From an uncultured Negativibacillus sp. (GTDB taxonomy: Bacteria > Bacillota > Clostridia > Oscillospirales > Ruminococcaceae), in the NCBI RefSeq assembly GCF_944388365.1, contig NZ_CALXIN010000002.1:1-64000 (forward strand): a stretch of 64,000 nucleotides of DNA. The letters run 5' to 3'. The translations under genes and the position numbers were made by a program. Of the stretch, positions 1 through 64,000 are shown piece by piece. Below the pieces are notes generated by a model that did no database searches, was not told where the DNA came from, and saw only the letters and a program-made list of their open reading frames with translations. Position 1 is the stretch's first letter. The number at the start of each line of letters is the position of its first letter.

Positions 1-252
1 AAGCAGATCAGCGACGATATGCTCCAGCTGAGGCAAATGAAAAAACGTGCGGAACTGGATGCCCAGCAGGATATGGGACGTGAAAGCAAAGCCAAGGAAA
101 TCATGGAACTCATTTCCGCAGAAGATCTCAACCTTGCGGAGTATTCCGACACCCTGGTATATCGGGTGATCGAACGAGTAACCGTCCTCTCCAAAGAAGA
201 AATCCGCATTCGCTTTATCGGTGGGTTTGAAATTACCCAGCCCCTTCACTAA
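1..252 (+). CDS. Large serine recombinase, C-terminal fragment (5' end outside window)
   Basis: The frame is open from base 1, so this is the last 83 residues of a longer protein. The tail, with a segment reading RVIERVTVLSKEEIRIRF, matches the C-terminal end of large serine recombinases carried by Firmicutes conjugative and mobilisable elements (DUF4368-type tail). These enzymes cut and rejoin DNA at attachment sites to move the element. The catalytic resolvase domain is not in the window, so it cannot be said whether the gene is intact. A strong hairpin terminator follows directly. Its position beside an AT-rich block suggests that an element boundary lies nearby. Confidence 0.7.
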   Translation, partial: KQISDDMLQLRQMKKRAELDAQQDMGRESKAKEIMELISAEDLNLAEYSDTLVYRVIERVTVLSKEEIRIRFIGGFEITQPLH

Positions 253-253
253 G

Positions 254-316
254 AAGCAGGCACAGAGAGATGCTGGCAGCTTGGGCGCTGCCGGTGTCTC
301 TCTGTGCCTGCTTTTC
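254..316 (+). terminator. Terminator after the recombinase fragment
   Basis: A 17-base arm (AAGCAGGCACAGAGAGA) pairs with its complement at 297-313. The loop holds a smaller GGCAGC/GCTGCC hairpin, and a short T-run follows. Confidence 0.75.
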
Positions 317-384
317 TCGTTGAGAAATGGGGAATTTTGTGCTAAAATAAAAAAGCATATTGGATAGGCATAAGCTGAAAATGA

Positions 385-1440
385 ATGCGAGATGAGAATA
401 TGTCATACACTGTAAAATCATCTGAAAAATTAAGAAAATCTGGTTCAGAAGCAGAAACCAAGGCGTTGCTCTATCTGATGAACTTTAGACCAGATAGTGA
501 TGACATATACTACTTTGTCGTAGATTTCTTTAATGATTTAACTGGGATGGACAGCATGGCATCCAGATTATGGGACGTCCAATCGAAAGGTGCACATCAT
601 GTTAGTCCCAAAACTATTGGAAAAGAGCTTGTAACATTATTTAAGAATTATATGAGTCCACTAACCTTTGAGGCGTATATTCTATTCATTGGTAGTGTGA
701 CAGGAACTCTTCGCAAAAATCCCTCTCTTACAACCTTTGGACTTGAAAACGTCAAAGACGCAGCAATAAAGCAGATTAAGTTAGGCTTATATGAAGAGGG
801 CTCTACAAAAGAATATATTGATAGCACAAGCTTAACCGATGAGAATATTAATGACTTCTTAAGCAAAGTTTTTTTCGTCATTGATGATGATAAAAAACCA
901 AGTGAATATGTGAAAGCAATTATAAGGCAGCATCCCAATATTATTCCAGAAGAAAAAATACTTAATGCAATCTTCAACGAGATAAGGGATAAGCAGGCAA
1001 GCAAAAAAAATATTTCTTCAGTCGAGGGTGTTGTGATTGAAACAACAGACGAAGCATTAAACTATTGCAGGCACTTAACTAATAATGAAATTCGTTTAAT
1101 GACTTTACAGCGTATTATTAATAGAGATCCGCTGAGCCAAGGAATACCGGCATCCTTTGTAAGCATCTATACCGCTTGGCCTCCAGAAAGGCAGAAGGAA
1201 ATGCTTGAGGATTGCCAAGGTGCCTTATGTCGAGCATTATTCAATAAAAATGCGGCAGATGGTTTTTGGTATCTATTTGAGAATACGTATCAAATGATTG
1301 TCGAGCATCCAGGCGACTCTGTACAGTCTCTATTTACGAAAATTCAGGCAATCCCCAATTGTATTGCCAGGTGTCCTGACTTTGATGTTCTATCGCTTAA
1401 GTACTTTATCTCTGTAGTCAAGGATGGTGTTCAACAATGA
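385..1440 (+). CDS. Predicted dsDNA nuclease-domain protein (Cap4/DUF4297-like), candidate defence effector
   Basis: 351 residues from 385. An ATG at 400 would give 346 residues, and neither start has a strong ribosome-binding site. The N-terminal ~110 residues have the layout of a PD-(D/E)xK nuclease of the Cap4/DUF4297 kind: an acidic helix with E22/E24, then D39-D40, then the strand WDVQSKG with D64, Q66 and K68. QxK is the usual lysine motif of this group. The rest is helical and unassigned. The stop overlaps the start of the next gene (ATGA), which is typical of tight translational coupling. Nuclease plus SMC-like ATPase is the pattern of Lamassu-Cap4 and related anti-phage systems. The nuclease call is inference from motif spacing, and the C-terminal two thirds is unrecognised. 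Confidence 0.55.
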   Translation: MRDENMSYTVKSSEKLRKSGSEAETKALLYLMNFRPDSDDIYYFVVDFFNDLTGMDSMASRLWDVQSKGAHHVSPKTIGKELVTLFKNYMSPLTFEAYILFIGSVTGTLRKNPSLTTFGLENVKDAAIKQIKLGLYEEGSTKEYIDSTSLTDENINDFLSKVFFVIDDDKKPSEYVKAIIRQHPNIIPEEKILNAIFNEIRDKQASKKNISSVEGVVIETTDEALNYCRHLTNNEIRLMTLQRIINRDPLSQGIPASFVSIYTAWPPERQKEMLEDCQGALCRALFNKNAADGFWYLFENTYQMIVEHPGDSVQSLFTKIQAIPNCIARCPDFDVLSLKYFISVVKDGVQQ

Positions 1441-3050
1441 TGATACGAAAAGTAGCTGTAGGTAATTCTGATGAAGCATTTATTGAGGAAAACTTTGCAA
1501 ATGGTGTGAACATCATTTCAAGTGATGATAATAATAAGGGAAAGACAATCGTAATCCAATCAATGATGTATGCTTTAGGAAATGAACCAACATTCCCTAC
1601 ATCATTTGAATTCCAGAAGTATTACTACTATATTGAGTTTGAAGAAGCTGGAATAACATTTAAACTTTGTCGATCCGGCGATGGATTTGTATTAAAACGT
1701 GAATCTACTGTACTTATTTTCGATAATGTCTCTGAACTTAAAAGATATTGGAACAGGAATATATTTCCACTTCCATCAATAGTAAAAAATCAACTTTTAA
1801 GGATAGTAGATCCAGTACTATATGTCCAACTTTTCTTTGTTGGACAAGATAAGAAGGATACGTCTAACATCGCTAATCGCGGCTTCTATAATAAACAGGA
1901 TTTTATTGAAATGCTTTACGCATTTGCTGGTCTAACTGGAGAGCAGCTTCCGCAAGAAAAGATTGACGAGATAAAAAGTCACATATCTGCTCTTTCTGAT
2001 GAGAAAAAACTATTACTACAACAACATAAAATACTTAAATCAAAAAAAGCACCTGTCTCATATCTTAGTGCAGAGAGTGACCGTCTCGCATTTGGCAAAA
2101 AAATAGCGAGTCTTGAAAAAGTTCAAAGTAAAATTGCGGAATTACGAAAGGCCCGAAACAATGCATCTACTCGTAAGAGTAAATGGGAGCATACAATTAA
2201 CGAACTTCGTTCTTTAAATCGCACAATATCGTGTGGAGAATTAAGGTGCATGGATTGCAACTCTACAAATATTTCATTTAGCACCGGAGAGCCGACTCAA
2301 ACATCCTACTCGTTTGATGTTTCTACAGTTGAAATGCGAAATGAAATCATTAATTCTATTTCAGAAAAAATTTCTGCCTATAGCGAAGAAATTGAACGAC
2401 TCTCTGCAGAAATAGTTATCGAGCAAGAACGTTTACAATCTCTGATGGATGATGAAAGTGTGTCTCTTGAATCCATTGTTGCTTACAAGAAAGATATTTT
2501 TTCGGCTTCAGAGGCAGAGGCCAGAATCAAAGAGATAGACACTGAGGTTGCTACATTAAAAAGTCAATTATTAGCCAGTGAAAATGCATCGCTTGAGACA
2601 CAAGAACAAAGAACAGCTTTATTATCAGCTATTATAAGCAAAATGAATGAACTTTACCATCAGATTGATCCGGATGGAAATATTACATATTCAAGTTTAT
2701 TTACTCAGCGAAATGAAGTGTATTCTGGAAGTGAGGCTACTATTTTCCATGTGGTGAAATTATTCGCCTTACAATTTGTCTTGCGACACAGCTTTCCAAT
2801 AGTAATCGATTCCTTCAGAGCAGAAGATCTATCTACCGGAAAAGAAAATACGGTACTTGAAATCTCAAAATCTATTGGTAATCAGGTAATTTTGACAACA
2901 ACATTAAAGCATGAAGAGATTGGCAAATATGATGACCTACCCGATGTAAATCATATAAATTATCAATCTCATACTCCAAGCAAAATCCTTGATGGTGCTT
3001 TTGTAAAATCCTTTATTGCTTTGTTAAAAGACCTTTCGATTGAGATTTAA
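1437..3050 (+). CDS. SMC/Rad50-like ABC ATPase with CxxC zinc-hook motif
   Basis: 537 residues; the start is ATG 1437 or ATG 1440. A P-loop-like segment (NNKGKT) lies near residues 34-40. Coiled-coil-like stretches run from about 175-260 and 305-400, on either side of a cysteine cluster C266, C271, C274 whose CMDC is a Rad50-type zinc-hook motif. An ABC signature-like segment (SGSEAT) is near 430 and a Walker B-like strand (PIVID) near 454-458. The residue after the Walker B Asp is Ser, not the usual catalytic Glu, so hydrolysis may be weak or use another residue. At 537 residues it is short for SbcC or SMC. Paired with the upstream nuclease it fits the ATPase of a Lamassu-like or ABC-three-component-like defence pair; the exact family is unresolved. 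Confidence 0.65.
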   Translation: MMIRKVAVGNSDEAFIEENFANGVNIISSDDNNKGKTIVIQSMMYALGNEPTFPTSFEFQKYYYYIEFEEAGITFKLCRSGDGFVLKRESTVLIFDNVSELKRYWNRNIFPLPSIVKNQLLRIVDPVLYVQLFFVGQDKKDTSNIANRGFYNKQDFIEMLYAFAGLTGEQLPQEKIDEIKSHISALSDEKKLLLQQHKILKSKKAPVSYLSAESDRLAFGKKIASLEKVQSKIAELRKARNNASTRKSKWEHTINELRSLNRTISCGELRCMDCNSTNISFSTGEPTQTSYSFDVSTVEMRNEIINSISEKISAYSEEIERLSAEIVIEQERLQSLMDDESVSLESIVAYKKDIFSASEAEARIKEIDTEVATLKSQLLASENASLETQEQRTALLSAIISKMNELYHQIDPDGNITYSSLFTQRNEVYSGSEATIFHVVKLFALQFVLRHSFPIVIDSFRAEDLSTGKENTVLEISKSIGNQVILTTTLKHEEIGKYDDLPDVNHINYQSHTPSKILDGAFVKSFIALLKDLSIEI

Positions 3051-3089
3051 TTTAGAGCGCCCATATTTATGCTTTCTTTTTATCATGGT

Positions 3090-3185
3090 ATCTTTTTTAT
3101 CAACGCTTCCCATTCATTATCACGGAAAGTGATATAAAACAAAGGCTCTGCTCAGAATTTTCTGGGTGGGGCTTTTGTTCATTGT
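3090..3185 (+). repeat. Dispersed repeat copy A with hairpin
   Basis: The stretch around TTCATTATCA, GAAAGTG and ACAAA, followed by an imperfect GC-rich hairpin and a T-rich tail, resembles 23550-23625. It may act as a terminator for the ATPase gene upstream. Confidence 0.35.
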
Positions 3186-3289
3186 GAAAGTATATGGTAT
3201 ATAAAATAACTGTTTATGAGGAGGAGTATCTAATGAAAAACATGATAAGAAGAAAAAGAGCAGAATAAAGAGGCAAAGGAGGAAATGTT

Positions 3290-3957
3290 ATGCAAATAAA
3301 GTTGAAAAATAAGGGTTTTCTTTGTTTTGTTGTGTTTTTGGTTCAGGTTTGGTTTTTCTGTTTCTGATATTTTTGATGTACCAAATGGGGTTTCGGATTA
3401 CCTATGTACCTGATTTGGAAAACAGCTGGAATGCTATTTCGGGAACTGCTTCATGGGTGAGCGTAATCGTATCTGTTCTGGGTGTAATCGCTTCCTTTTT
3501 AGCTGTTTGGTATGCAATACAAATATCAGATAAACAAAATAAGATTGCTCTATTTGAAAAAAGATATAGAGTGTATAGAACATTGATTTCATGTGATTTT
3601 TTTTCAGCTTGTGTTTTTGTATCAAAAGAACCAGAAGGTATCAAAGAGTTTTTTTATACATCTTTTTATGATGCTTCAGAAGAACCAAAGACCTACCAGT
3701 ATAAGCTTTTTGCATTTAAATATGTACAAGTTACCGAAACTCTGGCTGAAAGCAAATTTTTATTTTCAGAAGATATTTGGAAAGGTGTATGTAAAATAAT
3801 AGAAAGCATACAAAAGTTAGTTCCAACAGGTGAAAAAGGAATGTCTAAAGAAGAATTTGACAAAGCAAAACAGGACTATTTGGATGCTGTGAAGTCATGT
3901 GAGCTTAAGTTAATCTTAAAGAAAATGGAACAAGAACTTAATCTGACAGAATATTAA
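3290..3957 (+). CDS. Small two-helix membrane protein, N-terminus probably frameshifted
   Basis: The long open frame runs 3322-3957 (up to 211 codons) but would need a TTG at 3322 without a ribosome-binding site. A strong AAAGGAGG site precedes ATG 3290, which lies in another frame, encodes a basic-hydrophobic start (MQIKLKNKGF) and stops at about 3367. One extra T in the T5 run near 3336-3340 would join the two frames into one protein with an N-terminal membrane helix. A second membrane segment (WVSVIVSVLGVIASFLAVWYAI) follows, then a charged cytoplasmic tail. ATG 3376 is an alternative internal start. The family is not recognised. It lies just downstream of the putative defence pair but is separated from it by about 240 bases and a hairpin. 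Confidence 0.5.
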
Positions 3958-3968
3958 TACAAAAGAAA

Positions 3969-3996
3969 AAGAGAGATGCTTGCATCTCTCTTTTTT
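3969..3996 (+). terminator. Rho-independent terminator
   Basis: AGAGAGATGC and GCATCTCTCT flank a 2-base loop, followed by T6. It ends the small membrane-protein gene. Confidence 0.85.
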
Positions 3997-4149
3997 GCGT
4001 TTCTTTGTATCAAAATCCAAGGAACAAAATATTACCCCTACTAAATCAGTATTTTCCAATGTGTTCTCAACTGTCCCGATTTTGCTTCATTTGCCCTGAA
4101 AAATAACGAACAAATCAATAATAACTTTAGAAGGAAGTCAGATTATCCG

Positions 4150-4423
4150 ATGCTAGCCACAAAGATATTGATCTTGGTGAGTACGAAGACGAAATACTGG
4201 AGATAGTAGACAGTAAACTGATCATCAATGATGAATGGCACTGCATGATAACAATGATCTATTTCCACAATATAACAAGAAAAATATTTCTTGTTACCAA
4301 AGTGACGGGATAGATGGGGAAAAGCCTCTTTATTAGAAAGAGAGAAAATAGTGCGGTAGATAGAGAAAAGCTGAAAAGAAATGAATGTAATAGAAGATGT
4401 ATGGATAAACCAGCGTAAATAAA
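4150..4423 (+). pseudogene. Possible degraded coding remnant
   Basis: On the plus strand a frame without start or ribosome-binding site runs from about 4150 to a TAG near 4310 (for example VDSKLIINDEWHCMI). A second short frame follows to about 4420. The amino-acid pattern looks protein-like but no family was recognised. The rest of 3997-4423 shows nothing else. Confidence 0.2.
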
Positions 4424-5347
4424 TCAAGTTTTAGGAGATTCATTGGCTGAAATATCTTTCATACAATGAATCAGCTGCTGAACAAACCGATGTTCCCGCT
4501 CGTTCATTTGATAGGAGTTCTCTTGCAGAAGAAAAACCTTCAGTTTTTCTTTCAGTCCGACCAGTGGAAGAAATACACAGCCGTTTTGTGCGGAATAGTC
4601 TGGATGACTTTTAATAATGACCGAAAAATATCCGCTTTCACGCACGGCATCAAACAATCCACCACGGTCAAAAACATATAAAACCCGGTGATCATTTTCT
4701 AATCCTAAGATTTGCAGCCAGTCCGAAAAATCAAAATTTTGATAATTGACAAGATTATATCGCGGAAGGTCAACCACATCAATGGATTTTTTTCTGGAAA
4801 TGGGATGGGTTTGAGGAACCATGACCTGCAAAGGAATATCAGATGCAATGCACTGCATGTTTAGATTGTATTTTTTGGCGATCTTCTGATATTTGCTTTC
4901 GTTACATTCAAAACAGTAAAACAAACAAATGCGGTAATGTCTTTCAATAATATCCTGAATGGTCTGTATTAAACCGGTTTCTTTAAAATTATCTTCGATA
5001 TCCTCTTGAGAAATTTCTTTTTTGAAACGCAAAAATTCATGCATAAATACTGAGTAATACGTGCAAGAAAGGGAAATGTTTTTGTGCTCTGTAAACATGC
5101 GTGGAATCTGGTGGATCTTTTGCATTTCAGACACAATAATTTTGGCAGAAGATAAAAAGATGCGGCCAGCATTTGTCAGCTGAATTCCAGAATTTTTTCT
5201 GACAAAGAGGGTATAGCCTAATTCTGATTCCAGATTTTTTAATGCGTTGCTCAAATTAGGCTGAGAAAGATATAGATTTTTGGCAGCTTTGTTGATAGAG
5301 CCACATCTCTCGATTTCTACGACATATTCCATCATTTTTATGTCCAT
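4424..5347 (-). CDS. LysR-family transcriptional regulator
   Basis: 307 residues from the ATG at 5347; an upstream ATG at 5374 would add nine poorly conserved residues. The N-terminal winged helix-turn-helix is typical of LysR proteins: GSINKAAKNLYLSQPNLSNAL then LESELGYTLFVRKN, residues about 10-55. A linker helix and a two-lobe effector domain follow. The gene is divergent from the ureohydrolase gene at 5632, the usual geometry when a LysR protein controls its neighbour. The ligand is probably a compound handled by the downstream enzyme and transporter; this is inference. The intervening region holds a 12-base perfect inverted repeat that could be its binding site or part of the leader. Confidence 0.85.
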   Translation of the reverse strand: MDIKMMEYVVEIERCGSINKAAKNLYLSQPNLSNALKNLESELGYTLFVRKNSGIQLTNAGRIFLSSAKIIVSEMQKIHQIPRMFTEHKNISLSCTYYSVFMHEFLRFKKEISQEDIEDNFKETGLIQTIQDIIERHYRICLFYCFECNESKYQKIAKKYNLNMQCIASDIPLQVMVPQTHPISRKKSIDVVDLPRYNLVNYQNFDFSDWLQILGLENDHRVLYVFDRGGLFDAVRESGYFSVIIKSHPDYSAQNGCVFLPLVGLKEKLKVFLLQENSYQMNEREHRFVQQLIHCMKDISANESPKT

Positions 5348-5544
5348 TCTGTCGAAACATTCCTTTCTGTACATTTTTATCTAGAAAAGATCGATATTAT
5401 AAAAATAATTCACAATAGTAACAAAAAATATCTTCCTTTTTACTTGTTTTTGATTATATCATTTCTCATATAACGAATCAAGATTTACTATAACAACAAT
5501 ATGACAAATCATGATAGAATCTAGTTGTCAAAAGAAATAAAAAA

Positions 5545-5591
5545 ACAATCAATATAAAGCGTATTTTATATATAAGACATATATTGATTGT
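5545..5591 (+). promoter_or_regulatory. Inverted repeat upstream of the ureohydrolase gene
   Basis: ACAATCAATATA at 5545-5556 is perfectly complementary to TATATTGATTGT at 5580-5591, with 23 AT-rich bases between. It ends about 28 bases before the ribosome-binding site. It could be an operator for the divergent LysR protein or an RNA hairpin in the 5' leader. Confidence 0.45.
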
Positions 5592-5631
5592 CTTTAAAAA
5601 CAAAAGATGAGTAAGAAAAAGGAGAATGAAT

Positions 5632-6585
5632 ATGTCTGAAGTTAAACAACCTGCAAGCGCACTGTCCTCCCCAAGATTCTGCAATATGGGAACATTTATG
5701 AGAATGAGCAAAGTTGATTCGGCTGAAGGATTAGATTTCGTTATTGCCGGTGCTCCATTCGATACAGCAAGCTCTTTCCGCTCTGGTTCTCGTTTTGGCC
5801 CAAATGCAATCAGAAATATTTCCGCAATGATGAAACCAAACAATGTTCTTCTTCAGGTAAACATCATGGAAAGCCTCAAAGGCGGCGATATTGGTGACTT
5901 CAATGTAACCCCAGGCTACATTCATCCATCCTATGCAGCAATCGAAGAAGGCGTAAGTCAGATTTTGGAAAAGAATGCAGTTCCGATCGTTCTGGGCGGC
6001 GACCATTCGATTACTCTGGCAGAGCTTCGTGCAGTTGCTAAAAAATATGGTCCTGTAGCTCTGGTACATTTCGATTCTCACTCTGACCTGTGTGATACCG
6101 TATTCGGTGAAAAATATAACCATGGTACACCATTCCGTCGTGCAATCGAAGAAAATCTGATCGATCCATCCCACTCCATCCAGATTGGTATGAGAGGATC
6201 CCTGTACGATCCAAACGAGCACAAGATGGCTGCTGAACTTGGTATGAAGCTTATCCCAGCTCACAAAGTACGCGAAATGGGAACAGACGCGCTGATCCAG
6301 GCAGTTCTGGAAAGAGTTGGGGACAAACCTTGCTTCCTGACCTTCGATATCGACTTTGTAGATCCTGCATACGCCCCAGGTACCGGTACACCAGAGGTTG
6401 GCGGTTTCACCTCCTTTGAAACACTGGATATGGTAAGAAGAATCAAAGACCTCAACTATGTTGGTTTTGATATTGTTGAAGTGCTTCCAGCTTACGATAG
6501 TGGCGAAATCACTGCATACATGGCAGCGAACATTGTATTTGAATATCTTTCTATTCTCGCTTTGAAAAAGAAGAATAACAAGTAA
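5632..6585 (+). CDS. Agmatinase/arginase-family ureohydrolase
   Basis: 317 residues. ATG 5632 is preferred over ATG 5626 because AAGGAG at 5619-5624 is correctly spaced only for the former. Members hydrolyse guanidino compounds to urea and an amine using two Mn or Ni ions. All six metal ligands are present: H125 (GGDHS), D148, H150 and D152 (FDSHSD), and D239 and D241 (DIDFVDP). The length is normal for the SpeB branch. Substrate cannot be read from sequence: agmatine is the default, but guanidinobutyrate, guanidinopropionate and guanidine are all possible in this family. It is followed after 59 bases and a hairpin by a YjiH-type membrane protein, and a divergent LysR gene lies upstream. Confidence 0.85.
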   Translation: MSEVKQPASALSSPRFCNMGTFMRMSKVDSAEGLDFVIAGAPFDTASSFRSGSRFGPNAIRNISAMMKPNNVLLQVNIMESLKGGDIGDFNVTPGYIHPSYAAIEEGVSQILEKNAVPIVLGGDHSITLAELRAVAKKYGPVALVHFDSHSDLCDTVFGEKYNHGTPFRRAIEENLIDPSHSIQIGMRGSLYDPNEHKMAAELGMKLIPAHKVREMGTDALIQAVLERVGDKPCFLTFDIDFVDPAYAPGTGTPEVGGFTSFETLDMVRRIKDLNYVGFDIVEVLPAYDSGEITAYMAANIVFEYLSILALKKKNNK

Positions 6586-6593
6586 AAATTTCG

Positions 6594-6625
6594 GGACCGG
6601 TTGGTGTTCGACCGGTCCTATTTAT
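6594..6625 (+). terminator. Intergenic hairpin (attenuator or terminator)
   Basis: GGACCGGT and ACCGGTCC with a 9-base loop, followed by a T-rich tail. Placed between the ureohydrolase and the membrane protein, it probably lowers downstream expression. Confidence 0.6.
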
Positions 6626-6644
6626 TACATAAGGAGGGTGGATT

Positions 6645-8093
6645 ATGTCAGATAATAAAGTAAATATCAGTGGGGAACAGATTAATTATAATGACAACAA
6701 TGTGTTGGACGCATTGAAGTTAAATCCACAGCAGGAAAAGGCCGGAACAATCAAAAGTATTATCTTTACGATCATTGCAATTATCGTCTTCTTTGTTCCA
6801 GTCACCATCAACGGAAACACAGATATTGTTTTTGGAACAATTTATAAAACGATCAAAAGCGTACTGGGTCTTGTTGGTATCTGGATGATCTGCAGCATCA
6901 TTATTGTAAATGGACCTTTGAGCATTTACAGCAAGTTTATCTGTAAAAACAAAGAGTCAAAACTCTACAAATATTATGAAGATGATTCCATCGTCCATGC
7001 AATTTTCTATCTGCTTGGTTCTGCATTTGCGGTTGTTTATGTTTTAGATCAAACCTTTGCAGCATTCAGTGGTCCGGAATGGCTGGTTGGTGCTCATACC
7101 GGTGGAACTGTTTTCCCGGTTGCGATTGACGTTGCATGGATCATTCCTGTTAGCGCCTTCTTTATGCCTTTCCTTTTAAACTACGGCATTGTAGATCTGA
7201 TTGGAAGTCTGATGGAACCATTGATGCGCCCTGTATTCAAGGTTCCAGGACGCAGTGCGGTCAATGCAATAGCTTCCTTTGTCAGCTCTTCCTCTGTTGG
7301 TGTATTGATTACAAGCAAACTGTATCGAAGCGGTGTGTATACCAAAAAAGAAGCCTGCATTATTGTAACCGGTTTCAGCGCTGTCAGTGTTGGATTTGCG
7401 TACATGGCGATTGAAACAGCCGGATTGGCAGAACATTTTCTGCTGGTTTATTTCCTTGCATTGCTCATTACTCTGATTGTAAGCATCTTTATGGCGAGAA
7501 TCCCGCCTCTGTCTACCAAAGAGTCTGTTTTTATTGACGGAAGAAAACAGACGAAAGAAGATATTCAGAGAGAACGTCATTCTGATGAAGGTGCTCTGAA
7601 AAAGGGTGTTGAGAGAGCGGTCAAAAAAGCATACACTGCTCCAAAGCTGTCCACAGAGATTAAAAACAGCCTGAAAGACGGATATTTTGTCCTTCCAAAG
7701 GTTATTTCCCTGCTTGCAGCTGTCGGTACTGTTGCCATGATCGTAGCAAACTATACACCTGTCTTTAACTGGATTGGTAAAGTGTTTGAACCACTCCTGG
7801 TGCTGCTGCAGGTTCCAAATGCGGCAGAGATCGCACCATCTTTCCCAGTTGGCATTGCAGAGATGTTCCTGCCTGTTATGATGATTGCGGACAAGGTGGA
7901 GATGCTGGCAGCTGGTGCACGCTACATGGTTGTTACTGTTGCTATGGTACAGATCATCTTTTTCTCGGAAACAATCATCGTTATGCTTTCTACCAAAATG
8001 CCGATTTCTTTGAAAGAGCTGATTATCTGCTTTGTAGAAAGAACCTTGATTGCGATTCCGGTAACAGCGGTATTTATGCATATTTTGTTCTAA
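6645..8093 (+). CDS. YjiH-family membrane protein with nucleoside-recognition (Gate) domains
   Basis: 482 residues with about ten hydrophobic segments. An internal charged loop near residues 280-330 separates two Gate-like halves. The pattern (SFVSSSSVGVLITSKLYR, later PVGIAEMFLPVMM) matches the YjiH branch of Gate-domain proteins. YjiH proteins are presumed transporters, but their substrates are not established. A good AGGAGG site precedes the ATG. Linkage to the ureohydrolase suggests uptake or exchange of a guanidino compound or its product; this is inference. A U-tailed hairpin at 8130 ends the unit. Confidence 0.75.
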   Translation: MSDNKVNISGEQINYNDNNVLDALKLNPQQEKAGTIKSIIFTIIAIIVFFVPVTINGNTDIVFGTIYKTIKSVLGLVGIWMICSIIIVNGPLSIYSKFICKNKESKLYKYYEDDSIVHAIFYLLGSAFAVVYVLDQTFAAFSGPEWLVGAHTGGTVFPVAIDVAWIIPVSAFFMPFLLNYGIVDLIGSLMEPLMRPVFKVPGRSAVNAIASFVSSSSVGVLITSKLYRSGVYTKKEACIIVTGFSAVSVGFAYMAIETAGLAEHFLLVYFLALLITLIVSIFMARIPPLSTKESVFIDGRKQTKEDIQRERHSDEGALKKGVERAVKKAYTAPKLSTEIKNSLKDGYFVLPKVISLLAAVGTVAMIVANYTPVFNWIGKVFEPLLVLLQVPNAAEIAPSFPVGIAEMFLPVMMIADKVEMLAAGARYMVVTVAMVQIIFFSETIIVMLSTKMPISLKELIICFVERTLIAIPVTAVFMHILF

Positions 8094-8129
8094 TCGATAT
8101 TTTGATAAAATTCCATACTTTTTCCTTAA

Positions 8130-8163
8130 AAACAAGACCTTCTAGAAAGAAGGTCTTGTTTTT
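8130..8163 (+). terminator. Rho-independent terminator of the ureohydrolase operon
   Basis: AAACAAGACCTTCT pairs with AGAAGGTCTTGTTT across an AGAA loop, ending in a T-run. Confidence 0.9.
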
Positions 8164-8169
8164 ATTGTT

Positions 8170-8880
8170 ATAAGAAAACCCCCGGCTGTGCCGGGGGTTC
8201 AAAAAAGCTTTAGCGATAAGTAGGAAATAAAAACTCCTTTTGGTAAAATCAGTATGCGGCCTGACAACTGCAAACTAAAAACCAAAAGGAGGACATTCAA
8301 AATGAATGACACAAAAAGTTTAGCACATACAAGTTGGAATTGTAAATACCATATTGTCTTTGCACCGAAATATAGGAGAAAAATATTTTATGGAGAACAC
8401 AAGGCGGAAATAGGAAAAATACTCAGAGAGCTATGTGAGTGGAAAGGAGTAAATATCATTGAAGCGGAAGTATGCCCCGACCATATCCATATGCTCGTAG
8501 AAATACCACCCAAGGAAAGTGTATCTGGATTCATGGGTTTTTTGAAAGGAAAGAGCAGTATTCTGATACATGAAAGACACGGAAATCTAAAATATAAATA
8601 TGGGAACAGAAGCTTTTGGTGCAGAGGGTACTACGTAGATACAGTAGGAAAGAATGCAAAAAAGATATCTGAATATATACAAAATCAGTTGAAAGAGGAT
8701 CAGCTTCACGATCAGCTGACACTAAAGGAGTATGCAGACCCGTTTACGGGTAGCAAGTAACAATCCCCTCGCAGGTGTCAGGTCGCAAAAAGCGCCTGCA
8801 GGCGCTGCTAGTAACAGAGCCTTACAGGCGCATCCGTAAAGCCACCGGCTATGCCGGTGGATATTTACTTTAACACCTAA
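8170..8880 (+). mobile_element. IS200-type insertion sequence, copy 1
   Basis: A single-gene element of about 0.7 kb. The left subterminal hairpin is at 8177-8199 (AACCCCCGG, loop CTGTG, CCGGGGGTT). The right one is at 8842-8860 (CCACCGG, loop CTATG, CCGGTGG). There are no terminal inverted repeats, as expected for the single-strand-transposing IS200/IS605 family, and no tnpB. Exact ends are not determined. Confidence 0.75.
8302..8760 (+). CDS. tnpA: IS200/IS605-family transposase TnpA
   Basis: 152 residues from ATG 8302, which has AAAGGAGG just upstream. This is a Y1 HUH single-strand transposase: the HUH pair is H61-I62-H63 (PDHIHML) and the likely nucleophile is Y125 in SEYIQNQ. It appears full length for IS200 and has no stop or shift, so it may be active. 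It differs at many positions from the copy at 34788, so the two are separate lineages and not a recent duplication. Confidence 0.92.
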   Translation: MNDTKSLAHTSWNCKYHIVFAPKYRRKIFYGEHKAEIGKILRELCEWKGVNIIEAEVCPDHIHMLVEIPPKESVSGFMGFLKGKSSILIHERHGNLKYKYGNRSFWCRGYYVDTVGKNAKKISEYIQNQLKEDQLHDQLTLKEYADPFTGSK

Positions 8881-9004
8881 TTCTTAAAGGAGTTTGTTTA
8901 CGATTACTGTGAAATTTGGATATGATTTAACGAAGGTTTCATGCATTATTCATAAATGCAAAAGATAGTTTTATAAATTATCGTCCATAGAAAAAGTGCT
9001 GTCC

Positions 9005-9053
9005 GTCAGATTCCCAGATTTGTCTGAAATTTAGACAAATCTGGGAATCTGAC
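9005..9053 (+). promoter_or_regulatory. Long perfect palindrome upstream of the MMPL gene
   Basis: The 21-base arms at 9005-9025 and 9033-9053 are perfectly complementary, with loop GAAATTT, and TATTTTCTCT follows. It lies before a TATAAT at 9078-9083. It could be a strong terminator left by a lost upstream gene or a large operator. The rest of 8880-9124 shows nothing else. Confidence 0.65.
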
Positions 9054-9124
9054 TATTTTCTCTACCTTGTTTTTATCTATAATATTGTTTACTGTAAGAT
9101 GAATGCAAGAGAGGAAGAGGAAAA

Positions 9125-11212
9125 ATGCGAAAGTTTTACAGCATAGTAGTCAGGAAGCGAAAAACAGTAATTTGCTTTTTCTTGATTCTATCGATCATCA
9201 GCTTTTTTATGAAGAGCATGGTGTCGGTAGATTACGACATCAATGACTATCTTCCAGATGACAGTCCCTCAACGATAGCAATCGATGTTTTGGGGCAGGA
9301 GTTTGAGGGAGGAATTCCAAATGCTCGCGTAATGGTTTCTGATGTCACCATTCCACAGGCACTTGATTATAAAGAAAAACTGGAAGCAATCGATGGTGTG
9401 AGCGCTGTCACCTGGTTGGATGATTCAGTAGATATTACCACTCCACTTGATAACTTAGACCCAAAAGTGGTGGAAACATATTATAAAGATAATACCGCGT
9501 TGTTCACTGTTACCATAGAAGAAGACAAGAGGATCGAAGCAGTAGCAGGGATCGAAGATTTGGTTGGCCAAGATAACGCAATTGCAGGAAGTGCGGTAGC
9601 GACTGCGGATGCAACGACCAACACCGTGTCTGAAATACAGACAATCACGGTAATTGCTGTTTTATTCGTTTTGATCGTTTTGCTTGCGACCACCAATTAT
9701 TGGCTGGAACCGCTGGTGATTTTGATTGGCCTTGGTGTAGCAATCATCATCAATGACGGTACGAACCTAATGTTTGGTGAAATATCCTTTGTAACAAATG
9801 CTGCTGGAAGCGTTTTGCAGCTTGCGGTTTCTTTGGATTATTCGGTATTTCTGATTCATCGCTTTGAAGAATGCCGACTGGAAAACAGCGATCCGCAGTC
9901 GGCGATGATCGATGCTTTGTGCAAATCGACATCCTCGATTTTGTCCAGTGGTCTGACAACAGTAATTGGATTTTTAGCCTTGGTATTGATGCGATTTAAG
10001 ATCGGACCGGACCTTGGACTTGCACTTGCAAAGGGCGTTGCAATCAGCCTGATTGTTGTGTTTGTATTTATGCCGGCGTTTATCTTGTCGGTTTATAAGC
10101 TGCTGGACAAGAGCAAGCACAAACAGCTTCTCCCGTCCTTCCGTGGATTTGGAGGGTTTGTCAGAAAGATCTCCATCCCGATGGTGTGCATCTTTCTGAT
10201 AATCTTTATCCCGTCCTATCTTGCATCCAACGCAAACGACTATTACTTTGGTTCTTCCCACATCTTTGGAGAAGGAACCCGACTGGGAGATGATACGGCA
10301 GCGATTGAGTCGGTATTCGGCAAGAGTGATACCTATGTTTTGATGGTATCTGCCGGAGATACCGCGACAGAGAAGGAGCTCTCCAATGAGCTGCACACAC
10401 TGCCGCAGGTAAGTGACATTATCTCCTATGTGGATCTGGCAGGAGCTGAGGTTCCACTGGAATATTTGGATGAAAAAACAATCTCGCAGTTAATCTCAGA
10501 GGATTACAGCAGAATGGTAATCTCAGTCAATGCTGACTATGAAGGTCAGGAGACCTTTGATCTGGTCCAGAAGATTCGGGATATCGCTTCAGAAAACTAT
10601 CCGGATGAATATTATCTGGCGGGCGAAGGAGTCAGCACTTATGACCTGATGAACACAGTAATGGATGATATGCTGAAAGTAAACATGCTTGCAATCGGCG
10701 CAGTGTTCCTGGTACTGCTGGTATCACTGCATTCGATATCCCTGCCGGTGATCCTGGTGCTGAGCATCGAGACGGCAACCTGGCTGAACCTCTCGGTACC
10801 ATATTTTATGGACACGACGATCTTCTATATTGCATACCTGATTATCAGTTCCATCCAGCTTGGAGCGACCGTCGATTATGCAATTTTGATGACCGACCGT
10901 TATAAGGAAAACAGGCAGAGATTTGATAAAAAACAGGCAGTTGTCGAAACAATTTCCGACGTAACCGTTTCGATTTTGACTTCCGGCAGTGTACTGACCG
11001 TAGTTGGTTTGCTGATGGGATATATTTCCACCAATCAGCTTCTTGCACAGCTGGGACTCTTTATTGGACGCGGAGCTATCTTTTCATTAGCAATCGTTTT
11101 GTTCGTCCTTCCAGGCTTGTTATATCTGTTTGACCGACTGATCGTTCAGCCGCCAAAACTTAAAGTAAAGCACACAAGAAAACAAAATGAACCAAAAGAA
11201 CAGGAGGCATAG
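9125..11212 (+). CDS. MMPL/RND-family membrane exporter
   Basis: 695 residues, with GGAAGAGG before the ATG. There is one N-terminal membrane helix, an extracellular domain (about 35-170), a five-helix bundle, a second extracellular domain (about 370-505) and a second bundle. This two-fold RND layout is that of Gram-positive MMPL proteins. Each half has the charged helix typical of the proton relay (SLDYSVFLIHRFEE and GATVDYAILMTDRY). Such proteins move lipids, siderophores or hydrophobic drugs. The next gene starts 5 bases downstream and encodes the secreted partner often found with these exporters. Confidence 0.85.
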   Translation: MRKFYSIVVRKRKTVICFFLILSIISFFMKSMVSVDYDINDYLPDDSPSTIAIDVLGQEFEGGIPNARVMVSDVTIPQALDYKEKLEAIDGVSAVTWLDDSVDITTPLDNLDPKVVETYYKDNTALFTVTIEEDKRIEAVAGIEDLVGQDNAIAGSAVATADATTNTVSEIQTITVIAVLFVLIVLLATTNYWLEPLVILIGLGVAIIINDGTNLMFGEISFVTNAAGSVLQLAVSLDYSVFLIHRFEECRLENSDPQSAMIDALCKSTSSILSSGLTTVIGFLALVLMRFKIGPDLGLALAKGVAISLIVVFVFMPAFILSVYKLLDKSKHKQLLPSFRGFGGFVRKISIPMVCIFLIIFIPSYLASNANDYYFGSSHIFGEGTRLGDDTAAIESVFGKSDTYVLMVSAGDTATEKELSNELHTLPQVSDIISYVDLAGAEVPLEYLDEKTISQLISEDYSRMVISVNADYEGQETFDLVQKIRDIASENYPDEYYLAGEGVSTYDLMNTVMDDMLKVNMLAIGAVFLVLLVSLHSISLPVILVLSIETATWLNLSVPYFMDTTIFYIAYLIISSIQLGATVDYAILMTDRYKENRQRFDKKQAVVETISDVTVSILTSGSVLTVVGLLMGYISTNQLLAQLGLFIGRGAIFSLAIVLFVLPGLLYLFDRLIVQPPKLKVKHTRKQNEPKEQEA

Positions 11213-11217
11213 AAACG

Positions 11218-13512
11218 ATGAGTTACATCGATACAAAGAAAAAATGGAATCGTATAGTTGCATGTGTCATGGCCGTAATCCTTTCTACTTCCATGACCAT
11301 TTCGCCGCTTGCTGCCGAGGCAGTACCGAACACTCCAAAAGAAGAAGTAGTGTATGTCAACTTGAATACAGATGGTTCTGTGAAGGAAATCAACGTCGTC
11401 AATATTTTTGATTTGGATAAAGACGGTCAGATCGTCGATTACGGCAGCTATGAAAGCCTGCGGAATATGACAACGACCGACAAGATCGAATACTCGGGAG
11501 ATAAGATCACTGTGGATGCAAAGGCAGGAAAGCTTTACTATGAGGGAAAGCTTTCTAAAAATGTGATGCCTTGGGATTTTTCGCTCCACTACTATCTGGA
11601 TGGGAAGGAATATCCAGCAGAGGAGATCGCAGGAAAGAGCGGTGCATTAAAAATCACCATGTCGATCCGCAAGAATCCGGATTGCAGCGGCACATTTTTT
11701 GAAAATTATGCGCTTCAGGCATCGGTTACGCTGGATACCAATCAATGTGAGAATATCGTGACCGAAGATGCAACCGTAGCAAATGTCGGAAGCAAGAAGC
11801 AGCTGACGTATACTATCCTTCCGGGGAAAGAAGCAGATCTCACCATCACAGCGGATGTAAAGGATTTTGAGATGCCAGCAATAGCAGTCAACGGAGTCCC
11901 ACTTTCCTTAAACATTGATGTGGACGACGAAGAACTGATGTCCAAGGTCGATGAGCTGGTGGATGGAATCGTGAAACTGGATGATGGCAGCTTAGAGCTG
12001 AAAGACGGTGCATCCGACCTAAAGAACGGAAGCAGTGATCTGGAAAGCGGAGCACTAGATCTGCGTGATGGAATGAGTGATCTGGACGGAGGCGTTCAAG
12101 AGCTTTATGACGGTATCTTAAAGGTCCAAGATGGTTTGCTCGAACTGGATTCCAACTCGGATGACCTTACAGAGGGTTCGGCAAAGGTAAAAGAGGCGCT
12201 GGAAACCATCCAAGCGTCCTTACAATCCATCTCTGCATCTAGTGACCAAATCGATGAGCTAGTAAAAGCATCCAACGAGATCAATGATGGGATCGGTGAG
12301 CTAGTTGGAGGAATCTCGACATTGAAGAACGGAATCGATCAGTACCAAGCAGGACTGGGAGAAGATGGACTGGAAAAATTGCAGCAGGGAAATGGTTCAG
12401 CAGTCGAAATGATTGATGGTATCATCGATGCGCTCAATGATGTTATCGATATGCTGTCCCAAAGCTCGGTTTCGCCGGAGCCGGATGCTCCGGCCCAAAC
12501 AATGCCTTTGCCGGATGTTTCGGAGGAACATACTGAAGAAGGAACACAGCAGCCTTCTGAAAAAGAAAGTACAGATAATTCTCAGGATATGGTGCCTCAG
12601 GAAGAGAATAGTCAGGAGGATTCCTTGGAGACTTCCCAAAATAGTGAGGACGCAGGAGCTTCGGATGAGTTGCAAACAGATGAGAGCGCACAAATGATAG
12701 GAGTAGAAAGCTCAACGGATGATTATTATTCTTCCGGCAGTTCGGTTACCTCACAGGAGGAAATTCAGGCGCAGATTTCTTTACTCAGAGACTTGATTCA
12801 ACAATTAGAAACTGTAAAGCAACTGTTTAACGGAAATCTTGCATTGGTAAAGGGTACAGAGACTTTTCTGAGTTCCGCAGTTCCGGGTGTCGGAGAACTG
12901 ATGAGTGGGGCAGAAAAACTACAGACAAACTATCAACAATTTAATTCTGTGATTGAAGGCCTTGGGACACAGCTCAAAGAAATGCTGCTGGGATTGTCGA
13001 AGCTTTCCGAAGGAATCGATATGCTCGTTGAGCAGTATGATGTTTTGGATCAAGGAATCAACAGTTATACAGGCGGTGTAGCAAAAATTCTGGACGGATA
13101 CGGTCAGTTGGTGGATGGAGCAAAACAGCTGGTCGGAGGAAGCGAAAAGCTCAAAGATGGAACCAGTACCCTGTATAACGGAACAGTCGATATGGCACAG
13201 GGAATGTCCGATTTTTATGATGGTGCAGGGGAGCTGAAAGACGGCACCGGAGAAATGCGTGACAAAACCAGTGGAATGGACAGCGAGATTGATGAGCAGA
13301 TCGATAATTTGGTCAGTGATATCACTGGAGATGTTAGTGATATCGGTTCATTTGTCTCGGACGAAAACACCAATGTCAAGGCAGTTCAGTTTGTCATCCA
13401 GACAGAGCCAATCCAAGAGCAGGATGTTTCAGAAGAAGAACCGGCAGAACAGCCAAAGCTGACCTTCTGGCAGAAATTCCTAAAACTGTTTGGACTGTAT
13501 AACGAAAACTAA
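11218..13512 (+). CDS. Secreted coiled-coil repeat protein, partner of the MMPL exporter (YhgE/Pip-like repeats)
   Basis: 764 residues with a signal peptide (basic start, hydrophobic core at about 13-28, cleavage near the Ala-rich SPLAAEA). Residues about 40-240 form a globular domain. Two repeat blocks follow (about 245-300 and 620-690) with the heptad-like pattern L.DG...L.DG (for example LKDGASDLKNGSSDLESG). This is the signature of YhgE/Pip-type surface proteins and of MMPL-associated proteins. An acidic Glu/Ser/Gln-rich linker (about 415-510) separates them. No C-terminal membrane helix or sortase motif is visible, unlike full YhgE proteins, so it may be released or held by the exporter. 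Role inferred: an extracellular adaptor for export. Confidence 0.7.
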   Translation: MSYIDTKKKWNRIVACVMAVILSTSMTISPLAAEAVPNTPKEEVVYVNLNTDGSVKEINVVNIFDLDKDGQIVDYGSYESLRNMTTTDKIEYSGDKITVDAKAGKLYYEGKLSKNVMPWDFSLHYYLDGKEYPAEEIAGKSGALKITMSIRKNPDCSGTFFENYALQASVTLDTNQCENIVTEDATVANVGSKKQLTYTILPGKEADLTITADVKDFEMPAIAVNGVPLSLNIDVDDEELMSKVDELVDGIVKLDDGSLELKDGASDLKNGSSDLESGALDLRDGMSDLDGGVQELYDGILKVQDGLLELDSNSDDLTEGSAKVKEALETIQASLQSISASSDQIDELVKASNEINDGIGELVGGISTLKNGIDQYQAGLGEDGLEKLQQGNGSAVEMIDGIIDALNDVIDMLSQSSVSPEPDAPAQTMPLPDVSEEHTEEGTQQPSEKESTDNSQDMVPQEENSQEDSLETSQNSEDAGASDELQTDESAQMIGVESSTDDYYSSGSSVTSQEEIQAQISLLRDLIQQLETVKQLFNGNLALVKGTETFLSSAVPGVGELMSGAEKLQTNYQQFNSVIEGLGTQLKEMLLGLSKLSEGIDMLVEQYDVLDQGINSYTGGVAKILDGYGQLVDGAKQLVGGSEKLKDGTSTLYNGTVDMAQGMSDFYDGAGELKDGTGEMRDKTSGMDSEIDEQIDNLVSDITGDVSDIGSFVSDENTNVKAVQFVIQTEPIQEQDVSEEEPAEQPKLTFWQKFLKLFGLYNEN

Positions 13513-13561
13513 GCTTTTTTGAACATTCTATGCAATGCTTTCTTTTTGGGCGGCACTGTGA

Positions 13562-13795
13562 TACAACGAAAAGTATACCGGTATCAAGAACATCGAGGAT
13601 GAAAGTTATGATGGATTTGAAATTATGACGACGCTGGATTCAAAGCTGGACTTTGAATCTCAAACCTTGGTGACAGAGAGATTGGAGCAGCTTGCTGTCA
13701 GCGAACATACCACCGGAGAAGCATTGGAAAATGGTCAGTATGAGGTGGAACTTCGGGACGATTGCTTTGAAATCTATCTGGAGCTGCCGCAGTAA
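13562..13795 (+). pseudogene. C-terminal fragment of an unidentified protein
   Basis: 78 open codons from a preceding TGA to TAA at 13795, with no start and ribosome-binding site at the beginning; ATG 13625 is an internal option. The sequence is acidic (DESYDGFEIMTTLDSKL) and protein-like, probably the tail of a gene whose front was deleted. The family is not recognised. Confidence 0.35.
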
Positions 13796-13860
13796 AGGAA
13801 GTTTTCTCCAATCTGTGTCTATGAAAGATGGGGTATGTAAGATAATATGGATGAAGATAA

Positions 13861-13889
13861 AAAGGAGTTCCTTCGGGAACTCCTTTTTT
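13861..13889 (+). terminator. Rho-independent terminator
   Basis: AAAGGAGTTCC, loop TTCG, GGAACTCCTTT plus a T-run. It ends the remnant or the MMPL unit. Confidence 0.85.
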
Positions 13890-14183
13890 ATGGTGCCGAA
13901 CAGGCATCAAAAGGCCATCAGTTCTAAGGACTTAATAGGTTCCAGTGATCACGGAAATATATTGAAAAACAACATGTTTTAACTATTCAGCAGAAGATGC
14001 CTTATAGAACAAATAAAAATGATTCTGTTCGAGGAAAAAAATCAAAATTCTACTTTGTTAATTTTACTTAATTTTATGTAATTTATCATTTTCTTTTTAG
14101 CAAAGTGTCGAAAATGACAAATTCCATAGAAATAAAAAATAATATGTAGATATATGTATAGATAAAAGAAATCAGGAAGAATA

Positions 14184-14214
14184 TTGACGTGGGTCTAAGA
14201 CATAAGTATATAAT
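14184..14214 (+). promoter_or_regulatory. Promoter of the MerR gene, possible autoregulation site
   Basis: TTGACG at 14184-14189 and TATAAT at 14209-14214 are 19 bases apart; reading TATATA at 14207 instead gives 17. The small palindrome GTCTAAGAC lies in the spacer. The 13890-14183 stretch upstream is AT-rich and shows no gene. Confidence 0.5.
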
Positions 14215-14250
14215 GAAAGGAAAACATTCTATGGAAATGGAGCCGAGATT

Positions 14251-14952
14251 GTGCTTTGGGAAAAAACCTATTATGTAAAAGAAATAATGAAAAAATTTGG
14301 AATCAGTCGGGATACCATCAAATATTACGAGAAAAAAGGATTGATTGAGCCAGACAGATCTGAAAACCAATACCGTGTATTTGATGAGTATAATGTACAA
14401 AAGCTCAAAAAAATCTTGGATTACCGTGATCTGGGGTTTACAGTTGACGAGATTATTGACTATAATCAAGCCACAGCTGCCGAAATCAGGATAGGATATC
14501 TGGAAAATTTACGCAAAAGAACCGAAGAGAAAATTCGGCAGTTAAGCTTTGACTTGGAAAGAATCAATCGCCTGGAGCGACTGATAGGCAATGACAGCCG
14601 GTTTCACTACGGATTCAATATTGATTATAACAGAGAGTTTTGTATCGACTGTCCCAATTTAGAAGTGGATGACCGGCGCAAGCTGTTTACGCGAGATGCA
14701 TTGCTTTTACAGATGGATCAGGAGAGAAATTTTGTGCAGGTAACAGAATGTGAAGTGATTCGGGAAAGCTTTATCATGGGTGAAAGATGCAAAGAATGTA
14801 AAAGGAAAAAATGGAGTTATCAAAAGGTGTATCGCCGACAGGTTGTTTTTCGAGGAGAAGAAGCGCTTAAGCAAACGATTCAGGAAGCTTATTTCAGAGG
14901 AACAGAGCTTGGATATACATTGTCTGATGAAATATTGATCACAAAAAAGTAA
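14251..14952 (+). CDS. MerR-family transcriptional regulator with two CxxC motifs
   Basis: 233 residues from GTG 14251; GGAG sits nine bases upstream. The N-terminal MerR winged helix is clear (YYVKEIMKKFGISRDTIKYY, then YRVFDEYNVQKLKKI), followed by a dimerisation helix (about 80-115). The effector domain has C131-x2-C134, C167 and C180-x2-C183, which suggests a metal, iron-sulfur or thiol sensor; which one cannot be told. It is immediately upstream of the transporter-molybdoenzyme operon, whose promoter has the 19-base spacer used by MerR activators. It therefore probably activates that operon. Confidence 0.85.
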   Translation: MLWEKTYYVKEIMKKFGISRDTIKYYEKKGLIEPDRSENQYRVFDEYNVQKLKKILDYRDLGFTVDEIIDYNQATAAEIRIGYLENLRKRTEEKIRQLSFDLERINRLERLIGNDSRFHYGFNIDYNREFCIDCPNLEVDDRRKLFTRDALLLQMDQERNFVQVTECEVIRESFIMGERCKECKRKKWSYQKVYRRQVVFRGEEALKQTIQEAYFRGTELGYTLSDEILITKK

Positions 14953-15022
14953 TCACAACAGAGGAAAAGGAAAGTTTAATTTTTGATATTTTTATACCGA
15001 TTCTGCCTTGAAAGAAGCAGTC

Positions 15023-15053
15023 TTGACTTGTGTGTCGGACACAGGCGTAACAT
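15023..15053 (+). promoter_or_regulatory. MerR-type promoter and operator of the transporter-molybdoenzyme operon
   Basis: TTGACT at 15023-15028 and TAACAT at 15048-15053 are separated by exactly 19 bases. MerR activators need this over-long spacing and twist the DNA to realign the two hexamers. The spacer contains the palindrome GTGTC-G-GACAC, extended to TTGTGT and ACACAG. The start codon of the substrate-binding protein is 46 bases downstream. Confidence 0.7.
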
Positions 15054-15099
15054 GAAGCGGACGACAGGGTCACTATATTTCTTCAAGGAGGTAAAAAGC

Positions 15100-16779
15100 A
15101 TGAAAAGGCGTGTAATCGCATTCTTGCTTGCAATGACAATGGCTGTTTCCATGGCTGCCTGCGGTTCTAGCAGCACATCGGAAGAAACAGCAGAAACACA
15201 GACCACAACATCCACCGAGACAGAAACTGCTGAGGAAACTGAAGCTACCGAGGAGACAGCAGAAGAATCGACAGAATCGTCGGAAGGTGGTACATTTATT
15301 GTTCCAATCAACTCCAGCTCCATCACCTCGCTGACTCCATACAGCATCTACGGCAGTGACGACGGACAGATGGCAGCAAATCCATGCTATGATTCGCTGT
15401 TTATCGTATCCAGCACCGGCACCAGATGCTATCTTGCAGAAAGCCTGGAAGCAACCTCTGATGATGGCTGCCACTACCGCATGAAGCTGACCGATGGTGC
15501 TCTGTGGCACGATGGTGAGCCGATCACCGCAGATGACGTTGTCTACACCGTCAACGTGCTGCTGGATCCTTCCAACACCGGCAGCCAGAGCCAGTATGTT
15601 GTATATGACGGCGATCCGATCGCATCGGTAGAAAAGGTGGACGACCTGACCGTTGATATTACCCTTGCAAAACCATATTCCGCATTTGAAAGTGAGTTTA
15701 GTCGTATCAAACTGCTGCCAGAGCATGTATTCGGCGGACAGACCTGCATCAAGGATATGACCGAAGAACTCAACATGGCAATCGGTTCCGGTCCATTCAA
15801 ACTCAAAGAATATAACGAAGGTGAATCCATCGTTTACGAGAGATTTGATGATTACTACAGAGGTGCAGCAAGCCTGGATCAGGTAGTAATCAAGATGATG
15901 CCGGATCTGAGCGCACAGGAAGCAGCTCTGCAGGCTGGTGAGATCTCGATGATGCGTGTTACCAGCCAGACCAAGCTGGACAAGTACAAAGCAGACGACA
16001 ACTACACCGTCTACTCCATTCCAGAAGGCCGTCTGAACTATCTGACCTTCAACTATCAGTGCGATATCTGGAAGAATGAAGATGCAAGAAAAGCAGTTTG
16101 CCTTGCACTGAATGTCGATGAGATCATCATGGGCGCCTACGGTTCCGAAGAGCTGGCAGTTGCAGCAACCAACTTCTGCTCGCCAGAAAACCTGTACTAC
16201 AATGACGAGATGGAAGGTTATCAGCAGGATCTGGAAGAGGCAAAACGTCTGGCAGAGGAAAGCGGTCTGACCGATATGACCCTCAACTACATTTACTTCT
16301 CTGCAAGACCGAACATGAAAGAAACAGCACAGATTGTTCAGCAGCAGCTCAAACAGATCGGTGTTGAGGTAAACATTCAGGCTTACGATACCAGCGAATT
16401 TTTCGCACACCTCTTTGCAGCATGGAGAGGCGGAAAGACTACCGAGGACACTTCCTGGGATCTCGCAACCAACGGTATGGATTCTCTGAATGCTGACCCA
16501 GCAACCAAGATGTCCTCCTGGAAGGGCGATCTGATCCAGAACGGCTTCTACATGAGCGAGGAAACCAGTGCACTGTGGGAAAAAGCTGCTCAGTCGATCG
16601 ACCTGACCGAAAGAGAAGAACTCTACAAACAGCTTCAGATTCAGATGAACGAAGACTACTCGCTGTACCCAATGGCAAACACCAACTATGTCATGGTTGC
16701 CAGAAAAGAATTCAAAGGTTTGGATGCAATCGAAAAATATCCAGTATTTGAAGATTACACCCAGATCACCATGGAATAG
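15100..16779 (+). CDS. Peptide/nickel-type ABC transporter substrate-binding lipoprotein (SBP_bac_5)
   Basis: 559 residues from ATG 15100, with AAGGAGG at 15085-15091. The lipoprotein signal ends at MAAC, so C21 is the lipidated residue. An acidic Thr/Glu-rich linker (about 25-60) precedes the cluster-C binding domain, which carries the family run (WHDGEPITADDVVYTVNVLL). Cluster-C proteins bind oligopeptides, nickel chelates, opines or other bulky solutes. The ligand is unknown, but the same operon ends in a molybdoenzyme, so the ligand may be its substrate. A terminator-like hairpin after the gene would give it higher expression than the permeases. Confidence 0.9.
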   Translation: MKRRVIAFLLAMTMAVSMAACGSSSTSEETAETQTTTSTETETAEETEATEETAEESTESSEGGTFIVPINSSSITSLTPYSIYGSDDGQMAANPCYDSLFIVSSTGTRCYLAESLEATSDDGCHYRMKLTDGALWHDGEPITADDVVYTVNVLLDPSNTGSQSQYVVYDGDPIASVEKVDDLTVDITLAKPYSAFESEFSRIKLLPEHVFGGQTCIKDMTEELNMAIGSGPFKLKEYNEGESIVYERFDDYYRGAASLDQVVIKMMPDLSAQEAALQAGEISMMRVTSQTKLDKYKADDNYTVYSIPEGRLNYLTFNYQCDIWKNEDARKAVCLALNVDEIIMGAYGSEELAVAATNFCSPENLYYNDEMEGYQQDLEEAKRLAEESGLTDMTLNYIYFSARPNMKETAQIVQQQLKQIGVEVNIQAYDTSEFFAHLFAAWRGGKTTEDTSWDLATNGMDSLNADPATKMSSWKGDLIQNGFYMSEETSALWEKAAQSIDLTEREELYKQLQIQMNEDYSLYPMANTNYVMVARKEFKGLDAIEKYPVFEDYTQITME

Positions 16780-16797
16780 AACAAGGGCCATTAAAGG

Positions 16798-16832
16798 AAA
16801 AGCCGCTTGGGGAGACTCCAAGCGGCTTTTTA
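16798..16832 (+). terminator. Intra-operon hairpin after the substrate-binding protein
   Basis: AAAGCCGCTTGG, loop GGAGACT, CCAAGCGGCTTT plus T-run. Partial read-through is expected to feed the downstream genes. Confidence 0.8.
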
Positions 16833-16868
16833 TAACAGAAATTTCAAAACGGAACGGGGGATTTTCCG

Positions 16869-17828
16869 GTGAAAAAATATATCGTCAAGCGCGTAATAGG
16901 GTTGATTCCGCTGCTGCTGGTTGTCAGTATTTTTTCGTTTCTGATTTTGCAGGCGGCTCCGGGCAGCCCGATTGACAACTACATGCAGCCAGGCATGACA
17001 GAAGATCGGATCGAAGCATTAAAAGAAGAATATGGATTGAACGGTTCTATTGCAGAACAGTACTGGTACTGGCTCAAGCATGTGCTGCAGGGCGATATGG
17101 GAACTTCCATCAGCAAGAACAGACCGGTTACCGAGCTGATTGCCGAGCGCCTTCCGGCAACGGTATCGCTGATGGGTGCATCCCTGCTGATTTCCATCGT
17201 CTGTTCCATTCCGCTCGGTCTGATTGCAGGACTACATAAAGACCGGCCGATGGATAAAGTGATCAGCACCATCACCTATTTCGGAATTTCGATCCCTCCG
17301 TTTTGGATTGCCATGATCTCTGTGATTATTTTTGCCATCAAACTGCGATGCTTCCCGACAGGAGGCATGCACTCTCTGGATGTGGAGAGCACAGCCGATA
17401 CTCTGTGGCACATGGTATTGCCTGCCTGTGTGCTGAGTCTGAACCACACAGCAGTCTACACCAAGTACATCCGCTCCAACACCATCTCACAGTTGGAGGA
17501 AGATTATGTGGTGACTGCAGTTTCCAAAGGAACCAACAAAAATATCATTCTGTTCTGCCATGTGCTCAAAAACTGCCTGCTGCCGATCATCACACTGATC
17601 GGTATGAATATCGCCGGATTGGTGTGCGGCTCCTTCATCATCGAGAACATCTTCTCCTGGCCAGGCATTGGACGTCTGTGCATGGAAGCAGTCGGAGGCA
17701 GGGATTATCCTGTAATCATGGGATACACCATGTTCTCCTGTCTGATTTTGATTGTCGGCAATCTGGTTGCGGATGTCCTGTATGCGGTCGCTGACCCGAG
17801 AATCAGGGAAGGGATGGGTAGAAAATAA
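16869..17828 (+). CDS. ABC transporter permease, DppB type
   Basis: 319 residues from GTG 16869. It has six membrane helices and a periplasmic-type loop with the DppB start (KYIVKRVIGLIPLLLVVSIFSF). The EAA coupling loop is near residues 215-235 (YVVTAVSKGTNKNIILFCHV). Its last bases overlap the start of the next permease (TAATG). It forms the membrane channel with the DppC-type partner. Confidence 0.93.
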   Translation: MKKYIVKRVIGLIPLLLVVSIFSFLILQAAPGSPIDNYMQPGMTEDRIEALKEEYGLNGSIAEQYWYWLKHVLQGDMGTSISKNRPVTELIAERLPATVSLMGASLLISIVCSIPLGLIAGLHKDRPMDKVISTITYFGISIPPFWIAMISVIIFAIKLRCFPTGGMHSLDVESTADTLWHMVLPACVLSLNHTAVYTKYIRSNTISQLEEDYVVTAVSKGTNKNIILFCHVLKNCLLPIITLIGMNIAGLVCGSFIIENIFSWPGIGRLCMEAVGGRDYPVIMGYTMFSCLILIVGNLVADVLYAVADPRIREGMGRK

Positions 17829-18724
17829 TGGATAAGAGATTTCAACGTGTCAAGGTACAGGAAACAAACACCGAGGCCCGCTATGAACGAGGTCTGGTCG
17901 GAGATATTTTGCACACACTCAAGGGAAACAGGCTGGCAATGCTCTGCGTGGTTATCCTGGTGATCATCACATTGATGGCGATTTTGGCTCCACTCAGTCC
18001 GTATGACCCAGATGCACAGGATTATATGGCGATTTTGCAGCCGCCTTCATCTGAACACTGGTTTGGAACCGATGAACTGGGACGCGACTACTTTACCCGT
18101 GCTCTTTACGGCGGCAGAATCTCGCTGACTGTCGGCTTTTTGTCGATGCTGCTGTCGGTCACCATCGGAACACTGATTGGAACTTTCAGCGGTTATATGG
18201 GCGGCAAGGTGGACACCCTGCTGATGCGCTTCACCGATTTGTTTATGTCAGTGCCGAGTATGATGCTGATGGTTGTTATCAACGCTATTTTTCCGCCGAA
18301 GTTATATTCTGTTATTATCATTTTAGGCCTGTTTGAGTGGTGCCAGGTGGCCCGAATCACCCGTGCGGAGACGCTGGCGCTCAAACAGAGGGACTATGTG
18401 ATTGCAGCAAAGCATCTGGGAGCAAGCCACAAACGAATCATCTTTAAACACATCATCCCCAACATGAGCTCGTCCATCATTGTAGCGGGCAGTCTGGCAG
18501 TTGCACGTGCCATTCTGACCGAGTCGGCACTGAGCTTTTTGGGTCTGGGTGTCCAGCTTCCGAAGGCATCCTGGGGCACCATGCTGCAGAGCGCCCAGAT
18601 GTATATGACCGATGTGCCTACGCTGGCAGTATTCCCGGGCGTCTTTATCATGCTGACCGTGTTCAGCTTTAATATCCTGGGAGATGCTCTGCGGGTTGCT
18701 CTGGAACCAAAGATGATCAAGTGA
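17828..18724 (+). CDS. ABC transporter permease, DppC type
   Basis: 298 residues. There is an N-terminal cytoplasmic extension, then six helices. Family landmarks are WFGTDELGRDYFTRALYGGRISL and the EAA loop (YVIAAKHLGASHKRIIFKHI). The start overlaps the stop of the DppB-type gene by one base. Confidence 0.93.
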   Translation: MDKRFQRVKVQETNTEARYERGLVGDILHTLKGNRLAMLCVVILVIITLMAILAPLSPYDPDAQDYMAILQPPSSEHWFGTDELGRDYFTRALYGGRISLTVGFLSMLLSVTIGTLIGTFSGYMGGKVDTLLMRFTDLFMSVPSMMLMVVINAIFPPKLYSVIIILGLFEWCQVARITRAETLALKQRDYVIAAKHLGASHKRIIFKHIIPNMSSSIIVAGSLAVARAILTESALSFLGLGVQLPKASWGTMLQSAQMYMTDVPTLAVFPGVFIMLTVFSFNILGDALRVALEPKMIK

Positions 18725-18736
18725 TGAGGTGAAGAA

Positions 18737-19753
18737 ATGAAGAATCTGATTGACGTCAAAAATCTGAGAGTTTCTTATCATACCTATGCCGGTGAGGTAC
18801 AGTCTGTCCGTGGCGTCACCTTCTCTGTACAGGAAGGCGAAACACTTGCCATCGTTGGTGAGTCGGGATGCGGCAAATCGGTGACAGCAAAGACAATCAT
18901 GGGACTGATCGCTACTCCTCCAGGGGAAATCAAAGAGGGCAGCGAGGTTGTTCTGGACGGAAAGGATATTTTAAAGCAGACCGAAAAGGAATGGGAAGCC
19001 TATCGCGGCGCGACCTGTTCGATGATTTTTCAGGATGCACTGACCTCGCTCAATCCTACCATGAATGTGGAAAAACAGATTATGGAAAATATCCGCAATC
19101 ACTATCCGGTTTCCAAGGAGGAAGCGAGAAAGGAGACGCTTCACATGCTGGAACTGGTGGGAATTCCTGACCCACAGGCCTGCATGAAAAAATATCCGCA
19201 CCAGCTCTCCGGCGGTATGCGCCAGAGGGTAATGATCGCGATTGCACTGGCGGGCAAGCCGAAGGTACTGATTGCGGATGAGCCGACCACGGCGCTGGAT
19301 GTGACGATTCAGGCGCAGATTATTGACCTGATGAAGGAACTGCAGAAAAAGCTGGGAACGACCATCATCCTGATTACCCACGATCTCGGCGTAGTGGCCA
19401 ATATTGCCGATCACATCGTGGTGATGTATTCGGGCAAGATTATGGAAAAGGGCGATGTCCGCCAGATTTTCTATGGACACAAACACCCCTATACCTGGGC
19501 ACTGCTGAAGGCGGCTCCTAATCTGGAACTGAGCAATAAACAGCCGCTGATCTCGATCGAGGGTACACCGCCCGACCTGATCGACCCGCCAAAGGGCTGT
19601 CCGTTTGCAGCCCGCTGCAAGTACTGCATGAACATCTGCACCACCGAAGCACCGGAAGAATATGAGTTTGAACCAGGACATACGGCAGCGTGCTGGCTGT
19701 ATCATCCGGAGTCGGGATATGCAGATATTGATTTTAGCAGGGAGGGAGAGTAA
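18737..19753 (+). CDS. ABC transporter ATPase, DppD type
   Basis: 338 residues, with AGGTGAAG before the ATG. Walker A is GESGCGKS, the signature is LSGGMRQR, Walker B is [12 protein letters not shown], and the switch His is in ITHDLG. The C-terminal Opp/Dpp extension carries a four-Cys segment (GCPFAARCKYCMNIC) that in this family can hold an iron-sulfur cluster. Confidence 0.93.
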   Translation: MKNLIDVKNLRVSYHTYAGEVQSVRGVTFSVQEGETLAIVGESGCGKSVTAKTIMGLIATPPGEIKEGSEVVLDGKDILKQTEKEWEAYRGATCSMIFQDALTSLNPTMNVEKQIMENIRNHYPVSKEEARKETLHMLELVGIPDPQACMKKYPHQLSGGMRQRVMIAIALAGKPKVLIADEPTTALDVTIQAQIIDLMKELQKKLGTTIILITHDLGVVANIADHIVVMYSGKIMEKGDVRQIFYGHKHPYTWALLKAAPNLELSNKQPLISIEGTPPDLIDPPKGCPFAARCKYCMNICTTEAPEEYEFEPGHTAACWLYHPESGYADIDFSREGE

Positions 19754-19754
19754 A

Positions 19755-20729
19755 ATGGGAGACAAAAAGCCGATTTTGGAAGTCAAACACCTGAAAAAAT
19801 ATTTTCCCGTCGATGCAAAGCACACGCTCAAAGCGGTGGACGATGTCTCCTTCACCATCTATGAGGGCGAAACACTGGGCATCGTGGGAGAGTCCGGCTG
19901 CGGTAAGACCACCTGCGGACGAACCTGTATCGGTGTCTATGAGGCGACATCCGGCGAGGTACTGTACAAGGGCAAGGACATCAACAAGATGACGGCAGCG
20001 GAGAGAAAGGAATTTACCAAGAAGGTACAGATGATCTTCCAGGACCCGTATTCTTCGCTCGACCCCAGAATGAAGGTGCACGACATCATCGCGGAAGGAA
20101 TGCAGATTCACAAGCTGGTTTCCTCCAAGGCGGAGGAGATCAAGGCGGTACAGAGCCTGCTGGAACAGGTCGGACTGAATCCGGAGCATGCCAGCCGTTA
20201 TGTCCATGAATTTTCCGGCGGACAGCGTCAGCGCATCGGTATTGCGAGGGCACTGGCAGTCAATCCGGAATTTCTGATGTGCGATGAGCCGATCTCCGCG
20301 CTGGACGTATCGGTGCAGGCACAGGTGGTCAATCTGTTGGTCAAATTGCAGAAGGAACGCGGACTGACCTGCATGTTCATCGCCCATGACCTGTCGATGG
20401 TAAAGCATATTTCTGACAGGGTAGGAGTGATGTACCTGGGCAACCTGGTGGAGCTTGCTGACTCGGATGCATTGTATCAGCATCCACTGCACCCCTACAC
20501 CAAGGCTCTGCTGTCGGCAATTCCGGTTCCGGACCCTGACATCGAGCGGCAGAGAAACCAGATTCGTCTGGAAGGCGAGGTGCCCAGCCCGATGAATCCG
20601 CCGGCAGGCTGCCATTTTTGCAATCGCTGTTCCTATGCAATGGAAGAATGCAGCTGTCAGACGCCGGTGATGCGCGAGGTAGAGCCAGGTCATTTTGTGG
20701 CCTGCCACCTGTATGACGAGATGAAATAA
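19755..20729 (+). CDS. ABC transporter ATPase, DppF type
   Basis: 324 residues from ATG 19755, directly after GGGAGGGAG and two bases after the stop of the DppD-type gene. Walker A GESGCGKT, signature FSGGQRQR, Walker B FLMCDEPISALD. The C-terminal extension has the matching Cys-rich segment (GCHFCNRCSYAMEEC). It pairs with the DppD-type subunit as a heterodimer. Confidence 0.93.
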   Translation: MGDKKPILEVKHLKKYFPVDAKHTLKAVDDVSFTIYEGETLGIVGESGCGKTTCGRTCIGVYEATSGEVLYKGKDINKMTAAERKEFTKKVQMIFQDPYSSLDPRMKVHDIIAEGMQIHKLVSSKAEEIKAVQSLLEQVGLNPEHASRYVHEFSGGQRQRIGIARALAVNPEFLMCDEPISALDVSVQAQVVNLLVKLQKERGLTCMFIAHDLSMVKHISDRVGVMYLGNLVELADSDALYQHPLHPYTKALLSAIPVPDPDIERQRNQIRLEGEVPSPMNPPAGCHFCNRCSYAMEECSCQTPVMREVEPGHFVACHLYDEMK

Positions 20730-20750
20730 ACAAGTTCAAGAGGTGAGAGC

Positions 20751-22889
20751 ATGAAAACATTCGACAAAGAGGAGCTGTTGAAGGCAAAGATTCCCTGTGA
20801 CGAAACAGGGATTACCGTCAAAACAGGGCTGTGCGGCTTTTGCGGAGATGCCTGTCTGGTCGATGTCTATTGCAGAGACGGCAAGGTGATCAAGGTGGAG
20901 GGCAACAAATCGCAGCCGTCATCCTGCGGACATGTCTGTGTCAAAGGTGCCGCTTTAAAACAGGCGTTGTACAGTCCAAAACGTTTGTTGTACCCGATGA
21001 AGCGGGTTGGAGAACGGGGTGAGGGCAAGTTTGAGCGGATCAGCTGGGAGCAAGCTTATCAAACGATTGCGGAGAAGCTTAATCAGTCGAAGGAACAGTA
21101 CGGAGCAAAGTCCACCCTGTTCTATGTGGGACATCCCAAGTGGTTTCGTGCTCAGGCCACCGATCTGGCGAATGCCTACGGTACACCAAACTTTGGCACC
21201 GAATCCAGCACCTGCGCCTATGCAGTGATGATGGCCTGCCAGTGCAACTTTGGCAGAACGGTCAGAATGCCTCCGGCGGACCTCAGAAACTGCAAGGTGT
21301 TGTGTGTTTGGGCAGGTAATCCGCTTCACACCACGCCGCTTACCCGACTGCCTGGATTTTTGAAAGCGTTGGAACGGGGCGTCAAGCTGATCGTCATTGA
21401 TCCAAGATGTACTCCTACCAGCGAACATGCCGATATTCACCTTCGTCCGCTGCCTGGTACCGACGGAGCGCTGGCGCTGGGCATGGCGCGGGTTATCATC
21501 ACCGAGGGATTGCAAAATCAGGAATACATTGATAAATATACAACTGGTTATGAAGCGTACAAAGAATACGTGATGGAGTTTACACCGGAGAAGGTGGAGC
21601 AGCTGACCGGCGTCCCGAAGGAGGACATGATTGCAGCAGCTCGTCTGATGGCGACACAAGCACCCTGCCCGATTCAGCTGTCAGCTTCACCGCTGGTGCA
21701 CAATATCAACGGCGTGCAGAATGTCCGCGCAATCACCCTGTTGATGGCGCTGACCGGCAGTTTTGGTGTGCAGGGAGGTTCGATGGCACCTGGACCTGGC
21801 CGTGCAATGCTCAAAGGTGGTATGACAGGCGGTGTGAGGGAGCGCGTCCATGCACAGCAGGACCTCAGCCACGAGCAGTTTCCAGCGTGGGCAAAGCTGT
21901 CCTCGCAGGAGGTGCAGGTGACAAGACTGGCCGACTACATCGAAGGAAAGGGAGATTATCCCATCAAGACGGTGCTTGCCTTTGGAATGAATCACCACAT
22001 GTGGCCGCGTCCTGATCGCATCGAAAAGGCGCTCAAGCAGCTGGACTTTTTTGTCGATGTCGACCTGTACATGACCGACACCTGCCGGTATGCGGACATT
22101 GTGCTGCCGTCGCAGACATCACTGGAGCGAGAACAGCTGCAGGTTCTCGGGATGGATACCGTCTTTTATCAGGGCCATGTGGTCGAACCGATGGGAGAGG
22201 CACGCAGCGATATGGATATTCTGGCAGGACTGGCGGACAGCCTGGGACTTCCTCTTGGGAATGATCCACAGATTCGCAGCCACGAAGATTATTTGAGGAT
22301 GGCAGTTTCGGGAACCGGACTGACGCTGGAGGAGGTTAAGGATGCGCCCGAGGGAACAAAGGCCAAACGGACTCTGCCTGGCAAAACCTCCGAGGAGATT
22401 TTGCAGGTCAAGACTCCAAGCGGAAAGATCGAGTTTGTTTCAAGCATATTGGAATCCTGCCACAAACCAGGCCATGAGGGTCTGCCGGTTTATCATGATT
22501 ACAGAGAGCAGCTGCCGCTGGAGGCGTATCCGCTGATTCTCTCGACGGGCAGCCGCAAGCCGCAGTTTTTCCACTCCAGAACCTATCGCATCCCGTGGCT
22601 GGCTAAGCTGGAGGAATATCCGCTGGCGGAAGTGCATCCCAAGGATGCTCACAAGCTGGGAATGCAGGATGGAGAGGTGGTCATTCTGTCCACGCCGGTG
22701 GGAAGCATGGAGTTTGTTCTGAGCGAGAATTCCTCCACGCTCAAAGGAACGGTCAATATCTACCATGGAGCAGGAGAGAAGGACATCAACTATTTGATGG
22801 ATGATACCTATCTTGACCCGATCTCCGGTTTCCCTGGCTTTAAATCCTACTGCTGCCGGTTGCAAAAGAAGGAGGTTTCCCATGGCTAG
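20751..22889 (+). CDS. Molybdopterin (bis-MGD) oxidoreductase, catalytic subunit
   Basis: 712 residues. The N-terminal [4Fe-4S] motif is C28-x2-C31-x3-C35-x27-C63, followed by K65, the residue that usually relays electrons to the pterin. The molybdopterin-binding and C-terminal dinucleotide-binding domains follow (for example TGSRKPQFFHSRTYRIPWL). No twin-arginine signal is present, so it should be cytosolic. C153 in ESSTC is a candidate metal ligand at roughly the position where formate dehydrogenases and thiosulfate reductases carry theirs. Mo or W use and the substrate are unknown. It is in an operon with a Dpp-type importer, and the next gene, a ferredoxin-like subunit, overlaps by eight bases. 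Confidence 0.88.
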   Translation: MKTFDKEELLKAKIPCDETGITVKTGLCGFCGDACLVDVYCRDGKVIKVEGNKSQPSSCGHVCVKGAALKQALYSPKRLLYPMKRVGERGEGKFERISWEQAYQTIAEKLNQSKEQYGAKSTLFYVGHPKWFRAQATDLANAYGTPNFGTESSTCAYAVMMACQCNFGRTVRMPPADLRNCKVLCVWAGNPLHTTPLTRLPGFLKALERGVKLIVIDPRCTPTSEHADIHLRPLPGTDGALALGMARVIITEGLQNQEYIDKYTTGYEAYKEYVMEFTPEKVEQLTGVPKEDMIAAARLMATQAPCPIQLSASPLVHNINGVQNVRAITLLMALTGSFGVQGGSMAPGPGRAMLKGGMTGGVRERVHAQQDLSHEQFPAWAKLSSQEVQVTRLADYIEGKGDYPIKTVLAFGMNHHMWPRPDRIEKALKQLDFFVDVDLYMTDTCRYADIVLPSQTSLEREQLQVLGMDTVFYQGHVVEPMGEARSDMDILAGLADSLGLPLGNDPQIRSHEDYLRMAVSGTGLTLEEVKDAPEGTKAKRTLPGKTSEEILQVKTPSGKIEFVSSILESCHKPGHEGLPVYHDYREQLPLEAYPLILSTGSRKPQFFHSRTYRIPWLAKLEEYPLAEVHPKDAHKLGMQDGEVVILSTPVGSMEFVLSENSSTLKGTVNIYHGAGEKDINYLMDDTYLDPISGFPGFKSYCCRLQKKEVSHG

Positions 22890-23313
22890 GATCGTATGTG
22901 ATGAGAACAAATGTTCTGGGTGTCTTGCTTGTGTTGTCGCCTGTATGGATCAGCACTACGAGGAAACGCAGGAGGACGCTGTATCTTTGCGCCTCTATGA
23001 GAAAAAGGTTTTTCCGAGTGGATTGGTGCGCTATGCGACCCGCAGCTGTCTGCACTGTACAGCTGCCGCCTGCATGGAAGCGTGTCCGATGCAGGTATTT
23101 GAACGAACAGAGAACGGGTTTGTCGTCGCTGCCAACAGGGAGCGGTGCATCGGCTGCAAAAAGTGTGCAGCTGCCTGCCCGTTCGATGTTCCCCGATTTG
23201 ATGCGGAAAACAAGGTGGTCAAATGTGACGGCTGTGCTGTCAGGGTTGCCTGCGGGCTGGAACCGGCCTGTGTCCGTGTCTGCAACACCGGTGCACTCAA
23301 GCTGGTGCCGTAA
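22882..23313 (+). CDS. Four-cluster ferredoxin-like electron-transfer subunit
   Basis: 143 residues from ATG 22882, overlapping the molybdoenzyme stop. Sixteen ligand cysteines fall in four groups, starting with C11-x2-C14-x2-C17-x3-C21. The others begin CLHCTAAAC, CIGCKKC and CDGCAVRVAC. This is the HycB/DmsB/NarH-type small subunit. It would carry electrons between the catalytic subunit and an unknown cytosolic partner. No membrane anchor subunit follows. Confidence 0.92.
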   Translation: MARIVCDENKCSGCLACVVACMDQHYEETQEDAVSLRLYEKKVFPSGLVRYATRSCLHCTAAACMEACPMQVFERTENGFVVAANRERCIGCKKCAAACPFDVPRFDAENKVVKCDGCAVRVACGLEPACVRVCNTGALKLVP

Positions 23314-23549
23314 GAAAAAGAGATTTCAAGAGTTATACAGTGGCCCTGGTAGGTGGAATTTATAGAGGCGTTGATGATTAACTTTTTACACAGTGTCTCA
23401 AATACTGGTTGAGCACTGTGGCAAAACAGACGAATATAGATAGCGGAAAGGAGAGAAAGTAAGAGCGATAAACTACTGCATCATAAAAAGTTTGTGTAGT
23501 AAGTGACCAGAAGGGAACAAGATTACAATAGTTCAATCCCCCTTGACTG

Positions 23550-23625
23550 CACCGTTCATTATCATAGAAAGTGGTGTAGTACAAAAAGCCTCCACCCAGA
23601 AATTTTCCAGGTGGAGGTTATATTT
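23550..23625 (+). repeat. Dispersed repeat copy B with hairpin
   Basis: It shares TTCATTATCA, GAAAGTG and ACAAA in register with 3110-3145. It then has a hairpin, CCTCCACC (23589-23596) with GGTGGAGG (23610-23617), in the same place as the hairpin of copy A. Confidence 0.35.
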
Positions 23626-23639
23626 GATGCTGATAAAAA

Positions 23640-23678
23640 GGAATGCGTTCGGTACAATCTCCGAACGCATTCCTTTTA
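23640..23678 (-). terminator. Bidirectional terminator between the ferredoxin operon and the sugar operon
   Basis: GGAATGCGTTCGG and CCGAACGCATTCC with an 8-base loop; T-rich on both strands. Confidence 0.85.
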
Positions 23679-23742
23679 GTTTTAGTTTTAGTTTTAGTTT
23701 CTGAACCCTGATTTGCTTTTATAAATTGCCGCTCTCCATTTG

Positions 23743-25215
23743 TTAAAACGGATTTTCAGTTGGATAAGGCAGATGCTTTGGCTGATTGTAGGAGATATCA
23801 GTTACACCAAGGTAGCGGAAAAGCTCAAACAGCGCTTTTCCATGATGGCCAAAGGCTACCGCTCCATGATGCGGATACTGCTTCTCGATCAGGACATGGC
23901 GGTAGAAACGGTTCATCTCGGGGATTGCGAAGATGCCGATCGAACCAAAGCTCTCGGTCGGTACATCCAGCACTTCACCCTGAGCGATGTATGCGCGCAG
24001 TTTGGTGTCCGCAGTGGACTGGAGGCGGTAGAAGGTGATGTCTCCGGCTTTGATGTCGCCCTCCATAGTGCCGCGGGTGATATCCGGCTCCGGCAGATCC
24101 GGTTCCAGGTCGCGCTTCATGATGAGCTGATAGCCCATGTGCGGATTTTTAAGCAGGCTCGAGCAGGTGTTTCCGCAGTGGAAGCCCATGAAGGTTTCGT
24201 TCAGGCGGTAGGAGGTGTTTGGCTGGATGCTCTTTTGGTAGATGGAGGCAGGAACGGTGTTGTTGATGTCCAGCAAAGTGACCGCTGACTGGGAGATGCA
24301 CACGCCGATATACTCGGAGAGTGCGCCGTAGATGTCCACCTCACAGCTGACCGGAATGCCGCGGCCGGTCAGGCGGGAATTTACATAGCACGGAACAAAG
24401 CCGAATTCGGTCTGGAATGCCGGCCAGCATTTGTTTGCAAATGCTGCATACTGCGAGCAGCCCAGATGTTCCTTCATCCAGTCCTCCAATGTCAGCTCGT
24501 ACTGGGCAAGTCTTGGCAGAACACCGGCATAAGGATTGTTGCTGCCCAGTTCTTCTGCCATCTCGGCAGCCTTGGCAGGGATGCGCGGATCGTGTTTGTG
24601 CTTGTTGTATGCGACCAGAAGATCGAGCTCGGAGTGTTCCTCCACCGCAACACCAAGGTCATACAGCGCCTTGATCGGAGCATTGCAGGCAAGGAAATCA
24701 TTTGGACGAGGTCCAAAGGCGAAGATTTTCAGTCCACGAAGTCCCAGCAGCGCAGTAGCAACCGGAAGAAATTCGCGAATCTGCTGAGCAACTTCCTGTG
24801 CGGTACCGCAGGGATATTCGGGAATGTACACTCTCTTGTTGCGCAGTCCCAGATTGTAGCTGGCGTTGAGCATGCCGCAGAATGCGTCGCCGCGTCCGTC
24901 GTGCAGGTCGCCGTCTCCTTCGGCAGCGCTGGTATACATCAATGGACCATCAAACATGTCCGCAATCATGGTTTCCGGTGTTTCCGGTCCGAAGTTACCG
25001 AGATAAACACACAGGGCATTGACGCCGGCAGCCTTGACATCTTCGACAGCTTTGCGGGCATCCAGTTCATTTTCCACGCAGACAGGACATTCATAGAGTC
25101 CCTCACCAAAAGCAGCTTTTACTGCGGCGCGGCGGCGTTCAGACAGGGCACGTGGAAAGCAGGAACGGGAAACAGCGATCAGTCCCATTTTTACCTGAGG
25201 AATATTTGTAATCAT
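23743..25215 (-). CDS. L-fucose/L-arabinose isomerase-family protein
   Basis: 490 residues, with GGAGAGAAAAAG before the ATG. The N-terminal half (VKMGLIAVSRSCFP, then NALCVYLGNFGPETPE) and the C-terminal half with a metal-site pattern (SCEVDIYGALSEYIG, later RGTMEGDIKAGDITFYRLQS) match the FucI/AraA-like isomerase group. These interconvert an aldose and a ketose using Mn. It lies 56 bases downstream of xylulokinase on the same strand, so the product is probably a 2-ketopentose such as D-xylulose. This would make it a non-XylA pentose isomerase; inference. Confidence 0.8.
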   Translation of the reverse strand: MITNIPQVKMGLIAVSRSCFPRALSERRRAAVKAAFGEGLYECPVCVENELDARKAVEDVKAAGVNALCVYLGNFGPETPETMIADMFDGPLMYTSAAEGDGDLHDGRGDAFCGMLNASYNLGLRNKRVYIPEYPCGTAQEVAQQIREFLPVATALLGLRGLKIFAFGPRPNDFLACNAPIKALYDLGVAVEEHSELDLLVAYNKHKHDPRIPAKAAEMAEELGSNNPYAGVLPRLAQYELTLEDWMKEHLGCSQYAAFANKCWPAFQTEFGFVPCYVNSRLTGRGIPVSCEVDIYGALSEYIGVCISQSAVTLLDINNTVPASIYQKSIQPNTSYRLNETFMGFHCGNTCSSLLKNPHMGYQLIMKRDLEPDLPEPDITRGTMEGDIKAGDITFYRLQSTADTKLRAYIAQGEVLDVPTESFGSIGIFAIPEMNRFYRHVLIEKQYPHHGAVAFGHHGKALFELFRYLGVTDISYNQPKHLPYPTENPF

Positions 25216-25271
25216 CTTTTTCTCTCCTTTATCGTTTTGATTTCTTTTTCCCAGTGAGGATATTTTATTTT

Positions 25272-26759
25272 TTACAGAGCTGCAAGGCTCAATGCAGGGT
25301 AGAGGTTCCTGAGCGTTGGGTACAGAGTGCGGAACACCTGATACCGCTCTTCATAGCGGGCAGCGATGAGCGGATCGGGCTGATAGATGGTGCGCTCGGA
25401 GTGCAGTTTCTCGCAGGCCTGCTGCACCGAATCAAAGGCTCGGCAGGCAACCATGGCAAGGACAGCGGCTCCATAACCGGCGCCCTCTTCGAGAAGAGGA
25501 ACCTGAATCTCCATGTTCAGAACATTTGCCATGATTTTGCGCCAGAGCAGGCTTTTTGCACCGCCGCCGCACAGACCGCTGCTGGTTACCTGGATACCCA
25601 GCGAACGGGCAATCTCCACCGAGTCGCGGATGGCAAAGGCAACGCCCTCCATCACTGCCTGGGTCATCTGCGCACGGGAGGTGTCCATGCTCATGCCAAG
25701 GAAGGCGCCGCGTGCGGATGGGTCATTGTGCGGAGAGCGCTCTCCCATCAGATAAGGCAGGAAGAAGACAGGATTTCTGCCCAGCTGATCGTCGTGGATG
25801 CAGTCCTGTTCCTGTGCGTCCGAGTCTGCCCGCAGGATGTCCCTGCTCCACCAGCCATAAGCGGAGGCGGCGGAAAGGATACAGCCCATCAGATGATAGC
25901 TGCCGTCGGCGTGCGCGAAGGCGTGCAGATTTCCCTCAGGAGGCAGGCGGAATTCTTTCGAGGAAATAAAGACCGTGCCGGAAGTACCGAGCGAGATATT
26001 GCAGGCGCAGTCGCCCACCGTCTGGGTTCCCACAGCAGAGGCGGCATTGTCACCGGCTCCTGCCGCAACGACCGTATCCGGTGACAAGCCGAGAGAAGCG
26101 GCGATGGATGGTAGGACTGTGCCGACAGGTTCATAGCTTTCATACAAGCGCGGCATCTGTTCTTCCGAAATGCCGCAGTAGCGGAGCATCTCCTGCGACC
26201 AGCAGCGGTTTTTGACGTCCAGCAGCAGCATACCGGAAGCATCGGACAGATCACAGCTGTGCACACCGGTCAAACGATAGACAAGGTAGTCTTTAGGCAG
26301 CATGATCTTTCGGATTCTGGAAAATAGCTGTGGTTCGTGCTCCTTCATCCACAGCAATTTAGGTGCGGTAAAGCCGGCAAAGGCGATGTTTCCGGTGAGG
26401 GAGAGCAGCCGCTCCTTGCCAAAATCGTTGTTGAGCTTCTCTGTCTCTTTTGCGGTTCGTCCGTCGTTCCACAGGATAGCAGGGCGGATGACAGCATCGT
26501 TTTTATCCAGCACGACCAGACCGTGCATCTGTCCTCCAACTGCAAGACCCGCTATCTGGGAGGTGTCCTCTCCGTCCAGAAGCTCTGGAATGCACTGACA
26601 CAGTGCATTCCACCAGTCATCAGGATTCTGCTGGGACCAGCCAGGCTGCGGAAATTCCAGCGGATAGCTGCGGGAAGCGGTTTTGCAAACCTTGCCGGTT
26701 TGATCGACCAGCAGAACCTTCATCGAGGAAGTGCCCAGATCGACACCAAGATATAGCAT
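25272..26759 (-). CDS. xylB: Xylulokinase
   Basis: 495 residues from the ATG at 26759, with AGGTGA six bases upstream; an earlier ATG would add seven residues. This is a FGGY-family sugar kinase with the phosphate-1 loop LGVDLGTSSMKVLLVD, the substrate segment GGQMHGLVVLD and the adenosine motif SSGLCGGGAKSLLW. It phosphorylates D-xylulose for the pentose phosphate pathway. MHG is the usual xylulokinase marker. It is first in the operon, and an 8-base inverted repeat lies in its upstream region. Confidence 0.92.
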   Translation of the reverse strand: MLYLGVDLGTSSMKVLLVDQTGKVCKTASRSYPLEFPQPGWSQQNPDDWWNALCQCIPELLDGEDTSQIAGLAVGGQMHGLVVLDKNDAVIRPAILWNDGRTAKETEKLNNDFGKERLLSLTGNIAFAGFTAPKLLWMKEHEPQLFSRIRKIMLPKDYLVYRLTGVHSCDLSDASGMLLLDVKNRCWSQEMLRYCGISEEQMPRLYESYEPVGTVLPSIAASLGLSPDTVVAAGAGDNAASAVGTQTVGDCACNISLGTSGTVFISSKEFRLPPEGNLHAFAHADGSYHLMGCILSAASAYGWWSRDILRADSDAQEQDCIHDDQLGRNPVFFLPYLMGERSPHNDPSARGAFLGMSMDTSRAQMTQAVMEGVAFAIRDSVEIARSLGIQVTSSGLCGGGAKSLLWRKIMANVLNMEIQVPLLEEGAGYGAAVLAMVACRAFDSVQQACEKLHSERTIYQPDPLIAARYEERYQVFRTLYPTLRNLYPALSLAAL

Positions 26760-26787
26760 GGGATTCACCTCGGATTTCAATTTGTCG

Positions 26788-26815
26788 TTTATTCTAAAAA
26801 AGATGTCAGAATAAA
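26788..26815 (-). promoter_or_regulatory. Inverted repeat upstream of xylulokinase
   Basis: TTTATTCT and AGAATAAA with 12 bases between, about 30 bases upstream of the start. A candidate operator. Confidence 0.35.
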
Positions 26816-26834
26816 GATTGCTTTTGTTATTTTA

Positions 26835-27185
26835 TCACGAGATACTTTTCCATGCTAGGTTCATTTTAGATGAATTTTTCTGAATTTCCTCATCGTTTTT
26901 TCCAGAAAGACAGAAAATCATCTTGGACATCCTGAAAATTATCGGTATCGAAATCAATCTTTCCTGTGCAAAGCGCATTCCTTCTTCGGAGAGGTCGCCG
27001 ATCAATCCCAGAGAGCTGAACAGGTCGCTGTGCGGCGAAAGCGGCGGCAGCTGACGGCCGTCCGCTGTCTGTCTGTTTTGCGGAGCACGGGTGACCGCCT
27101 GAAGTGCAACATCTGCACCATCTCCAAATCCAAGTGCATAGAAGTTGTCCTGCTTAATCATGGTGACAGGATGTATTGATGCCAA
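26835..27185 (-). pseudogene. Possible gene remnant
   Basis: A 116-codon frame (for example FYALGFGDGADVALQAV) has protein-like composition in its first ~75 residues and degrades afterwards. No ribosome-binding site is visible and no family was recognised. Confidence 0.25.
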
Positions 27186-27204
27186 TACGGCGCTGGGCTA
27201 TTTT

Positions 27205-27420
27205 TGAAATGCCAACGGCATTATGATGATGGCAATGTTTGTCGTCGCGGCAGGATTCAGCAAGACACAGTTTGTAAAGAATGTTTCCAGCAGCATCACA
27301 CATATCGCAAAGGGAAGCCTGACAATAATCATGGCGGTATATCCTGTACTAATGCGGTGTATGAAGGCTATCATGCAGCCTTGGATATTCTGTAATCAGT
27401 CTGGCAGGATATGTTTTAGA
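27205..27420 (+). pseudogene. Fragment of a multi-pass transporter gene
   Basis: After an in-frame stop the frame reads NANGIMMMAMFVVAAGFSKT and continues FVKNVSSSITHIAKGSLTII, a membrane-helix plus amphipathic pattern like SLC13/DASS-type anion permeases. It breaks down after about 45 residues. No start or ribosome-binding site is present. The surrounding 26.8-27.7 kb is otherwise debris. Confidence 0.4.
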
Positions 27421-27438
27421 ATCTGTCTTGATAAGACA

Positions 27439-27476
27439 AAAGAGGAGAAGCCTTCCAGCAGGATTCTCCTCTTTTA
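27439..27476 (+). terminator. Rho-independent terminator
   Basis: AAGAGGAGAA and TTCTCCTCTT with a 14-base loop and a T-run, following the transporter fragment. Confidence 0.75.
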
Positions 27477-27748
27477 CTTTTTGGAACCAGTTTTTAACGA
27501 ACAAATCAAAATTGGTAGAAATGATGAAAACTCAACGCTGCAGCAATATAAAAACTTTAAACCAAAAGAGCAGCCTTTTTTTAATGTTGTTGTAGTCCAA
27601 TCGGTAGCTTGATAAGTTTTATTGTTTGAGATATAGTTATATTAAGTAGGTCAGCACAGCTGTTAGAGAAACGAAAGATTTTATCTTCGCGATGATCTGA
27701 AGAGCATGACTTGATAAAACAATTTTTAAAAAGAAGAAGTGGAATCAG

Positions 27749-28810
27749 ATGAAAAAACAGGGAATCTATCAAACCGATCTGGGAATTGGAAACGGCTGGA
27801 TTCACTTTGGCAGCAAAGATGGAGCACCGTTCAGCCAGCTTTCCTTCATTGACATCGGTGACATGAACAACGACTGTGAAAAAACAGAAATCGACGGAAC
27901 TCACATGGAAATTACGGTGATGCTCAATCATATGCCGAGCAAAATTCAAATTGACATGGAAACAGAAAAGGGATGCTTTGATGTGCTCAGCATCGGTTTT
28001 CATAAGGATTTGGAATTGCAGCTGATCGGAGATACCCCTGATTTTAAAAAGCATCACATCGTCGTACCGGAGAAAAATATCCAGCAGCTGCAGGCTCATC
28101 AGGAGTACACTAATGAGCCAGCCGAAAACCAGCTGCATTTTGTACTGGATGACCCAGACGTGCTTTGTTATGCCAAAAAGCATGGAATTGACGTGGAAAA
28201 TCACCACGATTTGACAAGCTGCCTTGCCATTATGGATCGTCTGTGTCAGGTCATCCAGCAGGATGGAGTCAACTATACACACGATAAGGACAACTGCGGC
28301 ACCATCGCTCAGATGGAATATGCATTTGCACACAACCACCGCACCAACTGCAGAGGAATCGCGATGATTCTGGCGGGTATTCTGCGCGCTTATGGTTACC
28401 GTGCAAGTGCAGTAGAATGCAGGCCGCTTGCCGGCGATGTCCATGTGGTCTGTGAGGTTTATCTGGAGAATCTTCACAAATGGGCGATGCTTGATCCGAC
28501 CAACAATTTGGTTTATTACAGGGAGACAACACCGCTGTCCCTGATGGAGCTTCGGGAGGCCATGATAGAACATGCACAGCTGAGCTGCAATGAGAACGCC
28601 GGCAAAAACGGAGAAAAAGCGGACGTCATGTCTCTTTTGGCATTCATGAGCAACAAACTGTTTTACTTTGTCAAGGCGATCGACTCCTGTGAGGATAAGA
28701 CCATTTGCAATGAAAATGCAATCTGCCTGACCTCGAAGGATTTGATTTGTGAGGACAGTGAGTGGAAGATCACCACCAACAATCTGGAAGCTTACTATCA
28801 GAACTATTAA
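27749..28810 (+). CDS. Transglutaminase-like superfamily protein
   Basis: 353 residues. A papain-like catalytic triad is visible: C201 in TNCRGIA, H232 in GDVHVVCEVY and D249 in AMLDPTNN. The first ~150 residues form a separate beta-rich region that was not recognised. No signal peptide, so probably cytosolic. Bacterial members are often peptidases or amidases and not cross-linkers, which suits a location beside four peptide-use genes. The ribosome-binding site (GAAGTGG) is weak. A strong terminator ends the gene, so it is its own transcript. Confidence 0.75.
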   Translation: MKKQGIYQTDLGIGNGWIHFGSKDGAPFSQLSFIDIGDMNNDCEKTEIDGTHMEITVMLNHMPSKIQIDMETEKGCFDVLSIGFHKDLELQLIGDTPDFKKHHIVVPEKNIQQLQAHQEYTNEPAENQLHFVLDDPDVLCYAKKHGIDVENHHDLTSCLAIMDRLCQVIQQDGVNYTHDKDNCGTIAQMEYAFAHNHRTNCRGIAMILAGILRAYGYRASAVECRPLAGDVHVVCEVYLENLHKWAMLDPTNNLVYYRETTPLSLMELREAMIEHAQLSCNENAGKNGEKADVMSLLAFMSNKLFYFVKAIDSCEDKTICNENAICLTSKDLICEDSEWKITTNNLEAYYQNY

Positions 28811-28877
28811 AGAAATACACGATGTCAGACAAGCTATTCTAAACGAAAGTCTACATAATACAGATGATATGTCTGCC

Positions 28878-28919
28878 AAAAGGCGGCAGGTAGGAAATAA
28901 CCTACCTGCCGCCTTTTTT
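28878..28919 (+). terminator. Rho-independent terminator
   Basis: AAAGGCGGCAGGTAGG and CCTACCTGCCGCCTTT with a 6-base loop and T-run. The 28920-29140 stretch after it is AT-rich and shows no gene. Confidence 0.92.
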
Positions 28920-29146
28920 CTTCGATAAGCAAATTTTATTTTTCCTATACTAACGTCACAAAAGTGAAAAAATGTTCCGCTTTAAAGGATTGCTCTTAGG
29001 AGGAGCAAAGGATGTTTACAATCTGCATTATTTATTCAGATTGCGATGTATTATTTTAATCTCTTTGTTTGATGTACAAAATATCCAATAAAAAATACAT
29101 TTATATTTAAAAATAAACGAAAAGATTATTTGGTGAAGAAAAGGTG

Positions 29147-29176
29147 TTGACACTGAAAAAAAACGGGTGATATTAT
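29147..29176 (+). promoter_or_regulatory. SigA-type promoter of the peptide-use operon
   Basis: TTGACA at 29147-29152, 18-base spacer, TATTAT at 29171-29176, in an AT-rich setting 85 bases before the first start codon. Confidence 0.65.
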
Positions 29177-29260
29177 ATGAGTGAAAAAAATATTATAATT
29201 ATGAAATAAGAAACAAGGCAGGAATCTGTTTTAAAAATAAACAAGAAAGGAGAAATCAAT

Positions 29261-30370
29261 ATGAATCATGAGATGCCAACGATTCGAAAAGCTGTTTTGA
29301 TTGATGACCGGCGAATTGAGCTGTACTGGAATACACAGGTGCGTCGCGCCGACTGCGAGAAAAACTTCCTGGTAAAATATGACGGAGAAAAGCAGGAACT
29401 GTTTCACTGGAAGAGCGACATGGAATGGAGCTATGGAACGCTGTACCAGAAAGAAACCATGCGCACGACCTTGTCGCTTTCTAAACCGGTGGATTTCAGC
29501 TGTGCATCAAAGCTGACCGTGCAGGTGCTCTCAGAGGTGGAAGATCTGCAGGATCGGCCGGCGGATTATACCAAGGTTTATCCGGTGGTATATGAGCCAT
29601 ATTATGTCACCGAGCTTACAACCAACTGCGGCATTGTAGTGAAGGCGGGCAAAACAGTGCAGCGAAGCAGCGTGGAAAAAGCAGCTGTCATCATTGACAT
29701 GATGCTGGAAAAACTTCCGCAGGTTGCACAGGAACTGGTTCGACGGGGAGCATCGGTTGCCGTGTACGGACTCAAGGAGAATGCTTTTGATGTGCCAGGA
29801 CACCGGATGGGTTATCTGCTGGCGACGCGGCATATTGAAGGTTTTGGCGGTGAGATGACCAATCCGCTTTCGTCCATTTCGGAGGCAAATGTCATCCGAC
29901 TGCGCAGCGGAAGATATGCGACCAGCTATCCTCACGAGATGATTCTGGTGCACGAGTTTGGTCACGCCATCCACCTGGTAGGTATGGATGGACTGGAGGA
30001 CAAAACGCTCAGCAATCGTGTCAAGGAATGTTATCAGCACGCAAAGGACAGCGGACTTTGGCATGATACATACGCAATCAGCAACCACGAAGAATACTTT
30101 GCAACGCTGGGAACCATCTGGTTCAATGTGATGCAGGAAGGTGTGGATGGACGCTGGGATGGCATCCGCGGACCGGTCAACACCCGCAGAGAGCTGGAAG
30201 AATATGACCCGCAGGGCTATGAACTGATGAGGGACATCTATCCATATCATCTGCTGCCGGCTCCATGGGATCATAACACCGACCATTATGATATCAACGG
30301 AAATCTTCGCGCATCCGTGCAAACGTATGATCTGGGTCCAGACAAATTTGAATGGGATTTTATCAAATAA
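29261..30370 (+). CDS. HExxH zinc metallopeptidase, anthrax-lethal-factor-like layout
   Basis: 369 residues, with AAAGGAG before the ATG. The zinc motif H231-E-F-G-H235 is followed by a probable third ligand, E277 or E278, in NHEEYFATLG. The 42-residue spacing and this second motif resemble the C-terminal peptidase domain of anthrax-toxin lethal-factor relatives. The N-terminal ~120 residues look like a beta domain. There is no signal peptide, so it should act in the cytosol, unlike the toxins. It is first in an operon with a peptide symporter and two exopeptidases, so a role in trimming imported peptides is likely. Confidence 0.7.
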   Translation: MNHEMPTIRKAVLIDDRRIELYWNTQVRRADCEKNFLVKYDGEKQELFHWKSDMEWSYGTLYQKETMRTTLSLSKPVDFSCASKLTVQVLSEVEDLQDRPADYTKVYPVVYEPYYVTELTTNCGIVVKAGKTVQRSSVEKAAVIIDMMLEKLPQVAQELVRRGASVAVYGLKENAFDVPGHRMGYLLATRHIEGFGGEMTNPLSSISEANVIRLRSGRYATSYPHEMILVHEFGHAIHLVGMDGLEDKTLSNRVKECYQHAKDSGLWHDTYAISNHEEYFATLGTIWFNVMQEGVDGRWDGIRGPVNTRRELEEYDPQGYELMRDIYPYHLLPAPWDHNTDHYDINGNLRASVQTYDLGPDKFEWDFIK

Positions 30371-30399
30371 AATCGTAGAGCAATATTGGGGGAATTCTT

Positions 30400-31912
30400 A
30401 TGACAAATCCTGTACAGACAAGTACAAGTCAGATTGCGCAGCTGCGCAGCCAGAAAAGCTTCTTTGGTCATCCAAAGGCGATTGGAACACTGAGCTTTAT
30501 GCAGTTGTGCAACTCGTTTGCAAACTACGGCATGAGCGCCATCCTGGTTTACTACCTGTATGCGGCAGCACCGGAAGGCTTTGGCTTCACACAGGAAAAT
30601 GCAGCTCAGCTGGTTTCGCTGTATTCGGCAGTATCCATTTTGACCGGTATCATCGGCAGCTACGTTGCTGACCGTGTGCTTGGTCCAAGAAAAGCACTGG
30701 GTCTGGCAAGAAGTGTTCAGGCTGTTGCATATCTGTGCTTGGCAATTCCATTCTTTGGCGTATACGGCTATGTTGCCAGCCAGGCACTGCTCTGTCTGGG
30801 CACCATGCTCTCCGGCCGAAGCCTGGAAGCACTGACCGGCAAAATGTATGAAAAAGAGGATAAACGCCGCGACGGTGCGTTTGCAATTTCGTATGTTATT
30901 TCCAATATCGGTGCAGCTGCTCCGGCAATCTCCGGTACCGTTGCATTGATGACCGGCTACAATGTTGCATTTGCAATGTGTGCAGTTTTCGCAGTTCTTG
31001 GTGTTGTCAGCTACTATGCAACCGAGAAAAAATTCTTTGGCCCAATCGGTCAGGAACCAGATGACCCACTGTCTCCAGAGAAAAAGAAATCCTTCATGGT
31101 AAAATTTGTGGTTGCTGTGGTAGCAGCTGTTGTTGTAATGGCAGTTCTGTTCACCACCGGTATCCTCACCATCAACGTATTTGCAAACTTCATGAGCACC
31201 GCGGCAATCTTTATTCCGGTCATCTATCTGATCTACATCATCAAGAGCCCTAAGACAGAAAAAGAAGAATCCAAACATGTGCTGTACCTGATCCCAATGT
31301 ACGTATGTAACTGCTTTGCAATGCTGGTATGGACACAGTCCACCTCCATTCTGGCGATCTATGCAGAACAGAGAGTTAACAGAAATCTGTTTGGCTTTGA
31401 AATCACACCAGCAGCGTTCCAGACTCTGCCGGCAGTTCTGGCAATTATCTTTGGTATCATCGTCACCGCACTCTGGACAAAACTTGGCAAAAAAACAGCC
31501 GTCCGCTCCGACCAAAATCGGTATCGGAACCATCTTCTGGGGCTGTGGTCCGCTGTTTATGATTATTCCATTTGTTCTGTATGCAGCAGATGTCAAAGTA
31601 AGTCCAATGTGGCTTGTTATGTTCTATGTTCTGATTATCTTTGGTGAGGCAATCACCAATGCGGTTAGCTATTCCTCCGCTTCTCTGGTTGCACCAAAAG
31701 CATTTACCACCCAGATGATGACCGTATGGAGCATGAGCCAGTCTACCGGTGCTGCACTGAGCACCCTGGCAGTTAACTTCTATCACGAGGGTTCGGAAGC
31801 TACCTACTTCCTGATGATCGGCGGCATCACCTGTCTGATTGGTCTGCTGGTTATGATCTTTGCAAAGAAGATCGAAAAAGGAATGGGTCTTGCTGATAGC
31901 AAGCAGGCATAA
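30400..31912 (+). pseudogene. POT/PTR-family peptide symporter, interrupted by a frameshift
   Basis: Frame one (30400-31494) gives the first 365 residues with POT landmarks (QLCNSFANYGMSAILVYYL, VADRVLGPRKAL, YVISNIGAAAPAISG). After seven A's at 31489-31495 the protein continues in the +1 frame from CAG 31496 to 31912 (QPSAPTKIGIGTIFWG onward). Dropping one A gives a normal ~503-residue, ~14-helix H+/peptide symporter. As written, frame one ends after 50 unrelated residues at 31647. It could be a real mutation, transcriptional slippage on the A7 run, or an assembly error. Both flanks are otherwise intact. Confidence 0.85.
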
Positions 31913-31923
31913 TGATTAAAAAA

Positions 31924-31952
31924 CATCCGCTCCATTTTGGTTGGAGCGGATG
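31924..31952 (+). terminator. Intergenic hairpin after the symporter
   Basis: CATCCGCTCCA and TGGAGCGGATG with a 7-base loop but no T-run. It may be an RNA stability or attenuation element. Confidence 0.5.
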
Positions 31953-31978
31953 CTCTGGTTTGAAAGGATGGATGAACG

Positions 31979-33058
31979 ATGAACAGCAGAATGCAATCGT
32001 TAAAATCTTCGATGCAGAAGGATAACATAGAGGCCCTGATTGTCAGCAGAGGATCGGACATCAAATATCTGACCGGATTCACCGGTGAATATGGTGTTGC
32101 AGTGCTGCTGCTGACCGCGGACAAAGATTATTTTATTACCGATGGCCGTTTTACCAATCAGGCAGAGCAGGAGACTGAAGGTCTGGAAGTCAGTGCATTT
32201 GCCCGCGGTTCCAGCTATTATGGACGAACCGGTGAACTGGTAAAAGCATGTGGCATCAAAGAATGCGGCATCTATGGAGAAGACATCTCCTATGCAGATT
32301 ATCAGACGCTTGCAAAAGAATGTGCAGGAACGCACTTTGTACAGGCTTTTCCTTATGTAGAACATCTTCGCCGGATCAAGACACCGGAGGAAATTGCAAC
32401 CATTCGCAAAGCCTGCCGCATTTCGGAGCGTTCCTTCTATGCGCTGCTTGATGTGATCAAGCCAGGTGTTACCGAAATTGACATTGCAAATGAACTGGAG
32501 TATCAGTTCCGCAGCCGCGGAGGTTCCGGCTTCTGCTTTGAAACCATCGTTGCTTCGGGACCGGACAACGGAGCAAACTGCCATGCAACAGCATCTATGC
32601 GCAAGATTCAGGAGGGCGACCTGGTCACCATCGACTTTGGTACCCGTTATCATGATTACTGTTCCGACATCACCCGCACCGTAGCGGTAGGAGAAGTTAA
32701 AAATCAGGAGCTGCTCAACATCTATCGCATCGTCCGCGACAGCAAGCGGGAGGCAGAAAAGGTATTGGGTCCTGGCCTTGCGATGAGCCAGCTGCACAAG
32801 GTTATCAATCAATATGTGGAGGAAAGAGGATACAAGATTCCACATGGTCCAGGCCACAGCTTTGGATTGGATATCCATGAAGCACCATTTATCAGCGCAG
32901 CCAACGACTATCAGCTCCAGCCAGGTGTCATCCATACCATCGAGCCAGGCATCTATGTTCCAGGAGTTGGCGGAGTCCGCATCGAGGACGACTACCTGAT
33001 TACAGAAAATGGCTTTGAACGTCTGACCAACATCAGCGATGAATTGATGATCCTGTAA
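31979..33058 (+). CDS. Xaa-Pro peptidase, M24 family
   Basis: 359 residues. This is the creatinase-like fold with an N-terminal domain (about 1-125) and a pita-bread catalytic domain. All five metal ligands of M24 are visible: Asp in TIDFG, Asp in CSDITRT, His in GPGHSFG, Glu in IEPGIY and Glu in RIEDDYLIT. It removes N-terminal residues before proline or hydrolyses Xaa-Pro dipeptides in the cytosol. AAAGGATGG precedes the start. It sits between the symporter and the M32 carboxypeptidase. Confidence 0.92.
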   Translation: MNSRMQSLKSSMQKDNIEALIVSRGSDIKYLTGFTGEYGVAVLLLTADKDYFITDGRFTNQAEQETEGLEVSAFARGSSYYGRTGELVKACGIKECGIYGEDISYADYQTLAKECAGTHFVQAFPYVEHLRRIKTPEEIATIRKACRISERSFYALLDVIKPGVTEIDIANELEYQFRSRGGSGFCFETIVASGPDNGANCHATASMRKIQEGDLVTIDFGTRYHDYCSDITRTVAVGEVKNQELLNIYRIVRDSKREAEKVLGPGLAMSQLHKVINQYVEERGYKIPHGPGHSFGLDIHEAPFISAANDYQLQPGVIHTIEPGIYVPGVGGVRIEDDYLITENGFERLTNISDELMIL

Positions 33059-33069
33059 TCCAAGAAAGG

Positions 33070-34569
33070 ATGGACGGTATGAATTATGCACAGGCAATCG
33101 ACCAGGTGAGAGATGTCGTCGTCAAGATGCGCTATCTGGAGTCGATCGACAATATTATCTACTGCGATAAATGGCATGTTTGCCCGAAAGATGGATTTTC
33201 CTATGAAGCAGAGGTCAACGCTTACCTCGCTGAAATCCGTCACGACCAGCTGGTCAATGACCATGTTGCACAGTTGGTAGCTTATTTTGAAACGGTCGAC
33301 GACAGCCAGTACCAGAACGATATTGAGCGCGGTATGGTAAATTATCTGACTGCAAAATATAAAGAAGCAGTGCAGATTCCGGCACAGCTTCAGGCAAGAC
33401 TCAACAAAGCCTGTTCGGAAGGCCAGCTGGAATGGGAACGCTGTGTCCATGCAAATGACTATGAATCGTTTAAACCGGTATTAAAGGAAGCCTTTGATGT
33501 CCAAAGAGAGATTGCACAGGCGATTGATCCAACAAAGCCGGTTTATCAGGTTTTGGTCAATCGTTTTGACAAGGACTTTACTTTGGAAGAAATTGACGCC
33601 ATCTTTGAAAAGCTCAAGGAAGCAATTCGGGATATTCTGGCAAAAACGGAAGAAAAACGGGCAAAAATTGACACTTCTGTTTTAAAGAACGATGCGGATA
33701 AGCAAACCATGATGGAGCTTGTTCGTGAGGTGCAGAACCTTCTGGGATTTGACTGGAACAAGGGCGTCGTGTATGAGGTACACCATCCGGTCTGCACCTG
33801 TAATGGACCGCGTGACTCAAGACCTTCCACCAATTATTACGAGTTGTTCCGCAGCCTACTCGCCGCTGCCCATGAAACCGGACATGGTTTGTACAACTAT
33901 AATGGCAGCGATGAGGTTGCAGCAGCTGGACTTTGGGGTGGAATTGATGGAGCAATGCACGAGTCCCAGTCGAAGTTCTATGAAAACATGGTGGGACGTA
34001 CCAAGGAATTCTGGACAGCATTTTATCCAAAACTGCAGGAGAAAATCCCAAAATACCGCGATGTAAAGCTGGATGACCTGCTCAGTGCGCTGAATAAACC
34101 AATTCCAGGAACCAACCGTCTGAATGCGGATGAACTGACCGTTGACTTGCACATCATTCTGCGATATGAGCTGGAACGGGATTATTTTGAAGGCAAGGTT
34201 ACGGCGGATACCATGGATCAGGCATGGAATGCAAAATACAAGGAATATCTCGGAGTGGAACCAAAAACACATGCAGAAGGCGTTTTGCAGGATGTTCACT
34301 GGGCTTCCGGTTATATCGGTTATTTCCAGGGATACACCTTGGGCGAAATTTATGCGGCACAGATGCGCCACAAAATGCTGGAGGATTGTCCAGATGCCTA
34401 TGAAAAACTGGTACAGGGAGATATCAGCGTGATCAATCAGTGGCTGAAAGAGCATGTCCACCAGTATGGACAGACCTATTCAGCTCGTGAGACGTTGATC
34501 AAAGCAACAGGGGAAGATGTCAATATCCAGTATTATATTGACTATCTCCGCGATAAATTTTTAGGATAA
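33070..34569 (+). CDS. M32-family metallocarboxypeptidase (Taq type)
   Basis: 499 residues, all-helical. Zinc motif H268-E-T-G-H272, followed by the M32-specific H297-E-S-Q-S and DELTVDLHIILRYELE. It removes C-terminal residues from peptides. ATG 33070 and ATG 33079 are both possible; AAAGGATGG fits the latter better. It completes an operon able to import and fully degrade small peptides from both ends. A strong terminator follows. Confidence 0.93.
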   Translation: MDGMNYAQAIDQVRDVVVKMRYLESIDNIIYCDKWHVCPKDGFSYEAEVNAYLAEIRHDQLVNDHVAQLVAYFETVDDSQYQNDIERGMVNYLTAKYKEAVQIPAQLQARLNKACSEGQLEWERCVHANDYESFKPVLKEAFDVQREIAQAIDPTKPVYQVLVNRFDKDFTLEEIDAIFEKLKEAIRDILAKTEEKRAKIDTSVLKNDADKQTMMELVREVQNLLGFDWNKGVVYEVHHPVCTCNGPRDSRPSTNYYELFRSLLAAAHETGHGLYNYNGSDEVAAAGLWGGIDGAMHESQSKFYENMVGRTKEFWTAFYPKLQEKIPKYRDVKLDDLLSALNKPIPGTNRLNADELTVDLHIILRYELERDYFEGKVTADTMDQAWNAKYKEYLGVEPKTHAEGVLQDVHWASGYIGYFQGYTLGEIYAAQMRHKMLEDCPDAYEKLVQGDISVINQWLKEHVHQYGQTYSARETLIKATGEDVNIQYYIDYLRDKFLG

Positions 34570-34597
34570 TTTCTAAAATGCATTTCATATTTCCCAA

Positions 34598-34639
34598 AAA
34601 CAGCAGGAGAGACTAAAAGGTCTCTCCTGCTGTTTTTAT
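34598..34639 (+). terminator. Terminator of the peptide-use operon
   Basis: AACAGCAGGAGAGAC and GTCTCTCCTGCTGTT with a 6-base loop and T-run. Confidence 0.92.
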
Positions 34640-34644
34640 TAGTG

Positions 34645-35352
34645 CTTTAGCAAAGAACTTTCGCCAATAAGCGAAAGTTCAACAACCGCCCGCTATGCGG
34701 GTGGATTAAGGCTTAAGCAAAGAAACATCCTTTCTGGTAAGATAGAGATTGTTCAAGCCTCTAAAAAACCAGGAAAGGATGTTTCTTATGGCAAATAGTT
34801 TAGCACATACCAAATGGGTATGCAAGTATCACATCGTTTTTACACCAAAGTACCGTCGGAAAATAATCTATAAAGAATTGAGAAAAGATATCCAGCAAAT
34901 CATAAAAGATTTGTGTAAGTGGAAAGGTGTAGAAATTATAGAAGGGCATATGATGCCGGATCATGTGCATATTCTGGTAAGTATACCGCCCAAATACAGT
35001 GTATCCCAATTCATGGGATACCTCAAAGGGAAAAGTGCGATGATGATATTTGAAAGGCATGCAAACCTAAAATACAAGTTTGGGAATAGAAACTTCTGGG
35101 CAACAGGATATTATGTAAGTACAGTAGGAATCAATACTGCGACAATACAAAAATATATCCGAGAGCAAGAAAAGCAAGATCAAATAGAAGATAGTTTAAG
35201 CAAGAAGGAGTATGTAGACCCTTTCAAGGGTAGCAAGTAATCATACCACCAGAGGCTTGAACGAAGTGAAAGCCAGCGTCATTTAGGCGCTGGCTTTTAT
35301 CACGGCCTTATAGGCCGCTCGTCATGCCACCCCTCTTAGGGGTGGTCATGAC
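34645..35352 (+). mobile_element. IS200-type insertion sequence, copy 2
   Basis: It has left hairpins at 34659-34682 and 34686-34704 (CCGCCCG, loop CTATG, CGGGTGG). The right hairpin is at 35327-35345 (CCACCCC, loop TCTTA, GGGGTGG), nested between CATG repeats. A single tnpA and no tnpB. Ends are approximate. It has landed between the peptide operon and the phospho-signalling island. Confidence 0.75.
34788..35240 (+). CDS. tnpA: IS200/IS605-family transposase TnpA
   Basis: 150 residues from ATG 34788, with AGGAAAGG upstream. HUH motif H59-V-H61 and likely nucleophile Y123 in KYIREQ. It is intact, and clearly diverged from the copy at 8302, though both keep the FxGSK C-terminus. Confidence 0.92.
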   Translation: MANSLAHTKWVCKYHIVFTPKYRRKIIYKELRKDIQQIIKDLCKWKGVEIIEGHMMPDHVHILVSIPPKYSVSQFMGYLKGKSAMMIFERHANLKYKFGNRNFWATGYYVSTVGINTATIQKYIREQEKQDQIEDSLSKKEYVDPFKGSK

Positions 35353-35429
35353 TTGAGCGTGCTGGCAAAACACGAAAGGTAGGACTTTGCAAATCTGGAA
35401 ACCGGTTGGACGAAACGGGAAAAGCCAGA

Positions 35430-35438
35430 TGGTATGAT
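35430..35438 (+). promoter_or_regulatory. Extended -10 promoter before the phospho-signalling operon
   Basis: TGG directly followed by TATGAT (TGnTATGAT), 42 bases upstream of the first start. No good -35 hexamer lies at 17 bases, as expected for an extended -10 promoter. Confidence 0.45.
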
Positions 35439-35479
35439 AGGAGTACAGGAATCAACCTACTTTTCAGGAGGTGTCAAAG

Positions 35480-36190
35480 ATGGAGTGGCTTAATTGGGTT
35501 GAACAAGTACTTCGAAAATATGCGCAGTTTGATGGACGCAGCCGCAGAAAAGAATATTGGTATTTCATGCTGTTTTATTATTGCGTGGTCCTTGCCTTTT
35601 CGCTGCTGTCGGTGGTTGTGCTCGGCTTGATTTTGCTGAACATTTTTGTGTTGGCAATGTTTATCCCCTGTCTTGCAGTAACAGTGCGGCGACTGCACGA
35701 TATCGGAAGAAGCGGAGTATGGATGCTGATCGGACTGGTACCGGTTTTGGGATGGGTGCTTCTGGTCATCTGGCTGTGTCAGGAAAGCGAGCCAGGGGAT
35801 AACCGCTATGGTCCCAATCCCCTTGGACAAAAGGCTGCCTATCGTTCACCTGCGCAGAGGCCGGTTGTCAGTCAGGGCACGCTGGCGATCAAGTGTGTGT
35901 CGGGAACACTGCGAGGACATACCTATCGCATTGGCAGCGAGGGAATTGTGTTGGGACGCGCGCCCAACTGTGCTGTCCGCTACGGAGAGGGAGTTCCTGG
36001 CATCAGCAATCAGCACTGCTGTGTACGGCAGGAAAGAGGCGTTCCGGTTTTAATCGACCTCAATTCCCGATATGGAACCTGGTTGGAAAACGGCAAGAAA
36101 CTGCCGCCTAACTATCCAGAGTGTCTGAGTGTTGGAAGCAAGTTTTATCTGGGTTCACCATCCAATATGTGCCAGATTATCTATATGTAA
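35480..36190 (+). CDS. DUF805 membrane domain fused to FHA domain
   Basis: 236 residues from ATG 35480, placed eight bases after AGGAGG; a GTG at 35471 lies inside the ribosome-binding site. Residues about 1-115 are a DUF805 (YhaH-like) four-helix membrane domain (FDGRSRRKEYWYF, RRLHDIGRSG, GDNRYGPNP). Residues about 135-232 are an FHA domain with the key binding residues intact: GR in LGRAPNC, SxxH in SNQHC and NSRYGT. FHA domains bind phosphothreonine, so this should dock a phosphorylated partner at the membrane. It is the first gene of a seven-gene block that includes two kinases and two phosphatases. Confidence 0.88.
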   Translation: MEWLNWVEQVLRKYAQFDGRSRRKEYWYFMLFYYCVVLAFSLLSVVVLGLILLNIFVLAMFIPCLAVTVRRLHDIGRSGVWMLIGLVPVLGWVLLVIWLCQESEPGDNRYGPNPLGQKAAYRSPAQRPVVSQGTLAIKCVSGTLRGHTYRIGSEGIVLGRAPNCAVRYGEGVPGISNQHCCVRQERGVPVLIDLNSRYGTWLENGKKLPPNYPECLSVGSKFYLGSPSNMCQIIYM

Positions 36191-36217
36191 GAGAAAACAA
36201 CAGGGAGGAAATCAATT

Positions 36218-36892
36218 ATGGCAGAAATACAGAAAAAGATTAAAATTTGCCCGAACGGACATCCATACGATCCCAGCCGGTTTGAAAGCTGTCCTATCTG
36301 CAGCAACGGCGGATTTGCACCTACTCTCGACCCATTTTCGGCGGACCCAATGGGTGCAGATTTTGACATGGGAGCACAGAACAATGGTTCGTTTGCACCG
36401 ACAGCACCGCCGGAAGGTGGATATCAAAATCAAGCGTATGCGCCCCAAGGCGGCTACAGCCGATTTGAACCAACCGCTATCCCAGAGGTGCGCTATTCGG
36501 GAAGAATGCAGGAAACGCAGTCGGTTGACCCGTCCACACCGGCCGGAACCTCCTCTCCGGTTGTCGGATGGCTGGTAGCGGTGGATGGTCCCTGCCGCGG
36601 AACCGACTACCGTATCCGCGTAGGATACAATTACATCGGAAGAACCAGCGGCGATATCTGCATCCATGGCGATGCGACCATCTCGGCAGAACGGGATTGC
36701 AGCGTGACCTATGTTCCGCAAACCAGAGGATTCTATATTGCGCATGAATTGGGCAAAAATCCGCTGCTGCTCAACGGCAAGCCGGTCATTCGGGAAGCAG
36801 AGCTGAAGAGCTATGACCGCATCACGATAGGAAGCACCAACCTGATATTCATTGGACTGTCGGGAGAGCAATTTGACTGGAGTGATAATTAA
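36218..36892 (+). CDS. Zinc-ribbon plus FHA domain protein, divergent FHA
   Basis: 224 residues, with AGGGAGG before the ATG. The N-terminus holds a small zinc site (C11, H15, C25, C28). A Pro/Gly/Gln/Tyr-rich linker (about 30-95) with several Thr follows, including FAPT repeats that could be phosphorylated. The C-terminal FHA domain (about 115-215) has the first GR (YIGRTSGD), but SxxH is replaced by SAERD, so classic phosphothreonine binding may be altered. It is soluble and cytosolic. It might be a kinase substrate that is read by the other FHA proteins; inference. Confidence 0.8.
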   Translation: MAEIQKKIKICPNGHPYDPSRFESCPICSNGGFAPTLDPFSADPMGADFDMGAQNNGSFAPTAPPEGGYQNQAYAPQGGYSRFEPTAIPEVRYSGRMQETQSVDPSTPAGTSSPVVGWLVAVDGPCRGTDYRIRVGYNYIGRTSGDICIHGDATISAERDCSVTYVPQTRGFYIAHELGKNPLLLNGKPVIREAELKSYDRITIGSTNLIFIGLSGEQFDWSDN

Positions 36893-36895
36893 ACG

Positions 36896-37867
36896 ATGAA
36901 TTGGATGAATTTCTTTCTTACGGTTGAAACTCCCGAGGCATCTGCTCCCGAACAGAATTTATTGAATCTGGAATTTTCTACGACAGAGATCGTACTCGGC
37001 GTTCTTGTCCTGCTGGCATTGTGTGCGGCGCTGTTTTGGTTTATCCGCAAAAAGCGGCAGCCTCAAAGGACGGGAAAGCTGCATCCGGCTGTCATCCAAC
37101 AGATACGAATTGGCAAGGTTCATGGACAGGGTGCAAGGAGCTATCAGCAGGACAGCTTTGGCGTTTCTGATCCGGAGATGCTCAAAGGAAACGGGCTGCT
37201 GGCGGTGGTTGCCGACGGAATGGGCGGACTTTCGGATGGAGATAAAATCAGTACCGCCGTTGTCGAGACGGTGCTGGATGGATTTACCTATTCACAGGGC
37301 CAGGGCACACCGGAACAGGTGCTGCTGACTTTGACCCAGTGGGCAGTTCGGGAGGTCAATCGCTTTTTGGGACCTGACCACTACCGCAGCAGCGGCTCGA
37401 CCATGGCGATGGGAATGATCCGTGACGGGCGTTTTTCCTGGGTCAGCGTCGGAGACAGCCGCATCTGCCTTTATCGCGGTGGACAACTGATTCAGCTCAA
37501 CCGTGAACATGATCTGAAACAAAAACTGGCCTTGCAGGCAATCAACGGGGAAATTTCGCTGCAGGAGGTTTATACCAATAAACAGAAGGACGGTCTGGTC
37601 TGTTTCATGGGAATGGGAGCGCTCGATCAGGTGGATTTGCCGTCTACTCCGGTGACGCTGATTCCTGGCGACCAGCTGATCATTATGACCGATGGCATCT
37701 ACAATGCGCTGGAAGAATCGGAAATCTGTGCGGCATTGGACAAGGGAGCGGAAGGTGCACCGGCGGAACTGGAACAGGCGATCCAGAAAAAGGCCTATCC
37801 AGATCAGGACAATTATACAGCAGTGATCCTGTCCTGTGAGACACAGCCTGCTTCGACTGGACGTTAA
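36896..37867 (+). CDS. PP2C-type Ser/Thr phosphatase with membrane anchor
   Basis: 323 residues, starting three bases after the previous stop. A short extracellular N-terminus precedes one membrane helix (about 31-50) and a basic stop-transfer (RKKRQ). The PP2C domain (about 70-315) has the metal-site motifs QQDSFG, VADGMGG, GDSR, TDGIYN and DNYTAVIL. The membrane location matches that of the two kinases, whose phosphorylation it probably reverses. Confidence 0.9.
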   Translation: MNWMNFFLTVETPEASAPEQNLLNLEFSTTEIVLGVLVLLALCAALFWFIRKKRQPQRTGKLHPAVIQQIRIGKVHGQGARSYQQDSFGVSDPEMLKGNGLLAVVADGMGGLSDGDKISTAVVETVLDGFTYSQGQGTPEQVLLTLTQWAVREVNRFLGPDHYRSSGSTMAMGMIRDGRFSWVSVGDSRICLYRGGQLIQLNREHDLKQKLALQAINGEISLQEVYTNKQKDGLVCFMGMGALDQVDLPSTPVTLIPGDQLIIMTDGIYNALEESEICAALDKGAEGAPAELEQAIQKKAYPDQDNYTAVILSCETQPASTGR

Positions 37868-37887
37868 GGAGAAAGGAGCCGTACATC

Positions 37888-38601
37888 GTGATGAATACGT
37901 ACAGCTATACAGATATAGGTGGGCGCCCGCACAATGAAGATGCCGTTTGTATCCGGCAGACGGGAGAAAATCAGCTTCTTGCCGTACTTGCCGACGGATT
38001 GGGCGGACATGGCGGCGGAGAAATCGCCTCCGGCATTGCAGTGGAGACGCTCGACAGCGGATGGACTGGGGTTTCCTCACCGGCTGTTTTATACGACCTG
38101 ATTATGCAGGCGCACCGCAAAATCCTGTCTGCCCAAACACCTGTCTGCAGGATGCGCTCCACCATCGTGGCACTGTCGGTGGGAGCAGGTCACGCCGACT
38201 GGGCCTATGCGGGAGATTCGCGCCTGTACCAGTTTTACAACGGTGAGCTGGTGCGGCAGACACGCGATCACAGCGCCTCCCAGGTAGCGGTGATGATGGG
38301 AGAGATCACACAGGACCAGATCCGATTCCATCAGGACAGAAGCCGGCTTTTTCGGGCGCTTGGACAGGATGGCGGCTTGAATGTAGATACCGGAAGCGTG
38401 GATCTGACCCCTGGAAATTATGCCTTTTTGCTATGCAGCGATGGCTTTTGGGAATATGTTTATGAGCAGGAGATGGCATCATCCCTTGCGCAGGCAGCTT
38501 CTCCCAAAGACTGGGTAGAACGGATGCGCAGTCTGCTGCGTCAAAGAGCACCCGAAAACAACGACAATAATACGGCAGCGGCTGTCTGGCTTACCGTATA
38601 G
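37888..38601 (+). CDS. PP2C-type Ser/Thr phosphatase, soluble
   Basis: 237 residues from GTG 37888, or ATG 37891. AGGAG at 37874-37878 suits either. Compact PP2C domain with RPHNEDA, LADGLGGHGGG, GDSRLYQF, CSDGFWEY and NDNNTAA. No membrane segment. Two different phosphatases in one operon suggest separate membrane and cytosolic targets. Confidence 0.9.
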   Translation: MMNTYSYTDIGGRPHNEDAVCIRQTGENQLLAVLADGLGGHGGGEIASGIAVETLDSGWTGVSSPAVLYDLIMQAHRKILSAQTPVCRMRSTIVALSVGAGHADWAYAGDSRLYQFYNGELVRQTRDHSASQVAVMMGEITQDQIRFHQDRSRLFRALGQDGGLNVDTGSVDLTPGNYAFLLCSDGFWEYVYEQEMASSLAQAASPKDWVERMRSLLRQRAPENNDNNTAAAVWLTV

Positions 38602-38612
38602 GAGAGGAGCAG

Positions 38613-39956
38613 ATGAGGAAGATGAAAGGAAAACTCAAGGGGATTATTCTCTTTTTATGTGTGGTACTTTGTGTTTTATGCACTGGATGCCAGCAACAGA
38701 CGGGCAGCGCACTGGATGCCAAAAACGGCGTCGCCCAGGTCATCTGCACCGTGCGGGATGAAAGCGGCAACCTGGTGACAGGCGGTACGGGCAGCGGATT
38801 TTTTGTTGGAGAACAGGGCAAAAATCCAGAATATATGATTACCAATCACCATGTCGTCGAGCTTTATCTGGCTGCCGGTTCCGGTGAATGGGTCACGCTG
38901 GACATTGGTGAAACACAGATGACGGTAAAGGCGTATGTGGATGTCTATTTTGACCGCGATGATTTTGTGCAGGCAAACGTCGTTGATTTTAATGAAACGG
39001 CGGATATTGCCATTCTTCGCCTGAGCCAGCCGACCGATCAGCGCGTGCCGCTCACTCTGACCGAGCCTACCGATGAGATGGTCGGTTCCTCGGTCTACTG
39101 TATTGGCTTCCCTGGGTTGTCGGACAATATGCTGATCGACGCCACCACACAGAGCGGTCTAAACGATATGACCGTCACCAGCGGCACCATCAGCCGGCTT
39201 TTGACCTCGTCCGGATCGGGAGTTCGTCGGATACAGACCGATGCTGTCATCCAGCATGGCAATTCCGGCGGACCGATGGTCAACGAAAGAGGAGAGGTGC
39301 TGGGTGTAAACTCCTGGACGGTCTCCAATTCTGACACCCAGGAAACGAACTACTACGCATGCGATATTTCGGAAGCAGTCCTGCTGTTAAATCAGAACAA
39401 TATCCAGTATATGATGTCGACTGAATCGAACACCAGCGCAGGTTTCTTGCCGGTAGTTGTGATTGTCGCTGTCATTGCTGTCGCGGCAGTAGTGGTCATC
39501 GTGATTGTTGCCAGCAAGAATAAACATCCAAGTCAGCCCGATGCAGTACAGCCGCCAGTGGAACCACAGCCAGCCATTCAGCAGCCGGTGATTCAGCAGC
39601 CGGCCTCCGCTGCTGCGAATCCGAATGATTCCGGCTATCGCCTCCAGTGTACCTCCGGCGCCCTTGCAGGCCAGCGCTTTATGATTCGGCAGGATACACC
39701 GCTTGTGTTGGGACGAAACAGCGATGTATGCAATGTTGTATTCCCGGGCACACCTGGTGTCAGCGGAAAACATTGCTCTGTATGGTATCAGCATGGTAAA
39801 ATATTCTTACAGGATCTGAGTTCCAGCCATGGCACCTATCTTCTGCCAGGAACCCGTCTGCCGTCCAATCAGGCAATCGAGATCAAAGTGGGCGATGGAT
39901 TCTATCTTGGCTCCAGTCAGGAGAGCTTTGTCATCACAGAAAGGCGGGGATCTTAA
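38613..39956 (+). CDS. Extracellular trypsin-like protease - membrane helix - cytoplasmic FHA protein
   Basis: 447 residues. The N-terminal lipoprotein-type signal ends LCTGC (C26). A trypsin-like domain (about 35-265) has the triad H80 (TNHHVV), D131 (TADIAIL) and S218 (GNSGGPM). A membrane helix (about 278-301) and a Pro/Gln linker follow. The FHA domain (about 345-440) has R368 in LGRNSD, S384 and H387 in SGKHC, and SSHGTY. The order implies a protease outside and a phosphothreonine reader inside, on one chain. Whether signal passes inward (a cleavage event sensed) or outward (protease controlled by phosphorylation) cannot be read from sequence. The FHA domain closely resembles that of the DUF805-FHA protein, which suggests duplication. 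Confidence 0.88.
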   Translation: MRKMKGKLKGIILFLCVVLCVLCTGCQQQTGSALDAKNGVAQVICTVRDESGNLVTGGTGSGFFVGEQGKNPEYMITNHHVVELYLAAGSGEWVTLDIGETQMTVKAYVDVYFDRDDFVQANVVDFNETADIAILRLSQPTDQRVPLTLTEPTDEMVGSSVYCIGFPGLSDNMLIDATTQSGLNDMTVTSGTISRLLTSSGSGVRRIQTDAVIQHGNSGGPMVNERGEVLGVNSWTVSNSDTQETNYYACDISEAVLLLNQNNIQYMMSTESNTSAGFLPVVVIVAVIAVAAVVVIVIVASKNKHPSQPDAVQPPVEPQPAIQQPVIQQPASAAANPNDSGYRLQCTSGALAGQRFMIRQDTPLVLGRNSDVCNVVFPGTPGVSGKHCSVWYQHGKIFLQDLSSSHGTYLLPGTRLPSNQAIEIKVGDGFYLGSSQESFVITERRGS

Positions 39957-39958
39957 TC

Positions 39959-41047
39959 ATGGAGAATACGCAGCATACACAGCACACGATCATGGATCCT
40001 TGTCTTCCGGCTGGAACGGTCATCAGTGGACCAAGACATAGTTTTACGCTGGAAAAGGTGCTGGGCAAAGGCGGCTTTGGAATTACCTATCGAGGAAGAG
40101 AAAATTCCTCCGGCAGACCGGTAGCGATCAAGGAATACTTTCCAAACCGCTGTCAGCCTTGCAGAATGCCCAATGGAAGCATTGTTCCTTTGACACAGTA
40201 CCAGCAGGTATATCAAAACGGAAAGAAGAGCTTTTTAAACGAGGCGGCAATGCTGCGGGCATTGGACGATATTCCTTCGGTTGTACGGATACTGGATTTT
40301 TTTCCTGCCAACGAAACAGCCTATATGGTGATGGAATTTTTGGATGGAACCAATCTGCGGCAGATGGTCGAGCGCGGAGGACGGATTCCCGTCCATGTCC
40401 TCCGGTCGCATTTGACGCCGTTGATTCGAGATATTTGCGCGATTCACGAGCGCGGTGTGCTGCATCGTGATATTGCACCGGACAACATCATGTGGATGCC
40501 GGACGGAACGCTCAAACTGATGGATTTTGGCTGTGCCCGTGCGATGGAGGACGGCCGCTCGATGACGGTGCAGTTAAAACCAGGATTTGCACCGACAGAA
40601 CAGTATGGTTCACACGGTCAGGGAGATTATACCGACCTGTATGCACTGTGTGCAACGATTTACTACTGCATTACAGGAATGGTTCCTCCGGCAGCGCCGG
40701 AACGGCAGTTTGCCGTATATGACAATAAGCCGGACCCGTTGGTCTGGCCGCATGACCTGGATGTTCAGGTCAGTCCCGACTGGGAAGCGCTGCTGATGTG
40801 GGGATTACAGCTGAATCCCGAAATGCGTCCGCAAAAGGTGCAGCAGTGGCTGGAACGGGCAGAAGGACTGACCGTCTGGTCAAATACCGAAATGACGGAC
40901 ACCGAGATTGATCCAGATCCTAAACCTAAACCTGAACCAATTCCTCCGCAGCCGGACTTGAAAAAGTCGGTGCTGCACTGGATCGTCATAGGCTTGTGCA
41001 TATTGGCAGCAGTGTCGGCTGTTTTTGGGCTGGCACAGCTGATCTAG
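39959..41047 (+). CDS. Ser/Thr protein kinase, tail-anchored
   Basis: 362 residues, two bases after the previous stop. Kinase domain about 28-305 with the glycine loop GKGGFG (36-41), K58 in AIKEYFP, H169-R-D171 in HRDIAPDN and D189-F-G. The activation-loop region continues LKPGFAPTEQY. A Pro/Lys linker leads to one C-terminal helix (about 338-358), with no extracellular domain. It shares its layout and many residues with the kinase encoded next, so the two are paralogues. Confidence 0.92.
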   Translation: MENTQHTQHTIMDPCLPAGTVISGPRHSFTLEKVLGKGGFGITYRGRENSSGRPVAIKEYFPNRCQPCRMPNGSIVPLTQYQQVYQNGKKSFLNEAAMLRALDDIPSVVRILDFFPANETAYMVMEFLDGTNLRQMVERGGRIPVHVLRSHLTPLIRDICAIHERGVLHRDIAPDNIMWMPDGTLKLMDFGCARAMEDGRSMTVQLKPGFAPTEQYGSHGQGDYTDLYALCATIYYCITGMVPPAAPERQFAVYDNKPDPLVWPHDLDVQVSPDWEALLMWGLQLNPEMRPQKVQQWLERAEGLTVWSNTEMTDTEIDPDPKPKPEPIPPQPDLKKSVLHWIVIGLCILAAVSAVFGLAQLI

Positions 41048-41085
41048 GGTGATGCATAAGCACTGAGAACAAGGAGGTTGCAAAA

Positions 41086-44000
41086 GTGAAGCCAAGTACG
41101 CAATATTGTCCGTATTGCATGACACCCATAAAAGATGGAAAAATATGTCCACGCTGCGGGCTGACTGCGGGGAATTACGTTCCACAGCCCCACCATTTGC
41201 GCCCTGGAACCCTGTTGATGGACCGATACCTGGTAGGACGAGTGCTGGGAGAAGGCGGTTTTGGTATCACCTACATCGGCTGTGACCTGCGGTTGGAGCT
41301 GAAGGTGGCGATCAAGGAATATTATCCGGTGGACAAGGTCAGCCGAAATACCGCTGTTTCCGAGGAATTGGTCAGCTTCAGCGTTGCGCCGGCACGTTCC
41401 GGCTTTGAACGCGGCAAGACCAGATTTCTGCAGGAAGCCAGAACGATGGCAAAGATGGATAAACAGCAGGTGATTGTGGGTGTTCGTGACTTTTTTGAAA
41501 CAAACAACACCGCCTATATTGTCATGGAATATATCGAGGGCACGACCTTTACCGATCTGGTGGCACAGCGCGGCGGCCGGATACCGCCGGATGAGCTGTT
41601 CACACTGATCAAGCCGTTGTTCAGCGCACTGTCCAACCTGCATCGGGCAGGACTGATCCATCGGGACATCTCGCCTGACAATCTGATGCTGGAGGATGGA
41701 GAGGTGCGGCTGATTGATTTTGGCTGTGCAAGGGATGTCGAAAACGGAAATGAGACTCTGACCATCACACTGAAACATGGTTATGCACCGATTGAGCAGT
41801 ATCAGACGGCGGGTGGACAGGGTCCCTGGACCGATGTTTATGCACTTTGTGCGACGATCTATTTCTGTCTGGTCGGACAGAAGCCGCCGCAGGCGCTCAA
41901 CCGCATCGGTTCGGAGAAATCGATGATCCTGCCCAGCAAATTGGGAATTAACCTGTCGCCGCAGCAGGAAGAGGCGATCATGCATGGCCTGAATCTGTCG
42001 CCTAAAAACCGCTATCAAAGCATGGAAGAGCTGCAGGGAGCGCTGTATGCACCGTCTGTCTTGATTCCTGAGCCAGATCCCATCATTACACAGGATGATG
42101 ATTTAACAAAGGATATCTCGCAGGAACAAACATTGGATGGACCAACACCTATGCCGCTGCCTGATCCCAAGAAGGATTTTTGGCGGCGAAGCCTTGCTTT
42201 TGCTCATCGCCATATCCTGTCTATCAGCGCCGGAGCAGCCGTATTGTTGTTGCTGATTCTGGCGGTACAGCTGATTCCTGGGAACACTTCTGTTGAGAAG
42301 GGAAACACCATTGTGCAGTCTGGGCAGTCATCCGCTGATGAGGTGCAGGAAGAGCCCAGCATCAACTGGGAGGAGGCTCATCTGCTGACGGCACAGGAGA
42401 TGACGATGGAAGGCTTGCAGCAGCTGATGGACGATCCGTCGGTGACAGCGTTGGTCCTTCCTTCGGGTGTATCCGGTCAGATTTCCTATCTGACAGACGG
42501 CAGTCTTTTTACCTTGACCAAACCCATGCAGATTCAGACAGGCGCTCAACTGGATGTGGACGTTCTGTGCATCGACAAAGAAGGCTTTATCCAGGTTCAG
42601 GGCAGTCTGGTGCTGGACGACGGCAATCTGCAGATGAAGGGAGAACAGTTGCGGCTCAGTTTTCCGGATGGACTGGATGGACACCTCAGCTGTGCGCGCG
42701 GATTTCTCTGGATGGAAGGCAGCCAGAACCTCAAAGCCGACGATCAGTCAGCGATCAGAAATATCGGCGGTTATTCGCTGGTGTTTAAGGAGGAGATGGA
42801 TAAAGCCAGAGAGGTGACCAGCTTACAGGAATTGATTGCGTGTGTGGACCAGGAGATTCCACAAGGCATCAAAATCACCAAAGACATTACGCTGAACCGA
42901 GAGATTTCCCTTGCTTGTCCGGTTTATATTGCAGAGGGTGTCACCGTTTCTGCTGACTATGTTGAGGGACAGGAGCCGTTCAGTCTGCTACTGTATGCAG
43001 ATACATCGGTTCTGATTAACTACGGAAGCTGTGAGGCAGGCGTCTGGATGGATCAGGGCGCTGCGTTTATCAATTATGGAAGTTTTTCGGGCAGAAAAGA
43101 CAGCGACGTAGGAAACGGCGGTGTCTGGCTGTGTGAAGACAGCTATTCGGTCATCTATAATGAAGGCTACATGCTGCACGGAGATTGTTCGCGTCTCTGG
43201 CAGAATAGCCATCTGCTCAATGCACCGAGCGGAACATTGGATGCGGAAAACTTCTTTTTGTTGAATGCAAGTCTTTCCAACTACGGAACGCTCACAGCAA
43301 TGGGAAAAGGGGAGTCGCTCAATCTGAACACCGGTTCCCGACTCCATAACTTTGGAACCTTGACGGTGAACAGTCAGGCGGAAATGTGTAACAATGGTCT
43401 ATTGTATAACAAAGGAAGTCTGCTGGTGCAATCCGAAGGCAAGCTGTGGAATGAGTATCTGGTTGAAAATGATTTCGGTACCCTTCGGGCAGAAGCGGGA
43501 GCAATACTGTTAGGCCCTCCTGGTTTTATTGATCAACCAGCCAATGGCGGATATATTTCGACCGGCGGAACGGTTGAGCTGCTGTGCAGCGATCCACCGG
43601 TGGTTTATTCGGTTGCCAATGAGCAGCAGGTAACAGAGATTGCCCAAAATGCTTCGGCAGCTGCAACGCAGGAGCAGCTGGACAGCCTGATGAATGAGAT
43701 AGCTGTCGATGCGATTGCGATTTCGGGCAATGTGACCTATACCGGCGAGTGCAAGATCACCAAGGATCTGTACATCACCGGCAATCTGACCGTTACCGAC
43801 GGCAGCCTGGTATCGGTTGCAAGCAAGGTAATTCTTGCGGATGGAGCCAGCCTGACAGCGGACGGCGTTACCCTGCTGGATGGTGCAGCAATGCAGCTGG
43901 ATAGCGGCACCCTGACCGTAGCAGAAGGCGGACAGATTTATCTGGACGGCAGTGTTCTTCAGGGAAGCGGCGACAGCCGCATCCAGGCAGCCGGAACAGA

Positions 44001-44562
44001 GATTCAGCTGAGGAATCATTCGCTGATCGTGCCTGAAGCTGATTGCAGCAGCGAGTTTTTCTCGGCGGACAACAGCCATCTGCACATTGCAGATCAGTCG
44101 GCGGTGCTGATGCCAATGAGCAACAGCATGACGGTGCTTTCGGGCGTAACAATGGAGATTGAGAACGCTCGTCTTTCCGGCGGCGGCAATCTGATGCTGC
44201 GAAGCTGTACGCTGAATATCGGTCAGGGAGGCATCTTTACGGAAGCTGGAAATGATCTTTGTCTGGAAAACAGCACCGTTTCTATTGCAGAGCAGGCAAC
44301 GGTCTTCAGCGATTATTGCAACGTACAGCTGCGAGGTACGACAATCACCAACGACGGATTTTTCGTTGTTGGCGGATGGGATGAGATGAAGTTCGTGCAG
44401 CAGGATAGCGTGATCTACAACAACGGCAAAGCGGAGATCAATCCGCCCCATACGATTACAGGTGAAAGTAAGATCTATAATAAGGGAGCCTTACAAACAA
44501 CTCCTGACCATCCCTTTGACACAAAGTGGATTGAGGGAAATGCGCAGCAGGCTTTGGCTTGA
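41086..44562 (+). CDS. Receptor-type Ser/Thr kinase with zinc ribbon and large extracellular repeat domain
   Basis: 1158 residues from GTG 41086, with AAGGAGG nine bases upstream. An N-terminal zinc ribbon (C8-x2-C11, C21-x2-C24) precedes the kinase domain (about 46-320; GEGGFG 55-60, K77, H192-R-D194, D211-F-G). One membrane helix lies at about 377-398. The remaining ~760 residues are outside. They consist of short repeated Asn/Gly-rich turns (INYGSF, LSNYGTL, LHNFGTL, LYNKGSL) of about 20 residues and a second block of Gly/Asp/Leu strands (GNLTVTDGSL, LTADGVTLLDGA). This pattern suggests a right-handed beta-helix. It is the most likely sensor of the island. The ligand is unknown. Confidence 0.9.
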   Translation: MKPSTQYCPYCMTPIKDGKICPRCGLTAGNYVPQPHHLRPGTLLMDRYLVGRVLGEGGFGITYIGCDLRLELKVAIKEYYPVDKVSRNTAVSEELVSFSVAPARSGFERGKTRFLQEARTMAKMDKQQVIVGVRDFFETNNTAYIVMEYIEGTTFTDLVAQRGGRIPPDELFTLIKPLFSALSNLHRAGLIHRDISPDNLMLEDGEVRLIDFGCARDVENGNETLTITLKHGYAPIEQYQTAGGQGPWTDVYALCATIYFCLVGQKPPQALNRIGSEKSMILPSKLGINLSPQQEEAIMHGLNLSPKNRYQSMEELQGALYAPSVLIPEPDPIITQDDDLTKDISQEQTLDGPTPMPLPDPKKDFWRRSLAFAHRHILSISAGAAVLLLLILAVQLIPGNTSVEKGNTIVQSGQSSADEVQEEPSINWEEAHLLTAQEMTMEGLQQLMDDPSVTALVLPSGVSGQISYLTDGSLFTLTKPMQIQTGAQLDVDVLCIDKEGFIQVQGSLVLDDGNLQMKGEQLRLSFPDGLDGHLSCARGFLWMEGSQNLKADDQSAIRNIGGYSLVFKEEMDKAREVTSLQELIACVDQEIPQGIKITKDITLNREISLACPVYIAEGVTVSADYVEGQEPFSLLLYADTSVLINYGSCEAGVWMDQGAAFINYGSFSGRKDSDVGNGGVWLCEDSYSVIYNEGYMLHGDCSRLWQNSHLLNAPSGTLDAENFFLLNASLSNYGTLTAMGKGESLNLNTGSRLHNFGTLTVNSQAEMCNNGLLYNKGSLLVQSEGKLWNEYLVENDFGTLRAEAGAILLGPPGFIDQPANGGYISTGGTVELLCSDPPVVYSVANEQQVTEIAQNASAAATQEQLDSLMNEIAVDAIAISGNVTYTGECKITKDLYITGNLTVTDGSLVSVASKVILADGASLTADGVTLLDGAAMQLDSGTLTVAEGGQIYLDGSVLQGSGDSRIQAAGTEIQLRNHSLIVPEADCSSEFFSADNSHLHIADQSAVLMPMSNSMTVLSGVTMEIENARLSGGGNLMLRSCTLNIGQGGIFTEAGNDLCLENSTVSIAEQATVFSDYCNVQLRGTTITNDGFFVVGGWDEMKFVQQDSVIYNNGKAEINPPHTITGESKIYNKGALQTTPDHPFDTKWIEGNAQQALA

Positions 44563-44578
44563 TTGCTGATAAAAGATG

Positions 44579-44616
44579 AAAAACAGCCCGTGGAATTTTT
44601 CCACGGGCTGTTTTTT
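44579..44616 (+). terminator. Bidirectional terminator at the end of the phospho-signalling operon
   Basis: AAACAGCCCGTGGAA and TTCCACGGGCTGTTT with a 3-base loop; A-run before, T-run after. It serves the convergent gene too. Confidence 0.9.
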
Positions 44617-44628
44617 ATCTTTTATCAA

Positions 44629-45741
44629 TTACATACCTTCGTACATCAGAGAGATGACCTGTTCGAGCCGTTCGCTCATCGGTTCTTCCTCTCCGGCGGC
44701 GCCGATCGCATACAGAATCAGCCAGTCGGTCACATTTCGCGGGTCGAGCAGTGCCATTCCACAGTCGGACAGCATGGCGTTGAGGGTCCACCAGTGTTCC
44801 TCAACCCGCTCCTGAATCGTCATGTTCTCTACATCATCCTGCGAGAAGTTGTCGGAAACAACCGACAGGTCCTCGGTGATCACATAGAGAAGCAGCAGCA
44901 GCTTTCTGGGAACGTCCACCTTATGACTGCGAATGTTTTTAATCGCGGTGGTGTTGGGCCAGTTCTGTTTGATCAGCCGCTGCACCAGCGAGTAGTTCTG
45001 CCGGTTTTTGCCGGATGGCATACGGAGGGAGAGGTAGGTCTGCATCACCGTTTCCAGCGAGTAATATGGTTCCGAAATATCAATCCATTCCGGCACCGGA
45101 TGGATCAGCAGCGAAAGAAACTTATCAAAATAATAATATGCCCGCAGATGCTGGCAGCCAAATTTATCCAGATTGTTCAGATAGCAGCTGCGCAGCTCCT
45201 CTTTGGAGTTGACCAACAGAAAATTGTTTTGGATTTCTTTGGTCAGATGAGAACTGGTAGCACCGTCAATTTGGTTAAAGCCAGGAGCAGGAGGCAGGCT
45301 GTCAAAAAACTCGCGTGCATCCTGATAAGCATATCCGTTGCGCAAAAACCAGGCATACACCACGTCATGTCCATCCCGATACTGGATGCCATAGTCAGTG
45401 CAGAGGCTCAACAGATAATCCAGCTGGGATTCGCCAAATCCCAGCGCATATCCGATTCGGAAGATGTCCTCTCGATTGGTCGGCAGATTTTTATCCGTCA
45501 GCCAGTTTTTGATTTTTCGGACGACCGACGGAGGGTTAACATCCGGCATTTCTGACAGAAAAAAGTCTGTCAGTCGTACTTGCAGGTCGTCTCCTCCATA
45601 CATCTGATGAAGGACGTCACTGAAGGTGCGGACAGGCAGCTGATTGTCCTGCAGGTATGCAACGGCCATGGCAGGAGACATGTGTCCATATAAAACGCGA
45701 TTATATTCTGCGGCAGAAGTAACGGTAAGCTGTCTGTTCAT
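44629..45741 (-). CDS. Conserved-looking protein of unknown function next to the kinase island
   Basis: 370 residues, with AAGGAAG eight bases before the ATG. Predominantly helical, no signal peptide or membrane helix. Residues about 60-115 (VVRKIKNWLTDKNLPTNRED, then IGYALGFGESQLDYLL) resemble the helix-turn-helix-like front of regulator-type proteins in Clostridia, and about 125-145 reads VVYAWFLRNGYAYQDAREFF. I do not recognise a named family. It is convergent with the kinase operon and shares a terminator with it, so co-function is only a suggestion. It could be an output or regulator of the island. Confidence 0.6.
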   Translation of the reverse strand: MNRQLTVTSAAEYNRVLYGHMSPAMAVAYLQDNQLPVRTFSDVLHQMYGGDDLQVRLTDFFLSEMPDVNPPSVVRKIKNWLTDKNLPTNREDIFRIGYALGFGESQLDYLLSLCTDYGIQYRDGHDVVYAWFLRNGYAYQDAREFFDSLPPAPGFNQIDGATSSHLTKEIQNNFLLVNSKEELRSCYLNNLDKFGCQHLRAYYYFDKFLSLLIHPVPEWIDISEPYYSLETVMQTYLSLRMPSGKNRQNYSLVQRLIKQNWPNTTAIKNIRSHKVDVPRKLLLLLYVITEDLSVVSDNFSQDDVENMTIQERVEEHWWTLNAMLSDCGMALLDPRNVTDWLILYAIGAAGEEEPMSERLEQVISLMYEGM

Positions 45742-46004
45742 CTACTTTCTTCCTTTAAAATATAAAATAATCTCATTATAAGATACTATATTCCAGAAAA
45801 GTTGTCAATATAAGCGATTATGCGGCTGAAGAAATGCAGAGCAAGGCGAGCAGATTGCTGTTATCTACCTTGGATTTTTCGCATGAGAATCGGGATGATG
45901 GTTTTATAAAAGGCTGGTCTTGGTTGGGAAAACTACGGTCACAACAAGGAGAAAAATCAATGGATTTTCCTATAAAAAGAGTGACTTTTTGTAAAGGGAT
46001 GTCC

Positions 46005-46526
46005 TTAGCGACTGCACTCGGAAACATGTCTCATTTTTGTTATCAACTCGTCTGCTTCGATAGGAGTATAGCTGATTCGCTCCACACAGACGCAGGCACT
46101 CTGCCGACTGACATCCCGATAGCTGGGATTTGCATGGACATGCCCATAAAAGTTTGCATACGGCATATTTGTACAGATATACATCGGCGCATGGGATAGG
46201 ATGAAAAATTCACGAAACAGGATCGGGTAATTGATTGCCTGCTCAAATCCCATTTCCTCCCATTGTTTGTTGGTGTAGTTCTGGTCGTGGTTGCCCATAA
46301 TCAAAACTTTCTTTCCATTGAGCTCCGCCAAAATCTCGCTGATTCGTTCCGGTTCATAGGAGGAAACATCTCCCAGGTGGAACACCGTGTCCTCTTTTGA
46401 GACCACGCTGTTCCAGTTTTCGATGATCGCTTTGTCCATCTCCTCCACCGAGGCAAAAGGACGATTTTCATACCGCAGGATGCGGTCATCTCCGAAGTGG
46501 GTATCTGAAATCAAAAAAACTTTCAT
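46005..46526 (-). CDS. Calcineurin-like metallophosphoesterase (short)
   Basis: 173 residues, with AGGAGATAACG before the ATG. Motifs: DTHFGD (DxH), GDVSS, GNHDQ, SHAP and GHVH, the full dinuclear site. The family acts on phosphomono- or diesters; the size matches YfcE-like small enzymes. It is last in the second Opp operon, 12 bases after the next phosphoesterase. The 45742-46004 stretch downstream shows no supported gene. Confidence 0.88.
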   Translation of the reverse strand: MKVFLISDTHFGDDRILRYENRPFASVEEMDKAIIENWNSVVSKEDTVFHLGDVSSYEPERISEILAELNGKKVLIMGNHDQNYTNKQWEEMGFEQAINYPILFREFFILSHAPMYICTNMPYANFYGHVHANPSYRDVSRQSACVCVERISYTPIEADELITKMRHVSECSR

Positions 46527-46538
46527 CGTTATCTCCTG

Positions 46539-47360
46539 TTAGATTTCAATATAATCGAAGGCTTTCCGAATTTGTGTTTCTATTTCTTTTTCTCCTTGCC
46601 ATTCGGTGCAGTAGTTTAAGCACCGGCACAGGTATTGTGTGTTGTTCTTCATGACATTTTTCCGGTAATGTACATGACCGCAGATGGCGTATGCCACCTC
46701 ATATTTTTTATAAAGAGCTTCGTACTGCTTGCTTCCTAAAAAAGCATTGAAATAGCTCCAATCCGGTTTCTGGGCATCCAGTCTTGTCTCATCCACGCAA
46801 AATTCCTGAATCGGCAGCATGTGGGTTACGACAATCTTCTTTTTGTGAGGATAACGAGCCATGGTTTCTTCCAGAGCTTTTAAGGATGCGGATGTTCTTC
46901 CCAGATTGTCCGATGTCCAGCAGTTTTTGATTTTATCCTGCCAGGTGCGTCCATCCATCTGCATCTTCTCAAAATCAGCGAAGGTGTATTTTTCATGGTT
47001 GCCAAAGGAATAATCGTACCATCCAACGTCACCGATGATGACCCAGTCTGTAAGTTCCAGCGGCTTTTCACAAAGACAGTTTGGGTCCTGCAAAAACAGC
47101 TGGTAAATTTCATCGGTCGATGTAAGGTCGATGTGATCGTTCCAAAGATCGTGGTTTCCTGGGACGTATCGGTATGCAATATTTCCAAATTGGTTTAATG
47201 CAGCAACCGATTCGATGGCCTGATATGCGTTATTGTGGATATCTCCTGCAATCAACACCAGGTCGCAGCCTTCCTGTGCCGCCACATGGTCCAGCGTTTT
47301 TAAGACGTCGTAGTCCTGATTGATGTCCACATGAATGTCGGATATAATGCCTATTTTCAT
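46539..47360 (-). CDS. Calcineurin-like metallophosphoesterase
   Basis: 273 residues from the ATG at 47360, which overlaps the stop of the ATPase gene (ATGA). Motifs: SDIHVD, GDIHNN, GNHDLW, VTHMLP and GHVHYR. No signal peptide, so cytosolic. Translational coupling to an ABC importer suggests that it processes an imported phosphorylated compound or a signalling nucleotide; inference. Confidence 0.88.
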   Translation of the reverse strand: MKIGIISDIHVDINQDYDVLKTLDHVAAQEGCDLVLIAGDIHNNAYQAIESVAALNQFGNIAYRYVPGNHDLWNDHIDLTSTDEIYQLFLQDPNCLCEKPLELTDWVIIGDVGWYDYSFGNHEKYTFADFEKMQMDGRTWQDKIKNCWTSDNLGRTSASLKALEETMARYPHKKKIVVTHMLPIQEFCVDETRLDAQKPDWSYFNAFLGSKQYEALYKKYEVAYAICGHVHYRKNVMKNNTQYLCRCLNYCTEWQGEKEIETQIRKAFDYIEI

Positions 47361-48337
47361 CGTTTTTTCTCCATGGATTCCTGATAGAATTTTTGAGCGT
47401 AATGACAGGCAATCTGTCTGCCATCGGGCAGCTCCTGCAGTTCTGGACGAGCCGATGAACACAGCTCGGTGCAGTATGGACAGCGTGTGTGGAAGGTGCA
47501 GCCGCTTGGCGGATTGGATGGGCTTGGCAGCTCGCCGGTAATCTGAACCTTGCCGCTGTCAGCATCTCCAACATTCATCGACGAGGAGAACAGCATTTTG
47601 GTGTAGGGATGGATTGGGTTTTTGGACAGGGTAACAGCGTCGCCCAGTTCCACGATGGAACCCAGGTACATAACGCCGATGCGGTCCGACATGTAGGACA
47701 CGACGTTGAGGTTGTGGGAAATAAACAGATAGGTGAGACTGAACTTTTCCTGTAAGTCATGCAGCAGGTTCAAAATCTGGGCCTGAACCGAAACGTCCAG
47801 CGCAGAGACAGCCTCATCACAGACCACGAATTTTGGATTCAAAATCAGCGCAATCGCGATAGAGACACGCTGACGCTGTCCGCCAGACAGCTGGGAAGGA
47901 TAGCGGTCTTTATAGCTTTCGTCCAGACCAACCAGGTCCAGCATCTCATCGACAATCTTTGCCCGCTGCTCTTTGCTTAAATTTTTGCGATGGATAATCA
48001 AGGATTCTTCCAGAAGCCATCCGATTTTTCTCTTGGGATTCAGCGAAGAATAGGGGTCCTGAAAGATCATCTGTATTTTCTGCGGGATTTCCTTGCGCGC
48101 TCTCTTGTTTTTAAAAATGTCCTCGCCCTCAAACAGGATTTTTCCCTTGGTTGGTTCCAGGAGGTTGACCAGCATCTGTCCAAAGGTGGATTTTCCGCAG
48201 CCGCTTTCTCCCACCAATCCGAAGGTTTCTCCCTGATAAATTTGCAGCGAAATATCATTAACCGCTTTTACAACGGATTTTCTGTCGTCGGTATAGATCT
48301 TTGATAAATGATTTGTTTGCAGTAAAACGTTATTCAA
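47357..48337 (-). CDS. ABC transporter ATPase, OppF/DppF type
   Basis: 326 residues. The start is TTG at 48337, four bases after the previous stop, with GGAGG upstream; no earlier ATG is in frame. Walker A GESGCGKS, signature LSGGQRQR, Walker [13 protein letters not shown]. The usual DEP is DEA here, a small departure. The C-terminal Cys-rich Opp extension is present ([11 protein letters not shown]). Confidence 0.92.
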
Positions 48338-48340
48338 ACC

Positions 48341-49330
48341 TTATTCCTCCAGGTTATCCAGGGTGTATTTGTGGCAGGCGATCTCACGCTGTCCAAATGC
48401 AATCCTCTGTGGCGTGATCTGTGTGCAGCAGTCCATACATTCATTGCATCGGTTTGCATAGATACAGCCGACCTCTGGACGTTTTTCCAGAGGAGGGACG
48501 CTGTGTTTGATGTTTTCCAGCCGCTGTCCCTTTTTGCTGATGTCCGGCAGACAGGCCAGCAGACCTTTGGTATAGGGATGTTTTGGATGCTGAATAATCT
48601 GAGCGGTGGGTCCGCTTTCCACGATGGAGCCGGCATACATGACGTAGGTTCTGTCACAAAGGTGGCTGACAACCCCCAGATCATGGGTGATAATCAAAAC
48701 GGCGGTTCCTGTTTTGGTGCACATCTCCCGAATGATCTCCAGGACCTGTGCCTGAATGGTGACATCCAGTGCGGTGGTCGGCTCGTCTGCAATCAGCAGC
48801 TTTGGCTGGTTGATCAGCGCCAGACAGATCATGATTCGCTGTCTTTGTCCGCCGGAAAGCTGGTGTGGATAGCAGTTGTAAATTCTGTTTGCATCCGGCA
48901 GACCTGCAAGACGGATCATTTCCAGCGCTTTGTTTTTAGCTTCTGCCTTGGGTACACCGCGGTTGAGTGCATTTTCTGCAATCTGTCTGCCCACCTTCAT
49001 CAGTGGGTTTAAGCTGGTCATCGGTTCCTGAAAGATCATCGAAACATCTTTTCCGCGGATGGTGTTCCAGGCAGCATCGTCTGCCTGTGTCATATCCTGA
49101 CCATTGACCAGGATACTGCCTGCCTCCAGTGAAGCAGTCTGAGGCCCCAGACCCATTGAGAAGGAGGCGCAGAGTGTTTTTCCGCAGCCGCTTTCTCCTA
49201 CCAGTGCGACCAGTTCTCCGGCGTTGACCGTCAGGTTCAGATCGCGGATGGCGTGGCATTTTTTTCCGTTGATATCAAAACAGATCGACAGGTTGTCGAT
49301 TTTCAGTACAGTTTTTGTTGTATTATTCAA
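48341..49330 (-). CDS. ABC transporter ATPase, OppD/DppD type
   Basis: 329 residues from TTG 49330, with AGAGG upstream. Walker A GESGCGKT, signature LSGGQRQR, Walker [13 protein letters not shown], switch ITHDLG. The Opp C-terminal extension has [15 protein letters not shown]. Confidence 0.92.
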
Positions 49331-49342
49331 AGCAATCTACCT

Positions 49343-50164
49343 CTAGTGCCTGTAAATTTCGTTGAGTCCGTCGCTGATCAGGTTAAATCCCAATACCAGC
49401 ATGGTGATTAACGCCGCTGGGATGACAACGTACCAACCGGCTGTCAAAATGGTGTTCTGCGCCTCGCTGAGCATCTTGCCGAAGCTCGGTGTCGGAGGCT
49501 GGATGCCAAGGCTCAGGTAGCTCAAACCTGCTTCGGACATGATAGCGCCGGAAAAGCTCAGTGTTGCCGTTACCGACAGCTCCTGAAGAAGGTTTGGGAA
49601 GATGTGCAGAATCATGATCCGCAGATCGGATGCACCCTTGACCTTTGCTGCCTTTACAAATTCGCTGTTGCGGTACTTTAAAAAGCCGCTTCGGGACATT
49701 CTGGCAAAACGTGGAACGGACATCACACTCAGCGCCAGGATGAGATTCTGCACGCTGTTTCCGAATACTGCGATCAGCATCAGTGCCAGCAGAACGCCTG
49801 GAAACGCCATCTGCGTATCAATGAGCTTGGTAATGACGCTGTCGATTTTTCCGCCGTAGTAGCCTGCAGCGCCGCCCAGGGTACATCCCAGCAGACCGCC
49901 GCAGATTACAACACAAAAGCCGATAAAGAAAGAAATTCTGGAGCCTACCATTACTCTGGACAGAATATCTCTGCCCAGCTGATCTGTTCCCAACAGATTT
50001 TCACGGGAAGGAGGGAGCAGTTCCTTCATGACATCAATCTTGTTCGGATCGGCAGGCAGATAGAAGAATCCGACTACCATCAGAAGGAACAAAATGCTGA
50101 CCATAATCAATCCCAGTGTGAAGTTGCGATTGGAAAGATATTTTTTTAATCTGTTCTGTTTCAA
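49343..50164 (-). CDS. ABC transporter permease, OppC/DppC type
   Basis: 273 residues from TTG 50164, seven bases after AGGAG. Landmarks: NLLGTDQLGRDILSRVMVGSRIS and the EAA loop (FVKAAKVKGASDLRIMILHI). Six membrane helices. Confidence 0.92.
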   Translation of the reverse strand: MKQNRLKKYLSNRNFTLGLIMVSILFLLMVVGFFYLPADPNKIDVMKELLPPSRENLLGTDQLGRDILSRVMVGSRISFFIGFCVVICGGLLGCTLGGAAGYYGGKIDSVITKLIDTQMAFPGVLLALMLIAVFGNSVQNLILALSVMSVPRFARMSRSGFLKYRNSEFVKAAKVKGASDLRIMILHIFPNLLQELSVTATLSFSGAIMSEAGLSYLSLGIQPPTPSFGKMLSEAQNTILTAGWYVVIPAALITMLVLGFNLISDGLNEIYRH

Positions 50165-50182
50165 AGTATTTCTCCTGCCTAG

Positions 50183-51127
50183 CTATCTTTTTGTTTTAAT
50201 TCTTGGGTCTATGATCGAATATAAAATATCAACACCAAAGTTGCAGATGACGACGATGCCCGCCAGATAGACGGTCAATCCCTGAATCAGCGGCAGATCC
50301 CTTGTGGTGATCGAGGTGGAAATCAGCTTTCCAATTCCTGGAAGGGAAAATACATTTTCGATGATGATACTGCCGCCCAGAATATCCGCCACCAGCATAC
50401 CCAGGATCGTGATGACTGGAATCAGCGAATTTCTCAGGATATGCTGATTCATAATGATTTTTTCGGACAGACCTTTGCTCTTGGCTGTTCGGACATAATC
50501 CTGTTTCTGCTGGTTGGCGATGCTGACTCTGATGTATCGTGCCAGCACTGCCGAGGAGCCAAATGCGATGGACAACGACGGCAGAAACATCGTCTTGAAC
50601 CATCCTGTAAGGCTTTCGCTTGCCGGAATATATCCGATCGAATCAAACCATCCAAGGTTGACCGAGAAGATACTGATCAGCACGATGCCCATACAAAAGC
50701 TGGGAACAGAAATGCCCAGCTGGGACAGCATGGAAATTCCGGTGGTAATTTTCTTTTTGCTGTTTTTTGCGATAAAAATGCCCAGCGGCAGACCGATCAA
50801 AATGGTCAGTGCAATCGAATATACTGCCAGAGAGCTGGTGACGAAGAAGCTTTCCGAAATCAGTTCAGAGACTGCTCTGCTGTAACGATAGGAAACGCCC
50901 AGATCACCTTTCAGCGCATTGGTCAGCCAGATCAGGTAACGCTCGACATATCCCTTGTCCAGGTTCATGGTTGCGCGCAGATTTTCAATCTGTGCAGGAT
51001 CTGCATCTACGCCCAAGATAATCTGTGCCGGATCACCAGGCAGAATCTGGAATACAACGAAGGTGATGATGGATACCAATAAAATGGTAAAAATAAAACC
51101 AAGGATCTTTTTTAAATAGTATTTCAT
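50183..51127 (-). CDS. ABC transporter permease, OppB/DppB type
   Basis: 314 residues, ATG start with GAAAGGAACCC upstream. DppB-type N-terminus and EAA loop (YVRTAKSKGLSEKIIMNQHI). It forms the channel with the OppC-type subunit. Confidence 0.92.
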   Translation of the reverse strand: MKYYLKKILGFIFTILLVSIITFVVFQILPGDPAQIILGVDADPAQIENLRATMNLDKGYVERYLIWLTNALKGDLGVSYRYSRAVSELISESFFVTSSLAVYSIALTILIGLPLGIFIAKNSKKKITTGISMLSQLGISVPSFCMGIVLISIFSVNLGWFDSIGYIPASESLTGWFKTMFLPSLSIAFGSSAVLARYIRVSIANQQKQDYVRTAKSKGLSEKIIMNQHILRNSLIPVITILGMLVADILGGSIIIENVFSLPGIGKLISTSITTRDLPLIQGLTVYLAGIVVICNFGVDILYSIIDPRIKTKR

Positions 51128-51203
51128 GGGTTCCTTTCTCAGAAAAACAAGCTATGATATAACACCGATACCATAGCTTGTCCTCCTTTTATTGTTTGAC
51201 TAT

Positions 51204-52760
51204 TTATTGAGCTTCGTAGGAAAGTTTGGAGAAATCAATGAATCCTACCGGATAGAAGGTGTAGCCTTTCAGATCTTTGCGGCAGGCAACGGTCAGGTTC
51301 GGGTCGCAGACAAAGACGGCTGCTGCCTGTTCGTTCAAAATCTGCTGGCATTCTTTGTACATATCAGCACGTTTTGTTTCATCCAGTTCTACTCTTGCGG
51401 CCTGAATCAGTTCGTCGTAGCGGGCATCCGAGAATTTGAAGAAGTTTTTGCTGTAGGTGGTTTCAAAACGTCCCAGAACCGAGTCAGGGTCAAGCTTACC
51501 GGTCAGACCGATGATGGTGGATTCATACTGTGCGTTGCTGTATACATCCTCCAGCCAGGTTGCCCATTCGATGGTTTCCACCTGAACATTGATGCCTACC
51601 TGTGCCAGCTGATCTGCAAAGATCAGAGCAGTATCGACATGGCTGGTGTAGTTTGCCGGAACAGTGATGGTGAGGTCAAAACCATTTTCGTAGCCGGCTT
51701 CTTTCAGCAGCTCTTTTGCCTTTTCGATATCGGTTGGGTAGGTGTCTTCCAGCTGGTCGTTGTAGTAAACTGCCATTACAGGGCTGAAGTTGGAGTACAG
51801 CTTGGTAGCATATCCGTCAAATACACCTTCAATGACAGCATCTTTGTCGATGGCATAGTTGATTGCCTGACGTACGCGAACATCGTTGAGCGGTTCAATC
51901 GAGTTATTCAGAGCAAAAATCTGTACCATGTTCTGTGCGGAGTTGTAGATGTCGAAGTCTTCTGCCAGTACATTGGCGTTGTCTACCGATACCGATGCAA
52001 AGTCGAGCTGTCCGGAGCGCAGTGCTGTGACAACGCTGCTGGCGTCGGTCATGATGTAAACTTCTACTGTCTGGATGGTTCCTTTTCTGCTTTCCTCGTA
52101 GTAGTCCTCATTCAGCTCCAGAACAACCTTCTGGCCAGGGATATATTCCTTGAATTTATAAGGACCGGTGCCGATTGGATGCTGGCTCTGCTCGGTGTAG
52201 CCTTCCGGCAGAACAGCGACGATGTTGCTTGCAAGGAAGGATGCAGATGGCTCGGTGAGCTTGATCTCGAAGGTGTAGTCATCAACGGCGTTGATGCTTT
52301 CCACAGAATCAAATTTGCTGGAAGCAGCTTTCTCGCCGTTCATACCAGCCAGATTCTCGTAGGTGTACAGGACGTCAGCGCTGGTCATTGGTTCTCCGTT
52401 GTGGAAGGTGACGTTATCGCGAAGGTGGAAGGTGTAGGTCAGACCATCTTCGGAGACATCATAGCTCTCAGCAAGTCCTGGTTCCAGTTCGCCTTTTTCG
52501 TTGTAGACGAACAGACCTTCAAATACGTTGTGGAAAATTGCCTCGGTGTCGGTTGCTGCGGACTGCCATGGATCCAGGCTGTCCGGTTCAGAGCTGATGC
52601 TGGTGCGGACAATGGTTGGAACCTCAGCTTCAGCTTCTGTTTTGGTATCAGTTTCGCCCTGAGCGCTCTGCGAGCCTTCGGCGTTTGCAGATGTGCATCC
52701 TGTAAAGAATACGGAGCAGGACAGTACGGCTGCCAACATAAAACAAACTAATTTTTTCAT
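51204..52760 (-). CDS. Peptide/nickel-type ABC transporter substrate-binding lipoprotein
   Basis: 518 residues. Lipobox FTGC with C22, then a short Ser/Ala/Gln linker and a cluster-C binding domain (NVTFHNGEPMTSADVLYTYE). It is clearly a different subfamily from the protein at 15100, so the two importers should have different ligands. The gap to the permease gene is 76 bases and no strong terminator is seen. Confidence 0.92.
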   Translation of the reverse strand: MKKLVCFMLAAVLSCSVFFTGCTSANAEGSQSAQGETDTKTEAEAEVPTIVRTSISSEPDSLDPWQSAATDTEAIFHNVFEGLFVYNEKGELEPGLAESYDVSEDGLTYTFHLRDNVTFHNGEPMTSADVLYTYENLAGMNGEKAASSKFDSVESINAVDDYTFEIKLTEPSASFLASNIVAVLPEGYTEQSQHPIGTGPYKFKEYIPGQKVVLELNEDYYEESRKGTIQTVEVYIMTDASSVVTALRSGQLDFASVSVDNANVLAEDFDIYNSAQNMVQIFALNNSIEPLNDVRVRQAINYAIDKDAVIEGVFDGYATKLYSNFSPVMAVYYNDQLEDTYPTDIEKAKELLKEAGYENGFDLTITVPANYTSHVDTALIFADQLAQVGINVQVETIEWATWLEDVYSNAQYESTIIGLTGKLDPDSVLGRFETTYSKNFFKFSDARYDELIQAARVELDETKRADMYKECQQILNEQAAAVFVCDPNLTVACRKDLKGYTFYPVGFIDFSKLSYEAQ

Positions 52761-52779
52761 ACGATCTCCTTTGTTCTTC

Positions 52780-53475
52780 TTACTCTGTCATCAAATGTTT
52801 TTTCATCAAATCGACCACTTCGCTGGCCTGTTCTATCACGATCGGGCAGTCCACTTCTTCGATTCCCAATTTACCCTGATAATTGATGATGGCACAGGGC
52901 ATCGAGACCTTTTGTGAACCGATGTAATCGTCATAGTAGTTGTCTCCCACATAAAAACATTCGCTTGGATCTGCGCCTGTTAATCGCAGTGCCTCCTGGA
53001 AAATTTTTTCGTCCGGTTTTTCCGTACCGACTTCCTCGGAAACTACAACACAGTTCAATCTGGACAGAATGTCATTTTTTTCCAGAACCTTTCTGCAAGA
53101 CAGGTCCCAGTTGGAAATCAGTCCTGTTTTGATTCCCATGTTGTTCAGTTCATCCAGCATGTTCAGTGTGAAATCAAAGCATCTCCACACAGGTCTTTCC
53201 ATCTGTTTGAGCTGATTTGAAAAATCCTTCCACACAGATTCCGCGCCCAGATACTGACAAACACATCGGTGAAAATCAGAAACGACGCTTTCGCTTTTTT
53301 GGCTGAGTGCACCCTGGCGTTCTCTCATGAAGTATTTGTTTGCCAGGTGATAAGCTCTGCTTGCCTGTGAAAGCGAAATATCCTGACCAATTTGCTGGAA
53401 TGCGGTCTGATACCGGTGCGGCATGTCGTTATGGACAAGCGTCAAACCCAAATCAAAGAAAATTTGTTTTACCAA
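52780..53475 (-). CDS. HAD-superfamily hydrolase lacking the second motif-I aspartate
   Basis: 231 residues from TTG 53475, six bases after AGGAGGG. The first HAD motif reads FFDLGLTL: nucleophile D8 is present but position +2 is Gly (G10), where phosphatases have Asp. Motif II (ISNWD), the motif III Lys (GTEKPDEKIF) and motif IV (GDNYYDDY) are present. The altered position is known from dehalogenase- and phosphonatase-like HAD enzymes, so simple phosphatase activity is doubtful. It lies 19 bases upstream of the substrate-binding gene and probably heads the operon. Confidence 0.8.
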   Translation of the reverse strand: MVKQIFFDLGLTLVHNDMPHRYQTAFQQIGQDISLSQASRAYHLANKYFMRERQGALSQKSESVVSDFHRCVCQYLGAESVWKDFSNQLKQMERPVWRCFDFTLNMLDELNNMGIKTGLISNWDLSCRKVLEKNDILSRLNCVVVSEEVGTEKPDEKIFQEALRLTGADPSECFYVGDNYYDDYIGSQKVSMPCAIINYQGKLGIEEVDCPIVIEQASEVVDLMKKHLMTE

Positions 53476-53744
53476 TCAAACCCTCCTAAACTTACTTGTT
53501 TTCAACAGTGCTTATTTTATCGTTTTAAAGTAAGGTACAAAAGCGGGTGTTGGTAAAAAAGATGTAAAAAAGCAGCGGGAATTGTAAGTTTTCACAAAGG
53601 AATAGAATACACCACGCCCGATTTTTTTACTCGGGAATATGATAGTTGTATAAAGAAAGATCATTCTACTAAACAAGGAGCGGTTGATGCCGTTGATTTC
53701 GTAGCGGCATTTACCATGTACTCGGTCGCAAAAAATATCTTCTC
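53476..53744. other. Intergenic region upstream of the HAD-Opp operon
   Basis: About 270 bases without a supported gene. It should carry the promoter of the minus-strand operon, but no convincing hexamer pair was found. Confidence 0.4.
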
Positions 53745-53799
53745 TGAAAATGCCAAAAGAGGTAAGCCGATTTCGCGGCTTACCTCTTTTGGCATTTTT
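53745..53799 (-). terminator. Very strong terminator of the two-component operon
   Basis: A stem of about 24 perfectly paired bases (AAAATGCCAAAAGAGGTAAG on one side) with a 6-base loop. The minus strand also ends in T's. Confidence 0.9.
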
Positions 53800-53818
53800 G
53801 TTGAGTAAAGGAAATAGG

Positions 53819-55018
53819 TTATGTCGTGTGAAAAATGGTAATTGTGATCTTGGTCCCCTGATTGACGGCACTTTGAATGGAAAATTGAAACTTGTCCCCA
53901 AACAGAAACAGAAAACGGCGGTAACAATTTTGCAGGCCAACATGCTGACTTTGTACAGATTCGGACGACAGCAGGGTGGAGCGGATATACTCCAGCTGTT
54001 CGGGTGGAATGCCGATACCGGAATCCTCGACGGTGATGATGTCACGATCCTTTTCTCTGGTGCAGCGCAGATAAAGTTTTCCGCCCTCCAGATTGGGAAG
54101 CAGGCCGTGTTCGATCGAATTTTCCACCAGAGGCTGTATCGAGAAAAACGGAATCTCCAGGTTTTTGATGTTTTCGTCACACTCTATTTGATAGTCGATA
54201 TAATCTCCAAACCGCATTTTCTGGATGGTGAGATAGTTGTTGATGTATCCCAGTTCTTCCTCCAGTAGGACGGATACCTTCATATTGGAAAGGCTGTACC
54301 GCAGCATCTGCGCAAAGGAATTCAGGATTTGCTCGGCGGTGTCATATTCTTCCAGCGACAGCAGGCGGGAAATCGAATTGATGACGTTGAAGATAAAGTG
54401 CGGCGTCACCTGCTTTTGCAGTGCATCCAGCTGTGCCAGTTTCAGCTGATTTTCTGCCTTGAGCAGTGCTTCGGACTGTCGGGAAAGCTTCTCCTGAATC
54501 TGGGAATACGCCAGTTTTTGAATGACGTAATTTGTTAAGTTTGACAGAGCGGTCGTGGTTGCTTCGATTTTTTTCTGATCCATAATTTCGATTTCACTGT
54601 AATAGGAGGCAAGCTCCGGATCGGACAGCCAGTTGATTTCCGATGCGATTTCATCCTCGGGATAGATGTTCTCCTCGGAGCACAGTACCTGACCGGCAGT
54701 GATGGCACCCACGCACTGATTTTCATAGATCAAAGGGATCTCGATGTTGACAAGGCCGGCATGGCAGATATAGATGCTGGGTTTTTTGGCGGCCAGCGCC
54801 AGCTCGATGGCGTGTTTATTGGACAGACTGCAATAGTGTGCGCCTTCCGATGTTTCGTTGATCTTGTTGCAAAAACGGCAGAAGTTGCCTCCTGGTCCGA
54901 TGTGATTGCCCTCGGCATCGGTAAATACAACACCGAATCCCGTCGCATAGGCGAAGGAATCCTGAATCTCATTTTGAAATTCTTCTGTGATGATAGATCG
55001 AAGATCAAATTTAGACAT
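53819..55018 (-). CDS. PocR-domain sensor histidine kinase, LytS/YesM type
   Basis: 399 residues, no membrane helix. The N-terminal PocR domain (about 5-165) has C47-x2-C50, C63 and a further Cys in YICHAG, and is a small-molecule or metal-responsive module. A coiled linker leads to the His-kinase domain with phospho-acceptor H207 in TPHFIFN, then the ATPase domain with N box (QPLVENSIEHG) and G box (VEDSGIGIP). A cytosolic kinase should sense an intracellular compound. It is followed by the strong terminator at 53745, and the response-regulator gene lies 11 bases upstream in the same operon. Confidence 0.9.
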   Translation of the reverse strand: MSKFDLRSIITEEFQNEIQDSFAYATGFGVVFTDAEGNHIGPGGNFCRFCNKINETSEGAHYCSLSNKHAIELALAAKKPSIYICHAGLVNIEIPLIYENQCVGAITAGQVLCSEENIYPEDEIASEINWLSDPELASYYSEIEIMDQKKIEATTTALSNLTNYVIQKLAYSQIQEKLSRQSEALLKAENQLKLAQLDALQKQVTPHFIFNVINSISRLLSLEEYDTAEQILNSFAQMLRYSLSNMKVSVLLEEELGYINNYLTIQKMRFGDYIDYQIECDENIKNLEIPFFSIQPLVENSIEHGLLPNLEGGKLYLRCTREKDRDIITVEDSGIGIPPEQLEYIRSTLLSSESVQSQHVGLQNCYRRFLFLFGDKFQFSIQSAVNQGTKITITIFHTT

Positions 55019-55029
55019 AAATGATTCTC

Positions 55030-55782
55030 CTATGAGTGTTGATGCCGGTATTCCAACGGAGTGAATCCAACATGCAGCTTAAATACCCGATTAAAATTTG
55101 GCGTTGTGGAAAATCCGCAGGAGGAGGCGATCTCCTGAATGCTCAGATCGCTGTGTTCCAGCAGGTATTTTGCATTTTCCAAACGGCGCTGTGTGATATA
55201 GGCCTTGATGGTCATTCCCTGTTTGAGGTGAAAGACGCGGGAAATATAGGACGGACTAAAGTGGACAACAGCGGCAAGTTCCTGCAGGGTGATGTCACAA
55301 TGGGAGTTCTTGTCGATATACTCGACAATCAGCCGGACAGGGTCGGATATTCTTTCGGGTGGTGTATGAGCAAGCGTCTGGGCAAAGGTGGAAGGAGGTG
55401 TATTTCGTCGCTCTCGTTTGTCCAGACAATTTTGGATGGCATCCAGTATCTGGGATTCCTTGGCGGGCTTGAGCAGATAGGCATCCAGTCCATAGTCAAT
55501 CGCCTTTTTTGCGAATTCAAACTCTGCATAGGCGGTGTTGAGCAGGATGATGGTGTTGGGAAATCGCTCCTTGATTTTGTGGGCAGAGCTTAGTCCATCC
55601 AGGAAAGGCATATTGATGTCCATGATGATGACATCGGGAGTATATTCCAAAACCTTTTGCAGGACCTCTTTTCCATTTCTGGCTTCCCCGATGACTTCAA
55701 AGAGATCGGGATGTTTTTTAAACAACGACAGAAGGTATCTGCGTTCGATATTTTCATCATCAGCGATCAACACTTTCAGCAT
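55030..55782 (-). CDS. AraC-type response regulator (YesN-like)
   Basis: 250 residues. Receiver domain (about 1-120) with phospho-acceptor D55 in MDINMPF, acidic pocket DDEN and Lys in LLKPAKE. The C-terminal AraC double helix-turn-helix (about 150-248) has the standard SPSYISRVF and CGFSTTPNFNRVFK. It is cognate to the adjacent kinase. Its likely target is the divergent hydrolase-permease operon. Confidence 0.93.
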   Translation of the reverse strand: MLKVLIADDENIERRYLLSLFKKHPDLFEVIGEARNGKEVLQKVLEYTPDVIIMDINMPFLDGLSSAHKIKERFPNTIILLNTAYAEFEFAKKAIDYGLDAYLLKPAKESQILDAIQNCLDKRERRNTPPSTFAQTLAHTPPERISDPVRLIVEYIDKNSHCDITLQELAAVVHFSPSYISRVFHLKQGMTIKAYITQRRLENAKYLLEHSDLSIQEIASSCGFSTTPNFNRVFKLHVGFTPLEYRHQHS

Positions 55783-55977
55783 ACGGAGAGCTCCTTTCCG
55801 ATATAATGTACTATAATGTCCTATGTATTATCTTAATATAAAAATGGCAAATCGAAAAGCCTGATAACAAAAAGTATTAAGAAGATGTCAAAAACTGTAA
55901 ACATACGGCGAAAATTTTGTATTCTTTTGCAGGAATTGTCAGGTGTGCCTTCGGATATAGAATTTCCAAAAATGTTC

Positions 55978-55986
55978 TGATATGAT
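55978..55986 (+). promoter_or_regulatory. Candidate extended -10 promoter of the hydrolase-permease operon
   Basis: TGA followed by TATGAT, 42 bases before the start codon. TTGTCA (55936) and TAGAAT (55958) form a weaker alternative with a 16-base spacer. Confidence 0.35.
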
Positions 55987-56028
55987 AAAGAAAAAACAAT
56001 TTTTATCAAAGAAAGCGAGGAGTACACA

Positions 56029-56718
56029 ATGAGAGTAAACGATCGTCATGTTTCGTTCTACTACGAAAACGACATGGACATGGGAGAGATTGTCATCGAC
56101 AAGAAAAAGACGGCGCTGCTTGTCATTGATATGCAGCATGTTTTCATCACCCGTCCGGTCTATGAGAATCCTACCGAGGAACAGAAGAGGGAAGCAGAAC
56201 GCTGGGAGCCATTTTACAGCAAGGTCGAGCAGGTTGTTGTTCCAAACAATGCAAAGCTGCTGAAAGCATTTCGTGAACAGGGCATGGAAGTTTGTTTTGC
56301 AAAGATCCAGTGCCTGAAAAAGAACGGAAGCGATCGCTCTCTGGACCAGAAAGCAACCGGATATAACGAGCTGCTGCTTCCTCCTGGAACTCCTTCGGCA
56401 GAGATCGTGCCGGAGCTGGCGCCGCTGGAAGATGAAATCGTTGTAACCAAAACGACCGACAGTGCGCTGACAGGTACTCCGCTGCGCCTCTGGCTGCACA
56501 ACATGGGCATTGACACTGTGGTCTGCACCGGCGTATTGACCGACCAGTGTGTATCGGGAACGGTAAGAAGTCTTGCAGATGAAAGCTTTAAGGTATGGCT
56601 GATCGAGGACGCCTGCATGGCATCCACACAGCGCATCCAGGATAACGAGCTGGAGATTCTGAACAACATCTATTGCCACGTTATCAACACCGAAGAACTG
56701 TTGGCAGCGATTCAATAG
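56029..56718 (+). CDS. Isochorismatase-family cysteine hydrolase
   Basis: 229 residues. Catalytic triad D34 (VIDMQH), K141 (VVTKTT) and C174 (TDQCVSG), with the cis-peptide pattern GVLTDQC. The family hydrolyses amides such as nicotinamide, N-carbamoyl compounds and biuret, or isochorismate itself; the substrate is not readable. The operon partner is an APC permease 31 bases downstream, so an imported amide or ureido compound is plausible. AGCGAGGAG lies upstream. Confidence 0.88.
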   Translation: MRVNDRHVSFYYENDMDMGEIVIDKKKTALLVIDMQHVFITRPVYENPTEEQKREAERWEPFYSKVEQVVVPNNAKLLKAFREQGMEVCFAKIQCLKKNGSDRSLDQKATGYNELLLPPGTPSAEIVPELAPLEDEIVVTKTTDSALTGTPLRLWLHNMGIDTVVCTGVLTDQCVSGTVRSLADESFKVWLIEDACMASTQRIQDNELEILNNIYCHVINTEELLAAIQ

Positions 56719-56749
56719 CAGCAGATCAAAATAAGAAAGGGAGAGTAGT

Positions 56750-58120
56750 ATGGGAGAGCAGAAATTAAAAAGAAATCTTAGCTTTATATCGATGATTGCT
56801 TTGGCATCGGGTGCGGTTATCGGCGGTTGGCTGGCAGAAGCTCCCTACTGGTTTTCGGTTACGGGTGCAGGTGCAGCGCTGATCTTTCCAATTTTGGCGG
56901 TTCTTTTGATTCCAGTTGGACTCACCTTCGCAGAGCTGACATCCATGCTTCCGTTTGCATCCTCGGTTGATATTTGGACAACAAGTGCATTTGGACACAA
57001 GATGGGCTTTGCAACACAATGGATGATGTTTTTGGTCCAGGTTGTTGAGCCTCCGATGATGGCATTCATCTTCATCACCGCCATCGGCTACTTTGTACCG
57101 ATTCCAAAGGGAATGGAGGTCTGGATTGCGATTGCAATCGTTGTCCTCTGGTATATTGTTTCCAACTTCAATGTAGGCATTACCGGTTCGCTGGCAAATA
57201 TCTTTTTCTTTACAATGATCATTATGTCCCTGATCGTCAGCGGTTCGCTGTTTTTAAGTGGACATTGGGAAGCAGGTAACCTTACCGCAAATGGTGGTTT
57301 CTTCTCTCAGGGCTTCAAAGGCATTTTTGTTGCAATGGCAGTCTTTTCCTTAAAGTTTATCGGCTTTGAGATGACTCCTACCATGATTGAAGAAACCAAC
57401 TTTCCGGTAAGCAAAATGTGGAAGGTTATTCTCTCCGCGCTGTTTGTACCAGCAATTCTGTACTTTGTTGTTGTTATGGCCATCGGCGGTATGGGCTCCT
57501 GGGATGTCGTAGCGGCGATGAATATGCCGGAACCGGAATTTATCAACATGTACTCCATGCCAAAGATTTTGGCAATTCTGGCAATCATTGCAGGTATTCT
57601 TCATGCAGTAACAACACTGATGGGCTTCTGGACCTCCTCTGCACGCGTTCTTTACGGTGCAGCACAGTTAAATCAGCTGCCAAAGGTATTTGCAAAGCTC
57701 AACAGCAAGGGTCAGCCAGTGGTTGCTAATACCGTTGTTCTGGTATTCACCATCTTCTTCTGCATTTTCAGCGGTGATGACTGGGTTCAGTACATCTATG
57801 CTGTATCCTGTATCGCAGCAGGTATCGTTTATTTCATGTGCTGTCTGGATGCACTTGTTTTAAGACAGAAACATCCGGAATGGAAACGTCCATACAAAGT
57901 TCCATGTGGAAAACTGATGTTTGTCCTCGGTATGGCAGTTTCTGTCTGGGTCATCATCGGTTCCTGTCTGGAGTTGGCAATCGGCGGATACGTTTCGCTG
58001 ATTATCTACTGTGTACTCGGCGTTGTGATGTACATGATTATGTCCGGATATAGAAAGAAAAATCCAAAGGAACATGAACTGATCACATTGACACCAGAAG
58101 ATATCAACAAAGGATATTAA
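56750..58120 (+). CDS. APC-superfamily amino acid/amine permease
   Basis: 456 residues with 12 hydrophobic segments. The first helix has the APC unwound substrate-binding pattern (ASGAVIGGWL). The sixth contains KFIGFEMTPTMIEE, close to the GFE(x)4-6E pattern of amino acid/polyamine carriers. It is co-transcribed with the hydrolase and ends at a strong terminator. Confidence 0.9.
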   Translation: MGEQKLKRNLSFISMIALASGAVIGGWLAEAPYWFSVTGAGAALIFPILAVLLIPVGLTFAELTSMLPFASSVDIWTTSAFGHKMGFATQWMMFLVQVVEPPMMAFIFITAIGYFVPIPKGMEVWIAIAIVVLWYIVSNFNVGITGSLANIFFFTMIIMSLIVSGSLFLSGHWEAGNLTANGGFFSQGFKGIFVAMAVFSLKFIGFEMTPTMIEETNFPVSKMWKVILSALFVPAILYFVVVMAIGGMGSWDVVAAMNMPEPEFINMYSMPKILAILAIIAGILHAVTTLMGFWTSSARVLYGAAQLNQLPKVFAKLNSKGQPVVANTVVLVFTIFFCIFSGDDWVQYIYAVSCIAAGIVYFMCCLDALVLRQKHPEWKRPYKVPCGKLMFVLGMAVSVWVIIGSCLELAIGGYVSLIIYCVLGVVMYMIMSGYRKKNPKEHELITLTPEDINKGY

Positions 58121-58143
58121 ACACTCCTAAATTGACGCAAATA

Positions 58144-58188
58144 AAGAATCCGCAGGTGAAATTTGGTTCACCTGCGGATTCTTTTTGG
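58144..58188 (+). terminator. Rho-independent terminator
   Basis: AAGAATCCGCAGGTGAA and TTCACCTGCGGATTCTT with a 6-base loop and T-run. Confidence 0.92.
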
Positions 58189-58319
58189 ACAGGAGAACAT
58201 TTGCGAAATATGGCAGAAAAGCTATAGAAAAAATCGATGATGGGAGCTTCCCTATTCAAATAATGAATTGGACAAGCGTAGACAATCGTGCTATATTTTG
58301 AAAGTGTTAAGACTATGTA

Positions 58320-58340
58320 AAATTCTTCCAGGAAGAATTT
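58320..58340 (+). promoter_or_regulatory. Perfect 21-base palindrome upstream of pstS
   Basis: AAATTCTTCC and GGAAGAATTT around a single central A, 31 bases before the start codon. A candidate operator; it does not look like a direct-repeat Pho box. Confidence 0.55.
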
Positions 58341-58371
58341 GTTAGATCAAAGAAACCTTTGGAGGCACATC

Positions 58372-59382
58372 ATGAAAAAAGTACTTGCAATGCTCTTAGC
58401 AGCAACAATGGCTCTGACAGCAATGGCAGGCTGCGGCTCCACCGAGACACAGCAGACCTCTACCGAGCAGACCACCGAAGAAACCACCGAAACAACCGAA
58501 GCTGAACAGCCGGCAGAAGAAGCTGAAACAGAAGAAACAGCAGAAGAGACCGATGAATTCCAGTCGGACATCCTGTTCTGCGGTTCGACCTCTCTGTATC
58601 CGATCGTGTCCTCTCTGGCATCCTCCTTTACCGAGGAGTATGTCACCTGGGATAAGGTAGATTCCTCCTTCCCAGAAAAGAACATCTCGATTTACGTTGC
58701 ACCAGGCGGTTCCGGCGTCGGTGTCAGCGCAGCTATCGACAAAACTGCTGACTTCGGCATGGTTGCCCGCGATATGAAGGACAGCGAAATTGAAGAGCTG
58801 GGCGAAAACTATCAGGAATACATCGTTGCAAGAGACGCTCTGACCGTATCGGTCAACGCTCAGAACCCAATCTGCCAGATCACCGACGACATGTCCACCG
58901 AGACCATCCGTCAGATCTTCGCAGGCGAGCTGACCACCTGGGATCAGGTAGATGCTTCTCTGCCGGCAGAAACCATCAACGTTTACATCCGTGACCTTTC
59001 CGGCGGCGCTTACGAAGTATTCCAGAAATCGGTAATGGGTGACAGCGAAGTAACCGCTTCCGCAACCCAGTCCGCTTCGATGACCGAACTTGCCACCAAC
59101 ATCGCAAATGACCCATGGGCAATCGGTTATGCAGGATTCGGCGCTTACAACAAGGCAAATGAAGCTGGACAGGTTCTGACCGCAATGAAGGTAGACGGCG
59201 TAGAAGCTACCACCGAAAACATCATCAGCGGAACCTATACCATTCAGCGTCCGGTTATGTTTGTCACCGGAGACACCATCTCCGATTCCGAACAGAAATT
59301 CATCGACTACATCTTCTCTCAGGTAGGCTATGATGTAGTAGAGGCAAACGGTTACATTCCGGCATTCACACCAGCTGCTTAA
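58372..59382 (+). CDS. pstS: Phosphate ABC transporter substrate-binding lipoprotein
   Basis: 336 residues from ATG 58372, after TTTGGAGG. Lipobox AMAGC (C21), an acidic Thr/Glu linker, then the PstS-like domain with anion-loop segments GSTSLYP, PGGSGVG and RDLSGGAYEVF. The last replaces the usual RDSGSGT. With pstCAB following, phosphate is the expected ligand. A terminator-like hairpin after the gene should favour its expression over the permeases. Confidence 0.88.
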   Translation: MKKVLAMLLAATMALTAMAGCGSTETQQTSTEQTTEETTETTEAEQPAEEAETEETAEETDEFQSDILFCGSTSLYPIVSSLASSFTEEYVTWDKVDSSFPEKNISIYVAPGGSGVGVSAAIDKTADFGMVARDMKDSEIEELGENYQEYIVARDALTVSVNAQNPICQITDDMSTETIRQIFAGELTTWDQVDASLPAETINVYIRDLSGGAYEVFQKSVMGDSEVTASATQSASMTELATNIANDPWAIGYAGFGAYNKANEAGQVLTAMKVDGVEATTENIISGTYTIQRPVMFVTGDTISDSEQKFIDYIFSQVGYDVVEANGYIPAFTPAA

Positions 59383-59399
59383 TTGCACCAGACAATTTT

Positions 59400-59433
59400 G
59401 AAAGCTGCTGCCCGCTGTGGCAGCAGCTTTTTG
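59400..59433 (+). terminator. Intra-operon hairpin after pstS
   Basis: AAAGCTGCTGCC, loop CGCTGT, GGCAGCAGCTTT plus T-run; partial read-through expected. Confidence 0.8.
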
Positions 59434-59465
59434 CTGTATGAAGAGGAAAGCGGAGGAATTGTACG

Positions 59466-60332
59466 ATGCGAAGATGGAAAAACCGGATTTTCTCGGGAGT
59501 GATACTGGCGATGACCATTTTGACAGTATTGATCCTTGCATTTGTCATCTATTTTATTGTAAAGGAAGCACTGCCCACCTTTCAGGAAGTGAAATTGACC
59601 GATTTTCTGTTTGGTCAGCGCTGGATGCCGATCGCCTACACCGGAGAGGTGTCGTTTGGTATCTTTAATTTTATCATGGCGACGCTGTATGTTTCCTTTG
59701 TGGCGCTGGTCATCGCTGTTTTTGTGGGATTGGGTGCCGCAGTCTTTCTTTCCTGCGTGGCGTCGGAAAGAATGCGCGGGATTCTCTATCCCTTTGTCGA
59801 CCTGCTGGCGGGCATTCCGTCGGTGATCTATGGATTTATCGGACTTGCCATTCTGGTCAAATATTTTATCCGTCTGGGAATCCCCACCGGCTCCTGTGTG
59901 CTGGCAGCCGGCATCCTGCTGGCGGTGATGCTGCTGCCGTTTTTGGTGTCCTCCTGCAGCGAAACGATGCTGAAGGTCAAGGAAGCCTACCTGCCTGCCG
60001 CCGAAGCGATGGGAATTTCCAAGTGGTACGCAATCGCCACCATTGTGCTGCCGGCTTCTTGGAAAAATATCCTGATGTCGATGATCCTTGCGATTGGACG
60101 TGCCATGGGAGAAACCATGGCGGTCATGATGGTCATGGGAAATGCAAACCTTTTTCCGCGGCTGCTGGGCAAGAGCGAAAGCATCGCTTCGGTCATCGCT
60201 CTGGAGATGGGAACAGCAGTGGTGGACAGCACCCATTATCATGCACTGTATGCAGCGGGTATGGTGCTGATGATTTTGCTGTTTGTCATCAATCTGGTGA
60301 TTATGTTTTTGCGAGAGAAAATCATTGACTGA
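59466..60332 (+). CDS. pstC: Phosphate ABC transporter permease PstC
   Basis: 288 residues, with GGAGG before the ATG. Six helices. Family segments: LAGIPSVIYGFIGL, the EAA loop (YLPAAEAMGISKWYAIATIVL) and GRAMGETMAVMMVMGN. Confidence 0.92.
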   Translation: MRRWKNRIFSGVILAMTILTVLILAFVIYFIVKEALPTFQEVKLTDFLFGQRWMPIAYTGEVSFGIFNFIMATLYVSFVALVIAVFVGLGAAVFLSCVASERMRGILYPFVDLLAGIPSVIYGFIGLAILVKYFIRLGIPTGSCVLAAGILLAVMLLPFLVSSCSETMLKVKEAYLPAAEAMGISKWYAIATIVLPASWKNILMSMILAIGRAMGETMAVMMVMGNANLFPRLLGKSESIASVIALEMGTAVVDSTHYHALYAAGMVLMILLFVINLVIMFLREKIID

Positions 60333-60343
60333 GGAGGAGCAGG

Positions 60344-61186
60344 ATGCACTGGAAAGCGAGGCTCGTCAAGTACTGGGCTTATCTGAGCATGGGCCTGGTG
60401 ACAGCGATTATTTTGTTTTTGTTTGGATATGTGTTTTATCAGGGAGCAGACACCATCAGTTGGGAGTTTTTGACGCAGGCTCCCAGCGGCGCAGTGCTGG
60501 GAGAAGAAGGCGGCATCTGGCCGGCGATCGTGGGAAGCCTGTTCTTTACCGCAACGGCGGTCGTGCTGGGAAGCATCCCAGCGGTTGCTACCGCTTTATA
60601 CATGGTGTTTTACTGCAAAAGCCGCCGGCTGGAGCTGCTGGTGCGGATGGTGGTGCAGTGCATCTCGGGAATCCCGTCGATCGTTCTGGGACTGTTTGCT
60701 TACAGTTTTTTGGTTCGCGATTTGGGATGGGGCAGATGTATCCTCTCCTCCGGCGTTGCACTGGCGATAATGATTCTGCCTTTTATTGAGGTGCGGGCGG
60801 AGAAAGCCTTTCATGAGCTACCGGCACAGATGGTGCAGTCCTCCTATGCGCTGGGCTGTTCCAGATGGTATACCATCCGAAAAATTGTTCTTCCTGCCTG
60901 CAAGGGAGAGTTGGTGTCCGGCATTATCCTCGGCGGCTGTTACGCCATGGGTGCGACGGCGCCGATGATTTTCACCGGTGCGGTCGCTTACGCCAAGGTG
61001 CCGACCAGCCTGATGCAGCCGGCGATGGCGCTGCCGATGCACCTGTACCTGCTGTTGGCACAGGGCGTCACCTCGATGGACACCGCCTATGCCACGGCGT
61101 TTGTGATGATGGGACTGATTTTGCTGAGCAATCTGCTGGCAACGATCTATGCAAGGAGGAGCCAGAAAAAATGGAGAATACATTAA
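60344..61186 (+). CDS. pstA: Phosphate ABC transporter permease PstA
   Basis: 280 residues, with GAGGAGG before the ATG. Segments: CISGIPSIVLGLFAY, VQSSYALGCSRWYTIRKIVL (EAA loop) and YAMGATAPMIFTGA. The end overlaps pstB by 16 bases. Confidence 0.92.
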   Translation: MHWKARLVKYWAYLSMGLVTAIILFLFGYVFYQGADTISWEFLTQAPSGAVLGEEGGIWPAIVGSLFFTATAVVLGSIPAVATALYMVFYCKSRRLELLVRMVVQCISGIPSIVLGLFAYSFLVRDLGWGRCILSSGVALAIMILPFIEVRAEKAFHELPAQMVQSSYALGCSRWYTIRKIVLPACKGELVSGIILGGCYAMGATAPMIFTGAVAYAKVPTSLMQPAMALPMHLYLLLAQGVTSMDTAYATAFVMMGLILLSNLLATIYARRSQKKWRIH

Positions 61187-61920
61187 CACTGCATCATGTG
61201 AGCGCCAGCTACGATGGAAAAGCGGTGCTGGAGGACATTTCGTTGGAGATTCCTGCCCACGGCATCACCGCGATCATCGGACCGTCCGGCTGTGGAAAAT
61301 CGACCCTGCTGCGCTGCATGAACGGAATGCTGAGAGAGGAAAAGGGCACGGGCATTTCGGGAGAAATCCTGCTGGGAGGACAGGACATTCAGAAGATGGA
61401 ACCGGAACAGCTGCGCCGTCGGGTAGGACTGGTTTTTCAGACGCCGGCGCCGTTTCCGTTTTCCATCTACCGCAATATGACCTATGCGCTGCGTTACTAC
61501 GGCGTGCGTGACAAAAAGGAGCTGGACCGTCAGGTTCGGGAGAAGCTGGAGATGGCAGGACTGTATGAAGAAGTATCACAGGAGCTGGACAAAAGCGCAC
61601 ACAAGTTGTCCGGCGGTCAGCAGCAGCGCCTGTGCATCGCAAGAGCGCTGACGGTGGAGCCGGAAGTTTTGCTGCTGGACGAGCCGTGTTCTGCGCTGGA
61701 TGTCAAATCCTCCAGCGTCATCGAGCGGATGCTGGTGCAGCTCAAGGAACGATACACCATCGTCATTGTCACCCACAACATCGCGCAGGCAAGGCGCATC
61801 TCCGACCATGTTGCCTTTTTGTTCGGCGGCAGACTGGTGGAATTTGGAACGACAGCGCAGATTTTTTCCGAGCCGCGGGAGGAACAGACCCGCGATTTTC
61901 TGGAAGGAATCTACGGATAA
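61171..61920 (+). CDS. pstB: Phosphate ABC transporter ATPase PstB
   Basis: 249 residues from ATG 61171, inside the end of pstA, with AAGGAGG at the right distance. Walker A GPSGCGKS, signature LSGGQQQR, Walker B VLLLDEPCSALD, switch VTHNIAQARR. No phoU gene follows, unlike most pst operons. Confidence 0.93.
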   Translation: MENTLTLHHVSASYDGKAVLEDISLEIPAHGITAIIGPSGCGKSTLLRCMNGMLREEKGTGISGEILLGGQDIQKMEPEQLRRRVGLVFQTPAPFPFSIYRNMTYALRYYGVRDKKELDRQVREKLEMAGLYEEVSQELDKSAHKLSGGQQQRLCIARALTVEPEVLLLDEPCSALDVKSSSVIERMLVQLKERYTIVIVTHNIAQARRISDHVAFLFGGRLVEFGTTAQIFSEPREEQTRDFLEGIYG

Positions 61921-61924
61921 AGAG

Positions 61925-61961
61925 AAAAAAGTCATCGCATAAACTGCGATGACTTTTTTGT
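61925..61961 (+). terminator. Terminator of the pst operon
   Basis: AAAAAAGTCATCGCA and TGCGATGACTTTTTT with a short loop; symmetrical, works on both strands. Confidence 0.92.
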
Positions 61962-62000
61962 TGGTTTGTATGATTAACGATGCTGTCGGGATGATGCGCG

Positions 62001-62288
62001 TCAGGATGTGTGTCTTTTTGCTCTTTGATAGCAGGGCTGTTCCACCTTTGCCTCCACAAACCACTTGTTGCCCTCCTGAAACAGAAAGGTTTCCTTGCCG
62101 TGAACGACAATGGTGTATCGGATGCCGCCGCCGCTGACCTTGGAGGATGCAGCGCGGCACTTGTGTTTGAGGCGTTCGATGGGAAAAATGCGGCCATTGG
62201 GCCAGCGAATCAGTCGCGGACAGATGACGCCCTGTTCATCAACGTCCAGATTGACGCTGACATAAGCTTTTTTGCAGGATGGTTCCAT
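62001..62288 (-). CDS. Small conserved protein divergent from a repressor-polymerase cassette
   Basis: 95 residues. A compact beta-rich domain (KKAYVSVNLDVDEQGVICPR, then GGGIRYTIVVHGKETFLF and KWFVEAKV). Proteins of this pattern occur in Clostridia beside XRE/ImmA/Y-family polymerase genes. I know of no function for them. A near-perfect promoter on this strand sits about 100 bases upstream and overlaps an operator-like repeat, so it should be controlled with the facing genes. Confidence 0.75.
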   Translation of the reverse strand: MEPSCKKAYVSVNLDVDEQGVICPRLIRWPNGRIFPIERLKHKCRAASSKVSGGGIRYTIVVHGKETFLFQEGNKWFVEAKVEQPCYQRAKRHTS

Positions 62289-62334
62289 AAGGGATGCTTC
62301 ACCTCCGAATGGTTGGATGCGGTCGATTGCCGCC

Positions 62335-62363
62335 TTGACAAAATGAGCAATTCACGGTACACT
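62335..62363 (+). promoter_or_regulatory. Promoter of the XRE-ImmA-polymerase operon
   Basis: TTGACA at 62335-62340, 17-base spacer, TACACT at 62358-62363. The palindromic operator-like site at 62365-62383 begins right after the -10. Confidence 0.75.
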
Positions 62364-62364
62364 A

Positions 62365-62383
62365 TGAGTAGTTTAACTGCTCA
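62365..62383. promoter_or_regulatory. Operator-like palindrome, site 1
   Basis: TGAGTAGTTTAACTGCTCA is a 19-base palindrome with one mismatched pair. Its core AGTAGTTTAACTGCT recurs 30 bases on as AGTATTTTAACTGCT (62397-62411). Likely bound by the adjacent XRE protein. Confidence 0.6.
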
Positions 62384-62390
62384 TAAGAGT

Positions 62391-62419
62391 ATTATAAGTA
62401 TTTTAACTGCTATTGTCAA
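62391..62419 (-). promoter_or_regulatory. Consensus promoter of the small divergent gene, with operator site 2 in its spacer
   Basis: On the minus strand TTGACA (62419-62414), exactly 17 bases, TATAAT (62396-62391). The second operator-like copy, 62397-62411, lies inside the spacer, where a bound repressor would block the polymerase. Confidence 0.8.
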
Positions 62420-62476
62420 GAGAGAAAAGGCAGTTGGATGTCCCATCCTTTTGCAGGAAGAGGAGTGATCGACAAG

Positions 62477-62890
62477 ATGACATTTGGAGAGAAGTTTAAA
62501 ATCCAGCGGGAAAAGCTGGGTTTGACACAACAGCAGGTGGCGGATGCATTGGGGATTAACCGCCGGATGATTACGCGGTATGAAAATGGGATTTCCTTTC
62601 CGAGGACAAAGGAAGCCTACCGGAAGATTGCAGAATTTTTTGAGGTGGATATTAATTACCTGCTGACCGAGGAGGAGGAGTTTGTAGTTCAGGCTTTGGA
62701 GCAGTACGGTTCCCGCGGGATGCAGGAGGCACAGGAGCTGATCCATTCAATGTCGGGACTGTTTGCAGGAGGTAGCCTGTCCGAGCAGGATAAGGATGCT
62801 GTCATGAAGGCATTGCAGGATATTTACTGGGAGTCCAAGGCGCGCAATGTACAGAAATACACCCCCAAAAAGTACCAGAAGCAGGACTAA
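62477..62890 (+). CDS. XRE-family transcriptional repressor
   Basis: 137 residues from ATG 62477. The N-terminal helix-turn-helix (about 5-60: LTQQQVADALGINRRMITRYENG) is followed by a helical dimerisation region. It is upstream of an ImmA/IrrE-type protease, whose known role in other systems (ImmR/ImmA, DdrO/IrrE) is to cut such a repressor after DNA damage. Expected to repress its own operon and the divergent gene. Confidence 0.88.
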   Translation: MTFGEKFKIQREKLGLTQQQVADALGINRRMITRYENGISFPRTKEAYRKIAEFFEVDINYLLTEEEEFVVQALEQYGSRGMQEAQELIHSMSGLFAGGSLSEQDKDAVMKALQDIYWESKARNVQKYTPKKYQKQD

Positions 62891-62905
62891 AGGAGTGAGA
62901 GCGCA

Positions 62906-63448
62906 ATGATGATTCGCTCGAAGGAAATTTATCAGCGGGCGCAGCGCATTGTCCGGCACTGCAAGACCAGGGATGCGCTGGAGATTGCCGCAGAGCTGGG
63001 GATCTATGTTCACAGCATCGACAGCCTGACCTCGCTGTTGGGGATGTATACCTATCGTCACAAGGAAAGACACATCCTTTTGAATGCCAACATGGACCCG
63101 ATGCTGACACAGATGGTTTGTGCGCATGAAATCGGACATGACCTTCTGCATCGGGAGCTTGCCAAAGGAAGCGGTTCGCTGCCGGAGTTTGTGCTGTTCG
63201 ATATGCGTTCCACGCCGGAATATGAAGCCAATGCCTTTGCAGCTCATCTGCTGATCGACGACAGGGAGCTTCTCGAAAATCTGCGACAGGGATACGATGT
63301 AGCTCAACTGGCTTCGATGATGGGAACCAATATCAACCTGATGCTGATTAAACTAAACGAATTAAACCGCATGGGATGGCAGCTGAATCTGCCGTATGTT
63401 CCGCACGGGGATTTTCTGAAAAACCTGAAGGCGCAGGAGGAAGATTAG
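62906..63448 (+). CDS. ImmA/IrrE-family metallopeptidase
   Basis: 180 residues from ATG 62906 (or 62909), after AAAGGAGTGAG. The zinc motif is H74-E-I-G-H78, followed by DLLH and a downstream EYEANAFAAHLLI, which supplies the third ligand in this family. Cytosolic. It probably cleaves the XRE repressor encoded just upstream. Confidence 0.9.
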   Translation: MMIRSKEIYQRAQRIVRHCKTRDALEIAAELGIYVHSIDSLTSLLGMYTYRHKERHILLNANMDPMLTQMVCAHEIGHDLLHRELAKGSGSLPEFVLFDMRSTPEYEANAFAAHLLIDDRELLENLRQGYDVAQLASMMGTNINLMLIKLNELNRMGWQLNLPYVPHGDFLKNLKAQEED

Positions 63449-63476
63449 GGAACACTGGAAGGAGGTCCGCCGAAGA

Positions 63477-64000
63477 ATGAAACAGCGCATCTATCTGGCA
63501 ATCGACCTGAAGTCGTTTTATGCTTCGGTGGAATGCAGAGAACGGGGACTGGACCCGATGGACACCAATCTGGTGGTGGCGGATGAAAGCCGGACCGATA
63601 AGACCATCTGCCTCGCGGTCAGTCCTTCGCTGAAAACCTACGGCATTTCGGGAAGGGCAAGACTGTTCGAGGTGGTACAGCGCGTTCGGGAAGCAAATGC
63701 AGGCCGCAGACACGATGCACCAGGGAAAAAACTGACGGGAAGATCCTGCTTTTTGTCCGAGCTCAACGCCTCTCCGCAGCTGGAAATTGACTATCTCATC
63801 GCGCCGCCGCGCATGGCCTATTACATGGAGTACAGCACTCGCGTCTACAATGTTTATCTCAAATATATTGCGCCGGAGGACATCCTGGTCTATTCCATCG
63901 ACGAGGTTTTTCTGGATGTGACCGACTATCTGCATACCTATCGCCTTTCTGCACGGGAGCTGGCGATGAAGATCATTCTGGATGTGCTCCATACTACCGG
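63477..64000 (+). CDS. Y-family DNA polymerase (DinB/UmuC-like), 3' end outside window
   Basis: 174 codons are visible from ATG 63477, after GGAGG at 63460-63464. Palm-domain catalytic residues are present: D10 in AIDLKSFYASVEC, and D142 and E143 in YSIDEVFLDVTD. Compared with DinB it has extra residues between the finger and palm strands, as in the UvrX/UmuC-like group of Firmicutes. It would copy past damaged bases. It is third in the operon with the repressor and protease. Confidence 0.9.
   Translation, partial: MKQRIYLAIDLKSFYASVECRERGLDPMDTNLVVADESRTDKTICLAVSPSLKTYGISGRARLFEVVQRVREANAGRRHDAPGKKLTGRSCFLSELNASPQLEIDYLIAPPRMAYYMEYSTRVYNVYLKYIAPEDILVYSIDEVFLDVTDYLHTYRLSARELAMKIILDVLHTT

Follow-up and report, generated by a model that had tools for sequence, protein, structure and literature searches.

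A phosphothreonine signalling island with PpkA-like kinases in an uncultured Negativibacillus: a possible stand-alone counterpart of a secretion switch

Seven adjacent genes of an uncultured Negativibacillus sp., g1 to g7, encode proteins that could write, read and erase phosphothreonine, together with two surface modules. They lie in a stretch of 64,000 nucleotides (the window; contig NZ_CALXIN010000002.1 of assembly GCF_944388365.1, positions 1 to 64,000), where an eighth gene, G8, converges on them. We put at about 0.5 the probability that this island is the counterpart of the PpkA-Fha-PppA threonine phosphorylation switch but stands alone, with no secretion machine attached. The computed evidence consists of the gene content, the catalytic motifs, the linkage, which includes G8, the correlated divergence of the genes, the kinship with PpkA and the lack of matches to T6SS and T7SS markers. 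A preliminary description of this DNA had already placed writer, reader, eraser and two surface modules in one locus, an account upheld by the intact catalytic motifs and the conserved neighbourhood. It had missed the likeness to PpkA, the kinship with T6SS and T7SSe gene sets, and G8 as a candidate output.

Organization of the locus

The seven genes run in the same direction on the forward strand, from 35480 to 44562, with gaps of 27, 3, 20, 11, 2 and 38 bases. Open reading frames and Pfam matches agree with the order of FHA, PP2C and kinase genes given earlier, and with the gaps of 2 to 38 bases. From this layout we infer that g1 to g7 form one operon. A candidate extended -10 promoter element, TGGTATGAT (35430-35438, forward strand), which is a consensus match only, stands upstream of g1; in L043, a relative of the same genus, it is kept at the same place as TGATATGAT. 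The run is terminated by a strong bidirectional hairpin between g7 and G8 (44575-44619, annotated on the forward strand), with a 20-pair stem and a T run on both strands.

The first gene, g1 (35480-36190), encodes a multi-membrane-spanning DUF805 domain (PF05656, 1.2e-31) with a C-terminal FHA domain (PF00498, 5e-10). This identity agrees with the preliminary description, but the start proposed there, GTG at 35471, gives way to ATG 35480 as the most likely one, because an AGGAGG (35466-35471) precedes it. g2 (36218-36892) combines a zinc ribbon (CPNGH...CPIC), a threonine-containing linker and an FHA domain that has no Pfam match and was recognized in the family alignment. Two PP2C phosphatases follow: g3 (36896-37867; PF13672, 1.3e-11), with an N-terminal transmembrane segment and the motifs DGMGG, GDSR, TDG and DN all present, and g4 (37888-38601; PF13672, 1.2e-8), soluble and Stp1-like, which scores 144 bits against NF033484, below the equivalog cut-off of 230. 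On inspection, the PP2C catalytic motifs DGxGG, GDSR and DN are intact. g5 (38613-39956) is predicted to consist of a signal sequence, a trypsin/HtrA-like protease (PF13365, Trypsin_2, 2.1e-26) with intact triad motifs (TNHHVV, DIAIL, GNSGGP), a transmembrane segment and a cytosolic FHA domain (PF00498, 3.5e-12). The last two genes encode kinases, g6 (39959-41047; PF00069, 4.2e-34), with a C-terminal transmembrane tail anchor, and g7 (41086-44562; PF00069, 4.9e-31), in which a zinc ribbon, the kinase domain, a transmembrane segment and a 760-residue ectodomain follow one another. The preliminary description had identified g7 as a receptor kinase, correctly, and had overlooked its N-terminal zinc ribbon. 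Its interval reached to 45741 and so took in G8 (44629-45741, reverse strand), which it left undiscussed. A promoter-like site, TTGACA-17-TATCTT (45780-45808, reverse strand), matches 10 of 12 consensus positions ahead of G8 and is conserved in L043.

Immediately upstream of the island is an IS200-type Y1 transposase gene (34749-35240), followed by a hairpin-rich stretch (35241-35350). Elsewhere in the window, a POT/PTR2-type peptide transporter is split between two open reading frames (30400-31647 and 31316-31912) that overlap in different frames, a pattern suggestive of a frameshift or an assembly error.

Kinases, phosphothreonine readers and the receptor ectodomain

The motifs GGFG, AIK, HRD and DFG are intact, on inspection, in both kinases. 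Among kinases of solved structure, PpkA (5hnv; E 4e-50, 174 bits over 278 residues) is the nearest to g7, with PknB far behind (E 1e-26), and g7 and PpkA have the signatures GGFGI, IKEY, HRDIS and APIEQY in common. Ser/Thr kinases commonly carry the motif HRDxK; in the island kinases whose HRD motif could be read, the lysine position is taken by Ser, Ala, Cys or Thr in 66 of 66. The island thus resembles PrkC/PknB-Stp pairs in joining a transmembrane Ser/Thr kinase to a PP2C, but differs from them in its kinases, which have no PASTA match in Pfam and a catalytic loop that reads HRDIS or HRDIA, not HRDVK. Against the model NF033483, g6 and g7 score 119.6 and 138 bits, the cut-off being 450. The genome has a separate PASTA-type kinase, with the motif HRDVK, on another contig (C11), so that the contrast with PASTA loci drawn in the preliminary description holds; its contrast with TerY-type triads likewise stands, there being no vWA match in the eight window proteins. 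By sequence, g6 and g7 are thus PpkA-like and stand nearer to this T6SS kinase than to the PASTA type.

In a maximum likelihood tree of 83 kinase domains, the 27 kinases from islands of the type that has G8 form one group (support 82/74; 78% of bootstrap trees), which splits into clade A, with g6 (12 rows, 100/99), and clade B, with g7 (15 rows, 100/99). Since both clades are well supported, the pair of kinases has been maintained across families f1, f7, f14 and f16. Within clade B, the kinase of a family-f1 locus (L047) groups with loci of f7, f14 and f16, away from the other f1 loci, a placement that suggests, without proving, that the island was transferred between families.

In the genome (169 contigs, 95% complete), FHA matches are confined to this island. 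An alignment of ten g2 homologues displays the N-terminal zinc ribbon, a linker of variable sequence, and the GR and Ser of the FHA phosphothreonine pocket; over 33 nonredundant sequences of the family, GR is kept in 97% and the Ser in 94%, and the column of Thr100 holds Thr in 94%. The linker of g2 has threonines at 36, 62, 86 and 100, the first three of them in FxPT motifs. Among the 28 nonredundant adaptor sequences that could be anchored, a threonine stands 13-17 residues ahead of the first FHA core motif in every one, and exactly 14 in 19 of them; the threonine content of the zinc-ribbon-FHA adaptor linkers, 8.6%, is the baseline for this conservation. GarA and OdhI provide an analogy for a phospho-switch at a threonine ahead of an FHA domain. 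In Agrobacterium tumefaciens, Fha binds a threonine after PpkA has phosphorylated it, in the Fha-TssL interaction (PMC3953482). By analogy with these cases, we propose that Thr100 of g2 is a candidate phospho-switch. In the FHA domains of g1 and g5, inspection finds Tyr and His in place of the canonical Asn, and phosphothreonine binding by these two domains is therefore not certain.

Fold prediction of the g7 ectodomain (760 residues, pLDDT 76) gave two right-handed parallel beta-helix modules, at ectodomain residues of about 174-445 and 456-760, with Z scores of 15-20 to autotransporter passengers, polysaccharide lyases and tailspikes. The modelled fold suggests contact with a polymer or a surface, but proves no ligand. 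Because the sequence identity of ectodomains between islands is only 20-25%, different islands may well have different ligands.

Recurrence of the island and its link to G8

The protease-FHA protein was searched for in 100 relatives, and regions of 20 kb were annotated with home-made profiles. When GTDB contigs were searched for exact patterns of the same protein, only distant trypsin relatives came up, so the neighbourhoods are those of the whole-genome search. Instead of scattered homologues, this survey found a shared neighbourhood: related genera and further families of the order have the gene set, mostly in conserved order. The complete eight-gene set occurs in L043, L044, L114 and L118, and near-complete sets in L047, L049, L107, L108, L110, L111 and L116 (the protease of the last was missed by the ORF picker and recovered by tblastn). 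Looser islands without G8, made up of zinc-ribbon-FHA, PP2C, trypsin-TM-FHA, a further PP2C and one to five receptor kinases, were found in L046, L048, L050, L053, L054, L117, L119, L120, L122-L126, L129, L131 and L140, and in other families of the phylum (L188-L190, L193). Within the genus the island is patchy (3 of 6 genomes); the gene on its right flank is found in one genome of the genus only, G002, about 10 kb from that genome's island. Zinc-ribbon-FHA matches were obtained in 64 of 397 genomes of the family and in 17 of 398 of the phylum. The pairwise identities of G8 and g2-g7 correlate, with r of 0.79-0.97 and none of 999 permutations as high, a correlation that may come in part from shared species history. 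Because the set recurs in many genomes and the divergences correlate, the clustering exceeds what chance would give.

Apart from G8, the only recurrent partner among the genes flanking the islands is an FHA-FHA-multi-TM protein, seen in L110 (7420-9756), where it is an FHA-FHA-ABC transporter, and in L121 and L123. It is a possible output of these variants; the genome of the window has none. A second set, FHA, zinc-ribbon-FHA, TM-PP2C and a large PP2C-TM, without trypsin-FHA, also occurs across the phylum (L142, L143, L192, L194-L202). In L142 its neighbours are a DnaJ-domain protein and three proteins of 727, 433 and 231 aa that Pfam does not match; proteins of about these lengths are seen again at other loci.

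Searches of Pfam, NCBIfam and PADLOC gave no match to G8, a protein of 370 residues. Strong matches to it were found in 9 of 394 genomes of the order, counting this one; the sample of other genomes from the phylum gave none. Among 17 G8 genes compared, 16 have one or more island genes next to them; the remaining one (L113) lies at a contig end, and the rest of the island in that genome (L127), on another contig, is itself cut by a contig end. G8 therefore belongs to the island system, since every homologue not cut by a contig end has an island gene beside it, down to L112, where the g7-type kinase is its sole island neighbour. Being convergent, G8 is not co-transcribed with g1-g7 in the window; in L049, L107 and L111 it stands at the head of a run on the same strand. 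About 20 wider islands are without it, and it therefore cannot be the output of all islands.

The AlphaFold model of G8 is all-helical (pLDDT 82.5). Foldseek against the PDB returned nothing significant (best E 1.9), and when its candidates were compared by VIA-align the top six were phage or SaPI repressors (TP901-1 CI, P22 c2 and Stl among them; Z 4.1-4.8, with the HTHs at the head of the list at 4.4-4.8), all aligned from residues 35-38 of G8 onwards. In hhalign, residues 34-120 scored 19.0 against 17 XRE domains of the same genome, at a probability of 12%, while 12 column-shuffled profiles and 6 profiles of other segments scored at most 11.8; the match lies on the recognition-helix part. 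On the strength of the structural list and the profile comparison, G8 is read, with moderate strength overall and a weak helix-turn-helix call, as a divergent XRE/CI-like HTH domain (about 37-113) together with an uncharacterised helical domain. The sequences upstream of g1 and G8 in the window have no 9-mer in common that could mark a shared operator, and the words shared in the same comparison in L043 are mostly AT-rich.

A switch without a secretion machine?

Among known gene sets, the threonine phosphorylation pathway of the T6SS and the kinase, PP2C and FHA parts of the T7SSe appear to be the nearest. With PpkA/PppA/Fha1 the island has in common a PpkA-family receptor kinase, a PP2C and an FHA reader, but it has two kinases, two phosphatases and three FHA proteins, and adds a protease, G8 and a beta-helix ectodomain. 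A T6SS was rejected for this genome, in which VipB (PF05943) has no match while the control search matches in E. coli. A literature search found no description of the gene set, which is not proof that none exists.

In the pathway that we propose, the beta-helix ectodomain of g7, perhaps with the extracellular protease of g5, would sense a cue from the envelope or the surface. The kinases g7 and g6 would then autophosphorylate and, as the family suggests, phosphorylate linker threonines, Thr100 of g2 first and also those at 36, 62 and 86. The FHA domains of g1, g2 and g5 would dock on the phosphothreonines, in a membrane complex that would couple the state of the kinases to the protease, and the two PP2Cs, g3 at the membrane and soluble g4, would reset the phosphorylation. 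The output, the least certain step, could pass through G8 as a probable DNA-binding regulator, through regulated surface proteolysis, or through both.

The island might instead be the regulatory part of a T7SSe-like system whose ATPase and WXG100 genes lie elsewhere or were lost. Kinases, PP2C phosphatases and FHA proteins are frequent in T7SSc-j clusters (Garrett et al. 2024, PMC11217815). T7SSe sets, like the island, group a membrane kinase, a PP2C and a cytosolic FHA protein, and homologous kinases and zinc-ribbon-FHA proteins occur with them in the same family: L136, with a DUF6382-FHA gene, and L144 and L146, with WXG100, have kinases and an FHA adaptor related to those of the island. The island, in contrast, has neither WXG100 nor DUF6382 and possesses trypsin-FHA, DUF805-FHA and G8. 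In a survey of 22 genomes, WXG100 (TseA, PF06013) had no match in the 95% complete genome of the window, and a T7SS was rejected there for that reason; 13 of 15 other island-bearing genomes were also negative (G640 gave a strong match and G002 two matches under the cut-off), yet 4 of 6 genomes with T7SSe-like sets were positive. DUF6382-FHA (TseJ) found no match among the window proteins, with L136 as positive control, and most kinases of T7SSe-like loci fall in other clades of the tree. We therefore regard this explanation as very improbable. A common origin of T7SS regulators and stand-alone islands would merit study, with L136, L144 and L146 as material.

We give as little credence to an anti-phage or toxin-antitoxin module of the KKP type, two kinases and a phosphatase found in prophages (PMC11341870). 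The island too has two kinases with phosphatases and is patchy in the genus, and its kinase domains score against the PADLOC models PD-T4-6 and mad6; these matches, however, cover the kinase domain and are not distinctive for this family. FHA adaptors, receptors and protease are outside the KKP description, and no prophage association was found: G8 has no relative in the viral collection, and the phage, viral and plasmid records searched gave no close relative of g5 or G8, the one phage trypsin match covering 26%. The idea that surface proteolysis is the main output, with the g5 FHA domain reading the kinase state and gating the trypsin domain while G8 separately regulates expression of the island, is somewhat less remote, although still unlikely; the trypsin domain would then trim envelope proteins or the receptor's own beta-helix. 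Of 33 loci retrieved by way of the FHA adaptor, 22 have a protease-TM-FHA protein, the triad motifs being mostly intact, and the pattern reaches the other phylum families named above (L188-L190, L193). Some copies, however, lack recognisable triad motifs. In L133, an island-like set without a trypsin-FHA gene has a vWA-FHA protein (5417-7168), as if one surface sensor had been exchanged for another. These observations are easier to reconcile with a sensor than with an enzyme that the system cannot do without.

The reading of the island as a stand-alone switch can be extended to a class. More tentatively, and at somewhat less than even odds, we suggest a class of secretion-independent phosphothreonine islands, in which a beta-helix receptor kinase would act on a dedicated HTH regulator, G8, and which would be inherited and transferred as a unit. 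A partner kinase, a transmembrane protease-FHA protein and a phospho-switch FHA adaptor would complete it, and it is conceivable, with similar reserve, that such a class has not been described before. The model predicts a switch at Thr100, G8 operators and gating of the protease.

Switches of the PpkA/Fha/PppA type are known for turning on secretion machines. Should these parts function on their own, with output through a protease and a probable transcription regulator, the secretion machine would be only one of several things that such a switch can drive. Annotation at present reads the parts of the island as unrelated "hypothetical", "FHA" and "kinase" genes. Because the zinc-ribbon-FHA adaptor is found above 100 bits in about 50 of the 397 family genomes sampled, these islands may form a common signalling layer in the family.

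Follow-up and report, generated by a model that had tools for sequence, protein, structure and literature searches.

Two promoters face each other between the diverging genes P95 and XRE of an uncultured Negativibacillus sp., at 62335-62419 of the window (the whole 64,000-nucleotide stretch of DNA that we analysed), and they are interlaced with putative operators. We think it likely that the region governs an autoregulated XRE-M78 switch of the ImmR/DdrO-like kind, which keeps a Y-family DNA polymerase cassette off from both sides. This reading is built on the anatomy of the region, on its conservation and on a tie between the operator letters and the DNA-binding domain of the XRE proteins, all of which were observed directly.

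Genes of the cassette

The rightward genes, all on the forward strand, encode a 137-aa XRE repressor (62477-62890; HTH_19 2.1e-12, HTH_3 3.7e-12), an adjoining ImmA/IrrE-type M78 metallopeptidase (62906-63448; PF06114 8.8e-14), which carries a HEIGH motif and looks intact, and a 502-aa Y-family DNA polymerase of the UmuC/DinB superfamily (PF00817 2.4e-17), which begins at 63477 and runs past the window end at 64000. The complete polymerase frame occupies L007 1477-2985 and is followed by a 140-aa protein, which we take to be YolD-like. Since the polymerase lies under the XRE promoter in the window, autorepression would limit the polymerase as well. The best solved sequence matches of the XRE protein are the phage Phi106 repressor (9sf2) and then the ICEBs1 ImmR DNA-binding domain (7t8i). 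Its DNA-binding part resembles ImmR and DdrO, and its C-terminal part is predicted to be helical, contains a conserved LFAGG stretch and, as a model, superposes poorly on full-length DdrO (rmsd >12).

The leftward side consists of P95 alone (62001-62288, reverse strand, 95 aa), with a leftward ribosome-binding site, CACCTCC, at 62300-62306. Neither Pfam nor NCBIfam holds a family model for P95. Its predicted fold is small and all-beta (pLDDT 78), and the model gave no match to the PDB at E 0.001. SepQ was considered as its identity and set aside, the match of 0.0045 being below its cut-off and taken as chance. A hairpin that resembles a terminator and has runs of T on either strand (61925-61959) lies between pstB and P95, and the locus as a whole is flanked by a phosphate-transport operon and ABC transporter genes.

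Face-to-face promoters in the window

The rightward promoter, TTGACA-17-TACACT, occupies 62335-62363 on the forward strand (10/12) and is expected to serve XRE, M78 and the polymerase, and the leftward one, TTGACA-17-TATAAT, occupies 62391-62419 on the reverse strand (12/12) and is expected to serve P95. Both had been proposed in the initial annotation, and the promoter scan placed them just there. The same annotation spoke of a divergent switch, which holds for the genes but not for the promoters: because the rightward promoter lies to the left of the leftward one, the two are convergent, with 27 bases between their -10 boxes. Judged from these boxes, transcription would start at about 62370 (rightward) and 62384 (leftward), and if so the two RNAs would share about 15 bases.

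A scan of 4 kb at 9/12 found two promoters, both belonging to this pair, compared with 2.8 in shuffles, so that at this loose threshold the promoter count alone is not significant. Face-to-face pairs of any kind occur in 5 of the 253 other window tiles, and pairs with a summed score of at least 20 in 1 of the 253.

Paired promoters in relatives

XRE homologues were gathered from near genomes (11 of 61 with a match at E 1e-15), family genomes (56 of 396 at E 1e-18) and GTDB contigs (23 loci), and the 63 usable upstreams were collapsed to 50 distinct ones. Promoters were counted as paired when each reached at least 9/12 and their -10 boxes lay 10-60 bases apart. Comparison with relatives, which had been suggested at the outset as a check, revealed face-to-face promoters upstream of 35 of the 50 distinct XRE homologues, against 1.72 expected from shuffled upstreams, and in 29 of 44 after near-identical mobile copies had been collapsed. 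The native background is 13 of 872 tiles (5/253 in the window and 8/619 in locus tiles), and AT-rich tiles, which overlap one another, gave 33 of 609. In the 29 collapsed loci the gap between the -10 boxes ranges from 22 to 38 with a median of 27, and a 12/12 promoter is found leftward in 23 and rightward in 3. Fifteen of the 50 upstreams have no such pair, which counts against our preferred reading.

Operators in the window

Directly after the rightward -10 lies O2, TGAGTAGTTTAACTGCTCA (62365-62383), a 19-base dyad with 8/9 pairs that spans both predicted start sites. O3 (62395-62413) is identical to O2 at 15 of 19 positions, fills the leftward spacer and abuts the leftward -10. The two copies, 30 bases apart, were thus recovered as initially annotated. 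In a wider comparison O3 matches O2 at 17 of 21 positions, and none of 300 shuffles did as well. Dyad symmetry alone is not rare, as 13 19-mers in the window reach at least 8/9 pairs, and the O2 dyad by itself has a shuffle p of 0.053.

The annotation had counted two operators. Both are present, but relatives (see below) show four positions, which in the window include a half-site O1, TGAGCAATT (62344-62352, forward strand), within the rightward promoter spacer, and a degenerate fourth operator O4 (62426-62446) in the XRE leader, which agrees with O2 at 12 of 21 positions (p 0.123). In the window, then, O2 and O3 are the strong candidate operators, beside a half-site at O1 and a degenerate O4.

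O3 aside, the whole 64-kb window holds no further copy of O2 within 4 mismatches. When the genome was searched with the motif TGAGYAGTTNAACTGCTCA, 62365-62383 was the single place found with up to 2 mismatches, and one more place appeared at 3, so the regulator looks local. Dispersed operators like those of the DdrO regulon were likewise not found for this motif within 2 mismatches, and a genome-wide regulon for this operator is unsupported.

Operators in relatives

Three comparisons were made, all confined to loci with paired promoters. Half-sites were compared in 26 hand-chosen loci, each queried with its own O2; operator letters in 31 hand-chosen loci, four of them from phages or plasmids; and spacings in 20 of 30 loci, kept for an O2 dyad of at least 6/8 pairs. 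O2-like half-sites occur in the rightward spacer (O1) in 15 of the 26 loci against 2.25 expected, in the leftward spacer (O3) in 10 against 1.24, and in the XRE leader (O4) in 18 against 3.17. Upstream of the rightward -35 the counts are little above chance (5 of 26 versus 2.55, and further up 9 versus 6.43). The O2 dyad is individually significant in only 9 of the 26 loci. When whole sites were scored, significance was reached in 13 of 20 loci for O3 and in 13 of 20 for O4. O1 was rejected as a full operator (significant in 2 of 20) and is retained as a half-site. The common plan of these putative operators is therefore O1 (half), O2, O3 and O4.

The letters at these positions change with the protein. 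Across the 31 loci, the 24 bases after the rightward -10 vary in parallel with the DNA-binding domain of XRE (Mantel r 0.45, reached in 0 of 2000 permutations), a value that, like the Rayleigh and Fisher values in this work, is optimistic, as shared descent is ignored beyond the C-terminal correction and L064/L065 and other pairs are close relatives. Given the C-terminal domain, the correlation with the DNA-binding domain is 0.41, and the reverse partial correlation is -0.04. Neutral DNA further upstream gives 0.07 (p 0.14). Of the observations made here, this tie argues most strongly that the XRE proteins may read these sites. A single XRE regulator for both promoters, as first proposed, gains from this comparison of sequences, in which operators keep their promoter positions in diverged relatives and their letters track the DNA-binding domain.

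The proposal that the 30-base distance between O2 and O3 signals cooperativity fared worse. In relatives this spacing takes values between 28 and 41, which show no phasing with the helix (R 0.33, p 0.25; 13 loci), and conserved phasing of O2 and O3 was rejected as a basis for cooperativity. O3 and O4, on the other hand, lie 30-33 or 41-42 bases apart, three or four turns, in all 11 loci in which both are significant (R 0.87 at 10.5 bases, with periods from 9.5 to 12 fitting nearly as well). The idea of turn-spaced operators is therefore supported, at another pair.

We also noted, by eye, that XRE proteins with Gln at residue 33, a helix position, accompany a CGAA core in O2 in 5 of 7 loci (L002, L013, L014, L017 and L070). 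The core is absent despite Gln33 in L064 and L110 and present in 1 of the 24 others (L051, on the other strand). Residue 33 is a possible specificity residue.

Polymerase and P95 in relatives

An M78 homologue lies downstream of XRE in most of the 50 loci, and a Y-family polymerase lies near XRE in 23 of these loci, all of which were found by XRE alone, as judged from DNA that usually extends 1.5 or 3 kb to each side. In many relatives the leftward gene is itself a DinB polymerase, and 11 of the 13 loci of this kind have paired promoters. The two exceptions are L037, which fails because its gap is larger, and L054, whose DinB lies further off. Where the polymerase is only rightward and no divergent ORF was called, none of 5 loci is paired (versus 11/13, Fisher p 0.0025, optimistic as stated above), and in four of these five (L060, L062, L063 and L066) a dyad was seen by eye directly after the rightward -10. 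Two more rightward-polymerase loci have other divergent ORFs, L014 being paired and L018 unpaired; with both added the comparison becomes 11/13 versus 1/7 (p 0.0044, again optimistic).

P95 is conserved in relatives. With the organism's own genome and the mobile copy excluded, its homologue is the neighbour of DinB, with both genes on one strand, in 10 of 12 loci. From these neighbourhoods we take P95 for a likely partner of the Y-family polymerases, and it represents a protein family, as yet unnamed, that accompanies these enzymes.

A second cassette and LexA in the same genome

The same genome contains a second cassette on contig C67 (L008), in which P95 is 77%, XRE 36%, M78 46%, the polymerase 78% and the 140-aa protein 55% identical to the counterparts in the window. 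Its promoters (L002 in the promoter set) are paired, with a summed score of 22 of 24 and a gap of 31, and its operator differs (CACGAAC...TTTCGTG). These two cassettes account for all Y-family polymerase matches in the assembly, which is 95% complete.

Operators upstream of XRE in L008, such as CGAACAATCTTTCG, are one base off CGAAC-N4-GTTCG, which we take to be a LexA-type box. LexA and XRE could share sites there, or the resemblance could be coincidence. LexA boxes are of the GAAC-N4-GTTC type; none was seen on reading 62300-62480, and none lies there among the matches listed. In the 95% complete assembly the LexA DNA-binding family has one borderline match (C4:26491-26622; 23.4 bits, or 24.4 with neighbours, for a cut-off of 23.7), which leaves it uncertain whether the organism has canonical SOS control.

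Mobile copies

Contigs with the titles Eisenbergiella, Gemmiger, Fournierella, Oscillibacter, Angelakisella and Faecalibacterium, among others, contain near-identical copies. The mobile copy has P95 and a second M78 gene leftward. In the same-genus genome G002 (L105 6789-16001), the mobile copy comes with a polymerase that is 81% identical to that of the window and lies about 6.5 kb downstream of XRE.

Two Heliusvirales gut phages carry an XRE gene divergent from a polymerase 68-71% identical to the L071 DinB, with paired promoters. Among nine phage or plasmid records, seven pass the pair test (L106-L110, L112 and L114) and two fail (L111 and L113). L107 is the near-identical mobile copy, the pair of L112 is weaker, and the leftward promoter of L114 is probably spurious, its -35 running into the XRE start. 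The unpaired L113, a Campylobacter plasmid, keeps XRE, M78 and the Y-family polymerase. In a Monoglobus plasmid record (L108 7293-8408), a predicted tet(40) gene lies some 3 kb away from the DinB version.

We looked for an empty site that would prove recent insertion. At the nearest phosphate operon from the same genus (L103), the roughly 8.8 kb searched contain neither a homologue of the cassette nor the right-hand genes of the window, which makes this comparison uninformative.

Relation to known systems

Switches built from XRE-COG2856 pairs are a known kind, and the present one is real and conserved; its layout and cargo were without description in our limited literature search. In that search of open-licence literature, by titles and abstracts, no description was found of an XRE-ImmA pair controlling a Y-family polymerase.

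Phages P2 and 186 have face-to-face immunity promoters between opposing genes, as in the window, but use two different repressors and phage genes and are not known to have a protease partner or repair cargo. HdiR of Lactococcus is, like the window XRE, a local non-LexA repressor before a umuC-like gene; unlike it, HdiR is self-cleaving in the manner of LexA and is not known to have a separate M78 protease.

In the Deinococcus radiation and desiccation response, as reported in PMC8072749, an XRE repressor with a dimerising C-terminal part (DdrO) is cut by an M78/COG2856 protease (IrrE, or PprI), and DNA repair genes are thereby controlled. The system is also reported to respond to redox and zinc signalling (PMC7907104). 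DdrO serves about 20 dispersed genes through one motif, whereas the operator in the window is local and is combined with Y-family polymerase cargo, face-to-face promoters and four operator positions. PprI-DdrO reportedly evolved from prophage ImmA-ImmR, which is said to be the subject of one paper.

ImmR-ImmA of ICEBs1 shares with the window adjacent XRE and M78 genes, several operators between divergent genes and a DNA-binding domain that is among the best solved matches of the window XRE. It differs in its cargo, which is excision and transfer, and in its promoters, which are separated by about 130 bp and each have three sites nearby (PMC4207663). The same paper describes the RcoLS20 Pc/Pr region of plasmid pLS20, where, as here, a single regulator has several sites and the promoters are opposed and overlap, RNA polymerase being proposed to take one at a time; in pLS20, however, the two promoters have coinciding -10 and -35 boxes, and one of them is weak and subject to activation (PMC4207663). 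The pLS20 system also differs in having no protease partner.

Proposed mechanism and alternatives

Binding, repression, promoter exclusion, cleavage and a damage signal are the steps that we infer from this anatomy. XRE would bind O2 over both starts, and also O3, which lies inside the spacer of the leftward and stronger promoter, aided at these sites by the weaker O1 and O4, and O3 and O4 would bracket the strong leftward -35. The leftward gene would be held tightly off and the XRE operon (XRE, M78 peptidase, Y-family polymerase and YolD-like protein) kept low, weaker coverage of the rightward promoter allowing the repressor to maintain itself at a low level. With -10 boxes 27 bases apart and face to face, RNA polymerase should not fully occupy both promoters together; whether such exclusion operates seems to us evenly balanced. 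DdrO and ImmR are reported to be cut by M78-type proteases (PMC8072749). On a stress signal the M78 peptidase would similarly cut XRE, both sides would open and the cassette would be made, and with both promoters free the stronger leftward one should delay fresh repressor. That DNA damage is the inducer is a guess from the polymerase cargo, and we would give it roughly equal weight for and against.

Could the region instead be a relic of the immunity region of a phage or conjugative element? The XRE-protease pair would then decide the life of that element, with the polymerase and P95 as passengers obeying this decision and not what the host requires. Such an origin would fit the near-identical copies seen in many genera, the XRE homologues of gut phages and plasmids, and the leftward P95 and second M78 gene of the mobile copy. 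We nevertheless judge it unlikely: the window locus has the phosphate-transport operon on one side and ABC transporter genes on the other, an unsystematic reading of nearby ORFs turned up no gene of phage or transfer type, and polymerase and XRE remain together whether the carrier is a chromosome, a plasmid or a phage. Still less probable, in our opinion, is that XRE represses one side and activates the other, giving a two-state switch in place of common silencing. RcoLS20 is a precedent: it is reported to repress the opposing promoter while activating its own, weak one (PMC4207663). Here both promoters are near consensus and should not depend on an activator, and O2 extends over the two predicted starts. 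O4 and O3 are found downstream of the start of the rightward promoter, an activator of which would usually sit elsewhere.

It is very improbable that the rightward promoter alone matters, XRE being a plain autorepressor and the leftward promoter either constitutive or a match that arose by chance. The leftward site scores 12/12 here and in 23 of the 29 collapsed loci, is missing in the five loci without a called divergent ORF, and has its spacer filled by O3 here and occupied by O2-like half-sites in 10 of 26 loci. These observations stand against a scan that at 9/12 gives no more promoters than shuffles, and against relatives in which, by eye, a lone rightward promoter is followed by a dyad after its -10. 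The autoregulated XRE-M78 switch silencing both sides remains the reading that we prefer. Besides the upstreams that lack a pair, several points weigh against it: the O2 dyad is significant by itself in few loci and falls short of this in the window (p 0.053), where O4 is not significant either and O1 is just a half-site; O2 and O3 are unphased in relatives; the C-terminal part superposes poorly on DdrO; and in the window the polymerase sits under the autorepressed XRE promoter, with P95 as the sole leftward gene. A wider version of it, which we put forward tentatively and lean away from, is a LexA-independent, self-contained mutagenesis switch that has spread through gut Clostridia and their phages and plasmids. 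An XRE-M78 pair would act there on four operator positions in face-to-face promoters, and repressor binding, phased O3-O4 pairing and RNA-polymerase exclusion would together make translesion polymerase appear in a sharp burst that resets itself. The layout would stay fixed while repressor and operator letters change together. Such co-change would mean that several mutually blind copies can share one cell, and this genome does carry two cassettes.

Implications

If the switch works as proposed, an error-prone polymerase in many gut anaerobes would be under a local repressor-protease pair rather than LexA. The polymerase could then move between species on elements possibly carrying resistance genes, such as the tet(40) that lies about 3 kb away in one relative. 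The fixed layout with its changing operator letters would also offer a ready comparative system for repressor-operator co-change and for switching between opposed promoters.
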